In this document: positions 1 through 64,000 of the stretch, one piece after another
Layout: every line of letters begins with the position of its first letter
How positions within the stretch are numbered: position 1 is the stretch's first letter
Assembly: GCA_020881915.1 (NCBI GenBank)
Contig: JAJFPB010000009.1
Coordinates: 1,674,001 to 1,738,000, forward strand
Direction of reading: 5' to 3'
Source of the DNA: Paramyrothecium sp. XJ0827
Lineage: Eukaryota; Ascomycota; Sordariomycetes; Hypocreales; Stachybotryaceae
DNA length: 64,000 nucleotides
Program-made: the position numbers and the translations under genes
The notes under the pieces: generated by a model
Seen by the model: the letters and a program-made list of their open reading frames with translations, nothing else
Databases searched by the model: none
Told to the model about the DNA's origin: nothing

Positions 1-3000
1 GTACTAAGTATAAAGTCTAATATATTAGTTTCTAATTTAATTATCTTATTAGGGTTAAATATAGTAAGAATTAGTTCTTTAGTAATAAGCTTCTTAATTT
101 CTTTAAATACTTATTAGACTTCCTTATTTTAATCTTAGTTAAATTCTTATTTCTTTTTTATAAAGTTAATTAATAGTACTATAATTTTACTAAAGTTCTT
201 AATAAATTATTAGTAGTAATTAGTAAATCTAAGGAAGCTCTATATATTTTTTATATTTTTTAGAGATTCTTATTTATATACTACTATAATTTTTTCTTTT
301 TTTATTTAGATCTTATTAGGTTAAATAATATATTTAAGGTAGTTTACCTCTTAGATATAGAAGTTACTCTTTTTTAATTTAATTAATAAATTAGTATCTT
401 AAAGTACTTTAAATACCTTATAAATATATTTTTTATATTATTTTTTATTATCTAAGAAAATAAGAATATTATTAAGGTATATAACTATAAAGTTATTTAT
501 ATATTCCCTTAAGATATAATTAATTATTCTTTAGAATATTACTAATATATTAATTAATCTAAAAAGTATAACTAAATATTTAAATAAATTAAATTTAGTA
601 TAAAATACTATTTTCTATTCTTTTTCTTTCTTAATCTAAATTAGATTATATATTTCTTTTAGATTAAGTATAATAAAGATTATTTTACTATATAATTAAT
701 TATATATTTTTATAATAAGTAGTAATAAAATATAGTTCTTTATAGTAATCTTATTAAGTTATTAGTAATCTACTACTAATTAGAATTTTCTATTCTTTTT
801 TAGTATAAATATAATTAGGTACCTTACTAATAAAGTTAATTACTAAATATATTCTTTTCTAAGGTTTTTCTTAATATATTCTTTTAGTATTTATAGTTCT
901 TAGATATTAAGATTATAAATTAGTAGGAAGTAGGTTTTTTTCTTATTAATAAGGCAGATTTTATAGTCCTATTAAGAGTATTCTAGTAGTCCTAATTTAA
1001 ATTCCTTCTAGAATAGCTTCTTATAAATATAATATATTTCTAAGATATTCTTTATTCTTTCTCTAAGTTCTTCCCTTTTTATTTTAGGATCTTCTTTTTA
1101 TTAATTAAATAGATCTTCTACTATTTATTTTAGTATTTATTATAACTTCTTAAGATATAAGGTTCCTTAGTTTATATTAGCTTAGCTTTATTTATATTAT
1201 AAACTAGATTATAGTAGTTCTTCCTTAACTATAGTAGCTTTTATTATATAATCCCTTCTAGTTTTATATTATTTATCTTACTTAGATAGTAGTTTATAGT
1301 AAATATTTACTTTCTCTCTTTTCTCTTAATCTTTAGGTTCCTATTCTAGTATAAATCTTAACTTATATATCTAGCTAGTAATCTAATTAATCTATAATTT
1401 TTAAATTTAAATTATAATCTCCTAAGAAAAATAGATTTATTACTTAGTAATATAATATTAAAGATTATTTTAAAAGTTATATTATAACTATAAAGTATTA
1501 AGGGATATATTTCCTTATTAATAAACCTATTATTATAGGTAAGTAATACCTCTTTAATTAACTTTATAATATAACTTCTTTTACCTTTTCTTCTTTATAG
1601 TAATTAGAATTAGTTTATTAATCTAAAATTAATAAAACTTTAAGTTACTTTAGAATTTAATTCTATAATAGTTTTATATTTATTTATTATTACCTTAATT
1701 ATAATAATCTTATATATTACCTTATTATAGTTTTAGATTATACTAAAGGTTATTTAATTATTATACTTTACTTATAGCTCTTTTATAAATAAATATCTTT
1801 ATTTTTTACCTAGTTTATTTTAATAAGAATATTATTAATATTCTATAGAGATTTCTATTTTACTTTATTCTAGAGATTTAGTATTTAAATTATAATAGTA
1901 AAGTATCTATAGTAGAAGTTATTTAATATATAGTACCTATTATATTATTTAGTATAGTAATTAGAGATTCTTTTATTTAGTTTCCTTTTTAGAAGGTAAG
2001 CCTATACTAAGTACTTTAATTAATCTATAACTACTAATAATTAATTATTTCTTCTATTAATCTTTTTTATATTACTAGTTATTATTAGGTATTTAAAGTA
2101 TACTTCCTTAGATATATAATATCTTTAGTATTTTTCTTTATATTTTATTAAAGTAGTACTATTATAGAGATTTAAAAATCTATAGAATCTTATTTTCCTT
2201 TTTTCTTTATAGTAAAGGTATTCTATAGAGTATTCTTAGTAGCTTTCTACCTAATATAACTTAGCTTTCTCTATTTTATTTAGTAGCCTATTTTTATTTA
2301 GCTACTATTATTTAGTTTCTTATAGATTTTAATAGTATTAGAGTTTCTTAGTAGTATATTATTTATAGTAGATTATAAAATAATCTCTTATATTTTATTT
2401 ATTCTAATATTCTTATAATTAATATAAATCTCTTTATAGAACTATAATCTTATATTATTTATATATTACTTCCTTAATCTAGTACTAGAGGTCTCTTATA
2501 TTATATAGTAAGATAATATTCTATTCTCTTACCCTTATTAGGAAGATTTTATTTTCTACCTTCTTATTAAGGTATATTATATATAGATACTATAAGTATA
2601 AAATCTATATAATATTATAGTATTATAAATAGTTAATATCTATATATAAGTTATTTTCTCTTTAGATTCTTAGTAGTTATATATATATGGGGTTTAGTAG
2701 GGCTTCTTCTATTATAATTATATAAATAAAGATATTTTTATTTATATAGGGGTTTTATTATAATTTCCCTACTTTTTATATTATATAGTTTATTATTCTT
2801 TCTTTAGGGTTATTATTTAAATATTCTTACCCTTTATTTAAGTTCTCTAAGAATAAATTACTATTCTTACTTATTATTTTATTAATAATAGTATTAAAGT
2901 CTTTAGGGCTTAGTATTTATTTCTATAGCTAGGTATCTAAGATTTCTTATATATAATTACTTTTTATTATTTCCCTAGCTACTTCCTTGGGGTTTTTTAT

Positions 3001-5200
3001 ATATTAGTAATCCTATAAGTATATCCTATATCTATAGTTCTAATTTAGCTATAGTAATATAGTCTTAGTATATTATATTATTTTAATAATATAAGTTATA
3101 GTAATCTTACCTAGTTATTACTTATTTTTAGTAATTAAAGTAATCTTTCTTTTTTCTAGAATTAATCTTACTTAGGTTATTAATATTCTTAAGTAAAATA
3201 TCCTTTTTTACTATAGTTATAATAAGTAATATTTACTTTTTAGATTACTTTTAGCTTTATAGGGCCTAATTTAGTCCTATAGGAGATATTTACTTATTTT
3301 TATAGCTTTAAGTTATTTATATTATACTTAATATATAGGGTACTTTTATATTATTTTTTCTCCCTTTTATATTTAAAGTTATATTTATTAATCTTAATTA
3401 CTTTATATATATATTCTTCTAGTAAGTATTTAAATTATTTAATCTTAATAAATTTATTTTTAATCTTCTTCTTATACTTATTATAGAAGATCTTCTTATA
3501 GACTTTTTTAATCTATTCTAACTTTAAAATAATTTATTTAAACTATACTATAAAGCTAATATATAACTTAATTTAAATTATCTTATTAAGATCTTATTTT
3601 ACTTCTTAGACTTTATTTATAATATTAAAGGTTTTTTTAATATATTTTTTAAACTTATTAAAGTTATAAAAGATTTTCTTTATATCTTCCTTATATTTAA
3701 TTATAGATTTAGTAATATAATTATAGAGTATAAATTTAAACTAGGTAAGGGCATTACTCTTTAAGCTTTAAGCTATAAACTTAATTTACTTTTTATTTAT
3801 AATAAAGATATTAAAGAAGTATAGAAAGTAGGCTCTAAGTACTATAAGAAATCCTTAGAGCTTATAAGGGCTTCTATTAAAGGATTTAAGCTTATATAAC
3901 TTAATAACTATACTTAATTCTCTTTTATATTCTCTAGTATTCTATATATTTAGGAGCCTTTAGAACTAGGCCTTAGTACTTTAGATTATATAGAAATTAA
4001 GATTAGTAGCCTTCTATAGCTATTACTTAAGTTAAGTAATAATATTCTTAAGATAATTAATTTTATAAGATCTAATTAATATTATAACTATATTAGCTTA
4101 GATTTAATTAATTTTAGCTATAAGGATCTAGATTTATTACTTAAGTATTTTAATTTCTTAGTTCTTTTTATTATTAAAGTTATTATTAGATTCCTTATTT
4201 AGATCTCTTATTTTAATATTATCCCTAGAGGGGGTCTTAAATAATATTTCTTTAATTCTACTCTTGCCTTTAGTAGTAAATATAGAGAGCTTAGAATCTT
4301 CTCCTATTATTATAAGTATTACTTTAAGAAAATAATATATCTTAGAATAAGAGCTATTAATATATATTAACTAGGCCTAGATCTAAGTATAAGATAAGTA
4401 GTTTTATAGTTTATTATTTAATATAGAAAATAGGATTTTCTCTTAAAGTAATAGATTACTTATTATTAGTTTATAAGACTTCTTTTCTAGAAGCTAGTTA
4501 AAAGATATCTTAGGGATTATATATTATTAATAGCTAGTAGGTTCTAATCTAAATATAAGATATAGAATCTCCTATTTATATATATAGTTTTCTACCTTTA
4601 AAGTACTAGATTATTTATTAGTTATAATCTAATAGTTCTTACTAGATTATAATAAGACTATAATCTATTAATCTATATTAGTAGGTTTCTTATAGCTTCT
4701 TTATTATTTATAGAAATCTTCTTCTATATAGGTCCTTATTCTTATTAAATATTTTCCTATTTCTATCCTTTTATTTCTAGCCTTTTATTTCTAGCCCTTC
4801 TTTTATACTAGTATTTAATTTAGGCTAGTATATTAAGGCTAGCCTATAGGTTATACTAGTAGCACAGAAGCTAGTCTATCTTAAGGCTAGTAGCCCAAGG
4901 CTAGTATAGCATTTATATATTATATTATATAACTTCCTACGGCTTAGTTATAGCCTTGGGTCAGGTTGTAACACAAGTGCCTATAGTATATTATATTATA
5001 GATATCTTTATTATTGATTTTGTTGTTACTATATCTGAGGTTTTAGGTATTAGATCTCCCTATTAAATTATTTTTATTATATTTAGGTCCCTATTTAAGA
5101 TTCTTAAATTTAGGTTATCTTAATAAATTTCTTAATTAGACTAATATTATATACTAAGCTTTTAGTAACTAAGATACATATATACTAAATTCGGCCTTCA
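1..5200. repeat. AT-rich, RIP-degraded repeat block
   Basis: This block is overwhelmingly A+T, rich in TpA, and I see essentially no CpG until about position 4,935. No open reading frame of useful length survives. Normal base composition returns abruptly near 5,180-5,230. This is the expected footprint of repeat-induced point mutation (C to T on both strands) acting on transposon DNA. A Gypsy polymerase can still be recognised at its left end; the stretch from about 1,100 to 4,900 probably holds the rest of that element (protease, gag, LTR) or other repeats, but I could not identify them residue by residue. The left end lies outside the window. Confidence 0.85.
300..1060 (-). mobile_element. 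Degenerate Ty3/Gypsy reverse transcriptase
   Basis: Reading the minus strand from about 1,060 down to 300 gives, in order and despite many stop codons, the hallmarks of a fungal Gypsy polymerase: the entry segment just before the palm, the segment rich in KKK followed by LR and LN, the KLDL / AY region, the KTAF-like region, and the catalytic YLDD block (minus strand, roughly 490-445), which now reads YLDN followed by ILIFS. It continues into the KVF / NLL and YI block near 420-330. Differences from the family consensus are mainly those produced by C to T or G to A change, consistent with RIP. RNase H and integrase would lie left of position 1; protease and gag would lie to the right. The element is inactive. 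Frames were read by eye, so limits are approximate. Confidence 0.7.
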
Positions 5201-5242
5201 GTATATATTCATGTAATTACTTAGAGCCCTATGTCTAGTAGA

Positions 5243-6442
5243 CTAGATGTGATGACGGGGAGAGTCTCCACTCATTTCATAAACTCGAAAATGGGCAGAG
5301 TCTCCGACTATTCCATGGGCCTGAGGTTGAACAGAAGTTCCGCTCATTTCATGAGCTACATACTGCGGTATAGGCTGTTGTACACCTTGAGACGCCGGAC
5401 TCCCTTGCGTCAAGGTGGGATAGCTAGCCAGGCTCGGTACAGTCATTATCGAACCTCTCCCCTCGGACTGCACGGGAGAACTTGGACCCGGTTTCCCAGC
5501 ATTCGGATCAGTTGGCGCTGCCGAAGTCGGTGGAGCTTGTTCCATTGGAGCAAACTGCATCGGCGAATGGACTTGCTGAACAAGGGGAGTAACATCCTTC
5601 TTCGACCGTCGAACAAACCTGAAGATTACAATCGCTATGAGTGACAGTACCGCAAAACCTCCAATCGCGCCACCGACAATCGCTCCAACATTAGTATGAT
5701 TATGATGATTTGAAGGAGGTGGAGGCGAGAAGGCGGCGGAGACAGTATGGGTAGAAGAAACCGGTTCGGTTGACGATACACCTGGATTGGTGTAGGCTGT
5801 AGTGACAAAGTTTGCATTGTTCTGACCATCGTAGGTAAAAGATGCGCTCGAAACTCGGGTGTCGGGGGTCGGTGCACATTTAAAGGCCTGAATTCCCTCT
5901 GGGAAGGCATACGTTCGGCAATATGCAGCCGAATTTTCGGTGCTAGAGTGTAATTACAGCCGTCAACAACATATCCCATACGACTGCGGGGATATTTGGG
6001 CTCACCAGCGAAGAATGTGAGGAGCGCTCACGCAGGTATCGTCGCAAAGGGCCGTATTCAACGCTACCTCGCTCTCGATACACTTGAGGTGAACCTCCCA
6101 GTTTTCAGGGTCCTCAGCCACGCCACAGATCAACCCTATGGCAGTAGCCCACATGCAGGGTTGATGGTTTTCGCAAGTAATGGGGATCCCTGGACGCCCT
6201 GATAGCCAACCGCATGTTTCGTCTGGGGCTTTAGTGACGGTGATGATGTAGTTTGATACGCTGCCCGTTTGACGCTTTGCTATATGTCCGAGCTCAGGTG
6301 CCTCTACCATTTGTGTTTGTGCAGGTGGTCGGTCATAGTCCGTGATGTATGATCGTTGCGTAGGCTCAGAGAGGACTCGTTCCTCTGAGCCCTGTACACC
6401 CCACAAGCTGAGGAATATCGCAGAATGTAGTAGACTACTCAT
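5243..6442 (-). CDS. Single-pass membrane protein with Cys-containing ectodomain
   Basis: Two exons, 6442..6006 and 5942..5243, joined across a 63-nt intron (GTGAGC to CTAG), give 378 residues. The ATG at 6442 is chosen because a hydrophobic signal peptide (SSLLHSAIFLSLWG) follows it at once; the longer upstream frame lacks this. After the signal comes an ectodomain of about 190 residues with spaced cysteines, a Ser/Thr/Pro linker, one transmembrane helix starting GAIVGGAIGG, a basic stop-transfer (RRSKK) and a Pro/Gln-rich cytoplasmic tail ending in repeated EMSG motifs. This layout is common in fungal cell-surface sensors and unnamed Ser/Thr-rich membrane proteins. No enzymatic domain is visible, so the function is unknown. 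It is the first gene next to the RIP block and shows normal codon use. Confidence 0.75.
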
Positions 6443-8102
6443 CTTGAAGTCGAAGGCAATGAGATGGTGAGAAAACCGTCGATAGAGATGCCCTCGCAAA
6501 ACACAGGACGGGGTTCAGTTTCACATGTTATCAACATCTGAGCTCGACAGCGGTAGCATATCCCGTGCGTTGCCGGAAACCTCCAGCCCGTACCCGGTCC
6601 CACTGTTATGCCTCTAACCGCTGGTGCCTTGTATAAAAGGCTTTAGGGAGGGGTGAGCTGTTACAGCCTTATTTCTGGTCTACTTTCTCCTTCTGGTAAA
6701 GTCAGTATAGACTAAGGCATCGTCGCGAGCAATAGGTTCAATAGGTTCAACTAGCCCGACAGCCCCCTGACGTGACTGTAGCGGAGGCTTCGGCCAGCGG
6801 ATACGCTTTCAGACTGCGGCTATGGGGCATTTTCAGACGGCCCTGAGTGGTGCCAAGATTGAGGCTCTTACGCCGTTGGGCGATAGTACGAATAATGCCA
6901 CGCAACCCCTTCGCAAGTGACTGGTAGGGCTGAGGTCGAGACTCGCTGTGGCTTGGTCACCGAGCCGTACAAGTGCTGAAAGTCCCAGGCTGACGCTGGC
7001 TCAATGATGTGTGGGAGGGGTCATGATGGTGCGCAGCTGCTAGGATTTAAGTTATAGACCAGGCTGTAAGCCACCGGGCGATGTAAATTGTGTGTGTGTG
7101 TGTTATTCAATGCGTCTTTCGGATTGGATGTCGGAAAGACCAGGGAACCTTTACATTTATTTATATCCAAGCAAGTAAAAACCAGCATGCTCCAATTTCT
7201 AATGCAATAAAACCCTTTCAAATTATGAGAGCCGAGGGTGGCTCCTTACTGACTCCAGGCTCAGTTCCTGGTCTCTTGCAGGTGGCTATCCCTTGGCTGC
7301 CTTAAGGTGCAGCCAACGTACCAAACCAGCATATTGACCAATTAGAACGAGATAAATCTAGATACCTAAGAAACCTGAGTTTCTACCTAGGAGCACGCAA
7401 ACTAGTAGTAAGATGCTGAAAGTTACATTCCCCGAAACCTTCTGTAAAAGGCTCTCTGTGCTAGTCTCCCTAGCTCGTTGGTCTAGCTTACTCGCCACTC
7501 GGTGAGAGCACCTCTCTTCTAAAAGTCACTCCGCATCGCTTTCTTCGGCCATAATCGCCGGTCGGATGTCATGCTATTCTTTTCCATCGCTGAGCTAAGG
7601 GACGTTGGATATCACCGCCTCGTTTCTTCACTAAGGGCCTCTAAGACTTTGGGCAGTATCTTACCGTCTGAGCTAAGTACTGTTTTATGGCTTGCACCAG
7701 CCACCGCCTCGGTGTCTCTACTATGGTAGACTTCTTAAATAGAAGTAGGTGTCAAGCCTGGTCTGATAATACCAGCTGCGTCAATCGATGACGCTAAGTA
7801 GATAGCCTGATTTGATCCTTGTTTGATGGTCTGGTCATTACCATTCCAATTACTAGCATTTTGACAAGATCCGTTAAACATGACGATTTGGCCGTCAGCC
7901 TGGGACTCTCCACTCCGTGGCTTGCTTGAGCCAGACAAGTAAAATCACAACCTCCGGTGGCGTAACGCCGCGACTCTGTTAGTTTAGTGGCTGTCATTAC
8001 TTAGTTGGGCCTGTTCAAGGGTGCAAAAGCAGGCTTGTCACTCCTGACATACCGTCGCACAGAGCTATCATTGGTCGGGTTGTACTCCTGTCAGTGCTAT
8101 AG

Positions 8103-8116
8103 TTAGGGTTAGGGTT
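8103..8116 (+). repeat. Short interstitial telomere-like repeat (TTAGGG)2TT
   Basis: Two perfect TTAGGG units followed by TT. TTAGGG is the usual telomere unit of filamentous ascomycetes. Two units can occur by chance, so this is only a hint of subtelomeric or end-repair history; it lies about 3 kb from the RIP block. Confidence 0.5.
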
Positions 8117-8306
8117 CAAATTCCCTTCTCGACAACTTCAAGTTTCATCGCTTGCGAGTTATACTTAGGTGTCGGAATGCCCGTATATCATACTTCACGC
8201 TAGAGATGTATTACGCCGCTGCCACTGCCATCTTTTCGGCTCTAGGCCTCAAAATGCTGATAATGGCCGTTTAGAAGCAGGGACATAAGAAAACGTGGAA
8301 TAATGC

Positions 8307-8316
8307 TATATAAATA
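8307..8316 (+). promoter_or_regulatory. TATA box of the repeat-rich GPI protein gene
   Basis: TATATAAATA, 113-122 bases upstream of the ATG at 8429. The identical decamer occurs before the SDR gene at 10,909. Confidence 0.55.
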
Positions 8317-8428
8317 GACGTGGGAAAGCTCAGATGTCTATTTATTAACGACAAGGCTGATGTTTTCCTAAGTCATCCACTGTCAGTCTGTTCATATTGT
8401 TCTGTGCATAACATTATAATTGGGTGCC

Positions 8429-9998
8429 ATGCGTCTGTTAAACAGTGTGATTATCGGCCTTCTAATCGAAAGGACCGGGACAGCCCTAGCCCAAACATCT
8501 CAAACTCCAGCATCAGCAGCACCAGCTCCCGGTCCAGGATCTGAGGTGTCAGTTCCAGCATCAACTCCGGTAATCGAAGCATCAGTTCCAGTATCAACTC
8601 CGGTAATCGAAGCGTCAGTTCCAGCATCAACTCCGGTAATCGAAGCGTCAGTTCCAGCATCAGCTCCGGTAATCGAAGCGTCAGTTCCAGTGTCAACTCC
8701 GGTAATCGAAGCGTCAGTTCCAGTATCAGCTCCGGTAATCGAAGCGTCAGCTCCAGTATCAGCTCCGGTAATCGAAGCGTCAGCTCCAGTATCAGCTCCG
8801 GTAATCGAAGCGTCAGCTCCAGTATCAGCTCCAGTATCCGAAGCGTCAGCTCCAGTATCAGCTCCAGTATCCGAAGCATCAGCTCCAGTATCCGAAGCAT
8901 CAGCTCCAGTATCCGAAGCGTCAGCTCCAGTATCAGCTCCAGTATCCGAAGCATTAGCTCCAGTATCCGAAGCGTCAGCTCCAGTATCAGCTCCAGTACC
9001 TGAAGCATCAGCTCCAGTATCTGAAGCGAGCACTGGGACCATCCTGGGTATAGCTGCTAGTCCCAGCCTCAGCTCCGGCACAGATATCGGTCCCACCAAT
9101 ACTGCTGAAGGGCGTCCTGAGGCTCCTAATACTCAGGGGCTGACTGGGGCCATCAGTGAGCCCACTGGCACACCCGTAGAAACGCCGCCCAGCGCCACGG
9201 AATCCACGGCACCTACCGGCCCTTCTGCCAGCCCTACAGGGAAGTCGATCGAATTGAACCTCAGCGACGCTATACTCGGCGAACACGCAACTTCTATCAT
9301 GGTCGACGGGGAGCCAGCAATGTAAGTCCCTCCTGGTAGCTGCTTCATATCTGTTATAAGTTAACATGTACGATAGTGAACTAAGCGCTCCACCTAACGG
9401 CCGCGCATCTTTCAGTCTTAACGTCATGAAGCCATTAGACATCGCGCCAGGGGAACTCGTGAGCCTAATAGCTTCAATCAGAGTTGGGGACATTGGCGCT
9501 CCCAACCCACAAGTCAGGGTTCTCTTGCAACGGGAAAGTACAGGCTCCCAGTTTCAGATGATCATGGACGAAAAAACTGTTTACGATAAAGAACTTCAGA
9601 CTACCGCGGGCAAGTTCGAACAGTTGCAGAGTGAAAAAACCAAGGTTTCAGAAAACCCAAAAGTTGAAGTAGTCCAGAAATCAGGGGATAAATCCGTGCC
9701 TCTCACTGTTCATAGTCTCATGTTAGTGGAGGCGGAGAAAGCAGCCCTCTTACCTGAGACCACTCGGACAGAGTTTGCTTCTCCTGGTCAGGAAACTAGC
9801 GCTCCTAGTGGAATTGGCGGAGAGTCTGGGAACTCGGGCTCTGTGTCTAGCCTCTCCAAAACTGGCACTGGCACTAACCCCGCTACACCAACCAGTTCTG
9901 GGCCGGTGCCGCTTGTGCCAAACGAGGGGGGACATGATCCTATCGTGGACAAAGTCGCGTTATATGTGGTACCTCTCATCGCAGCTTTTCTACTCTGA
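8429..9998 (+). CDS. GPI-anchored cell-surface protein with tandem repeats
   Basis: Two exons, 8429..9321 and 9377..9998, with a 55-nt intron (GTAAGT to GATAG, branch TTAAC), encode 504 residues. The true ATG is 8429, giving a signal peptide (MRLLNSVIIGLLIERTGTALA). Residues about 38-200 are a low-complexity array of 11-residue units of the type ASxPVSxPVxE. Then follow a Ser/Thr/Pro spacer, a globular domain of about 150 residues (roughly 270-420) without cysteines that resembles no family I can name, a second Gly/Ser/Thr/Pro stalk, and a C-terminal hydrophobic segment (VALYVVPLIAAFLL) right at the end, as in GPI-anchor signals. The layout suggests a wall-bound adhesin-like protein whose array serves as an O-glycosylated stalk. 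Array length probably varies between strains. Confidence 0.75.
8543..9030 (+). repeat. Coding minisatellite, 33-bp unit
   Basis: Twelve full 33-bp units (11 codons) plus four 21-bp derivatives (ASAPVSE type), in two sequence blocks: an earlier one with PVIE units and a later one with PVSE units. Because every unit is a multiple of three and lacks stops, two other frames on the minus strand are also open across it; these are side effects, not genes. Confidence 0.9.
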
Positions 9999-11073
9999 GG
10001 ACATCTAGCTTTAGCTTACTGATAAAGTAATTTAACTGTGTTTACGTCTCCCTAGTAGCCCCCATGTTGAGCGTCAGATTGGTTCTTCAGATCTGGGATG
10101 ATGCCGTTTCTTCAGACGTCGTAGAAGCAAGCTCCCCGATGTCCTTCGCATATTTGCCTACGGATGGATATATTAAGTATGCAAACCTTTGTTGAACAGT
10201 TTCAAGTCAATTTTTGTACCGTGCCCAATCCTATTTTTGTTCCTCCCATGCCAGACTCCACAACTTTAAGCTGGTGAACTTGCGTGTCTCCCTTTAAATG
10301 GGAGCGTGGCATGATTATGCGAAGCAGCTGCCTTTGTTGAAACCATAACCTGAATGCATCTCTTACTCTCCATCCAAACATCGGGTCATTGTATCTCGGC
10401 TAAACGGCATGACCACTGCACATGGTTAGGTCTATCATTGCCTACTATGGGGTCGAATCCTTGTTCTGTAGTGACATTAGTTATCAATCTAAACCAACTG
10501 GATAAGACCTCCTCGCCTGTCCGAGGCGTGGAGGCCGGAGGGTTCCGTCTTGTGTGGGCTGAGGTCGTGATGTACTGTGACGTTTGCCCTTGACAGTAGT
10601 TCAAAACGAAGAGAAGCCTAGTAATTTGAGCCGTCCCGATATGCTTATATATATATTTAGTAATTATACTACTTTATTCCCATTTTTATGTAATAGTCTC
10701 GGAGTATATTACGTATTTAGGAATAATATGCCACTAGACACCGAGGACTACCTTGTCCGGAGTTAATTGCAAAGGAAGCCAATGACCGGCTGCTTCCGTA
10801 GTGACTTGCGGGTCTACAGCTTAGAAGCTCATATTTGACAACTCCGACAAGGACCTACTCTTAGAGCTAGACACTGGATCCGTCCGGAGATGTCCAAATC
10901 TGATGAAGTATATAAATACAAGAGATTATCTCAATATCTCGTTGCATCATTCCCATGAATCTCGTTTCTCCTTCACTCAATATAGGAGAATCACCTTCTC
11001 ATTTGTCATTAGAATTATCTAAATCCCGTCCTCTACGCCAGCTATCCCGCCTGCCTTCAATTTGCCAACAATC
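9999..11073. other. Intergenic region
   Basis: No gene seen. AT-rich around 10,640-10,740. A GGTCGAATCC sequence at about 10,451 resembles a pol III B box, but no tRNA fold or A box could be found around it. The right part is the promoter and 5' leader of the SDR gene. Confidence 0.5.
10909..10918 (+). promoter_or_regulatory. TATA box of the SDR gene
   Basis: TATATAAATA, about 160 bases before the ATG at 11074; a pyrimidine-rich leader follows. Confidence 0.5.
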
Positions 11074-12063
11074 ATGGACGTTCCACCCTTCCCTTCCCTT
11101 ACCAAGGTTTGGCACAGCAAGTCATACCCGGCCATCTCACCATCCCGGTCGGAACTCTCAATGAAAGGCAAGACAGTCGTTATAACCGGTGGTGGTACTA
11201 GCATTGGCGCTAGTATCACGAAAGCCTTTGCGGCCGCTGGAAGTGCCAAGATCGCCATCCTGAGCCGTACTGAGAAGAACCTCATGATGACTAAACAGGC
11301 CGTCGAGGCGGAATTTCCAGGAACAGAAATCCTTCCCGTGGTTGCTGACATCGTCAATGTGACTCAGGTGGATGAAGGGTTCGGCAAGATCAACCAAGCA
11401 TTCGGCAAAATCCACGTATTCGTCAGCAACGCCGGGTTTCTACCAGTACCCCAGCCTATGCTCGGCCCCGGTTTCGACATGCAGGACTGGTGGACTACTT
11501 TCAACACTAATGTTCTTGGGGTTTTACTATCTGTGAAGGGGTTTTCTAGACACGCGGCTGAGGGAGCCAGTCTTCTGCATGTCTCTTCGTGTATCGCCCA
11601 CGCTCCGCCGCTGGAGAGCGGCGTGTCCGCTTATGCTGCAAGTAAGGCAGCCGCAACAAAGATATTTGACTTTATTGCCTTGGAGAATCCCGGGCTGCAT
11701 GTGGTCAATGTTCACCCTGGCCTCATTGAAAGTGCAATGAGCCGTAAGAGCGGGCACGGAGGGAAGGATGATGGTGAGTGTCTCCCTGTCCTAGTCTCGA
11801 TTGTTCTTGAAGATGCCCGAATACCAGCTGCGGGGGTATTTGATACAAGGCTGATCGAACTTGCTGTAGTGGAGCTGCCTGGAAACTTCTGCGTTTGGCT
11901 GGTCAGCCCGGAGGCTAAATTTCTGAGGGGCAAATTCGTGTGGGTGAACTGGGATGTAGATGAACTGAAGGCAAGGAAGGAAGAGATCTTGGGCACTGAT
12001 GTACTGGATACGAAGCTTGGCGGAGTATCCTTTGTCGGCTATGGTGGAGTAGAGCACATTTGA
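11074..12063 (+). CDS. Short-chain dehydrogenase/reductase
   Basis: One continuous frame of 329 residues from the ATG at 11074. It shows the classical SDR signature in order: nucleotide-binding TGGGTSIG after a VVITGG strand (about residues 36-46), VSNAG (about 120), the catalytic Ser region VSSC, and YAASK (catalytic Tyr and Lys), followed by the NVHPG loop. It therefore is an NAD(P)-dependent oxidoreductase; the substrate is unknown. The C-terminus (SPEAKFLRGKFVWVNWDVDEL) is typical of a fungal SDR subfamily and closely resembles that of the partial gene at 63,711-64,000. A GTGAGT...CCAG stretch of 54 nt (11776-11829) sits just where an intron interrupts related genes; it is a multiple of three, so with or without splicing the frame stays open. 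Splicing would give 311 residues. Confidence 0.85.
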   Translation: MDVPPFPSLTKVWHSKSYPAISPSRSELSMKGKTVVITGGGTSIGASITKAFAAAGSAKIAILSRTEKNLMMTKQAVEAEFPGTEILPVVADIVNVTQVDEGFGKINQAFGKIHVFVSNAGFLPVPQPMLGPGFDMQDWWTTFNTNVLGVLLSVKGFSRHAAEGASLLHVSSCIAHAPPLESGVSAYAASKAAATKIFDFIALENPGLHVVNVHPGLIESAMSRKSGHGGKDDGECLPVLVSIVLEDARIPAAGVFDTRLIELAVVELPGNFCVWLVSPEAKFLRGKFVWVNWDVDELKARKEEILGTDVLDTKLGGVSFVGYGGVEHI

Positions 12064-12518
12064 GGAAAGAAACGTTGCGTCTGACCCATCTCATTTTAAT
12101 TACGCGGCCGTACTGTAGCCACGCTGGCGTCCATTGCACCTCCATCTCGAGATAAGTTTGTTCGCTTTGTCAATCAAGTGCGGCAAGTAGGCCGGAAAAG
12201 TCAATTGCATTTGGGTGTGGGAGCAAGAGTACTCTCGGCTGAGCTGAATCTGTTTCTTGGATTTCCCGTGTATACTCATGACCGCAGCTGATATGCAGTA
12301 CCTACGTGATGCCAGCTACTTCACGAGAGCAGTAAGATGCACGGCCACTTTGAGCAGTAAAGGGGTACCATGATGTAACATCTAAATCCATTGATCAAAA
12401 GGCACAGGCAGGGCATGCTAATCGCATTAGTAATGATAGATATCCACAATCTGACGTGTCCTACGGAGTTCCGTAGGCACAAAGCGGGGTGTCCCCTTCT
12501 CCACATCCTCGATTCTTC
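12064..12518. other. Intergenic region
   Basis: 3' flank of the SDR gene and promoter of the zinc-finger regulator. No further feature seen. Confidence 0.5.
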
Positions 12519-14311
12519 ATGAGTTTGGACGACGGCGGGAGAGACTTTACGCAACATCAAATTGCGAATTTGGACTTGGCCGAGATGGAGGAGAGTGTCA
12601 CCGTAGGAACTGACTCACACTGTCCCTATTGTCACAAACCTTACACTGGTGTAAACCATCGTAATGAAGCGCCAGCAAGGAATGTACATTTGACATCATC
12701 GACTAACATTTCACAGGCAGAGCTCGAAGCAAGCACATATCTTATTGCCGCAAGAAACAGCTGTTGGGTCCAGTGTCAAGACGGAAAGCCTGCGATGGCT
12801 GTGTGAGAGCCAAGATTCGCTGTAGCTTGGTTCCTGCAGGCTGCTCTCGATGCACATCCAGAGGACAGCCATGTACTTATTCAGGTCATCTCTCCAGCGA
12901 CGCGGACTTTGACAACCCAAGCCCTGCAGCGACCAGTAGCAACTCCTCGCCAAACAAATCACAAAGGGTTACTACTTCATCTTTTAAAGATGATCAAGCT
13001 CTGCTTCTGGACGAACTTAGGACTAAAGTTACTGCTCCGCATACTGATGCAATTCCGAGGAACGGTCAAGTCTTACGCGCTGCTCATACCTGGGATGATG
13101 AAACATCAGGGACTTGGTTCACAGATATGCTGGATCTCCCTTCGCCTGTGAGTGGAGAACACCACCTGGATTTTAACCTAGTTGAAAATGCATTCGACGA
13201 TGTTCGGGGTGTTTTAAATTGTATGCCAGCCTGGGGGCACCCACAGCATCCATCGCCCTCGATTCCGGCATCGCTACCTTATCGAGATCCTTCTTCAATG
13301 CTTGAACGGCGCGATTTCTCCCAACCAGAGCTTGAGATCACCGGTGATCTTGCTCTGCACATTCTTCGTTCTTATCTTCACGTGCTGGCTGACCAGGACT
13401 CCGTTCCCCCATTTATTCATCCAAAATATCGGGGTTTAATGGAACTAAGTACAAGTCGCCCAAGCCCACTACTTGCCGCTATGAAGTTGGCAAGAATGAT
13501 GGTTCTTGGTCGCAGGATGAACAAGGCTCTTATATGGAGATTGATTCGGATAGAACAAGAACGATTGCTGCACGATGTGAGTACTGTGACGTTCAAGTAT
13601 ATCTATCTGTATGCAAGCTAAATAGAGAAATCACGAAAAGCACACAAGATTTAGTAAATGGGAGGCTCTAGAAGCGCTGCAGTCTCTTGTTCTCTACATC
13701 TTGATGAGGATCACCGAGGGACGTCATGACTATACCAATTTCGATGCCCAGCTCCTGGTTTCTGTAAATGTGAATAGCCAAAGTTCAACTCTTTCTCGGA
13801 TCTACATACTGAATACAGAGAGGGATAGGCAATATGTCGTCACATTACGAAACATTTTGGCACACTCATCAGCTCTGAGGAGCTCAAGGATGAAATGCTC
13901 CCGTGGAAGGACTGGGTCTTTTTCGAATCTCGCCGTAGGTATGTGCCGGGTGGTCCAGACGATTCTAAGATGCAAGACCTTTTGACTAACGACACGACAA
14001 GTAGATCCGCAACCATGTTTCTCATTATTGATAGTATTCTTCACGCTCGTGTTTCGGACCCCAGCCCGGCCATGCCGGAGTATACGTTCGCTCCCGCGCC
14101 GTCCCCGCGGGTGCTATGGGATGCCGAGAATGAGGTGGACTGGACCGTCGCCTACGCCGGACACCTGCGGTCGAATATAAGGCACGGCATGCTGAGAAAC
14201 GGGGACCTTGTTGCCCTGAAAGAGGCATCTGGGGAACAGCATGACAGATGGTACGCCTACGCCGACTCATTTGGTGTTCTAGTGACCCTTGCAGCAAACC
14301 TGATTATCTAG
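12519..14311 (+). CDS. Transcription factor with C2HC-type finger and Zn2Cys6 cluster
   Basis: Five exons: 12519..12648, 12717..13596, 13655..13763, 13829..13938, 14005..14311, with phase kept at all junctions (511 residues). Introns of 58-68 nt carry good branch sites (GACTAAC in the first and fourth). An N-terminal zinc-finger half, CPYCHKPYT, is joined by splicing to a segment ending SKHISYC, giving a C2HC-type finger; directly after it comes a Zn2Cys6 cluster, CDGCVRAKIRC and CSRCTSRGQPC (residues about 70-97). The C-terminal half contains the conserved helices of fungal regulators (KWEALEALQSLVLYILMR; DWVFFESRRR across the last intron). A nuclear DNA-binding regulator is expected. It is 455 bp downstream of the SDR gene on the same strand, so it might control it, but nothing proves this. 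Confidence 0.8.
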
Positions 14312-16672
14312 AATCCTCAATCTATAATGTGAGAAGTGCAATCGTTCTCTTCGCAATTGCTTCCCCATGTTTCTTAGCCGGCTCGACTATTCCTGGTCCC
14401 AGTCAATTTTAATGGCTCAAGCCTTCGCAGCTTTATAGACGGCCCAGGACGGTTGAGTGATGGACTCTGAGATTGTGGCTCACGTTGTCGCGATGAAAGT
14501 TCAGTCACGAAGTGTTAATGACAACTGGTAAATAGTATTTATCCCGCACTATATGCCAAGTAATAGGGTGCAATCTGTCCCTTTCTCAAAGATATATGTG
14601 GTTATCTGTACTCTTTTGAGCGAAGTACAACCCCTGGATGTTGCCAACCTCGCCTCGTGTTAGTAGGCCTTTGCTCACAACTCCACGCTGGCTTGACTAT
14701 TACAACTTGTTGCAGAAATTTAGGGGATTAGTGATGACGTTATTACTAATTGCTGCACTGCTGGAGCTGTGCCGTGAAAATGGTGCCAGAGAGGAAGAGA
14801 ATTCACACTGAAATACTACACTAGCGTAGTCAAGGATAGAGAAGAGCCCTGTCAACTCGGCACTGAATGTAATTGTCCATAGACGAGGGTTGCGGACTGA
14901 GGTGGGACTGCTAATTTGGCTGCCTACCCCGTCTCAAGGACCGTTCAAAACAGTGATACTGGGAATCTTCCCGTTCAGTTTCTTACATGATTGTAAAGAT
15001 TCATTCGTTGGGGCTTGTAACCGCATAAGCTTTTATCAAAGCTCTCTCGTGTAAATAAATATAAGTGGTTAGTTTGCTGTTAGTAGAGTTACCTCTACCT
15101 CGAGCATTTTACATAGCAACTACTGGTCGTGACAGCAAAATCGCTAATATAGAATCACTCCGAAGTTCCTCTCTGCATTCGTTGACAAGATCAGAGACTT
15201 CGTTTGCCATAGCAAGTACTCCACGGCCCTTGCAAAATGGCAGTGGACTGAGGTGTGGGTGTGTGGCGCCTCAGACCGAATGACATGATAAATAGTACTG
15301 AAGGTGCGAAGGCCCAAGGAAGTTTTGATGACGCGAAGCGTATGTGCGGAAACAACCAAGACGTTGCACCGAACTTTGCGATGTTGAGTGACTGATGCCA
15401 GATATAGGCACTCGCATTGGGATAGCCTTGTTATGGAGGAGTTGACGACTCTTGAAGAAGCGAACCTCCATGCTGTTCAGTTTTTTGAACGAGTGAGCTT
15501 CTTGGCCGTGGTAAGTTTGTCAGTGCGTAACAGTCATTTTACCATTCCCGCGCCTTGGTGGCCAAACTGAGTCGCCAAGGGCTTGGAGTTGAGGCTACCT
15601 CAAAACCAGGGGAAAGCGTGCATGTCACAGAAAACACCTCGAGATGCCAACCACCTTCGGACCAAAGACACAGCACTTGGTGGCAATGACCTTTTTGTTG
15701 TCTCAGGGAAACGAGCGGGCTTAAAACATGTTCGGCAATTGGAAATCCACGTAAGGAAATGCAGCTGAAATCAACGCCGACAGTGCACCAGTCCTTGAAG
15801 GCATTGTTGAGATGCCTTGTTTATGCCGATCCCTACATACGCCGGTCAAAGAAATATGATCCCCTGCTCTTCATGGAGCCGCCTCAAACACGGAATCGTG
15901 GACGCTTCAATGTTAGATACAGGTCCCGAGGCATACTTGGCAGCCTCATTCCCGATCAGGCTTCCAAGGCGGCATTTACGAGAAACGCGAGATAATAAAA
16001 TTAGTGCGACTGTGGCCTTGTGGCTGTGAGGCTGGAAAGACGGCTCCAGCTTTCCCCAGTTAGCGCGAGACTGTTCCTGGTCCCTACGTCCGTAAGATTT
16101 TGGGGGCCACGGGGTAATTGCAATCGTAGAGGCCAGTGGCCAGCCAATTGCTTGGCGAGATCGATCTGTGGCTGTGTCCCCTGCGGCTTCGAGGTGTTAC
16201 AGATCTAGGATGGCACCTCAGACTCGATTTGGTAGTTGTTGATGCAGGTGCACTGTACTCTGGGGATATTTGACGGATTGTAAGCCTCCTGAGAACCCAC
16301 ACCCAAACGGCGTGATGGTTCCTCGAAAAGAACGCCTTGCAGGATTCGCAACGCTCTCAGTTAATCTCAATCCAAGGCTGTCCGGCATGCAAGATGAAAG
16401 AGAGCCGTCAGCCAACCTGTAAGGCTTTGTTACGCTTGTCGGTATTGGGGGTCCAAATCACGAACAGAGTAAATGAATGTCTTCACAATAGAGCACTACT
16501 ATACTTTAGAAGTATAAGAAGAGGTGAACATTCTACTCTTCAACAGTTTAAATCATCCTCATCACCAACATCACTTCCTCACATCTTCACAAGATCCTCA
16601 GCTCTTCAGCGCCCAGAATTTCCCCCCTTCCAAGTTTTCCTTAAAAGACTTTCACTCACACCAACCTTCAAC
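14312..16672. other. Intergenic region
   Basis: More than 2.3 kb with no convincing gene; only short random frames. The last 150 bases before 16,673 are a pyrimidine- and CA-rich leader (repeated TCACA / CCTCAC) typical of a strongly expressed fungal gene, with a TATAAGA at 16513-16519. Confidence 0.5.
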
Positions 16673-17242
16673 ATGAAGTTCCAGCTCTTCGCTACCATCA
16701 TTGCCGGCGCCTTCGCCACCACAGCTCTGGCTGCTCCCAGTGCCGACCTCGATCTTGCCGCTCGCGCCACCGACAAGAAGGACACCGTTGCCTCGGTTGA
16801 CGAGAAGTCCCTTGCCTCGATCGAGTTTCTCTTCGACGAGATTCTCGCCATCCCTGACGACGTTCTTCTCAAGGGAGACGAGGCCACCGAAAAGTGGCTC
16901 GCCGAGAACCCTCTCAGTGACCCTGATCTGGTTATCGAAACGGCTTTGAGCCAGCGCGATGTTAACGGCGAAGAGAGTGCTATTCTCGAGCGTGGCATCC
17001 CTAAGGCCATCAAGTGCGCCGCCGCTATTGCTGATCTCATCGTCGGACACATTGTTCCCGCTTCCAAGCTCCTGAAGATCAAGAGACTCATCAAGTCCGT
17101 CGGTGGTGTCAGGAAGGCTGTCAAACTTCTGCTCAAAGCCAAGACCAAGGCTCAGTTCATCAGAATCGGCGGCTCCGCTCTCTGGAAGCTCTACCAGGAA
17201 ATCTCCGGCATTGCTTCCGTCCGCCGCAACTGCTTCAAGTAA
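16673..17242 (+). CDS. Small secreted protein with acidic pro-region and basic C-terminus
   Basis: Intronless, 189 residues. The ATG at 16673 is used because it starts a clear signal peptide (MKFQLFATIIAGAFATTALA, then APS); the frame upstream is leader. Residues about 25-95 are strongly acidic (runs such as VDEKS, FDEILAIPDD, GDEATEKW). From about residue 108 (LERGIPKAIKCAA) the protein becomes strongly basic and amphipathic with many Lys and Arg at helical spacing (KLLKIKRLIKS, RKAVKLLLKAKTKAQF) and ends RRNCFK. Only two cysteines are in the mature part, near its two ends, so one disulfide could close it. Acidic pro-piece plus cationic amphipathic mature part is the usual build of secreted antimicrobial peptides. 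No named family recognised. Confidence 0.8.
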   Translation: MKFQLFATIIAGAFATTALAAPSADLDLAARATDKKDTVASVDEKSLASIEFLFDEILAIPDDVLLKGDEATEKWLAENPLSDPDLVIETALSQRDVNGEESAILERGIPKAIKCAAAIADLIVGHIVPASKLLKIKRLIKSVGGVRKAVKLLLKAKTKAQFIRIGGSALWKLYQEISGIASVRRNCFK

Positions 17243-17888
17243 AACACGGCTTCCTTGGCATGCATTCAAGTTCCGGCGTCTGGCATCAACTTGCAAGCTT
17301 TTCTGGCCCCCTTGGTCAATATTCCTAAACAGACCTTAGCATCGTGGGATTTGGATCTTGGCAGGCAATCTACCAGAAGAATGGTGACCTGGAAGTGCCA
17401 AAATTGAGATTTTTGAGAGTTTTATCTGTACAATAGGGAAGTGGCTGGATGATACATGAGGATATTTTTGTTTTGCTTTCGTTCTCTCTTTTTGTACATA
17501 AGCAGCTCTACTCTCTTCTTCCTTTCTTCTTTTGTGTGTATTAAATTGATCCTTTGTCGCCAAACTGCTTCCGAAGAGTATCTGTGAGAATTTCGAAAAG
17601 ATGTTATCGAAGCAAACTAAGTGATCTGAAGGCACATATTTTCTTCAAGCGAGAAACACGGAACCCAGGACGGAGCCAAGCAAAAGGGAATCTGGTGTTT
17701 ACACTGCTCTGTTTGGACCCAAAAGACAGATTCAAGGGGCAAGTGAGACTGTTTTTAACAAGTCGCTATATGCATATCCAGCGGTGGCGAGGAATGCATG
17801 CGAAGTGGTGGCTCTATTATTAACACGAAACTATTGAACGCTATGCAAACTGTTTGTACAACCTCCAAGATGGGGTGTGTTTTCACAC
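17243..17888. other. Intergenic region between convergent genes
   Basis: Holds the 3' untranslated regions of the small secreted protein (plus) and the subtilase (minus). No other feature seen. Confidence 0.5.
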
Positions 17889-20803
17889 CTATTTAACAGG
17901 TTCATATTGACCAGTAACGGAAAAGGGAATAGTGAAGATATCCCAATTATCCGATGCTTCCGGGCGGCCAAAAGGTACCAGGGCGGCGAATCGGAGACTG
18001 CATGTAGTCATGGTCAGTTCAAGCAAATTTCAAGGTGTCAGGATAACTTACGTATAATCACCATTGGCGATCTTTGTGCCGTTTGCAAGCTTACCGAACC
18101 ACCAGTACTCACTCCATCCAGCTGCTGAGTTTCTGTCCGTCTCGCGGTTAGGGTAGTCGTTGGTCTCATCGGGATTCCATCCCAGCGTATCAAACCACTG
18201 CGGAACCTGGCCGGCGCCAACCCACCAGGTGCCGGATCCGACATACCCGTTCTTGCCGGGGACTAGAGGCCACGACCACTTGCGCTCGCTCCAGCTACGC
18301 TCGAAGATCTGAAGGAATAGAGTCAATACACGACACAAAACACTGAGGAATAGCGCATCAAGTCTAGTGAGGCGTGCGAAGTAGAACCAGAGATTGGGGG
18401 CTCAACTCACGTCATAGCGAAGCTGCCGAGTGCCGAAACCGAGGGAAGCATAGATGCGCGGGAAGTCCTGGTTGGTTAAATTGAAAGAAAAACTGCAAAA
18501 ATTGTCAGTTGCTGAGTATCGGCATTCGTAAGAAAATTCTCACGTTGACTTGTTGCTGTGTTGAACGGGAGGTAGCATCGATTCTAGCCTTGGCTGCTCG
18601 TAGAACATCTTGCGAAACAGTTGCTTCAGATCACCCGCAGCACCTGGGAACACCGTTAGATCTTGGAGAGTACGGGTCTCTTTGGAGTGGGCTTACCTAG
18701 GAATGGCACTCTGAGAATGTTGCCATTGCTGCCACTGACGACGATGCTGCCGCCGTACAGGGGAAGCGAGCCTGCGGGCCAACCTGCCTTGTCGGGGTTT
18801 TGGAAAGCGACGCTAAGGCGGATGAGAAACTAGGTCATAAATTTGCGGCCGTGCTAGGGACTTCACTTACGTGACAACCTTGCTGGCACCTGGCTTTAAG
18901 ACAAACTTGGATGGAAGAGTGGCGTTGACAGAGTAGGGGATGAAATTCATGTCCCAGTAGCCCCGGATCGAGTTGGCGTAGACCGAGCCCAAGGTATCAA
19001 CTCCCATGGCATCTTCCTTGGTAAACGAGTACTCGACGTCCTCGTCGCCGTTGTTGATGACCGTGACCTTGTGGTATCGCGAGAAGTAGCGCGTGTCGTT
19101 CAGGGCCATTGGCTCATACACCAAGTCTGTGGTCGCCCCCAAGACTTGGCTGGCGTTAACCATGCCTGTACCAACCTGAGGCACAGGCGCAGCCTCCTCT
19201 TCGAAGAGCCTGTTCTTGACCTTGAGGCTGTTGGAGACGAGGCGGCGGTGCATGAACTCCGCAAAGCCCTTGCCATGCGTTTTGCGTCCTCCATACTGGC
19301 CAATGTACAGCGCAGCGATGCCAGCCACGTAGGGCGTAGCCATGGAAGTCCCGCTGGCTAATTGGTATCCTCCGTTGAAGTAGGTACTGTAGATCTCGTT
19401 TCCGGGAGCGCCGACATCGGGCTTGATCTGAAGATCGAACAACGGGCCCCAAGATGTATCGAAGGCGGACATGATTGACTGATCATCGCCTTGGTTCGGG
19501 GCGACATTGGCGACGGCAACAACACCCTTGGCGCTGGAAGGAGACAGGGCGGAAAAAGGACCTCGCTGCCCACCGTTGCCCACAGAGACAGTGATAACAA
19601 CGCCTTCTCTGGCCAGCCTCGTCGCGACTGTTTCCCACGCGCCCTCGGACCAGCCACCTCCTAGGCCAATACTGGCTGTGATGATGTCAACCTGTGACCA
19701 AAAGGATTAGATATGCGTGAGTACGGCTTCCGTCGAAAGAATTTTAAACTTACGTCGTCTTCGTAGGCACGCAGAAATGCGTCAATGTTGATGGCATCAT
19801 CTGTCCAACCCTGTCGTTAATGCCCGTTAGTTTTGCTGTACACGTCGCAAGTACTCTCGCCCCTGACAGGTACTACTGAGAATCTGTTGAACTTACCTCC
19901 GGAAGAGCAGATGTTTTGTAGGCATATAGAGTCGCCTCGGGGGCAACTCCTGACCAGCTAGATGGTGCGAAAGAGTGTTAGCCCTCTGCACAAGATATAC
20001 TCTCCCATGCCAGAAGAACGCTTACTTCTTGCCCTTGCCAGCCACGATACCGGCTACATGTGTGCCGTGGCCCATGATGTCCATCGGATCCTCGTCTGGG
20101 AATTTAGGCCCGCTTCGGGGCCAGGCTATCAAAGTGGCGATAGTAAGTACTTAGACTGGCAAAGACCGTTCTAGCTCGGAGAGGGAAACCATACTGCCGT
20201 TTCCTGCAAAATCATATCCTCCTGCAACCTTGAAGCCTTTCCCAAAGCCACCGCCAAGCTGGACCAAGAGTCAGCGCAGCTTCACAGCGATCTTGAGCAA
20301 CAACATACATCAGGATGAGTATAGTCGACGCCCGTGTCAACGACAGCAACCTTGACTCCCTTGCCGAAGATGCCCCTGTCATGGAGGGCTCGTACGCCCG
20401 TGAAATTGTGAACGTTATAGCGCGCTGGATCCAGGTCGCTGCCCGGCACTGCCTCGACCTGTGTAGGTCTGAAGATTCGGTTCGGCCATACGCTTGCAAC
20501 GTTGGGCAGTGAAGCGATATCTTCGAGGCTGTAAGATTCTGTTTCAACGTTCGCGCCGTAGAATACGGTGCTGTGGTAATCCTTCAGGACCTTGACTTTG
20601 TCATCGGCACCAAAAATGTTGTCTCGCTTTGTGATGCCCTACGCAAGACTGTTAGGTCGAATTGCTTGGATGTGTTTGAAGATACATCGCTCTCCTACCT
20701 GCGTGTATTCCACAATGTAGCCACGCGGTGCGGAGAAGTCGATCTCGGCCCCGAGGGCGAGACTAGCGGTCGCCAATAGGTGCAGGGTGACGCGCGACAA
20801 CAT
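17889..20803 (-). CDS. Secreted subtilisin-like serine protease (S8A)
   Basis: Twelve exons keep phase throughout: 20803..20699, 20638..20309, 20258..20195, 20125..20026, 19957..19897, 19810..19754, 19691..18871, 18812..18697, 18643..18544, 18492..18411, 18308..18052, 17997..17889 (733 residues). A signal peptide (LHLLATASLALGA) is followed by an inhibitor-I9-like propeptide. The catalytic triad is visible: Asp in VAVVDTGVDYTHP, His in GHGTHVAGIVAG, Ser in SGTSMATPYVAG; the oxyanion Asn lies in VSVGNGG. A C-terminal beta-sandwich of the Fn3-like type and a final LRFAALVPFG segment follow. It resembles fungal Vpr/Pr1C-type subtilases, but the protease-associated domain usually inserted between His and Ser is absent: VANVAPNQG runs straight on to DVGAPG. 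Expected to be extracellular, degrading host or substrate protein. Confidence 0.85.
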
Positions 20804-22303
20804 TGTTTGTGTGATACAACGCTGCCTGTTCACTGCGTAGATGGGGAATCGGCTTCATTTCGAGGGTAATGGGCTTCGCCGCTACTTGTACTCTGTGCTC
20901 TGTTGGCGGAGTGTACCCTGTCAGGCCCAGAATACGAAATCTAACAGGCGATCTTCATCTCCGGGAGGCCGTCAGTGGCACGCGTCGGCAATCTCAACTA
21001 GTGATGCACGCTAGAGTTGGATTGGTATAGGTAGTGGCTTGGGCATTGCAGCCCTCAGCCTGGGACGATTAGGCTGGTCCCGTGCTGTCACTAAATGTGG
21101 TTCCCGTCTCGTGTTCAGGGGCCTTGGCGGACTGAGAACAGGGGGCTCGGCTTCTGTTTGATGTTGTCTTGTGTAGCCAAGCAGAATAATCTCGCTTTCG
21201 CCGGAAGAATCTGCGGTATGCCATATCTCTTCCAGCCCTCTCTTCCAGGTCTTGATGGGATGAGTCCGAACAGGCGATGATACATCGCATGGATACGCTC
21301 ATCAGTGTGTGCATGACCGTACTGATTGAGCCCAGCTATTGGCTCCACCGTCTTGGAAATCGACTCGGCACAGAGCCAGTCCCAATGCTTTACATATCGG
21401 TAGCCTTGACGTGAGCCCAAAATAGAAATATACATGTGGTCTCAGCGCTTCCGCTTTGCCGGCTACTTGCTGAACGGTTTCCTTCTGAAGTTTTCTTTCG
21501 CTACGGGCATGACGACGTGCCAAGAGCCAGTGCAAAGGAGCTAGAAAATAGTCCATGGCCGTGCTATCACCATTTGGACTAGTCTCGCCTGGGGGCCTGC
21601 GCTATAGCAAGCAAGGATGAAGCTGATGGCAGATTCTGGAAATTCGACATTCCGTGAATAAATCACACGGTGAGTCTACGTGTTTCCTCAACGATCCGGT
21701 ACTAAGGAGCGATAGTATCTCGTGTTGCATTATATGTTGCACAACACAAATCTAACTATGAGCAGTGTTTAGTCCTCGGCACTGTCAATTGTGCGTGATG
21801 TTCAGAATTGACAATGTCAATCCAGATTATGATCGCTTCCGCTCCCTGCAAAACGCGGCCATCCACAATGTTGTTTGTATTCGTTCGTGCACCTTGATCA
21901 GCGTTTCGCAACAAATCCTCAACTTCCACATGCCAATGAGTTCTTGCCGACCTGAAATCATCCTGCGCAGAAGGCTACCACAACTTGGCTGGAGGCAAAG
22001 ACGAAAATTCTTGCCGGCAACAGTCTGCAGGTTAAATTTTATTCATCATATATCATGGAGTAGTGAATAGAAGGCTCCAGAGCAATTGATATTGACAATA
22101 TTATCGTGTGTCATACTTCATTACTGACGTAAAGAGATAGAAGAATCCCTGATAGAACCATTCATACCTTGCCCAAGAAAACCATGCCCCCAATGGAGCT
22201 TTTTTCAGCTCGTCATCGATTATTGATCTTTAGATGAACTAAAATTCATTCCTGCCATGGAATCGGCACGAGAAGTCAAATGAAAATATTTAGCAGAGGA
22301 GTT
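20804..22303. other. Intergenic region
   Basis: Promoter of the subtilase (right of 20,803) and 3' flank of the P450. No convincing gene; the small frames here lack codon bias and splice support. Confidence 0.5.
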
Positions 22304-24073
22304 TCAAGCTTTCGACGCAAACTGAACCCTCATTCGCATTCCATCCACAGGCTTAGCAGTGATCTGTTGTGTCTATAGTGAATTGCATTAATACTTGTAC
22401 AGGGTTTCCAATGGGTAGCGATGCTCTTCTACTTACCGCGTAAAGCGTCGATTTAGTTTTGTACTGGCCATTTCCCTGGAATATAGGCTTGCCGTTCCAA
22501 TCCAGTTCCGCCTCGCCCAGTCCGATCTTGGCAAAGCCGTAGCGACGAACCACAGCGGCAATGATAATGCGCGCCTCGATCAACGCGAACTCTTGTCCGA
22601 TACAGTTACGCGGTCCTCTCTCAAACGCTCTCCAAGCGCCGGGTGGAATGTTGCGGGATGCGCCTTCGCTTCCATTATCCAGCCATCTCTCCGGCAAAAA
22701 ATCCTCAGCTGTGTCGCCATACACAGCCGGATCACGCTGGATAAGGTAGTGGCAATTGTAGATCACGAGGCCATCCAAACAAACTTCTTCACCAGAAGGC
22801 GTGCGGACGGTGAATCCTGTGCCTTCGAGAGGCACGCGCGCTGTCCCGGCCGGCGGGTGCAGTCTCAAGGTCTCCTTGATGACGGCGGATAAGTAGCTCA
22901 GATTTTGCACTAGCTGGGGACCGTCAGGGGCCCGTAGCCGTTCACAGACCGCAGCAGGATCATCATCTGGCCCAAAGATATCGTCGAGCTCGGCCCGAAC
23001 GGCTTTCAGGACTCTAGGCGCCCGGTGGATCTCATATAGCAGCCATCCCAGCAGAATACTGGTCGTGTCATGACCTGCCAGCAGGAAAGTCTTGAGCTGG
23101 TCACAAGTAGAGTCCAACATCTCGGCGGTAAGCTTTTCGGTTTGTTGAAGACTCAACGAGAGTACACTTCGTGATTTCTTGCCTGCTACCTGCTGTTGCT
23201 GCTCGGCATGCGTGCGAGTAATCAAGTCTTTCAACAAGGTGTCGATGCGTTTACCGAGCCGGCGGCGCTTGATGACTGTCCCGGGAATAATCCACCAAGG
23301 TAGATAAGCCTTTGCATCAGAATAGGACTCGATGAGCTCGCGGTAGAGCTCGATCAGCTCTCCCTTTCCAGACTGTGCCTGAAGATCGACGTCCATGACT
23401 ACCGCACCAATGATGTCAAAGGTCAGGTTGATGAGCTGCGGGACCAACAGGATCTCGTCTCCCGAGCGCGCATACGTATCTAGAGTCTCGATAAAAGTAG
23501 GAAGTCTGGCCAGAACACTTGGGTATAGGGTAGTGAGGTGCTGGGGTGCGAAGCCTGGATTGAATCTCTTCCTGAGCGCTTTCCAATCATGATCTCCGGC
23601 CGACAATATGGATTTGGACCCAATGAGAGGTTCAATCTCCTTATTCGCCCCTTTGGGCCCGCCAGTCGGGAAGCGATCAGAAGCTTTGGCAATTTGTTCC
23701 GCAATCTCATGACTCGAGACGACTAGCATGGCAGAGTTGAACGGGCGAAAGTCTACCAGGACCCATGGCGGCGACCCCACGCTGCGTGTTATTTCGCCAA
23801 AGATGACGTCTGGGTTAATTAGGAGATATAAGCAGGGTATATAATGAGTCTGACAACACACGGAGACGTTGCAAGAGGGTTTCACCACATACCAGGGTGA
23901 CGGTCTGCATTGCCTTCCACCGTGAGGCGTTGGAATTTCTTCAAGTGCCCCCAGATGAGTGATGGCGTTAACTGAGGGTATTTGGCGTATTGCTGGAAGC
24001 GCTTGTGGCGTACCCTGATGTAGAGGTACGTCACAAGCAGCGACGCGACGATAACAATTAGTGAGTTGAACAT
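22304..24073 (-). CDS. Cytochrome P450 monooxygenase
   Basis: Three exons, 24073..23893, 23809..22437 and 22363..22304, give 537 residues. The ATG at 24073 begins a membrane anchor (MFNSLIVIVASLLVTYLYI). P450 landmarks are all present: oxygen-binding I-helix AGHDTTS (residues 305-311), ETLRLHPP (ExxR), FLPERW, and the haem loop FERGPRNCIGQE with the axial Cys at 463. The last small exon restores the conserved end (ITAKPVDGMRMR); without splicing the frame would run into unrelated sequence. The family type resembles CYP59/StcS-like secondary-metabolism P450s, but this is only a resemblance. Located in the endoplasmic reticulum membrane. It is divergent from an FAD-linked oxidase with a shared 636-bp promoter region, suggesting co-regulation. 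Confidence 0.9.
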
Positions 24074-24709
24074 GGCTTTTCCAATGAACACTCACTCAGT
24101 TCAGCTGTGTCATGGCAACATTGAGCTCCATGCTCGTGAGGAGTTGTTGGCTCGTGAGGAGGTGTTGGTTCGCCACCTTCGTCCTCGCTTCGCTTGCAAT
24201 ATGCAATATGCAGGGGCCAATACTAATGGCATCATATATTGGCTCGAGATGGCGCCGTCCCGCAGAACAGCGTTGCAGCCAAGCGTGAAGCATCAAAACG
24301 GATCAACGTTTAAGCGAGGCCAGCTTCAGTCGCACGTGCATTTCGCAGTTCCCGCTCGAAATGAAGCGATGCTACGATGCAACGCTTGTTTAGGAAAAGC
24401 TGATACTGGGATTGCGCCGCGTTGTGCCAGAATGGGCGTGGCTCAAATGGCCTTGGGGGCCAGACCAACTATCGCAGTGGGCTTTCCAAGCAATTGCTTT
24501 GTCTGGTAATTGGTCCGTGAGGGGTCCAGCCGATATGGTGAATCCTTCGCGCGCACCCCGAGCGAGGCACATGCATTGCCGTGCAGCTTACACAGCGGGC
24601 TTATTAGACTAGACCCTTATTTAATAAGAAGCCACGCTGACCCCTTTGCGTCGCTTCTTGTTGCTGCTCGAACTCATTCGCCTGAGGTACAGGGAATGCG
24701 CATCGTAGA
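24074..24709. promoter_or_regulatory. Shared divergent promoter, P450 / FAD oxidase
   Basis: The 636 bp between the two start codons must contain both promoters. It has a tandem repeat GCTCGTGAGGAG / GGCTCGTGAGGAG near 24,131-24,165. No clear TATA box; no gene. Confidence 0.5.
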
Positions 24710-26538
24710 ATGATTTCTAACTTCTTCCCTGCGATGCCAGAGGCTAGCGACATGTCGACAGCTGAGCTACAGCAACACGAGGACTTCCCAGAAGTCGACT
24801 ACACTTCAAAGAGCGTCACGCGCGACGACTTTGAGGCAGTCATAGCCCGGAACAACATTAATTTCACGTCTGACACCACGCTGTCCTTTGCCGGATCACC
24901 GGAGTTTGAAAGGTCTACAGACCGGTGGAGCACTCATAAAGCGCCCACCTTCATTGCGTGCGTCACGGTTGCGACCGAGGAGGATGTTGTTCAAGCTGTG
25001 AGTGTCATTTGCGTTCTGCGCAATTCGCATAGTCACGAGACAACGCATAATGTCATTACTGACATCCTCGTGTAGATCCGACTCGCGCGATACCTAAACA
25101 TTCCGTTCCTGGCAACCAGCTCCCGCCATGGTTTCGGCCGCACACTAGGCAACTTGAATAATGGTCTGGCAATTGACATAAGCCGTCTTGACTCCATCGT
25201 GGTTGACAAGGCCAGTGGTACCGTGACAGTTGGCCCTGGAACCACCAGCAACGATGTCTTGGCGCCCATCGACGCTGCAGGCTTCGAATTCCGTACGTAA
25301 ACCTAGCGAGCGCGTCTTTTCTCCGTAAAACTCATCGGATCTAGCAAGCGGTTCTACTTCGACCGTTTCGGTTGTGAGTCTCACTATCGGCGCGGGCATC
25401 GGACGGTGGTCTGGTTTGTACGGGCTGACCACGGACTCTCTTGTGTCAGCCCGGATGGTCACACATGATGGTCTTATTGTTGAGGCATCTGAAACCAAAA
25501 ACCCAGACCTCCTCTGGGCCATCCGTGGAGCTGGTGCCAACTTGGGAATCGTGACGTCGGCCACGTGCAAGATGCACGCGCCAATCAATAATGGCCAAGT
25601 GTACAGCGCCGACGTAATGCTGAGTGTTGATCAGGCGCCTGCCTACTTCGAGCTTGTGCGAAGTATTGTTGTCAGTCAGCCGGCTGAGCTAGCAATTTCT
25701 ACTTTTATCGTGTTTGATGGTGGCACCGGCCTGGGTGTGGTGAGTCAATGCGAAGAACCTTCGGCATTCTCCCTTTGAACTTATCAACTAATTGCCAGCG
25801 TAGCCTCTGCTTAGTACAAATTGGCTGTGGCATGGCACGGAGGAGAGCGGCGCAGCAGTGTTTGCACCATTACTTGCGCTCAACCCGCTGAAAGCGAACC
25901 TCAGTGCCATGAGATGGACCGAGGTGACCAAATCTGCGACCTTTGGTATGGACGCTCTGGTCTCTGTCAAAGGCATCCCTCGTGCCATCTACTCGGCCAA
26001 TGTCTGTAAATATGATGCCCCGACATATTTATCCTGCGTTGAGAAGATGGCCAAGCTCTACAATGACTATCCCGCAGCACGCCCGAGTGCTATAATGTTG
26101 GAGCACTTCCCGAACCAAGCCACGGTAGCGCTTCCAGAGCACAAGACGGCGTACCCATGGCGAGATGCAACGGCCAATGTGTGAGTATCCGTAGCATGGA
26201 GTCTGTTTGGATCGTATGCTGATCATTATGGTAGACTCATTATCATGGGGTGGACAGAGGAGGACGAAGGTGTTCAAGAAGCAGCATTTGCTACTGCTAA
26301 GGAGGTCCGCAACGACATAGCGGCTACCAGCGGGTACGGCGGGCTGGCGGTTTATGTCAACTATGCAGTTGGTGATGAGAACCTGGAACAAATCTACTGT
26401 GCTCAGAAGCTCCCGCGCTTGGCCAAGATCAAGAAAAGATGGGACCCCTCTAATGTTTTCCGGTTTCATCACCCTCTGCCAGGGACATATCCTTATGATA
26501 ACATAGCGTTGAACGATGAGCCTGGCGAGAGCAGCTGA
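24710..26538 (+). CDS. FAD-linked oxidase (berberine-bridge-enzyme type)
   Basis: Five exons, 24710..24997, 25076..25292, 25345..25739, 25804..26180, 26235..26538, phase-consistent, 526 residues. The FAD-binding PCMH domain is clear: PFLATSSRHGFGR with His 114 in the place of the usual flavin-linked His, then GLAIDISRLDSI, VGPG, and TIGAGIGRWSGLYGL, DNA reading on to DLLWAIRGAGANLGIVT. The Cys that makes the second flavin link in bicovalent members is replaced here (STSTVSVVS), so a single His link is expected. The C-terminal BBE segment ends YVNYAVGDENLEQIYC and KKRWDPSNVFRFHHPLP. There is no evident signal peptide, unlike many relatives. It oxidises an unknown substrate; the adjacent P450 suggests a joint pathway. 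Confidence 0.88.
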
Positions 26539-27585
26539 TGGCGTTAGCTTAGACGAGAAGAAGACGTGTCATACACATCGTCCCGCTGCAAGGACATGCT
26601 ATGATTACCAGCTACCCATGGAGTTTGCCACCCAATCAAACAGCTTTCATTCGCATCATTCTTTCAAATGTTCTTCACAAGACATGCAAAAATTCTTAAT
26701 GCAAACAAATGTAGCCTGACTAGAGATGTATCTAGGATGTAACGAACCACAAGGACGAGAAGGAGCAATTTGTTTTGTGGTGCTTTTATAGTTTCTTGTC
26801 ACTTCGCCCGAGGGGATTTTTTTGCTTTTGGGACTGGGACCAATTAGAACTCAAGTCCCACGTACAAATCTATCGACTGAACAAAGCTATGAGCAGAATT
26901 GTTGAGTGCGGACAATTCAAGTTTGGTGATTAATGTGTATTTTGCTACGACAGAAGCGGGCCAGCCATAGATAGCCTCATAGCCGATGTTAAAAGTCGCA
27001 CCCTTGGCAAGATGAAAGATCGTAGTTATCCTAGGCTAACCCATTGCACACCCATTTGCCATAAAAGCATTTCTAGGTTACTTGCATGTTGGGACGTCTC
27101 CTCCGGCAAGTGACATGGGTGCTTGAGCCGGGATCTATTGCATGCGCAACCGGCGTCTTGACAGGACACCAATTGATGAATCTGCCTATTTGGCGCGTAA
27201 GCCACGGAAATTACTGATAGAGGCGAACCCTAGAAGTTAAGTTCCTTTGAGCCTCAACTAGAAGCCTCGTCTATTCCTGTCGCTTTTTACGGCTTTGTCG
27301 CCTTAAACCCCGTGAGATTAGGCAGCCAACAGCCAGGGTTGTAAATTGACCGCAAGTCATGATTGGTGGAATACTCATTTCTGACATGCCCAAAACGGCA
27401 ATACCCAGCGCCGGAGGATGCAGCTGAGAACCACGCCACAGGCCTACATGCGACTGCACAGGGACTAGAAACCATTATATAAACATAGTATGATTAATGT
27501 GGGAACGGTTTCTCAAAGGCAAGAAACAAGTGCAACACTGTGGCTTGTTCATCTTGATCTCCAATCAGAGTTCAAAGGCCCCAAG
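26539..27585. other. Intergenic region
   Basis: No gene seen. Contains the TATA box and leader of the hydrolase gene at the right end. Confidence 0.5.
27476..27483 (+). promoter_or_regulatory. TATA box of the secreted hydrolase gene
   Basis: TATATAAA at 27476-27483. An ATG at 27490 lies only 14 bases from it and so is probably upstream of transcription start; this favours the ATG at 27586. Confidence 0.55.
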
Positions 27586-29462
27586 ATGTCCGCATCCTTC
27601 TCGAAGACGCTCAAGCGCACGGCCGTCTTCTCATTGCTAGGCCTGGGTGTTGCTGTTGCCAGTTGTAACGCGACCAACAGTACTATCGTTTGGAAGCCGT
27701 GTGAAGCGGAACTTGTGAACGGCGCCACCGCTGAACTATTATGCGCAACAATCACAGTACCTCTCGACTACACTGATCCTGGATCCGACGCTCTTCACAC
27801 TCTAGAACTAGTCAAATCTCCAGCGCTCAAGAAGCCTTCTAGGGGAAGCATTCTCTTGAACTATGGAGGACCTGGTGCGGACGGCCGAAAAAATATTGCG
27901 GCAACGGCAGCCCTCTATCACAGGTGAGTCATTCCACAGATATCCATGTGTGTGAGTAGGAGAACTAGGTCAGAGGTGTTCTGGGCGAGTTAATACGTCG
28001 GAAGAGTTAGGACTGACACACTCTTTAATGAAGCATTATCGGTGGAGAGCACGACTTGATCACATGGGACCCAAGAGGTACCGCGCGCAGCTTTCTTCGG
28101 TTTTCGTGCTATAACAGCCAAACGGATAGACTGCTGGCAACCTCACCAGATCCGCTGGTTTTCCAGCTTGACGACCACGAACACGCAGCTACCAGGCACT
28201 TCGCACAGGCCAAGGCGGTCGCGGACTTGTGTGCAGCAAAACTGAAAGACGTGGGAAGCTATGTCGGGACTGCTTTCACTGCCCGCGACGCGATGAGGAT
28301 TGTCGATGCGCTCGGCCAAGGCCGCCTAATCAACTACTATGGTACGGGACTTTTCAATGTGGTGGTGCCAAACAAAACAGCACATACTAACAGTCTATGC
28401 AGGTATTTCTTACGGTACTGCTTTGGGAACAACCATCGCAGCCATGTTCCCAGACAGGATCAAGGCTATGGTGCTTGACGGAGTGCTGAACCCCCATGAG
28501 TATTGGAACTCATAGTGAGCAAACCTTCTGGCCCGCAACTGCTGCCTCTGTGGTCGTCAGCTAATTTTCTTTCCTCGGCAGCGCTGATATCAGCATGGTT
28601 GCTGATGCTGATAAAGCGTTCCGCGCGCTGCTGTCGGAGTGCTTGGCAGCAGGTCCTCAGCGTTGTGCCCTGGCCAGGCAGGCCACCACGGCCGAAGAAC
28701 TAGAAGCAAAGATCGTCAAGCTGACTGAGGATTTAAAGGTCAACCCCATCCCCCTACCTGCTTATATGTTTGATCATTCAAGCCTGGCGGCTGGAATGAT
28801 GCTCGATTACGGCGCCCTCAAAACTCTTCTGCACGGCGCGCTTTACAACCCAGCATATTTCCCCGGCCTAGCACTACTGCTAGATGGTCTTCTGAGTGGC
28901 GATGTCAGCCTTGTGGGCGCCTTCCGCGACGTGCTTAATTACATCCTTCGCGACACACCTGAGGCAGAGTCGTTGATGGGAATCCGATGCGGCGATAAGT
29001 CACGGCGTGCATCAAAGTTCTCTGACATTGCTCTAGCGCTTGAAGAAGGCCGCAAGGCAAGCTGGGTCGGCGGTACCGGACAAATCCTTGGCCAGATTGC
29101 TTTTCCGTGCTCTCGATGGCAATTCGACGCCAAGGAGCGCTATACCGGCAACTTCCGCGTTAAGACAAAGAATCCCATCTTCTTCATATCATCTACATAT
29201 GATCCTGTCACGCCGCTCATATCGGCGCACAATGCCAGTGATGGCTTCGAAGGCAGCGTTGTGGTTGAAAGGAAAGGTTTCGGGGTAGGTTCCATCATCC
29301 GATTTAGACTGTAAGCCGGTTCTAACAACAACCTTCAAGCATTGCTCTATTTCCCAGAGGTCAACTGCCGCAGAGCAGGCGATGAAGGCGTATTTCCAGG
29401 ACGGCGTACTACCGAAGGCAGGGACTCAGTATGAGCCAGATGTGCCCGTCTTTTCTGGTTGA
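27586..29462 (+). CDS. Secreted alpha/beta hydrolase, TAP-like family
   Basis: Five exons, 27586..27923, 28034..28341, 28403..28514, 28582..29284, 29340..29462, in phase, 527 residues. A signal peptide (TAVFSLLGLGVAVASCNA) follows the chosen ATG. The N-terminal half has YGGPGADG and ITWDPRGTARS; the nucleophile elbow GISYGTALG (Ser 218) is created by splicing of exons 2 and 3. The charge-relay Asp is in STYDPVTP (about 460) and the His in GHCS (488), the latter created by the last intron. This is the build of tripeptidyl-aminopeptidase-like hydrolases of fungi and Streptomyces; the substrate may be a peptide or an ester. Being secreted, it may act on an exported product or on nutrients. It lies on the same strand as the FAD oxidase, 1 kb downstream. 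Confidence 0.88.
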
Positions 29463-30087
29463 AGCATTGATCGTGGCGGGCAAATAGGCCTGCGGTGGTG
29501 AACTTGAGCATCTCGAGAGGCTACGGACTGCGATTCGTCCTCGAGAGCCAAGTTCGCCATAAATGCAGCAATGAGTGAAAATTATCGGTCGCATTGAAGG
29601 CACGGCGGCGTGGATTTGGGGAATGCATTAGTGTGTTGTCAGGTCCGTGCTAGTCACGTCCAGCTTTTGGCTACTTTCGATCCATTTTTGGCAGGAAAAA
29701 TCGCGCGAAATTGAAGAAAAATCTGAACAATTTGGAAGTTCAAGGCTCCAAGTAAAGCTTCAATGTGAATCAAAGAATGATGAACGACCGGAAGTCGACA
29801 TAAACGCCTTCGTGGAGGAGGCTTAGCGTACACGTTTCCTTGCGATACTTCCAGCGCGCATTACATTAGTATAGCTTGAGAAACTCAGAATGACACCAGG
29901 TTGGAAGCTTGGGGGCCAAGAAACTTTGCAGTGAGTCACTGTTGCTGTGATGTCTGTTCACTGAAGACTTGAAACTGCCCTGCAGTTCGTCCTGCTTTTC
30001 TGAATCCGCCTCCTACCATCTTCATGAAAACAAATCCGCACCACATTCAGCAGGCCCAATCACATTCCCAAGGCATCTCTCATTAGG
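29463..30087. other. Intergenic region
   Basis: Nothing recognised. Confidence 0.5.
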
Positions 30088-30621
30088 ATGAATCCCTACA
30101 GCTTCTCCCTTTTCTCCCCTGTCCCTCTCCAAAGAATTGGTTTTGGCCATTGTGGCTCAGTCTGGGGTACCTTGAGGTCACACGATGCAACATATTCGCG
30201 GATGCCCATTGCGCTAAAGCGAGATGATGCGAGTCCCGGCAGAGACATCGAGAACGAATGTTTCGTCCAGCTCAAAGTATGCGCTACCCACTTGTCCCAG
30301 ATATCGGTTCCGAGATACATCGGCTCCATGAACTCGCAAGACGACAGGTGGAATCAGTTTCTACCTTCCTTTCCTGATGGCTGCACGAGATGCAGGGCCA
30401 TGATCAGCGAGAAAATCGAGCCTGTGTCTCATCAAGCAAAAAAATTACTCATCGAAAAGTATGGACAAATGAAAGACCAGGACAGTCTCGACGAAATCGT
30501 CAAGAACGAAAATGGGCAGACGTGCATGTCTTGCGCACATTGGTTAATGGTGCCATCACCAGGATTACGGAAACACGAACCAAATGGCGAAGCGGTGGAC
30601 ACCACTGAAGGAGACTATTGA
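30088..30621 (+). pseudogene. Kinase-like DUF3669 fragment, probably degenerate
   Basis: The open frame (177 residues from an ATG) matches the order of conserved points in fungal DUF3669 (protein-kinase-like) proteins: RIGFGHCGSVWG (glycine-rich loop), ALKRDDASPGR (Lys of strand 3), NECFVQLKVC, then VPRYIGS, FLPSFPDGCTRC and ISEKIEP. After about residue 125 the similarity fades: the expected CLxRxYLG region is missing from this frame, and a trace (LRTLVNG) occurs in another frame at about 30,530. The expected C-terminal half is not found downstream. It is either a truncated or frameshifted copy or an unusually short gene. Function of the family is unknown. Confidence 0.4.
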
Positions 30622-31464
30622 TTCTTGAGAGTAAGTTTTCGAAGATCGACGAATGGTGTAGTATTCAAAAGGCTGGCAAGTAGAAGGTCTTACGTCAATG
30701 ATTCTCTCACACACCCGAGATTCCGAGACAACACGTTTTCGAGAGTACTTTAGCAAGAAATTTGTGCCAGATGAACTTTTTACCCAACCAAGGCATTCCA
30801 ATTCTTCCAACGATCTTTCGATCTATGGCGTGGACACGGCACTTCTTTCTGAGTCAGCATGGTGGTTTTCCCCCCAGCAGGAGAAGCGTATCTAGGCAAT
30901 TCTCGCCTGCCAGCCTTTCTTTAATTCTTAATCCTTGAAAGTCTCTTTGGTCAAAACGAAGCTATAATTCTTCCTGGGGAATAAGCACTAAGTTTATGCT
31001 GTCTTGCTCATGGCCTTCACGCCTGAATGCACTGCAGCTCTTTTCGTGACCTGTCCCTGGGACATTGGGGACTACTACCAAACACCAGAACATCCACAAT
31101 TGGTTGACAGGTCAAGCACAATAGTTGCACATGCTTGTAATATCAAAATATCCCAATGTATCTCCTCATATTATTTCACTTTTATTAACTGTGTTTCTAA
31201 ACTCACAAGAGACAGAAAGATTCCCTTGCTTTCCTTACGTCTGAGGCTACGCTAGGAACAATTCAAGTGCCAAAGATTTGTTGAATTGATATGCCAATCA
31301 GCGACGCGAGATCAAGTGTCGGAATTTGGTATTGTCTTGGGTGTTTCGCGTCCAAAAAATACATATCGTATAATTATGTTTGAGGTTTACCTCGGGAAGA
31401 AATGGTGGATGAAGCTGCTCTGTTTGAGGACTGATCCTCATTTCAACGGAATGCCAACTGTGAT
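30622..31464. other. Intergenic region
   Basis: A frame of 65 residues at 30698-30895 may be debris of the kinase-like gene, but I could not align it. Nothing else seen. Confidence 0.4.
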
Positions 31465-32030
31465 TTACAACCAAAACAGCAAGAGAAGCCCAGGAAATCC
31501 GAGGGAAGACCCCAAAGGGACGAGTCTCGTTGGGGTGGATTCTGAAGTGGTCTCCAAGGGAATGCTCCCTGTGGCCGTAATAACGCTGAGGATACTTCTT
31601 AGAGTTGTTGGAACTGGCATCGTCAGCAAAGGCATCCGCAAACACCGCGATTGTAACACATACTATCAGTTGCATCAGCAGTCCTCGTGGATAGCTGCGT
31701 TTCTCCCGAATCACAGTACTCGGCAAAGACTTTCACCGCTTTTGTGGCCTGCTCTTCTTGGGCCGTGCTACAACTTCTTAACACAGCCGTCGAGATGTCC
31801 CAGCCTACTCTGTTGAAGCTCTCTGTACAAAAGCAGCTATACGATGTAAGCTGGGAGTCGTCTTGGCAAGCCTGGTCCATATCGCGGACGATGGTACTGA
31901 GAGGGAACTCCGCACAGGAAGAGAGTTCGTCGTATCCTCGGACAAGACCAAGATATATTGGGGTCGGACCTTGAGAGAAGCAAAGCTGCATGAAAATTGC
32001 AGACACAAGAAAATATTTAAGAGAAGGCAT
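31465..32030 (-). CDS. Small GPI-anchored Cys-rich surface protein
   Basis: Two exons, 32030..31664 and 31613..31465, with a 50-nt intron (GTATGT to GCCAG), encode 171 residues. A signal peptide (SLKYFLVSAIFMQLCFSQ) is followed by a compact domain of about 85 residues with cysteines in the order C, C, CxC, C, C (SSCAEFPL, QACQDD, YSCFCTES, LRSC, EYCDSG). This pattern recurs in many small fungal wall proteins and is CFEM-like but lacks the full eight cysteines. Splicing replaces a short Cys-containing read-through tail by a Ser/Thr-rich stalk and a hydrophobic end (LGFPGLLLLFWL), which fits a GPI signal. Probably in the wall or plasma membrane; function unknown. It is divergent from the DUF3176 gene, 575 bp away. 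Confidence 0.75.
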
Positions 32031-32605
32031 TTTCTTCTGCAGAGATCAATCAATGTATCTTTCTGCTTGTCAGAAAGGCAATACCAGACAAAATGAGACA
32101 ACGGCGATTGAGCAGCTTACTTTAATACACTGAAAATAGTGGTGCCTGTTCCAAAGCTACAAGCTTCTTAGCTTCATTATCGGGAGTAGGATGGGTTTAG
32201 CGATACAGTCCTAAATTGAAACCAGGTTGCTCCGGTTCCATCCCTACTGGTCGTGGGGATGAACGGCGAGGAGCTGAACTCCTGGCGAGGAAAAAAATCA
32301 GCGTGTGGCGGTAGCTGGACCCATAGTGGTGTCGGGCCATTGGCAATGAATGCCTACCATAGATAATGATGGAGGGGATAAGAACTTGTCGAGACTTGAT
32401 TCGTTCACTTGTGAATGGGCTTATTGGAGAGCGTAAAGGCTCGCCCAAGCCACAGCATGGTTTTAGGATCAGGCAGACGTCTTGCACTGTATCAACACAT
32501 GTAGGGGAGATCACACAATATATTGCAAAATGTATTAGAGGTAATGGGACCTTCCAAAATTTCTCTGCACCAATCTGAGAAACTTGAGGTTCCTCGATTT
32601 TCAAC
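32031..32605. other. Intergenic region between divergent genes
   Basis: Promoter space for the GPI protein and the DUF3176 gene. No clear element recognised. Confidence 0.5.
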
Positions 32606-34680
32606 ATGACGCTTCACACGACTTCGCCGACCAGAGCATCTGCAGATGAAGTGGGAAAAGAAAACCGACACAGCTTGATTGGAGATCAGGGAAATCCACC
32701 TCTGAAAAGTCCGGTCCCAGTTTCAAGCAGTATCACACGCAATTCAATCACGACCACGGCAGATCCGATGCAGGGGTCAAATATCCCGCTGGGTGTGCCC
32801 ACGCGGGACAAAACGAACAAACACCAAGCTTCAGTCAAAAATACCAGACGAAGCAGTGAGATAGCCAAGAAAATCAACTCTACGTCCTCCCAAATTTCCC
32901 CACCGGTATCATCACAGGCTCCAAAGCCCCCTGATCGGACAGGTATCCGTGCAGGACCTGGAGGCAGATCCTGTGTGTCAGCTTTTCGATATCACCCATG
33001 GGCCTGGGAGCTTTGTTGCCTATTTGTTGGGGTCCTTTGCATGACAGCTGTTCTTGTCACACTCGCGAGCATTGATAAGAAAGCATTGTCTGCATGGCCA
33101 TTACCCATCCAGCCGAACTCCATGATATCTGTTTTCATGGCTGTGGCGAAATCCGCGCTGCTAGTTCCCGTGGCCGAGTGCATCAGCCAAGCAAAATGGA
33201 TTCAGTTCCACATGTCAAAGATTCCGTTGAACCGCTTTCAATGGCTTGATGAGGCCTCTCGCGGTCCGTGGGGGTCTTTTCAGTTGCTCCTCCACTCCAA
33301 ACAATGTGGCCGGATTGCTATCTTCGCTTCCGTCTTGACCATCTGCGTTCTCGCACTAGACCCCTTTGTTCAGCAGATATTGGCATTCCCGAGCCGCGTT
33401 GTTCCATTGACTAACGCCACTGCGACCTTTCCAATGGCCCGATCCCTCAGTGACATGGATATGATGAGTTTGCAAGGCGCCATCTTGGACGGCGTCTATC
33501 TCTCACAAGCTTCACCCATTGCATACACATGCATCCACTTGCGACTGGAATAGCCGAATCGCAACCCTTGGAATTTGCAGTAAATGCCGCAATATCACTT
33601 CTGATACGCAGGTCACTTGCGAGAAGACGGCTGGCCCTCTAGAGCCTAGGAATAACGAGACCTGGGAGTTTTCGACCACCAATTGTACCTACAAGGTCAA
33701 AGACAACATTAGCTTCAGTGTTTACATACAAACTCTGAGTATACCTGCTGCTAATGGACGAAAAGCCGAATTTGCAAATGAGTTTACGAAAGCAAAGATT
33801 TTCGTTCCACAAAGAGAGCTTAGATTGGGAGATATGCTGTCTCCCAAAACCGACTGGCTCGTCAGTTCAGTCATGTACACAAGTTACTTCGACGAATCTC
33901 AACCAGACATGCCCAGCCTTACCCTTGAACACCTCATGCTAGAAAATCAATGTATGCGGCTTCTACTGGTGTAGCCAAGTCTTTGATAATCCCCGGGTGC
34001 GGAATGGAACGCTCCAAACGAGACATCCGTCCTCAAGTTATGAGCTGCAGGCCCTTGTTCACCCCCAAGGCTCGGCTGACTACGTACAGACCACCGAAGG
34101 CCGCATTGCGATATATGAAATCGCCCCTGAGCAAAAATCAGATATTCCGACCAGTCCTTATTTCGGGATTAGTAACGAGATACGTTCTTCGCTAAAGGCT
34201 TTTTGGGGAGATTTATTCGACGCACTTCACATTGCGGGCAACGACAAGTTTTTCGTTTTTCCCGAGGAGGCACACGGAACGCCTGGACTTCTGGGTGCAG
34301 CCGCCCAGGATCGCAACATTTCCGCTTCGTTCATGCGCATATCAAGAAGTGCGACGGAACAAATTCGAGCCGCAAATAATAAAGCAGTCGTGTCCGGACT
34401 TGCACTAGGCAGTGAGACATTCATGCCCGTGCGGTGGGCGTGGTTAGCTCTGCCTTTGTTGATGTTTGTTTCGGCACTCGCCTTGCTCATCAAGACCATG
34501 GTGACGAGTACTGAGAGGAAAGTGACCATCTGGAAGTCGTCAACTCTTGCCGTTCTGTTGCATAACATTGAAAGTGGTCTTGTGGACGAGCAAGACATGC
34601 AGAGTCTGCGAGCCATGGAGCAACGTGCAGCGAGTGTGCATGTCACTATTCGAGATAGACACTTTGTTGATTGCGCATGA
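32606..34680 (+). pseudogene. DUF3176 membrane protein gene with two frameshifts
   Basis: Three overlapping frames, 32606-33553, about 33519-33974 and about 33970-34680, together cover one DUF3176 protein. The first part has a Ser/Thr-rich cytoplasmic N-terminus, then WAWELCCLFVG and further helices and the family motifs WPLPIQPNSMIS, SQAKWIQF and DEASRGPWGS. The second frame begins with CDWNSRIATLGIC (family: CxWxxxxTLGxC). The third continues with FYWCSQVF and NGT and ends with a transmembrane helix and a cytosolic tail. Each junction shifts by +1 (near 33,525-33,545 and 33,945-33,960). No GT-AG intron of workable size fits at either place. Either the gene is broken or the assembly has two single-base insertions. 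DUF3176 proteins are plasma-membrane proteins of unknown role. Confidence 0.7.
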
Positions 34681-36847
34681 GGCTGACGATCAAGAGCAGA
34701 CAGTGCACCTGACACTGTTCTAAGCAGATAGCAATAAATTTATCAGGAGCGCTGTTTGTCAGACTAAATAGCTATCTCCCTTCCAAATTTATGTTTCATA
34801 ACTGATGACACACCTTAAACCAGACTCTCTGACGACAATTCGCTTGTCCAAGACATTGCCGCTTTTGCTTACTGTTAGTTGAGGAGTGCTCAGGTTCGGT
34901 TCAGTGCGGCTCAGCTCAGCTCACCTGGCCTTGGCGGTTGCTCCCCTTGTATCACACGCAGGCGCACACATGGCCAGAAATTATCCCCTGAATCGGACAG
35001 AGAGCAAGCTTGATTTGGTTTTAATAGAGCATAACATGAATCGGGTGGCTTGATCAGGTGCTAAGAGACCGCAGCAAATGATAAGCTCGGGGAGAGCTTG
35101 AGCTGAGCGTGGCTTGCTACTCAGCTCTTCAAACCCATGCACGCATGCAGCCTCACCAACAATCAAGCGGAAAGCCCCATGCAGCCGCGGAACTCCTGTT
35201 TCGAGGCTCCATACTCTGCATTCCCTGATCCGTTGCCAACAGGGCATCCATGTTTTTCAGGCATATTAACATGCTTAACCGTGACGCTCCAGCATCCGTG
35301 CAGCTTCCCAAGCTCCTCGACGAAGATGAAGCCAGAGATTCCCAAGATGTGCATAGTTTTCTGGTTCAACACCAAGCGCGTTACAGCGACAACGAAATAG
35401 AGCTCGAGCCCGTCAAGGTCGACTGCATCGTTTCTTCGACAAGGGCCTGCCTAAGACCGGAAGGTAGCAGTTGCAGTCTCCTTGGCAGAGCAGAGCCGTA
35501 GTCCGTGTCACAGCCTCCACGTCTGCCCAATCTTCCCCCACGTACAAATATCTACATAGAATTATGATAGTTTGCTAAGGTGATATTGGTATTGTAAAAG
35601 TAGCCAGCCAATATGTAAAATACTTTCAGGTCTGTGAGCAATACTCGATGAGCCAAGTAACCCCCTGTGATTCACTTCTGATTGGATCTGGGAGATCCTT
35701 GTGCGTGACATGGATTACGGGCTCCGCACTGCCAAGGAGATTGGCACCAGGATGTCCATGGTCCATCCCACTGGGTTAGAGAGACAGCTCTGGCTCTGTC
35801 CGGCTCGTCCCATCGTCCCACCGTCCCGATGGGTGCATTGTTGATAGACAAGATTGCATAGCGCTGTTAGATTCGAGGGCAAGAGAGGTCTATCAAATCC
35901 TCTCTTCTGCATCTCGATTGACGCTGTGTAGGAAGTTAAGGAGGCTTGCGCTGTGAGAGACCAAAGTGATAGAGGCGCTGACCAGGATTCCCAGAGGGCT
36001 TTGGATCTCTAAAATAAGAATTAGACGCCGAGGCAAAGTGCAGATTGCCGGCGCTTCAGGGCTGAGTATCCTGATTGGTTTTCACGGTCAATCCGGCCTC
36101 GGGGGTGGAAGATCTTGCATGTAAAAGGGGGAACATAATAAGCACCGCCCCCTGCAATGTGAGAGGAATCAATGAATCAAGGGAAACACCTAAAAAGGTT
36201 GAAGCTGATCTGCAGTATACGAGGGAAGCAAGCTGTGCGAATTGAGCGGACAATCCGTTCTTTTAATCTCGCCATACGTCAGGTACACTTCGATAGTTTT
36301 ACAAGCCAATTCAAGCTTTAAGTTTACGCATCCGGACACAGTTTAACGATGCCCCAGTACATTATTCGTAATACGATGGAGCAGCGGGAAGGGTTGCACA
36401 CAGCCTTGACCGGGCTTGTTTCACCTCCAGCCTACATTCTTGGCGTCTATGCGATGGGAGGCTGAATGGCTGGGATTGTAAGCGATGAAAGCCTCAGCAG
36501 TTTTTTCCTTCTCTTTTGCATAGCAGGCTGAGAGTTTTCTTGCACCTCTTCATCCCTGTCTGATCCTTTCACACTTATTTCTCAGCCGCTTATCCGCTTG
36601 GCGAATTTCGCCGCGCCTCCAAGGCTATCTGTGTTCGTTATTCCTTATCATAGCCTCTTCACCCCCCCTTCCTTAAAAATCTGGATAATTTCCGAAGCTT
36701 TCTTTGTTACAGGCGAGTCTTTCTACTCGGCATCAGCATCCTAGAAACTGACCCTTCCATCGAACTTTTGCTTATGTTCTGAAATTATTCCCTTGCGATT
36801 CAGTCCTACAACCATTATTACAATTGCCGCTTCTGCAACCCATTTTA
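34681..36847. other. Intergenic region
   Basis: More than 2 kb without a convincing gene. Contains a small tandem tract GGCTCAGCTCAGCTCA near 34,911. The right end is CT-rich (about 36,500-36,740), as in fungal promoters, ahead of the receptor gene. Confidence 0.5.
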
Positions 36848-39800
36848 ATGATGGAAAGGCCCGGCAATTCTTCACCCATCGACACTCCATTGGCAATAAA
36901 ACCGTTGTCCATCTGGAAGCTAGGCCTTTCAGAAGTCTCAAGCGGAGGAGGAACTCCGGATCTCGATATCGTCTTCGTCCATGGTCTAAATGGACATCCA
37001 GAGCACACATGGACAGCAAAGTCTTCGACCAAGCCCGCCGACTCCAATCAGCCCAATTCACTCTTGTTCCGGATGAAAAAGAAGTTGAAGAAAACGAAAA
37101 ATTCTGAAAGCGAGGCCGATCGACTGTCATGCTTCTGGCCAAGAGATCTTTTAGCAGCTGATCTCCCGGGTGCGCGGATTTACACCTACGGCTACGACTC
37201 GTCACCCAGCCATTTTTTCAATGGCCCGGCCAACAAGAGCAATATTCATGATCATGGACGGGATCTACTCACACGTCTCGCTTCTGTCCGTGGACAATGC
37301 CGGGGTCGGCCTTTGATGTTTATCGCCCATTCACTCGGTGGTCTAGTCGTCAAGTCCGTAAGCTTGATATGTGTCTATGCCGCAAGGCTGCGAGAACACT
37401 CCGCTAACCGAGCACCAGACACTATACCTAGCGAACGAAGAATACGAGGAGAAGGAGAATTTAAAGGACATCAACAAGTCAACCATCGCCGTTCTATTCT
37501 TCGGAACGCCGCACCGAGGCTCTCAGTGGGTAAATGCGGGCAAGACGTTAGGAAGATGCGCAAAAGTAATGGGGTTTTCTGTTTCCGACTTGAATCTTGA
37601 CCTACTCACACCTAACAACCCTCTGTTGGAGACGCTTCGCGACAACTTTGTTAAACGCCTAGAGAAAGACAGGCTGAAAGTCACATCTTTCCAGGAGCAA
37701 AGGGGATACGCAGGGATTAAAGGGTTGGATGAACTAGTAAGCCGCCGGCCACACCCAAAGGGTCAATTCTTGTCTAACACAATCGTAGATTGTCGAATCT
37801 GACGCTTCAGCAATTGATCACCGGAAGGAGAGTAGGCAAGCAATCAACGCGAATCACGTGGAGATGTGCAAGTTCTGGCGTACAGGAGAGACACATCAAA
37901 CGTATGAACAGATAGTGTTGTCGGAAATCAGGAGGTACATCGCAGAAATTGGTGATGAAGTCAATACGAGTACGTATAATTAGAAATCAAACACTGCCAA
38001 GTCTGGTCTAACAAACCAACAGGCATTGCTGCGCTTCAGTCTTTTCGACACGACCTGGGCATTCGCAGAGATCAGATTGAAGAACCATTCGGAAATACAT
38101 TTTCATGGCTTCTACTCAAGAAACCCAAGGGACCAGGCCTCATGGAGTGGCTCTCCGATACGGATCGGATATACTGGATTCAAGGCCACCCAGGATCTGG
38201 AAAGTCCACTGCCATGAAGGTGTTAGCGCAGTCAGAAGCCGTGAGGACATGTCTTGACAATGCTGGTTGGTGGCATGCGTCCATGTTCCTCTCTGACAGA
38301 ATTGGACCAGCTAATAAATCGTGGAGGGGTGTTCTTGGAGCGATGCTCTGTCACTTATTGGAGAAGGAAGGCCCCAAACTTCTCCCTTTGCTCAGATCCT
38401 TCATTGTTCCTCGCTACTGCACCCCTGCTACCGTGCACGATGACGACTCACCAAAGAAAGAGAGACATTTCGACTGGACACTTGATCGACTGAAAAGAAT
38501 ACTTCTCCAGTGCAAAAATCAGACCCTCGCGGAATTTTCCTGTTGCTTCTTCATCGATGCATTGGACGAGCATGACAAAAGCGAGCTCTCTGGACCCGAG
38601 TCCATAGTTGAGTTCTTGGAGCAATTAGTTTCGGTTGAAGGGCCAGGCCTCGGAAAGTTCAAGGTATGTCTCGCTAGCCGGCCGGACAATGAGTTTGATA
38701 TTCCACTGTCTGGCTATCCGGGGTTTCGGATGCAAGACTGGACAAGAGACGATATTTCCAGTTTTGTTGTTGGGCGCTTGCAGTCACATCGAGATGCAAT
38801 GAGCTCTCAATCAGAAGAATACGATCGGAATCTCGGAATAATTTGCAAGACAATCATCCATGATTCTCATGGTCTGTTTATCTGGGTTCGTCTTGTTGTT
38901 CAGGACGTCTGGGATGGTATGACCAACGGTCACAGTTTGGAAGCTCTCCTCAGTGCCTTGGAACGGGTACCCACCAGAGAGTTGCCCCAGTTCTACCTAC
39001 ATATTCTCCGGAAGAGGCCCAAAGAAACATTAAGACAGACTCACGCTGTTCTCCAGACTGTAATGCAGGCTCAAGTCCCGGTATCCGTTCTCGACATTGG
39101 GATACTCTTAACAACCCTTTCAGTCGAACTGCAAGACCTAGAACCCATCAACCGACATTTCTCAATCCAGCAGCTTCTCCAACTTTCTAACAATGGCAAA
39201 AACCTAGGGAGGATCTTGAAGAACTTAACGGGGGGTCTACTACAAGTCGTTAGAGAAAACGAACAAGTGCAGACGGACTTGTTCCATAACTTGGCAACCA
39301 GCAGTTCTGCACATGTTGTTCATGCTCCTACATGGAGGGTACAGTTTCTTCACCAAACGGTCAAGGAATTTCTTCAGAGCCAGCTTTTCAAGACAAATAT
39401 TGACGCTATCTTACGCGAACAGCCTGGGGGACACTTCGAAAACAATCGCATGGATGATGGTCACACTTTGCACCTAAAACTAGCCGTCATAGCTGCAGGA
39501 GTTCCTCCAAACGCGAAAAAGCAATCCTTATGGAAGCTTGATCCGATGGAGACGGTAATATCCCATGCACCCCTGGCGGAGAAACTGACCGGCCGCTCCT
39601 TTTTCCGAGTTCTTAATTCGCTAGACAACCATTTCTCACACACATCAAGCCTATCTGAGAGTTGGGCCTCCGACTATGCCAATTTGAGAGACAGGACTTG
39701 GGTTCCAACGTTTCTCGCCTATGCCGTTTCATCCAATATGCAGTTATTTGTTGCTGAAGCTCTGAAAAATGACAAAGCTGGACTCTTGGAGAAGAAAGGT

Positions 39801-40481
39801 CGTCCTTTGTTGCACTTTGCTGGATGGACTCCGGGTCGCTTTCCGAATCCTGAGATGGCCAAAATTTTGATCAACGCGGGCGCCAACGTCAATTGGGAGT
39901 TCGATGAAAAAGAAGACCATGGCTGTTCCAAGACAGCTCTTGAAAGCATATTATATCATGAACTGGACAGAGATGGCCAGTCGCATTGCGACTACATCAA
40001 GTTGCTGATCAAAGAAGGTGCCGACGTATCTCGTCCGACAGGTGAAAGTTGGACCACAGTGTTGCATGCTATTGCCAATATGAAGGTAGGCTGGGATAAG
40101 AAGATGGACATAATTGGGACTCTCCCCAAAATGTGTGACCTGAACGGCAAGGATCGGAATGGGCGATCGGTTTTCGAACTTTTGATAGATTCCGCGGTCG
40201 AACAGAAGGGAATCATCGCAGAGATGCATCTTACGATGTTGCTGGGGGAGCGCCGTGCGAGAATAACCGAACGCCTGGCGCAGCAGATCTGTGGACGACG
40301 TCTCCCTATATTGATCCTCAATCTCTTCAACCGGAAAATATTTCTCAAGCCAGAGTACTATAATACTCAGGCTGAGGAGGTAATGAGAAAGTATGGATAT
40401 TGGGAGAAGAGCCATCAGGAGAAGAGCCATCGGGAGAAGAGCCATCGGGATCAGTTTAAGAGATTATTTCAGAGGTATTAA
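36848..40481 (+). CDS. NOD-like receptor: SesB-type hydrolase, NACHT, ankyrin
   Basis: Four exons, 36848..37357, 37419..37736, 37789..37969 and 38023..40481, give an unbroken 1,155-residue protein; the first intron has a textbook GCTAAC branch site. The N-terminal domain (about 35-300) is an alpha/beta hydrolase of the SesB group: DIVFVHGLNGHPEHTW, FWPRDLL, AHSLGGLVVKS with nucleophile Ser 162, and LFFGTPHRGS. The NACHT domain follows: Walker A GHPGSGKST (391-399) and Walker B CCFFIDALDE (510-519). After winged-helix-like sequence (FLHQTVKEFLQS) the C-terminal part has ankyrin-type repeats (MAKILINAGANVN at about 945; LLIKEGADVS). In fungi such proteins act in non-self recognition and regulated cell death, with the hydrolase as effector. 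The end is a charged EKSH repeat. All catalytic and nucleotide-binding motifs look intact. Confidence 0.9.
40403..40447 (+). repeat. Three tandem 15-bp units at the end of the receptor gene
   Basis: GGAGAAGAGCCATCR repeated three times, coding for EKSHQ/EKSHR units just before the stop codon. Such short in-frame arrays change copy number easily. Confidence 0.85.
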
Positions 40482-40618
40482 TATGTCATATGGCGGCAGA
40501 ACCCCCAGGTAGCTGAGCCAAACGGGCGGCAGGGGCCGCTATTACTAGCTACTAAACTAGCAACTAGATGACTGAGGTCTTACGAGTCTGCTCTTGAAAA
40601 CATGACACTGTGCCTAGC

Positions 40619-41574
40619 TTAAAGACCAGCTCTGTTTGGGTTTGGTTCTGCGCCGCTCCAGACCGGGCCACCAGGTGCAGTGTAAGTAACTTGTCCCTGG
40701 TTGATCCTCCACAGCTGAACAAGGATCTTGGCAAGAAGGTCAGCTACAGAGTCTCCGCAAATATTGGTTTACTTATACAGCGAACTCACCCCTTGTGTAT
40801 CATCTGGGTTGTAGGCCCCAGGCAGTGCGATGCCCGACGGCAGCTGGGTCGATCCTCCAGAAGTGACTCGGATCTGAGTACAGCTGGGATAGAACTGAGC
40901 GCCCATACGCGTACCCGCGACATGAAGGCCCAGAATCTCATGTCGGAGCAGGTACGAGCCCGGCGCAAGGGTCTTGGGGATGGTGACGTCCCACTTGGCT
41001 CCTCTTTCGCGGAGGAAATCAGAGGCCCAAGGCGGGTTGGCTGCGGCATTGTAGGCCAACTGGCCAATCTTGACCCACACGTTACCCGAGTCGCCCTTGA
41101 ATGTCTGGCAGTCGTCGTTGGTGCATCTCGCAAGGTAATCGAGTACCGGGCCGCTGTGGGCGCTGTTCCACTGGTCCCAGGCCAATGTCCTGCGAAACGT
41201 GTCAGCTACTCTAGCGCTCTCCTTTGGACTGCAAAGGAATTTGCATACACTTTGTCCCCAGCTTTGACATCAATAGTGCCTTGAGATGGCTTGTTGCCGC
41301 CATGGTTGCAGCTGTTATTTGTGGTTAATTACCCCCTTTTTCGTGGTGGTGGTTAAGCGAGTCCTTACGTGATGTTGTTAGTCGTAAAGTCTGCCACAGG
41401 TCCGTTATCCTGGATCCTCCTCGCGTATCGGACGGGAGCCGGAGGTGGGACGTAGTCGTCGGTCCCAACTTGCCATGCTTGATAGGTTTGGCCGTTGACC
41501 TGAATGCTCTTCAGATAGCCATGTGCGGCCACAAGGGAAGGGAGCACGAGGCTCAGAAGACTGAGTCGTACCAT
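40619..41574 (-). CDS. AA9 lytic polysaccharide monooxygenase
   Basis: Four exons, 41574..41369, 41311..41249, 41189..40790 and 40726..40619, 258 residues. Cleavage of the signal peptide (MVRLSLLSLVLPSLVAA) exposes His 18 (HGYLKSIQVNG), the first half of the copper-binding histidine brace. The second His lies in WNSAHSGPV and the axial Tyr in GAQFYPSC; HEILGLHVAG carries the conserved second-sphere His. Cysteines in ITCNHGG and FYPSCTQI can form the usual disulfide. This identifies a secreted copper enzyme that oxidatively cleaves cellulose or related glucans. There is no carbohydrate-binding module. The last exon codes for WSGAEPN-type sequence and ends close after the catalytic domain. It is convergent with the receptor gene, 137 bp away. 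Confidence 0.92.
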
Positions 41575-42780
41575 TTTAAACCGCCTCGGAGATTTTTAAG
41601 GTGACAATAGCTACTGCTCGGTTAAGCACTTCCCCAGATTAGCTAGGATTTCTCATGCGAGGCTATGATACCCATTTATGGAGATCGTCAGCGGTTCACG
41701 GAACTCCTCGTCCGCGCTAAATAGAGCGGCACGGGCGGACCAGCTCCAAGCGGAAGCGACTTCAGATACGCGACCCTCCGTACTGGACGTTACCTTGTCT
41801 TTATTCCAAGACCGACTTTGTATGCGAGCCGAATCCCAAATCCAGATTGACAATCATTTCCCGTTATGTCATTCCATCGGTATACCAGCCTATGAACGGA
41901 GGAGAATGTGGTATACGGAGGACTTCGCCCGTCCAGTTGAAGTCTTCCATCAGTATGCTGCCACAAGACGTCATCTTGGGTATTGACTAGCAAGGAAACT
42001 CACTTGATCATTGGTGATCGGGTCCTTGACCTTCATTCTTGGCGTTGAAGGAATGTGTTTCGGCCCGATAGTGGCCCTCCGACGTGCGATTCCCTCCGTA
42101 GATAAGGAGAAAGCACCGTCGCTGCCAGGAGTAGCTCCGTTCCCGTCTTGGGCGTGAAACTAGCCGTTTGTAACATGATCATCTCATTGTAGGTTACTTA
42201 GGTTAAGGAGGATTTAGTCGACACAGTTGGCGAATATCTGCAAAGCAACCTCCACTTCGCCAAGTCACCCGCACTCAATGGATCCAAATCATGTAAAAGT
42301 AAGACGAACATCCTCTTACATCTGAGCTTAGAAGTACATCGACCTCTATTACTGCTGGAGGTAAGGCCTTGTTCCATAGCGGCTCCACTTCTGTCCTTTC
42401 TGGTCACTTCCCACCAAGCTGGGTAAGACCAGCAGGTGACTGTTGCGTTTAGTACTCCCATTCCTCTTAAAAGCAGATACTGTCTTCAAATGTTAATGAA
42501 CATTTTTCGTGATTTATCAGTTATTTGTGTGAAAATAATATGACAAAGTACGTGATTATTTCATAAAATCATATTTCTCAAGACTTCCTCATTGAGCTAA
42601 ATAATTCATATAGGTAGGAAAGTGTAGATCCTCACAAAATCTTGCAATAACCTAGAAAACTCTCTTCCGATGCTTCCCCTCCTCTGCTACGCAATCATGG
42701 AAGACCATTTCCTCACCTGAGTTGCCTGGATTGACAAGCCAGGGGAGTCTAGCCTCAAGAACTCTGCTCTGTCTTCCACC
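41575..42780. other. Intergenic region
   Basis: No gene seen. 42,480-42,620 is AT-rich. The left end is the promoter of the AA9 gene. Confidence 0.5.
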
Positions 42781-43584
42781 TCAGGGCTTTGCGTAAGCCC
42801 AAGCGATTGCCAGTGGGGCTACAATCAATAGCCAAGGTGCTGTTTTCTTGAGAGCACCAAGAATGACGTAGTTCTCTATCTTCGTACTCTCTTTGCTGTG
42901 TGCCTTCCTATCATTGAGGCGTGGAAAAGGCACGTCTGGGACTTCTTGACCAAGAAAGTCGCACAAGGGCTGCCAGCCATCGCCTATCTTGTACTCCAGG
43001 GTCCTCTCCGGAGGCGCTATTGCTCGGATTTTCTCGTAATATCTGTCATAAGCAGCTCGTGCATGTGCCTCGATTTCTGCTGGGGTTCTCGCGTTGAAAA
43101 AACCAAAATGAACTTTTGCCATTGCTGGTCCAGCACGGATCCGAAGGATGTGGGTGGCAAGGAATACTATGATTCTTTGCAATGGCGAAAATAAAGTATC
43201 CAGGAGCTCTGTCTTGAAGCTTGCGAACCATGGTTCAAAGTCTCGTTGCATAATGACAATCTTTGCATTGGGATAAGCCTCAATGAGTTGGTCGGCAAAT
43301 GGCGAAGATAGATCTGTGGCAATATCATATTCGGATCCCCAAATGTGGTCCCAGTCTTGTCGGGTAAAACGACTTCGAGGCCTTGCTCCTGGAACTGTTG
43401 GCCACGTGGCTTCCGCGGCTTGCTCGATAAGATCCCAGGGATTTCCCAGAGTGTCGTCTAAACCATGATGAACTTTATAACCAAGAGTCCTGTAGGCCTC
43501 GGCCAAAGATTTCGTGGCCATCCGAAATAGAGCAACATGTATGACTACAAGGCCATCTTCGGAAGGCCGCTTTCTTGTCGCCAT
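42781..43584 (-). CDS. Sulfotransferase-like P-loop protein with C-terminal membrane helix
   Basis: Single exon, 267 residues from the ATG at 43584; the frame continues upstream but only with a GTG. The fold of the fungal sulfotransferase-4 group is suggested by the N-terminal strand and loop (VIHVALFRMATKSLAEAYRTLGY), the following HHGLDDTLGNPWDL, the strand AYPNAKIVIMQRDFEPWFAS that corresponds to the 3'-phosphate-binding region, and a C-terminal segment ending GDGWQPLCDFLGQEVPDVPFPRLND. The phosphate loop is weaker than in true sulfotransferases: the usual GxPRxGT is here LFRMAT. A hydrophobic helix at the end (APWLLIVAPLAIAWAYA) suggests tail anchoring in a membrane. Relatives occur in many fungal gene clusters; the reaction is unproven. 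Confidence 0.75.
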   Translation of the reverse strand: MATRKRPSEDGLVVIHVALFRMATKSLAEAYRTLGYKVHHGLDDTLGNPWDLIEQAAEATWPTVPGARPRSRFTRQDWDHIWGSEYDIATDLSSPFADQLIEAYPNAKIVIMQRDFEPWFASFKTELLDTLFSPLQRIIVFLATHILRIRAGPAMAKVHFGFFNARTPAEIEAHARAAYDRYYEKIRAIAPPERTLEYKIGDGWQPLCDFLGQEVPDVPFPRLNDRKAHSKESTKIENYVILGALKKTAPWLLIVAPLAIAWAYAKP

Positions 43585-44201
43585 TGCGTTGATGAAATGG
43601 AGTAGATGATGCGCCGGAAGAGTAGCCTCGGTAGCAAGAGGCACTTAAATCATGAAAAGACGATGAACTCTAGATTTATTGTGAAGAAGCCAAATGTTGG
43701 TTAGCGTCATGCTGTTGGCTGGTAGATTAGTGCAAGGATTTCCCTCACGTCAGCTCAGTGGATTCGTAAAAACCGTTTGCATTGGGCTAGTGCCGACTTT
43801 AAGAGGATCCTGGTAACGTTAGAACAGGGTCAAGCGAGGCGCAAGCAGTAACAACACATTCTGACTTGTCGAAATTCTTTCCATGTTGGCCCCTATCGAA
43901 GAGGCTCTAAAGCCCTGCAGGGACTTCTCCTTTGTGAGACACGTTCCCCTCCGAATGATCTCTTTTACTGGGGTTCAATGTGCATGGGGGCAAAAACGTG
44001 CGGTTCTTGGCTGCAATTAAGTCTGAAGATTACTACCTTAGCTTCCAAGAGTTCTGGAAGAGGTTAACAAGTTAAGATAAACAGGATTCATTAGGAGGGG
44101 GGTGGGAAGCATCTTCGCAGAGACTCCTCGGCAGACCACGGGGTCTAGTCTCTTAGCTTTATCCCCCCGCAGAATTAGACCCCATCTCAGTTGTGCCTCC
44201 A
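43585..44201. other. Intergenic region
   Basis: Promoter of the sulfotransferase-like gene and 3' flank of the hydrolase. Nothing else seen. Confidence 0.5.
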
Positions 44202-45260
44202 TCAAATCCCTCTGCTCTCCAGGAGCCATCTCATGCCATTGAGGAGATCCTGGTAGAAGTCACGGCTTCGCTGCAAGTGTGGCCAATTGGTCCAAAACAT
44301 GTGCCCGAATCCTTCGTACAAGTGCAGCTTCGTCGGGACATTCCACTCCTGCGACAGAACCTTTTCGTAGATGAGAGCATGGTCTCGTATCGGATCCAGC
44401 CCGCCGACCTGGAAGAATGATCTGGGAAAGGGCCCAAGGGTTTTGTCTTGGACGGCTGTGTGATTGGGGTACCACTCTTGTGCGAATGGTGAGAATAGAT
44501 GAGACCTGATATCCACCTTGATCACATCAGTGACAAAGCTGGGCGTGATCCAATCTTCCGGTCCTTCTGCCAATTGCGGGATCACCGGGTCAACGTTGTT
44601 TGACCACATGCTTGTGAACTCGGCTCGATACTTGTCCGGGACCAGCTCTGGAGGGAGCAGAAAGGGCGCGCTGAGCCATTGGCCTGTCAGCGGTGGGTTC
44701 AGGCGCTCCCGGCGCGAGAGATGGACCAGGACGGCCGCAATGTTGCTCCCAGCCGATGAGCCACCGACGATGAAACCTTTGGAAGGATCAGCGCCGAGCT
44801 GGGCGGCGTTGCGTGCGGCCCAGCGAAGGACATCCCAGCAGTCCAGGACCCCAGCGGGGAAGGGGTGCTCCGGGGCAAGTCGATATTCTGGATTAAGACA
44901 GACAGCACCAAAATCGCGCGCAAATAGCCTTGCATTGGAGTCCTCGTCGGTGCGGTCGCCCATGGCCCAGCCGCCCTCGTGGAAGAGCACAATCAGCGGA
45001 CGCCCCTCGGCGGACCCCGCATCTCCGGCTGGCCGGTAGTGCACGACAGGGATTTGAAAGCCGTCTCGGCTCTCGACGGCAATCTCGCGCTCCTCGACTT
45101 CAGGTATGGGAGCCGGGACGGGGAGGAGGTGTCTGACTTCGTCCAGGTGTTTGGTCCGAGGTTCGCGCGACTCGGGGGCGAAGGGCAGTGCCGGGACGGG
45201 CCGAGCAGCCACGGCCTCCTCCAACGCGGGGTCTCTTCTGGGAGGGTTTGAGCTGGCCAT
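44202..45260 (-). CDS. Alpha/beta hydrolase of the hormone-sensitive-lipase group
   Basis: Single exon, 352 residues from the ATG at 45260. The oxyanion motif reads LFHEGGW (HGG type with an inserted Glu), followed by CLNPEYRLAPEHPFP and the nucleophile elbow GGSSAGSN. The acid lies in VGGLDPIRD and the catalytic His in YEGFGHMFW. The protein has no signal peptide, so it should be cytosolic. The family hydrolyses esters and lactones of small molecules. It sits between the sulfotransferase-like gene and the MFS pump, all on the minus strand, a layout seen in detoxification and secondary-metabolite clusters. Confidence 0.87.
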   Translation of the reverse strand: MASSNPPRRDPALEEAVAARPVPALPFAPESREPRTKHLDEVRHLLPVPAPIPEVEEREIAVESRDGFQIPVVHYRPAGDAGSAEGRPLIVLFHEGGWAMGDRTDEDSNARLFARDFGAVCLNPEYRLAPEHPFPAGVLDCWDVLRWAARNAAQLGADPSKGFIVGGSSAGSNIAAVLVHLSRRERLNPPLTGQWLSAPFLLPPELVPDKYRAEFTSMWSNNVDPVIPQLAEGPEDWITPSFVTDVIKVDIRSHLFSPFAQEWYPNHTAVQDKTLGPFPRSFFQVGGLDPIRDHALIYEKVLSQEWNVPTKLHLYEGFGHMFWTNWPHLQRSRDFYQDLLNGMRWLLESRGI

Positions 45261-45640
45261 CTTGAGGATCTGGGTGGTTTGCACGAATAAGATTGCAACA
45301 ACGGAGGATTGATACCACAGGTGGGAGATGACGAGTCGTAGTTCGCATGCATTCGGAGCTTCTCTAATCCGACCAGCTGCGGCGGGGTCCGAACAATGAC
45401 TAAAGAAGGCCAATTTGCCGTATAGGGTTTCATGAGAAACAGAAGTCTATATGGTTCCAGTTCACAATGTCACATGATTTCAAGTATCAAAACTGAATGA
45501 GTTGATTCGGTTTTCGAATAGTATAAAGGGGAAATAAGTACATGATCACAGCTCCGGTCACTCTGCCGCGCTGCGTAATTTGCATCGCCGCCCACGGACC
45601 GCACTCAATCATGTTATGGAACACTCCTTGAACACCTTAT
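45261..45640. other. Intergenic region
   Basis: Promoter of the hydrolase and 3' flank of the MFS gene; nothing else seen. Confidence 0.5.
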
Positions 45641-47505
45641 CTATGCAGACTCCTCTTTGGAGACGTCTTTCCTGACGCTCCGCCACTCCAAAGAACCTGC
45701 GCCGATAATCGCGAGGCAGATGAGAACAAGGCCCACCAGAAACACATGGCGAAGTGATTCGTTGTACGCCAACAGGACTGCTGGCTTGATGGCCGACGGC
45801 AGATTCACCAGAGAAGTAGCTCCGGTATCCAAGATCGTCTCCGGGTCCAAGCCCTCAAGAGATGAGAGTCGCTGCAGCAGCTGGTTGCTCAGTACGTTTT
45901 GTGCCACGGAGACGAAGATTGCGCCCCCAAGCAGCTGGCAGAAGAGCATCAACGAAATTCCGATGGACACGTCTTCCCTTGGGAGGACAGTCTGCGCAGC
46001 AAGGTTCGGCGCCTGCATCGCACAGCCCATGCCGAATCCGTACAAGATCTGGTATCCAATCCACCGGGGACTGGGCGTGTCCACCTGCAAGGTGTACAGC
46101 AAACCACCACCAACAGCCATAATACAGATACCAACAATCATGAATGGAGTGTAGTAACCGATTCGGCGGACAAGTGCACCCGTCACTATTGAGGCCACAA
46201 CGATCGAGAGCATTGTCGGGAGGAAGCGGATGCCCGACTCTACAGCTGACACGCCCTGGATGCCTTGGAACCAGACGGGAATATAATAAGCTGTCCGAAA
46301 ATTAGCAAGGAACACGCACGACGCAGTAAGTGAGACTGACCAAAGATCATGAGCTGGCCACCCACACAGATTGTTCCAAAGGCGCCCGCGAGAATGCTAC
46401 GCTGCTTGACAATCCTAGGAGGGACGGTGGCTGTCTTGGGCAAGAATGTTTGCACCAAGACGAAGCCTATCAAGAGCACGCCAGCTACGGTGAGAAGAGC
46501 AATTATTCTGCCGCTTTTCCACTATAAGTATGTTAGCATCCCAACCGGCTCTTGGGCCAATGTCGAACATACAGAGTAAGTAGAGCCGCCCCACTGAAGG
46601 GCAAGGATCAAGCAGACGCATCCAGGAACAATCATCAAGGTGCCATAAACGTCCAGTTGGGCAAGTTTCTCCTTCAATGGAAGCTTTGTCGTGTCCCGGT
46701 CGGGAATCTGCAATAGGAAGTAGACGGCCACCGCGGCCACTCCACCCAGAGGCAAGTTGATGTAGAAGCACCACCTCCACGTTGCGTTTGTTGTCAAAGC
46801 GCCTCCCAGTAAGGGCCCAACGACCGATGAGATTCCGAAAACAGCAGCAAAAAGTCCTTGATACATGGGGCGTTTGTGAAGGGGCACCGCGTAAACGATG
46901 ACGACGATCTAACAGAAGGACTCATTGTCAGCATCAAGATCACTCGGAGCATGGTCGAGGATCGACTTACAGCACCGCTCTGGATTCCCGCCGCGCCAAG
47001 TCCGGCAATGGCTCGGCCGGCAATAAAAGCAATCGAGTTGGGAGCTGCTCCCGACACGGTTGAACCCAGCTCAAAGAGCAGAAGCGCACCCAGGAAAGAG
47101 CCTTTGACGCTGAAAAAGGTGTAAATCTTTCCAAACATGAGTAGGGACGAACACTGCAGCAGCAGAAAGGCCGAGCCATACCAGCCAATGTCATTGACTG
47201 AATGGAATTCGTCTGTGATTTTCGGTATAGCAGTGACAACAATCAAGCGATCCTGGATGAATGTGAGTGCGATTCGTCAATCTCGGAGCAGTTGCACAAA
47301 CCAATGAAGTTAAGAACATGCACAAAAACGTGGAGATGAGTATAAGGGCGAGTCTCAGGCCGGAGGGATAGTTCGCAGCATCTTGTCGGGACGTGTCTTG
47401 GGCTTCCTTCTCCGTCACACTTTCGGGCTTGGAAATCGAGGTGATAACAGACTCAGATCCATCAGCAACTTGAGCTGGGTGATTGGATGGCCGCTGATGA
47501 GCCAT
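45641..47505 (-). CDS. MFS efflux transporter, 14-helix drug:proton antiporter type
   Basis: Five exons, 47505..47302, 47252..46971, 46908..46573, 46521..46341 and 46290..45641, all in phase, 550 residues. The cytoplasmic N-terminus of about 50 residues is Ser/Glu-rich. Membrane helices begin at [19 protein letters not shown]. Motifs of the DHA2 group are present: [17 protein letters not shown] in helix 1 (splice-joined), [18 protein letters not shown], and motif C in [32 protein letters not shown]. The length and order fit 14 helices and plasma-membrane export of toxins or drugs. It is divergent from a Zn2Cys6 regulator 632 bp away, a frequent pairing in which the regulator controls the pump. 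Confidence 0.92.
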
Positions 47506-48137
47506 GGTAAACAGAAAATGTTGACTAATTAGGTCTCTAGAGACTAGGTATAGTGATGGAAGGGTTCAAGTATTCGAGAGTAAAGTTGTGCGAATATAGG
47601 GTAGCCGGAGATGCAGGTAACGGAGCTGATGCAATGAAAGGAGCAATGCAAAAGAGCATGCAGACTTCTCGGGTTTTAAGCAGAATTGAAAAGATGCCAA
47701 TAGTACGAGATTTCGTGGAAACAACACTCTTCTCGGGATTGACGTTGACCGTCATTGGCCAAGCCATTGAATGAAAGCTGTCGCTTCTCTGATTGTCGGC
47801 CCCGGCGCAATGCCCTCAGCAGTCTCGGGCCCGAGATATCTATATTTGGTTAGACAATGATGATACTGAGGACCACAACCAATCACAGCTCGATGGCTGG
47901 ATGGGTGGGTACATTTAGCTCCATCCGGGACGGGAATGATCATGCCATTTGAGGATCCGAAGCCCCCGAAGCCACATTGTTGTAACTTGGATCATCTCTC
48001 CTGGCCCCTGGCCTCTTAAATGCTCTTCATCCTTGATCTTCAGGCTTACGAGAACGTAAGTGAATTATTTGTGTACCACCCGGGGCATGTTCATTCCGAC
48101 CAGCCTTGTAACCGACATCCGTGATTCATGATTCAGC
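47506..48137. promoter_or_regulatory. Shared divergent promoter, MFS pump / Zn2Cys6 regulator
   Basis: 632 bp between divergent start codons. It contains CGG- and CCG-bearing stretches (for example CCCGG near 47,800-47,830 and 48,080) that could be Zn2Cys6 sites, but I see no convincing paired triplet with fixed spacing. Confidence 0.45.
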
Positions 48138-50234
48138 ATGGGAACATCCCCATCCCCACCACCGCCGGTCCATCAGAAGCACGCATGCACCATCTGCGCT
48201 CGCCGAAAAATAAAATGCAACAGGGTCGTTCCATGCTCCAACTGCGTCAAGGCCAACTCGCAATGCACATACGAGACACCGGCAGCGCCTCGGCCGCGGA
48301 AGAGGGCCGCCGACGAAGACCTCATCGCACGACTGACGCAGTATGAGGAACTAATGCGGAAGCACAATGTCGACTTCACTCCTTACGCTCAAACATGGGT
48401 GCCTCTCGAGTTTGAGCCACCGCCAAAGCAAAGTAGAAGCGACAGCTTCGTGTCCCTAATGCCCATGTCCGTGCCTTTTCGCCCCGAGCCAAGCGAACAG
48501 CCGGCCAGAACGATAGTTCAGTCAAATGGACAGTAAGAGGACCAGAAAGTAACCCCACGGGCGGAATTGCCACTAAGCCGAGCTTTAGATGTCTTTGGTC
48601 AAACTTGAATCCAGAGGTGCGTATCAATGTTGATATTTTCTCTCCCAACATGAGCTAACCTGTCACTCTAGCTCAAGTTTCCACCCATGCAGACGTTTTA
48701 CGCCGATGACAACCCTTCTGTGGTGACTGAGATGCCTCTCCATCAGCTAGCATGCAGCACCCAGTCAGATCTCAAAGATATGCACCCTCAACCAAAACAC
48801 ATCTACCAGTTCTGGCAGATCTTTGTTGAGCGAGTCAATCCGCTCCTGAAGTTCGTCCACGTTCCCTCCCTTCAACAACGCGTACTCGACGCCTCCTGGA
48901 GCCCGGCCGATGCCACGAAACCCCTCGCGGCTACAATGTTTTGTGTTTACACGTTAGCCGTGTCGACAGTCTCTGCGGAAGAATGTCTAGCTGCTTTTGG
49001 CGAAGAAATGAATGTGCTCTTGGCACGTTTTCGAAAAGCATCATTCCAAGCACTCATCGAGGTCGACTTTTTGACTACAAGGGACTTCGAGGTCCTTCAA
49101 GCGCTGGTTTTGTTTCTATTCGCGGCCCCAGACTCTGACTTGACATCCACCCTCACGGGCGCCGCCATCCGAATTGGCCAGAAGATGGGTCTACACTTGG
49201 ACAAGACAGACGCAAAAGTTTCAGTTTTGGAGAAAGAGTTGCGTGTCCGCCTATGGTGGCATGTGAACGGACTTGACGCCAGGGTACGCTCGCAAAAGTG
49301 CCAAGGGATGAGAAACCCGCCGCCAGATACCGAATTCGGCGACGTACGTCTTCCTTTCAATGTCAATGACACGGACCTGCATCCAGACATGGCTGGGCCC
49401 CCACGTGAACATGTTGGTCCAACAGAAATGGTCGCCGTCTTAATGAAATTCGAAATCTACAACTGGTATCGCACATCGTCCATCGCAAATAAGCTGTTTG
49501 CAGCCATTGCGCAGCGCCCGACGAATAGTACGTCTGTAAAGCTGGCAGACGAGGCCATTCAGGAGATGCAATCAGTCTACCACGAAAAGTTTACACGTCA
49601 CCTGGACCTGAGCATCCCTCTGCATAGATTGACGAATGCCATGGCGAAGTTGAGCATAGCTCGCATGCGATATAAAATCTACCACCCCCGTGGAAAAGCT
49701 GCCGCCAGTGACGGCGAAGGCCACGCAACACAGCGGGAAAGCGATGTTGTTTTCAGTTCGGCCGTGACGTGGTTGGAGATGGTGGATGTTGCCATGCAGA
49801 GCGGCTTCTCACGGCACATAATTGCCCACTTCACGAGTATGGCTACGGTGGATGCTTACATCTACGCCATCAGTGAGCTTCGCCGACGGACTTCTGGGGA
49901 TGAGGTTGCCCTTGCGTGGAAGCTGGTGGAGACTCTTTACAGCCGTCACCCACGACTGATTGACGATACGAGCAATAAGTTCTTCACTGCCCTCGGTGAG
50001 CTGACCTTGGATGCTTGGGAAGCCCGCAGGAATGCCCTGATGCGTAGTCCTGCGATGAAGGGAAGCGATATGACTCCGCAGTTCATTCAATTCTTGTGGC
50101 GCAAAAGACAGGGTGGCATCAATAATGTCGTCCAGGAACAGATGGTCTCGGACGAGAACAGCCTGGAAAGTCTTGAGTTGCCGGTTGACCTTCCTCTAGA
50201 TTGGGATTACTGGAACGACTTCCTCCGCCTATGA
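48138..50234 (+). CDS. Zn2Cys6 transcription factor
   Basis: Three exons, 48138..48532, 48589..48616 and 48672..50234, give 661 residues. The second is a 28-nt micro-exon; it is supported because a 56-nt GTAAGA-to-TTTAG intron and a 55-nt intron with a GCTAAC branch site restore the expected SNGQ-CLWSNLNPE-LKFPP sequence, while the unspliced frame stops at 48,536. The DNA-binding cluster is near the N-terminus: CTICARRKIKCNRVVPCSNC and CTYE (residues about 17-44). A short coiled linker follows, then the fungal transcription-factor middle domain (HPQPKHIYQFWQIFVERVNP; RVRLWWHVNGLD-like segment LRVRLWWHVNGLDARV). A nuclear regulator. Its position opposite the MFS gene suggests control of the transporter and perhaps the neighbouring hydrolase. 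Confidence 0.88.
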
Positions 50235-51118
50235 GGCAAGATTGGTAAAGGTATCACACTGTATGTATTCATAAATCAATTACCATAAGAATATTCACAG
50301 GAAATATGAACTAATAGCGAACGACTTTCTTTCAACTTTTAGGTTATTTGACAGAATTTCCTTATAGCAATCTCCTTGACTCATCTTGCCTAGTGATAAG
50401 AGAGTTACGAGATAAAAGAGGCTAGATTCCGGAGACAAGGCTTTGTGTGATCCCCCGGTACTCAACGGAGCTGGGGCGACTTTCTCTGAGCAACTTGCCG
50501 ATGAGGAAGGCGTGAACTACTCATATCACGACTTTGTAACGACCGAAGAGTCCATTTGCGATAACTACATCGATTTGTACTTTGCAAGACCTACACTGAA
50601 GATTAGGTGGACAAGAGAAGGATACCTGAATGACCTGCAAATTGTCATGGACGGCGAAGAAAACGAGAGCCTTGACCGAGGTGCTGATATCGAGTGGGAT
50701 ACGGTGGACACCGTTGAAATCGCAGAGCACGACTGGCTTGCCGGCTTCGTCGTCACAAGTCGCGAACTTAGGCCACCAGGACGACGAATGTCTTTCCGCG
50801 AGAATGTCTCTTTACCAAACGCGCGCCAATACAACCCAGTTGTACTATTTTGATCATGTTGACCAGTACCAGGGCTTGAACCGTAACTCCTACTCGTGTG
50901 CGTTGAACATGTTCGGAGCCCCATGAATTGACTGACGCTATAGTTTTAATCGAAACTCACGGCTAAAATATGGCAAGGTTAAACCTCAGATCAGATTATG
51001 GCGTATCTCAGTTCTAGTGCGTCCCATGACTCCGTCTTCAGCTTCTTCTTGGTGTAAGTTTATCAACAATCGGTCCATCTTGTAGCCGAGCTACCATGAC
51101 ACCTGTTGCACGCGTATG
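50235..51118. other. Intergenic region with an orphan frame
   Basis: Apart from the possible gene remnant at 50443-50853, described separately, nothing is recognised. Left part AT-rich. Confidence 0.4.
50443..50853 (+). pseudogene. Orphan open frame, possible gene remnant
   Basis: A frame of about 137 codons with normal coding-like composition (acidic, with IEWDTVDTVEIAEHDW and GFVVTSREL) but no ATG near its beginning; the first in-frame ATG comes only at about 50,647. I recognise no family. It could be the internal exon of a decayed gene. Confidence 0.25.
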
Positions 51119-51976
51119 CTAGTCTTGCCATGATTCATCATGGCTTGGATATGATTCCTTGATCACCTTTTGTATTTCCGACAAACAAGCCTTCTTGTCG
51201 AATTGCTCCAGTTCTTGGCCCTCCCTCTCAGGCCAGCCATGTTGGCGCCAAATTTGCTGCACGTGCGGGCGCAGGCCGTCCGAGTCCTGGCCACCAGCCC
51301 AGATGTCTACCACAGTTCGCTTGCTGAGGGGAATGAAATTGAGCTTGAGGAATTGCCGCTTGAGAACCTTGAAGAAGTCGGGAACAGACCAAACCCCCCC
51401 ATCGGCACGCCAATCTTGCTCGTTCTCCGGTGCCCACTCAGAGAAATCGTCTTCAATCGTTTCGATGAATTCACCGTCATCCTCAAAGTTGACTCGTACC
51501 TCTCCTGGGCATTCTATCCAGTGCACGATGCCTAACTCGGTATCGAGCAAGAAGATGGGGTGGTCCTCGTGGCCGTTGTACGTGAGGCCAACGACATGCG
51601 CGGGAACGTCCTCGTAAATGACTCCACCCTCGGTACATAATTTAAGGCCGTTAAGTTCGTCGTCGTCGTCCTCGGCCTCGCTCTCAGAGAAGTTGGCGTG
51701 TCGGAAGTCCGCCAAATAACAATAGGCAGCACCTTGGGGCTGGTCCGAGTAGTTTTCGCCAGCTTTGATGTAGGGGAGATGGCGTAGTAGCTCAATGACC
51801 TCGTCCGTCTTGCCCATGCCCTGGAACCCCTTGGCAGTGATGCTGGGCCATCCGCCGGCGGGCGGCTCGACAACACAAGCCTCATCGAGATACATCTTCG
51901 TCAGGAAGTGGTAGTAATCTCGGACCGCCTCGATGGTCTCCTCGCGCGAGTAAATTACCTCATCGAGTCCCGGCAT
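51119..51976 (-). CDS. Conserved hypothetical cytosolic protein
   Basis: Single exon, 285 residues from the ATG at 51976; the frame extends 41 codons upstream without another ATG. The protein is acidic, with no signal peptide or membrane helix. Readable blocks are a helical N-terminus (EETIEAVRDYYHFLTKMYLDE), GGWPSITAKGFQGMGKTDEVIELLRHLPYI, an acidic loop rich in Asp and Glu, a beta-rich centre (IFLLDTELGIVHWIECPGEV) and a C-terminal region with FFKVLKRQFLKLNFIPL. The order resembles fungal proteins of unknown function with a SMI1/KNR4-like flavour, but I would not assign that family. GMGKT is not a Walker A motif because it lacks the preceding glycine spacing. Confidence 0.7.
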   Translation of the reverse strand: MPGLDEVIYSREETIEAVRDYYHFLTKMYLDEACVVEPPAGGWPSITAKGFQGMGKTDEVIELLRHLPYIKAGENYSDQPQGAAYCYLADFRHANFSESEAEDDDDELNGLKLCTEGGVIYEDVPAHVVGLTYNGHEDHPIFLLDTELGIVHWIECPGEVRVNFEDDGEFIETIEDDFSEWAPENEQDWRADGGVWSVPDFFKVLKRQFLKLNFIPLSKRTVVDIWAGGQDSDGLRPHVQQIWRQHGWPEREGQELEQFDKKACLSEIQKVIKESYPSHDESWQD

Positions 51977-52774
51977 TTTTCTGAACCTGAACACAGGCTT
52001 TGCTTTTTGTCTTCTGCGGTGGTTGGAAGAGACGGGTGGTCGACGCGAAACTGCTGGAAGAACTGTGGTCTTGCAGGAAGCCACCAAGTTATATAACAAA
52101 AGAAAAACAGGCTAAGAGAATGGTGTGGTAATCTATACTCATAGTGGTGCTACTGTCAAAGAAAACCTTGTCAGGATTGCAGGGCACGGCACGCGACGTG
52201 GTAAGCTTCTATATTGAGGATGGTACTGTCGTATTGTAGAAGGAGGCCACAGGATGCCCCTGCGGGCACACTATTGATCTCGTACATGCCCCACAACGAT
52301 GTTGGTAGCTGTACAACTCAACTGAGGAGGGTACATATTGGGGTCGTTGTGGAGCGGAGATGAAGAAAGGATTCCGCGGCTTGGCATATGTTCAAGGGTC
52401 ACGACCAACACTACTATGTACTAAAACCATAGCTCCTTTGTGGCTTAGGCACAGTGCCTTCAAATTGTGCTGTGAAATTATGTACATGCAAAACCAGTCC
52501 GCGCGTAGGGGTGCAAGCTAGGTTACGTCGGATAGGGATGAGCTGCGCCAGCTGCGTGTCGAGAGGGCTCCTCTGATTTACCTCTGTGACGAACAACTTG
52601 TGGCGTTTAAAAGCAGCCATGCTCGACTCGTCGTTGGGACCACCAGTTGCTTCCTGTTGGCTGGCATGCTCCACCTCCAAAACCACTCGTCCCTCCCCGT
52701 CAGCTCGCTTGTCCCCATGACGTGCAGGGGGCTTTCCATAAGGCCATTAGCATCTTCCACTGACCACGGTAGCA
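51977..52774. other. Intergenic region
   Basis: No gene seen. Confidence 0.5.
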
Positions 52775-53997
52775 CTAACAGTAAAAGTACCTAGTTAGTC
52801 TTCTGCAACGGCTCATCACATGGGGGTGGAATAAGCTTACCTGAACCACCAACCTTCACGGGTTCCCGCACCACCACGCTCACAGTTGTTCACCGCAAGC
52901 TTAAGGATCTCGTTGCACTGGGTTGTTGAAAGAGTTGCACCGGCACCGAAGTCATTACGAACCTCGAACTGGATCTTGTTCTCGCCAAAGGGAGCGTTAA
53001 AGCATCCGGTCTTGCGTTGTGCGGTAGCAAAACCACCGGTGCCGTCCCCGCTGGAGTTTCCGTCGCACCAGTTGCTAACCGCACTCAACGCGGCAGGCTT
53101 GTTATCGCCCCATGTCTTGCCGTTGCCGGCGCCACAAGTCGTCTGAGTTGCTGGTTGGAAACCGAGGGTACGCACGCAAACGTTAACATTGGCCCAGAGC
53201 CCAGAGCAAGGTGAGGTCACCGATGTATGCCATTGCACAATTCTATCAGCCCTAACGCTGTGTCTGGCGCCAATGCTAGCGCAGGTGTCACCCGACTTGA
53301 CGAAATAGAATCTTTCGCAGTTTCTCACCATACCCGACTGGATTGGTAAGGGGGTGCTCACTCCATTGCCAGTGCTTCTCGTGGATGATGGTCTTGTTGA
53401 CGATGTTGACCTCACTGTCGTTGTTGGCCTTATTGTGGTCCCTGGCATTCCGATAACCCCGACACAGACATTCACATTTGCCCAGAGGCCTGTGCAGTCC
53501 GATTTGATGGTCGGATTCCAAGCTTCGAGTTGCTGGAAAGTGATTTGATACTCGAAAGTGATTTCATCACAGTTTTGATTCGGCTTGACGAAGTGGAACT
53601 TGTTGCAGTTACGCACCATACCAAGCTGGGTCGGCAAGGGGGTCTGCACACCGTTGTCGACGCTGGCAGAGGAAGTGGTGGAGGGCCTTGTTGACGTCGC
53701 CCTGGATGTCGATGACGCACGTGTGGTTGTGGCAGGTAGAGCAGGCGGCTCGCCCGTCCATTCAACGCAGTACCACTGGCCGACTGCAAGAGAAGCACAA
53801 TTAACACCTGGATTGTAGCTGATAAATTGGGCCTCAGTGATGTCGAAGTTTCGCGCCATAGATGCGCAAGTGTCACCTGTGTTTGCTGGCCAGGTGAAGG
53901 TGCACTCTCGCTTGTGAAGAGCAGCAGCGCCGGCCCCAATGGCGAACTGGAGGGCAACTAGGCTTGGAAGAACATCCACAGCTCTGAGAAGAACCAT
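52775..53997 (-). CDS. Secreted protein with three LysM domains
   Basis: Two exons, 53997..52841 and 52790..52775, 390 residues; the short last exon follows a GTAAGC intron ending CTAACTAG and adds only RYFYC-type residues. Without splicing the protein ends at 52,837. A signal peptide is followed by LysM-type modules at about 32-80 (TWPANTGDTCASMARNF, YNPGVNC), 131-181 (FVKPNQNCDEI, WNPTIKSDC) and 227-277 (FVKSGDTCASI, CSGLWANVNVC), separated by Ser/Thr-rich linkers. The last 110 residues form a separate Cys-containing domain (GNGKTWGDNKPAALSAV, NEILKLAVNNCERGG) that I cannot name. LysM modules bind chitin fragments; in fungi such proteins hide chitin from host receptors or protect hyphae from chitinases. 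It is next to a chitinase of the killer-toxin type. Confidence 0.9.
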
Positions 53998-54783
53998 TGT
54001 GACACTTTTGCAAATAGCTGATCAAAGGCTCGAATTGTTTGGTGCTGTGAATGGTGCTATGAGAGGATTTTTCTCAACACTGGCTTTATATACATCAAGA
54101 AGGCCAACTCGACTTTCCTTTTTATTTTGCCTTCGCCTTCCTTCCGCCACAGGGGCGCATCTTGCCTGGAGCTAATTGGCCGGGCGTAATCATCCTGAAA
54201 TCAAATTGCACACCTGACCGAGCCTCGTATGACTTTCATGAACGTTGGCTTGGCTACAGACTATCGAAATTTACATCTGCATGTCGAACCTCTGTGCAGA
54301 TGCGTGTTAGCACTAACAGGTAAAAGAAAACCTCCATTTTGAACTTATCTCTGCATGATGTTCGAGCTGCATGATGACCAGGTCCAGGGTCCGGATTCGA
54401 TGGCCCCGTGTTCTCAAGCAAATTGGAAAGGATGTCACTGGGAGGGCGTGGTACGACCTAAGTTTTTGGCTTGAGAGCCGAGGGTAAAGGCTATGGCACG
54501 TACTTCTGGTTCATCAATTGGAGCGAAAGCTAGTCTCTGCTGGGAAGATGTTGCAGCCGGGTTGAGAAGTCAGAGCTAGAGAGCTCGAACACTTTTTGCG
54601 GAGAAAATGTGTCAATCACCAATCTCACATATCATTTCTGGATTTAGGAATACAAGATCTAGCCCACCCAGTAGAATGATTGAGTAGGCCACCTCTGATC
54701 TAAGTTATCGCCCGCCTTCCCACATCTGAACATGTCTCATGCTATAGCTACTTCGAATGCTGTTGATGCCTTCTCCCGCCTAT
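53998..54783. other. Intergenic region
   Basis: Promoter of the LysM gene at the left end; nothing else seen. Confidence 0.5.
54084..54093 (-). promoter_or_regulatory. TATA box of the LysM gene
   Basis: GTATATAAAG on the minus strand, about 90 bases upstream of the ATG at 53997. Confidence 0.6.
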
Positions 54784-55449
54784 TCACATCAAGATTCCCC
54801 CTCGTGCCCGCATAGCACCATTAACTTCTGGCACTTGTGTCGCTCCTACCATGCCTTCGGTTGGAACCGACCCAGGCCTTGCCGTTGTCGATGACGGCTT
54901 CAAAGCACCTGCATCAGCAGTTCCATGAGCCTCGGCGTGGCAAGCCGCGTACATGATGGTGATATTTAGCCAAGCGTCACCGCCTACCACCCCGTACATG
55001 GCATTAAACCATCCAATTGGGCACTCTTCCGCCAGAGACACGGCCGCGCTGCTATGTTCCGCCCACCAAGAAGACATAGCGCCGCCCCATGAAGAGATAT
55101 CCGAGACTAGAGGCTTAGGAGCGGCCGTCGGAAAGGCGCACCATTGCTCTTTAGACGGCCAGCAGGCATCGAATGCCTCGTCGCCAGCCGTTCGCGTGCA
55201 CGCGTCCACAACGCTGTCGGCGTAGCCATTCACGGCGTCAAGAAGGGCACCTGTCGGCCGAGGTGGATCAAAGTACTGCGTGAGATTTGCTACGACACAG
55301 TGCCAGTGGTCAGGTGGAAGATCTGTGGCTAGATCCGTAGGTAAAACAATCTTGTGAACAGTAGAGTCCGTCCATTCTTTCGCGAATGCCGATTTGGTGA
55401 AAAAGGCGAGCAGCATTGCGGCTCGAAGACCAGTGGATGGAGGCTTCAT
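54784..55449 (-). CDS. Small secreted protein of unknown function (DUF7735-like)
   Basis: Single exon, 221 residues from the ATG at 55449, which starts a signal peptide (LRAAMLLAFFTKSAFA). The mature part has five or six cysteines in a globular domain: HWHCVVANLTQYFDPPRPTG, CTRTAGDEAFDACWPSKEQWCAF, and EECPIGWFNAMYGVVGGDAWLN. A Ser/Thr-rich end follows. The phrase P(P/T)G followed by a helix and C..C..WC is typical of small fungal secreted proteins grouped as DUF7735; this assignment is tentative. Position between the LysM protein and the chitinase suggests a shared extracellular role. Confidence 0.7.
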   Translation of the reverse strand: MKPPSTGLRAAMLLAFFTKSAFAKEWTDSTVHKIVLPTDLATDLPPDHWHCVVANLTQYFDPPRPTGALLDAVNGYADSVVDACTRTAGDEAFDACWPSKEQWCAFPTAAPKPLVSDISSWGGAMSSWWAEHSSAAVSLAEECPIGWFNAMYGVVGGDAWLNITIMYAACHAEAHGTADAGALKPSSTTARPGSVPTEGMVGATQVPEVNGAMRARGGILM

Positions 55450-56667
55450 ATTGGCCGCTATTCGTACAACGCTAAGGCAGGAGAATTTTCGAAATAGTGG
55501 AAGAAGGAAGAGGATCAATTTGACCGTATGGGCAGTGTCGACTTTGATCGGACGAGCACACTTTTACCAAGCTCAAAACTGGGCGGAGCTTTCTTTCCTC
55601 ATTGAGTGCGAATGCAGGCAGTCAACCAACAGAAGGCTACAAAGACAGGGGCACGGCGGAACGAAACAGGGAGTCGCGGGTTGGGCCGGTGACTATAGCC
55701 CGGGGGAAAGATTGGGTTTAAACTGCCAAGAAGTCTAGACCTTACCCGGCGGTGTGATCGAGCTGGTGCAGGACACATTAACGCTACTGAGTGATTAACA
55801 GAACGCTTGGCAACTTAACCGTTTTAATTTCTACTCTCGGTAAGCCCTGACCCATGTTTTGCGGCTCTTCTTCCAGATGTAGACTTCACCAAACCAACAC
55901 TGTCTTGGCATTGCTCCTACAACAACTGCGTTAGCCAATACGATACGGGCAGCACCCAACAGGACGGACTCTGTGGGGATCAGACCCATGGGACATACGA
56001 AGCGAGGATACGTCCAGCCACCATGGGAATTCCCAACTTGGTTGCCTTCAGATGCTAGTGCTCAAATGAGGTTGACCAACAGCATATAGTGAGATTCGAC
56101 AACATCGTCACGGCATACTCAACCAACATCGCCTTCGTAATTTTGGTCAGCATTACGATAACCCCTGCCTGGCCACATTGTGTGCATCGAATGTCATTCG
56201 TCCGCTCTCGCATCACCAGACCACGATGAATCCCGTGAAAATGCCCCTGCTGAGGGTAGGGGACAAATGCACGTTGAAAAGGAGTGCAGCAGAGGAACCG
56301 ATGGCTCAGCACGGAAATCTGGCGAGGGTTGAGTCATTAATGGACGAACCAACAGGCAGGGGAAGCCCTGGAGCTGGTCAGGCAGGATTCTTCGACCAAG
56401 GCGGGTGACTGAATTCACGTTTTCAAATCGATGTCAGCCAACACTTGAAGTCATTGAGGGGGTTCGATTTGACCGGGAGGAGTAAGGAGATGGCTAGGAC
56501 GCTCGCGTGAAACTTTTCCTGTCTGGTGAAACTCTCCTTTCGTGTACCGATGAAGTTGTATTTGGAGGTCGACTCCAAACCTAGTATCTATCCTTGGTAT
56601 ATAAGCCAAGTTCTGTTCAGCCGTCAGTCATTTGTCTAGTCAGGCCATCACCAACTAGTAGCCAAAC
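55450..56667. other. Intergenic region
   Basis: No gene seen. The right end holds the TATA box and leader of the chitinase gene. Confidence 0.5.
56598..56605 (+). promoter_or_regulatory. TATA box of the chitinase gene
   Basis: TATATAAG, 63-70 bases before the ATG at 56668. Confidence 0.65.
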
Positions 56668-59600
56668 ATGATGTGGACTGGGACTCGGAGGCTCAAAAGA
56701 GCTTGCCTTCTCCATCTTCTGTTCTGTACTCACGGTGTCTTCGCTGCGCTCAACCTTGACGGTTCTCAAGCCGTTGAGCCTGCCATCAACAATGACGACC
56801 CTTCTCCTATTGCTGACCCCAACGCCTACTACCCGGATCAACACGATTGCCCTCTTCCTTGCGTCGAGTACGCGAACGTAAACAGCTGGATCACTTACTT
56901 CACGACTGATCGCCTCCGCCGCTGCGATGCGCCTATGCTCCTTCAATTATCTGTTTCCAAACCATTGGATGAATCCAAGTCCTCAAGTGCGGCGACTCTC
57001 ATCCGTGCGTGCACACTAGCGTCCTTGAGCAAGTCCGCAGCCGAGGCTGCCGTGTCAGTGTCCCCTGCGGGTACGCCTTATGCTTCTTCAATGGAGAATC
57101 CCAAGGTGGCGGACAACCTCGTTGAGGTGGGCATTGACACCGCGCCAGCGTGCGCTGTCCGGGGCTCGCAAGTCCTCGACCAGTTGACGTTGTCAAGAAG
57201 CAGTGACGGCAGCATCAACAAGGCAGTGGGTAGCGAGCAGGTTGCTCGGCTGTTGAAAGGCATGCAGCTGTATTTCAAGGACGAAGACAACTGCGACGAG
57301 AACTTCTTATTTGCCTACCACCAAAAGACCGTTGCAGGCCTCTATATTGGCGCCGGTCTCGGCAAGCCTACAGCTGACTCTGCACTCGAGACATTCGCAC
57401 AACATTTCCAGTCTGGACTTGTTGGCTCTGTCGCGAACCGAACTGTCACTGAGCTCTGCAGCAGCCAGCGCGGGCCAGAACGTATCTTCGGCATCGCTAT
57501 TGATACCAATGGCGACCTTGAAGGTATTCAACGGGCTGCCAGAGGTTGGAGCAAGGGAGATTGTGCTGTTGCCTGGGACCAAGATCTCGCTTCCGCCGGT
57601 AAGCTTTCTGGCGCTCAAGTCTTTGATATTGCAGGGGCGCCTTTTAATAGCACCACAACGCCGGCCAAAGGAGCCTCTTCCGCCAATGAAACCTCTTTGG
57701 CTTTCCATTCCAGATTCCGTGGGGGCTTGGGAGAAAGGCGGGCTTCGCGAGCCATTCAGTCGCGAGCAGCCACCTGCAGATATATACAGGTCGTCTTTGG
57801 CGATGGCTGTCAGTCCCTCGTCGCCAAATGCGGCATCTCGGCTCAGGATTTTGTCAAGTTCAACCCCAGAGCAGGTCTCTGCGGTAATTTGAAAGAGAAC
57901 GAGTATGTTTGTTGTTCCGCTGGGGACCCCTACGCGCCATCCAAGCCAGAGCCCCCAAAAGCTCAGCCAGACGGCACCTGCGCCACGCATGTGATCAAGA
58001 AAGGCGATACGTGCGATTCGCTAGCAAAGAAGCACGGTGTCACCATTGCTGACATCGAGAAGTGGAATAAGGGAAAGACATGGGCGTGGACAGAGTGCAA
58101 GGATATGCTCGAGGAGTATAATATGTGCCTGAGCCCAGGCAACGCACCCTTGCCCCCTCCACAAGAGGGAACCCAGTGCGGCCCTTTGGTGCCGGGGACG
58201 TTGCCACCATCCTCCTCATCTACCTCGCTTGCCGACCTCAATCCTTGCCCGCTCAAGTCGTGCTGTAGCAACTGGGGCTACTGCGGCGTATTCCCTGCCC
58301 ACTGCGACGTCCACATGCCCGAGGGTGGTGGGCCAGGCTCGAAGCTGGCCGAATATCAGAGCACGTGTGTATCTAATTGTGGCACGGGAATCAAGAGAAA
58401 CTCGGGCGCCCCCGCATCATTTGGGAGGATAGGATATTACGAGTCGTGGAACCTTGGACGAGACTGCTTGTGGCTGAAAGCCGAGGATGCCAACACTGAT
58501 GGCAGTTATACCCACATGCATTGGGGCTTCTTGGATATCGACCCCAATACTTGGAAGCCTATTATCAAAGATCCACATAACCAGTGGCAGGCCTTCAAGA
58601 AGTTGCCCAACATGAAGCGCATTGTGTCACTAGGTGGTTGGGCGTATTCGACCGAGCCCGCTACGTACAACATCATACGGCGTGCGATCATCGACAACCG
58701 TGAGAAGTTTGCCTCTAATCTTGCTCAATTTGCTGTCGATGAAGGAATCGATGGTATTGACATTGACTGGGAGTATCCGGGTGCCCCGGATATCATGGTT
58801 GGAGGCCAACCCATCGGGAAAAAGAGTGATGGCCTCGACTACCTCAAGTTCCTCACTGTGCTCAAACAAAAGGTCGGCAAGGATAAGTCTGTGTCTATTG
58901 CAGCACCGGCATCCTTTTGGTATCTCAAGGCGTTCCCAATAGACCGCATCGCCTCCATCATCGACTATATCGTCTACATGACTTATGATCTTCACGGCCA
59001 ATGGGATTATGGCAACCCGAATTCTTTCGACCAGTGTGATTCAGGCAAATGCATCCGCAGCCATGTTAATATCACAGAGACATTAAACGCTCTTGGCATG
59101 ATAACAAAGGCCGGTGTTCCCAACAACAAGATCTTCGTAGGTGAATCCAGTTACGGAAGGTCATTTCGCATGGCCCAGAATGGTTGCTGGGGACCACTCT
59201 GCGAGTTTACAGGCTCTCGTGAGGTTTCGAACGCCAAACCAGGCCGTTGCACGGGCACCGCTGGCTATTTAGCTAATGCCGAGATCGAAGAGATCTTGAA
59301 AAGGGGTAACGGGGCACGCATGTTCCGTGACTCCACATCGGACTCAGACATCCTGCTCTTTGACGGAGACTACGTCAGTTACATGACGCCGGCCACAAAG
59401 GAGAGGCGCCGAATGGACTGGAAAATTCTCAACTTTGCTGGCAGCATTGACTGGGCCGTGGACCTACAAGTCTTTGGAGATGCTGACATCGTTGACACCA
59501 TCGGACAGGTCGATGACGGCGCCGGAAACGGCTGTGTGTCAGGCGAGGATGTGACGCTTGACTCAGGTGATCTTTGTGAATTCACTTGTTCGCTCGGATT

Positions 59601-61551
59601 CTGTCCAGAGCCACTCTGTGCTTGTGTCTCTACTGGTCCGCTCAGCAAGCTGCCAGAGGAGATGGACGTCACAGGTATAGTTGCTTGGGATGAGTTTGAC
59701 GTGAACCTGAATCGTTTATGCAAGTTCGCCTGTAAGCACGGGTTTTGTCCAGAAGACATTTGTGGGAGGCCCGAGAAGCCAGACGCTGACATCGAGGATG
59801 ACCCAAGAGCAAACCAAGATAAATGTTCAGGAAATTGCATCCGTGATACAAACGGCAGAAACTGTCCTATATACAAAGACAAATCCTTAACCAATAACGA
59901 CATCTGTTACAACTTTTGCCGAACAATTCTCGAAAGAGCTAAACATGAAAATCCGTCACGCGTCACGAACTACGGCTGCGTTGGTGTCTGGCCGCTGGAC
60001 CAAAAGATCCGGTGGGAGTACAAGCCAGGGAAAGGATGGATCACTGGAGGTACTTGCGAGTGTAACAACTGGCTCGTCAACGAGATCGCCGAATTCGTCC
60101 TTGATGCATTACCAATAATTGCACAGGTTCGTTACATTTTCAGCCCAATGCCCCGTCTCAACTAACGATTTTGCGACAATGTTCAGATTGGATGCTACAT
60201 CCTTATGTCGTCATTAAAACTTGTGCTCGATATCGGACTCGACGCATTTCCGGCAGGCAGAGCTATTGGCGCAGGTCTCGGTAAGTCCTTGTATAACTTG
60301 TTCTGGCATACAATCACCGTGATTAGTGAAACTGTTCGCACTACAAACTTTCTTGATTCGCTATTCTTTAAATTCCATGACCCGGGTTGACTGACTAGGC
60401 TATGTGCAGACATGGCCGCCACGGCCGCGCAGACCGTCAATTATATCTACGATAAGGACAATGATCCAGCTGGTGCTTTTGAATGGTGGCTCGCACCTTG
60501 TGGGGGCTCTGCCCTTGTTCCCGATGAGATCAAACAAGTCTTCGAAACACTCAGTATGATCACAGATGGCATCACATACAAGCCCCCAAAGAATATCAAG
60601 AAGGGCAGTGGAAAAAAGGGCGATGAAGGCAATCCGCACGAGGAGGATCGCGGCATCAGGCCGGGCGGCGGCGGCGTCGGCAAGCCCAAGCCTAAATGCC
60701 GTGTCCCCCCTTCACAAGAAACGAAGCGGATGGGGGCAGCGAAGAACACGCTGAGAGTCCAGACATGCTCATCCGGCACGACGGTGCGCAATGAGTTGAT
60801 TGTCACTTCGCTTGTCTACGCGCCGGCTGCGACTGCCTTGCCGGTTACTGCGTCTTGTCAGAAGGCTTGGTCACAGGCCTGCTTCCACTACCAATCCGTC
60901 GTTGAAACGAACAAACAGTGGGCGACCATTACTTGTCCGTCTGAGGCTGCGTCGACTTCATGGCGCAACAGCGCGAGTGCGACAGCCACGTGGTCCAAGC
61001 AACACTCTGGCGCTGGATGGCAGTCGCCTAGCAATCGTCAGTCGAACGGCTGCGACCGTGACGAATACCCTCCGGCATACTTGCTCGGAAAGAATGATAT
61101 CGCGAACATCAACAGCGGAAAGGATGCAACGGGTCAGCTTGTCCGTTGGCTTCCGAGCCGCCAAAACCAAGCAGCGGGTCGTATGTGGAAGGGTGTCTGC
61201 TTTACACCGCCCGTCAAGGCATTGTCGGATGCGGAGCTTCGCAGGGCCATCTCTAGTAACACAAATATCGCACAACAGAAGATAGTTAACCTCAACAAGA
61301 ATGGTATCAAAATCAACCAGGTATACGGGAGGGCTACGGTCAACCAGCGACCTGAGTTCAGCATCACAAAATGGGGCCACACCCCAAACCAGGGTGGCGA
61401 CTGGGGCCTCTCGCAGAACCAATGCTGGCCCAAGGCGATTGCAGCAAACGACCCTGGCTTCGTTCTGCTGACGTACGACCCATACTATCAAGGAAAGGCA
61501 CCGCCGTACAATTACGAGCAGCCTTACAAGAAGGGCTCGAATGGTTCATGA
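56668..61551 (+). CDS. Killer-toxin-like GH18 chitinase with C-terminal nuclease-like domain
   Basis: Three exons, 56668..60126, 60187..60280 and 60410..61551, in phase, 1,564 residues. Order of parts: signal peptide (LLHLLFCTHGVFA); N-terminal domain with CPLPCVEYANVNSWITYF; LysM 1 (about 368-415) and LysM 2 (437-490, IKKGDTCDSLAKKHGV); a chitin-binding type-1 module (about 502-572, CCSNWGYCGVFPAHC); GH18 domain (587-938) with active-site DGIDIDWEYPG, Asp 695 and catalytic Glu 702; a Cys-rich region to about 1,153; a hydrophobic segment coded by the 31-residue exon 2; a Gly/Lys/Pro-rich linker; and a C-terminal domain. That domain has CDRDEYPPAYLL (from Cys 1399) and RWLPSRQNQAAG (about 1430-1441), which resemble the DEYP and PxxN-G motifs of NucA/NucB DNases. 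LysM-CBM18-GH18 is the plan of zymocin-type killer chitinases; the added nuclease-like end is my inference. Confidence 0.88.
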
Positions 61552-63710
61552 GGGACAAGGATTTACTCTGCTTCTAAAGAATTTTGTAGGATGTTATCCA
61601 GTTAGTGGCCCTTTTACCATTAATTTATTATCGTTTCCAGTCGCCGGGGGTCATTGATCGTTGGGAAGCTGTGGTTGGCGGATTTCACATTTTGAAAGAG
61701 CCGCAAAGCACGCAATGCAAAGGGGACGATCTGCTCTGGTTTAAACGGAGGCAGTGGCTGTGGCCTCGAAGGGGTGACGTAGCAAGGCCGGCTGCTTAGG
61801 TTAGGGATGAAAGTTCGCAAACGTCAGAGACCGTGCAACCGAGGCTATGAATAGGAGTGGGAGGATCGAATGCGCGGCCGCATAGCTACACCTCATTCGT
61901 GCAATTACAGCTGAGTAGGTATGTAGGATTACAGTAGGACGCCCTGATTGGCTTCAATAGGGAGGTCGAGATGCTTGGTTGCATTGTAACTTTGGTTGTT
62001 ATGCGAATGATGCGAAGACGATCTCAATTGGATGTTGCCAAAAGAAGTGGGACTTTCTGGACTGCCCTGTTAATGGCAAGAAGGCTATGAGGCGAAGTCA
62101 CAGGGTAGTTATGCATGATTTTGTTTCCGACATGCGAGTCTCCTTCGTGCTATTGGTTAGAGCAAAAAGAAGTGGGCAACTTCCTGCACGTTGAGCATTC
62201 CTGTCGGGAAACCAGGTAGCTCGCGAAATCGGCCACACAGCAGCCAAAGGGGCTTACACAGTCAAAAGCAAGAGATCACTGTTAGAGATGGCTGGAATGG
62301 CAAACACGATAGCTCGTTTAAGGCATGAGAGGCCCTCATCACCAGTCTCGTGTTTTGCTGGCAACGTTTGACTCGACACACTTTCCTCCAACTCGGATTG
62401 TAATGAGAAAATTTATGTTTCACAAAAATGAAAGAAAGTGACAGCCCTGCGGCTGTTATTGTGGGTGTCGCAGGAGTCTTGTTGGCATTCCCACCAGCAG
62501 CTTTCTATACACTGATGGTTCTTCGTGGCCGGGTTCAGGTACGTGGATAAGTTAATGATTGATCTACATGCGCGAAACAATCTTGATGAGGTACGTGCAA
62601 CAGAAAAATCAGGAAGGAATGCAAAGGAGAAACCATATTCCCTGATCAACCACCAATAGAGGCTTTGTTTGCGTGCTGAAGCTGACTCACAGTCACCGAC
62701 AATAGGGGCATCCATACGACGATCTAGAAACGAAATGTGAGAAGAGAAGACGTCGAAACAGCTTCGATAGGCTTTCCTGAACTATCAGCAGCACGGATCG
62801 AAATGTTCCACAAACTCTTCATTGGAGTACTGCTTGGACAAATTCGTGTTCTTCTCAGAGGAGTGCCTGTTAGAGGCGGGAATGGGGGGGGAAGAGAATA
62901 AGATGTTCAGTTGACTTGAGGGCCGAGTATCTAACTAAGATAGCTTGGCTTCGATGTCCAGATCTATAGGACTCTGATCTTAAACCCCAATCTATTTTAT
63001 TTCAGGAGCAACTGGACTCCTTAACCAGGTTACGTGAATTAGGTCACTTTTGAAGGATTTCAGAGATAGGTCTTCTCAAGCCCGCGGAACTGTTGAGCAA
63101 GCGCCTGGTCATAGAAGTGATGGGGCAGGAAATCTCAGACACATGCGCAACACCATTTTGGACCGTCATGGTGGGAGATATCTGGGCCGTCCATGTGAAC
63201 AGATGTTCATGAGGAGAAAACGAGATTGTCAGTAATACAAGCTCAAAAACCGGATTTCGTTATAGAAAGCTATTGAACCATCCAGTTAAAGAAGAATTGC
63301 CTAGGTTGGTCGGTACTTGTATGCCATCTGCCCTCGACAAAGAGGTGTGCACCCAGTGTCTAGGCTGGAGACGCTCATCCTCGAAAGACATATCTGGCAG
63401 TCACCCAGCGTCGTTGTCCATCCCAAGAGACCAGTCGAGCTTAATTATTTAGTTAGTCAGAATAAGATAGAGATCCATAACAGCATAAGCAAGTTCACAA
63501 TTTGCAATTTGGAGAAATGGATAATGATAAGTGACTCGAACGTTCTTGGATTTGCTACTATGTTTGAAAGCTATAATTCAAATGTGTTTGCAAGCCGTAT
63601 CACTTTAAATTCATACAATCAGCCATGGTGCATTCGGGTTGTTAACAAAGGCCCGCCTGTCTGTGATGGCACTGTATTGCCCCAAGCAAACCACGTCCGG
63701 CGCCATATCC
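61552..63710. other. Intergenic region
   Basis: About 2.2 kb with no convincing gene; only short frames that lack starts, splice support or recognisable motifs. Confidence 0.5.
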
Positions 63711-64000
63711 TTACATATCCACTCCGTTCAGAATCACCCTCAGGAGGTTGGAGTTCTTGACCTCGTCGGCCCGCTCTTTGAGCTGTTCCACATCCCAATT
63801 GGCCCAGACAAATTTGCCCTTGAGAAACTCTGCCTCAGGCGAGGCGAGCCAAACAGCGAACTGACCACAAAGCTCAGCTGTGGCAATCTCAGTTAGCGGA
63901 TTCAATGAAAGAAAAGAGGTAAACTTCTAGAAAGACTTACGCTTGTCCTGGCCCACCGCAAGGAAGTGAGAGTTGATTCCAGTCCTGACAACGCCAGGCT
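63711..64000 (-). CDS. Short-chain dehydrogenase/reductase, 3' end only
   Basis: The window cuts the gene. Visible exons are 64000..63941 and 63877..63711, joined in phase across a 63-nt intron (GTAAGT to CCACAG). The first encodes PGVVRTGINSHFLAVGQDK, the loop after the SDR active site; the second encodes CGQFAVWLASPEAEFLKGKF and VWANWDVEQLK, the C-terminal signature also found in the SDR gene at 11,074-12,063. About 75 residues are visible and the nucleotide-binding half lies outside. The intron sits at the same place as the possible 54-nt intron of the other gene, supporting common descent. Confidence 0.85.

Follow-up and report, generated by a model that had tools for sequence, protein, structure and literature searches.

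A killer-toxin-like chitinase with a predicted NucB-like domain in the same chain, and related C-terminal modules behind other wall hydrolases

The gene at positions 56668..61551 (+) of the window, the whole 64-kb stretch of DNA analyzed here, raises the question of whether a filamentous fungus makes a chitinase that carries a nuclease at the end of its own chain and could bring it into another cell. The earlier note had taken the locus for one gene encoding one chain, and both the frame structure and single-chain relatives bear this out. Exon 1 is a single open frame of 1,153 codons (56668-60126), predicted introns 1 (60127..60186, +; GTTCGT..GTTCAG) and 2 (60281..60409, +; GTAAGT..GTGCAG) follow, and exon 3 ends with a stop at 61551, so that 1,564 residues are encoded from start to stop codon once the introns are removed. 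The list of candidate splice pairs contained many other frame-compatible GT/AG pairs; the chosen ones were picked by splice-site quality and by alignments in which the same junctions are read through in the annotated proteins of relatives. The genome comprises 51.8 Mb in 15 contigs, and the gene sits on a contig of 3.17 Mb.

Relatives were sought with residues 560-1153, which matched 1,951 proteins at E<=0.001, and 120 of these were listed. The nuclease core was present in 82 of the 120, a Metarhizium protein of this family (P0139) among them, and in 75 of those 82 the GH18 motif lay upstream in the same chain. Of the 38 listed relatives that lacked the core, 25 were long chitinases with a different C terminus, in which Pfam gave no domain above cut-off for the six submitted, and some others were models that were short or incomplete. 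The locus could be two adjoining genes, with exons 2 and 3 forming the second, and some relatives are indeed split in the databases, as for P0204 and P0077, which have adjacent accession numbers in one species. However, the two parts are found in one chain in 75 of the 120 listed relatives, and in a paralogous locus (L032, below) the end of a hydrolase and the start of the C-terminal module share one unbroken frame, which together make a two-gene arrangement very improbable.

The front half of the protein (all features on the + strand) begins with a signal-like hydrophobic stretch (residues 1-30, 56668..56757, from hydropathy). Two LysM modules had been claimed; one, at residues 441-468 (57988..58071), passes Pfam with an E value of 6.5e-9, while the first (residues 370-411, 57775..57900) is a degenerate LysM-like stretch recognized by eye and under Pfam detection. 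The CBM18 (residues 526-547, 58243..58308; PF00187, E 4.4e-7) and the GH18 chitinase domain (residues 588-913, 58429..59406; E 5.6e-36) were both found by Pfam as the earlier note had described them, the latter with a complete DGIDIDWEYPG motif at residues 695-705 (58750-58782). NCBIfam gave GH18 and LysM as partial matches below cut-off on the same protein, and no match in exon 3. The combination of a GH18 domain with complete catalytic motif, LysM and CBM18 is that of subgroup C, and, as judged from these domains, the protein has the layout of a large killer-toxin-like chitinase.

Between the chitinase and the C-terminal domain lie Cys-rich repeats that the earlier note had overlooked (residues 953-1030, 59524..59757, +). 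They are CBM24-like going by the database names of relatives, several of which carry the term 'CBM24', and they resemble a stretch of a GH71 frame in the same genome (C3:285163). A further Cys-rich stretch (residues 1051-1145, 59818..60102, +) precedes a hydrophobic stretch, located by hydropathy, which is divided by intron 1 into residues 1146-1153 (60103..60126, +) and 1154-1174 (60187..60249, +). The hydrophobic segment reported earlier is thus present, within about residues 1136-1174, but it is moderate, with a best 19-residue Kyte-Doolittle mean of 1.75, and is no strong membrane helix. Five other killer-toxin-like chitinases of the same genome (L025, L026, L029, L030, and L031) have a strongly hydrophobic end and a Cys near the C terminus; common ancestry of the present stretch and the sister-chitinase hairpin was considered and rejected (hhalign 0.8%).

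The C-terminal domain had been proposed to be NucA/NucB-like on the strength of two motifs, CDRDEYP (residues 1399-1405) and LPSRQN (from residue 1432). In NucB itself, Asp93, Glu94, and Asn117 are described as essential and lie in the DRDE and DNRG motifs, and His53 holds Asp93 (PMC5758888). The counterparts of those motifs in the window protein are CDRDEYP and RQNQAAG, and the proposed equivalents of the residues, paired with NucB by motif and order and not by residue-level superposition, are His1344 (60886..60888, +), Asp1402-Glu1403 (61060..61065, +), and Asn1437 (61165..61167, +). They fall in the NucB-like nuclease core, the stretch from which the family profile was made (exon-3 residues 95-345, 60694..61446, +). 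The predicted model places the Asp-Glu pair in a strand (214-219), followed by a second strand (243-248) and then a helix (249-256) that bears the Asn, the same order of strands and helix as described for NucB. The structure prediction that had been suggested as a check returned a NucB-like fold with a beta-beta-alpha active site and the catalytic equivalents in NucB order. In an alignment of 220 sequences (225 rows), with gaps not counted, the four positions were kept almost throughout (H in 196/208 rows, D in 203/208, E in 206/207, and N in 202/206). Departures at any of the four occur in 19 rows, including that of P0249, where the Asp is absent; the Arg of DRDE is variable (R in 126/207 rows).

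The profile test, the other suggested check, went against the proposal: the window protein drew no PF14040 match at E<=1, and as a plain sequence assignment PF14040 was rejected. Hhalign put the probability of a relationship to three fungal PF14040 sequences from this genome at 0.64%, with the DEYP and Asn regions nonetheless paired. Among 59 family members, three matched PF14040 weakly at E<=1 (best E 0.007), which counts for little because DUF7374 also matched four of the 59. A PF14040 scan of the genome itself found three other places, and the window gene was not among them. When the PDB was searched by sequence, the family profile matched two parvalbumins, dismissed as chance, and two fungal PF14040 pieces from this genome yielded one chance match each. 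Foldseek gave no match at E<=0.001 for the exon-3 model. The model of a relative, P0029 (544 residues), had a pLDDT of 80, rising to about 97 in the nuclease part; neither a second aligner nor a viral library found a useful match for it, and NucB did not come up in the list, an outcome that is no test of the fold. Taken together, the predicted fold and active site argue for a NucB-like domain, one that on sequence falls outside PF14040 by the cut-off of that profile.

A PF14040 frame elsewhere in the genome (L024, C9:719000-728999; E 8.1e-7) follows a 988-residue Cys-rich frame, with Copia-like frames upstream, and a GH18 match lies on the same strand at C9:732149-733177. This locus is possibly another chitinase-nuclease gene that was disturbed by a transposon.

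The C-terminal module is not confined to chitinases. A six-frame search of the genome with exon 3 gave eight matches at six places, including the window and L032 (C15:2.18 Mb). The latter holds a second copy of the module, which aligns with window residues 1153-1564 at 43% identity (460 columns), and upstream of it a 514-residue frame matches GH55 beta-1,3-glucanase structures (3eqn, E 4.5e-95). The junction lies inside one unbroken 317-residue frame, which over residues 1-147 aligns with the end of a GH55 structure (5m5z, E 8.1e-21) and over residues 186-304 with window 1023-1154; the part common to both proteins begins at window residue 1023, and intron 1 has the same position in the two genes. 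This paralogue may be damaged, since there is a break between the frames of its GH55 part. At C12:0.97 Mb and C7:0.105 Mb, GH18 frames lie upstream of the exon-3 match on the same strand, while at C1:0.79 Mb and C15:3.116 Mb no hydrolase was seen among frames of at least 150 residues in the 9-10 kb fetched. Two frames of the C1 locus were put to Pfam, and this locus has a signal-like start.

A search with P0221, in which match length was limited to about 441-1,403 residues, matched 39 proteins, two of which have a GH71 alpha-1,3-glucanase in front and no GH18. Both are database gene models: P0242 of Neopestalotiopsis clavispora (1,152 aa) and P0249 of Apiospora rasikravindrae (1,239 aa). The P0249 model may be merged, given weak kinase matches at its end; P0242 has no such sign of merging. 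The module is thus fused to GH18 and to GH55 at the DNA level, and to GH71 in database gene models. A hydrophobic stretch stands ahead of the nuclease with all three kinds of head, according to hydropathy for the window GH18 protein and the two GH71 proteins and according to alignment for GH55. In a quick tree with a weak backbone, for which the window protein was combined with 38 of the 75 long GH18 rows (every second one), the GH55 and GH71 warheads came out among those of the GH18 proteins. The data were compatible with one origin for both GH71 rows (p-AU 0.545) and with one for GH55 and GH71 together (p-AU 0.47). The same genome also has a GH71 frame of 1,060 residues (L047, C3:280500-290400; E 1.1e-133), whose repeats resemble the ones that follow GH18 in the window protein and which has no exon-3 match.

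The gene has two annotated neighbours, one encoding a LysM protein and the other a protein with DUF7735. The former (52840-53997, -) has three LysM stretches (Pfam E 7e-16) and a weak GBD_Y3 match at its end; LysM proteins of this kind can, as one paper describes, shield hyphae from chitinases (PMC4392113). The DUF7735 protein (54787-55449, -; E 3.6e-45) adjoins the chitinase gene, and its domain has one other, weak match in the genome. The annotated Pseudogymnoascus protein P0211 combines DUF7735, GH18, and the module in a single chain, perhaps as a merged model of neighbouring genes. Farther away, the frame at 37980-40478 (+; 833 residues) matches NPHP3_N (E 9.1e-16) and, weakly, NACHT; in front of it, at 36752-37597 (+), lies a frame whose weak match to the DUF676 esterase stays below cut-off. 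By these matches this is a putative NLR-like gene. Window positions 1-4000 are very AT-rich (17% G+C, against 42-53% elsewhere), and tandem 33- and 21-base units occupy 8548-9028, inside a 301-codon open frame (8420-9325). A search of the 64-kb window for RNA families and tRNAs found none.

Several known systems invite comparison. ChiMaC3 of Metarhizium anisopliae resembles the window protein in its large size and in the order and kind of its front modules, having CBM18, two CBM50, and CBM24, the last reported there as new in a GH18 chitinase; unlike the window protein, it is given no nuclease end in the paper's passages on it (PMC4169460). A possible killer role was also suggested in 2021 for a Debaryomyces hansenii protein, pDH5A ORF2p. 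By the paper's description it resembles the window protein in its layout, with a LysM fragment, a chitin-binding part, and GH18, then a single predicted transmembrane region and a NucA/NucB fragment, all in one secreted chain, but it comes from a cytoplasmic linear plasmid of a yeast, has 1,226 residues, and is a prediction alone (PMC8472843). In Kluyveromyces lactis zymocin, one subunit bears a chitinase and has been proposed to clear the path for a nuclease cargo (PMC8715425), although that cargo is a separate tRNase subunit whereas the window protein has a NucB-like one in the same chain. Nor is the window gene on a linear cytoplasmic plasmid, as in the zymocin type, but on the large contig described above. 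The cargo partner of zymocin is held by a disulfide.

With bacterial NucB/NucA (ComI) and Tox-ComI, the end of the window protein shares the predicted fold, the DE motif, the Asn in the next helix, and the supporting His; it differs in lying below Pfam detection, in having nine cysteines in exon 3, and in being fused to wall hydrolases. A 2012 survey of polymorphic toxins lists ComI/NucA-type domains (Tox-ComI) for fungi (PMC3482391), and with pDH5A ORF2p (PMC8472843) this gives the chitinase-nuclease layout a precedent. Among the open-access PMC papers listed, PMC8472843 was the one report of a chitinase with NucA/NucB, with none for filamentous fungi and none of a nuclease behind GH55 or GH71; PMC13039781 and PMC8042737 had no bearing on the nuclease.

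One interpretation of these data, to which we give a probability of about 0.55, is that the protein is a large killer-toxin-like chitinase that carries its cargo within its own polypeptide, delivering a NucB-type nuclease into a target cell. The LysM, CBM18, and CBM24-like modules would anchor it on a fungal wall, local chitin cutting by GH18 would open that wall, the Cys-rich and hydrophobic stretches might aid the C-terminal domain across the membrane, and this domain, a predicted metal-dependent NucB-type endonuclease, would cut nucleic acid inside the target cell. The Cys-rich, hydrophobic, and NucB-like parts together would form a transferable warhead, carried also behind GH55 and GH71 glucanases. 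That the protein is secreted, cuts chitin, enters another cell, acts as a DNase, and kills that cell are all things that we infer, as is the nature of its target. A bacterium has been described that requires a DNase effector to kill fungi, so DNA damage appears to be a workable way of killing them (PMC9973263).

The main rival to entry is an extracellular nuclease acting on DNA of the matrix, of debris, or of host DNA traps, kept near hyphae by the wall modules and never translocated. It would fit the moderate character of the hydrophobic stretch, and it has a parallel in NucB itself, described as secreted and as degrading biofilm (PMC5758888). GH18, GH55, and GH71 act on chitin, beta-1,3-glucan, and alpha-1,3-glucan, respectively, all polymers of fungal walls, and the tying of the domain to these enzymes speaks against this account, as does the hydrophobic stretch before the nuclease in all three kinds of head. 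We regard the extracellular role as unlikely, though a serious contender. It could also be that the NucB fold is degenerate or re-used, binding nucleic acid or something else, or acting as an RNase, without DNase activity. No activity is known for it, it lies under PF14040 detection, and the DRDE Arg varies; against this, the four catalytic equivalents are strongly conserved in 220 sequences, although DNase and RNase cannot be told apart from sequence, and loss of DNase activity seems improbable. Delivery of a nuclease cargo thus remains the reading we favor.

The likeness to bacterial polymorphic toxins that the earlier note had suggested appears to hold mainly in reverse: the warhead is constant and the wall hydrolase varies, with GH18, GH55, and GH71 heads on one module, while sister chitinases have differing C termini. 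Polymorphic toxin systems also have an immunity gene next to the toxin; the annotated genes beside the chitinase gene are those for the LysM and DUF7735 proteins described above. Tentatively, and with slightly less than even odds, filamentous ascomycetes may own a modular antifungal arsenal in which one translocation and NucB warhead was moved behind enzymes against every main wall polymer (GH18, GH55, and GH71) and is found also in forms lacking any recognized hydrolase, a eukaryotic counterpart of those bacterial toxins in which the wall-opening head is exchanged.

Killer-toxin-like chitinases are common in ascomycetes, and a published idea holds that they open walls for the entry of another antifungal molecule (PMC8715425). 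If chitinase and cargo do form one chain, a single domain and a single active-site change would be enough to test directly what part these proteins play in fungal conflict. If the proposal is true, many database proteins named just 'chitinase' would carry a nuclease, and eukaryotes would offer a clear example of modular weapon design, with a single cargo joined to wall hydrolases of three kinds.
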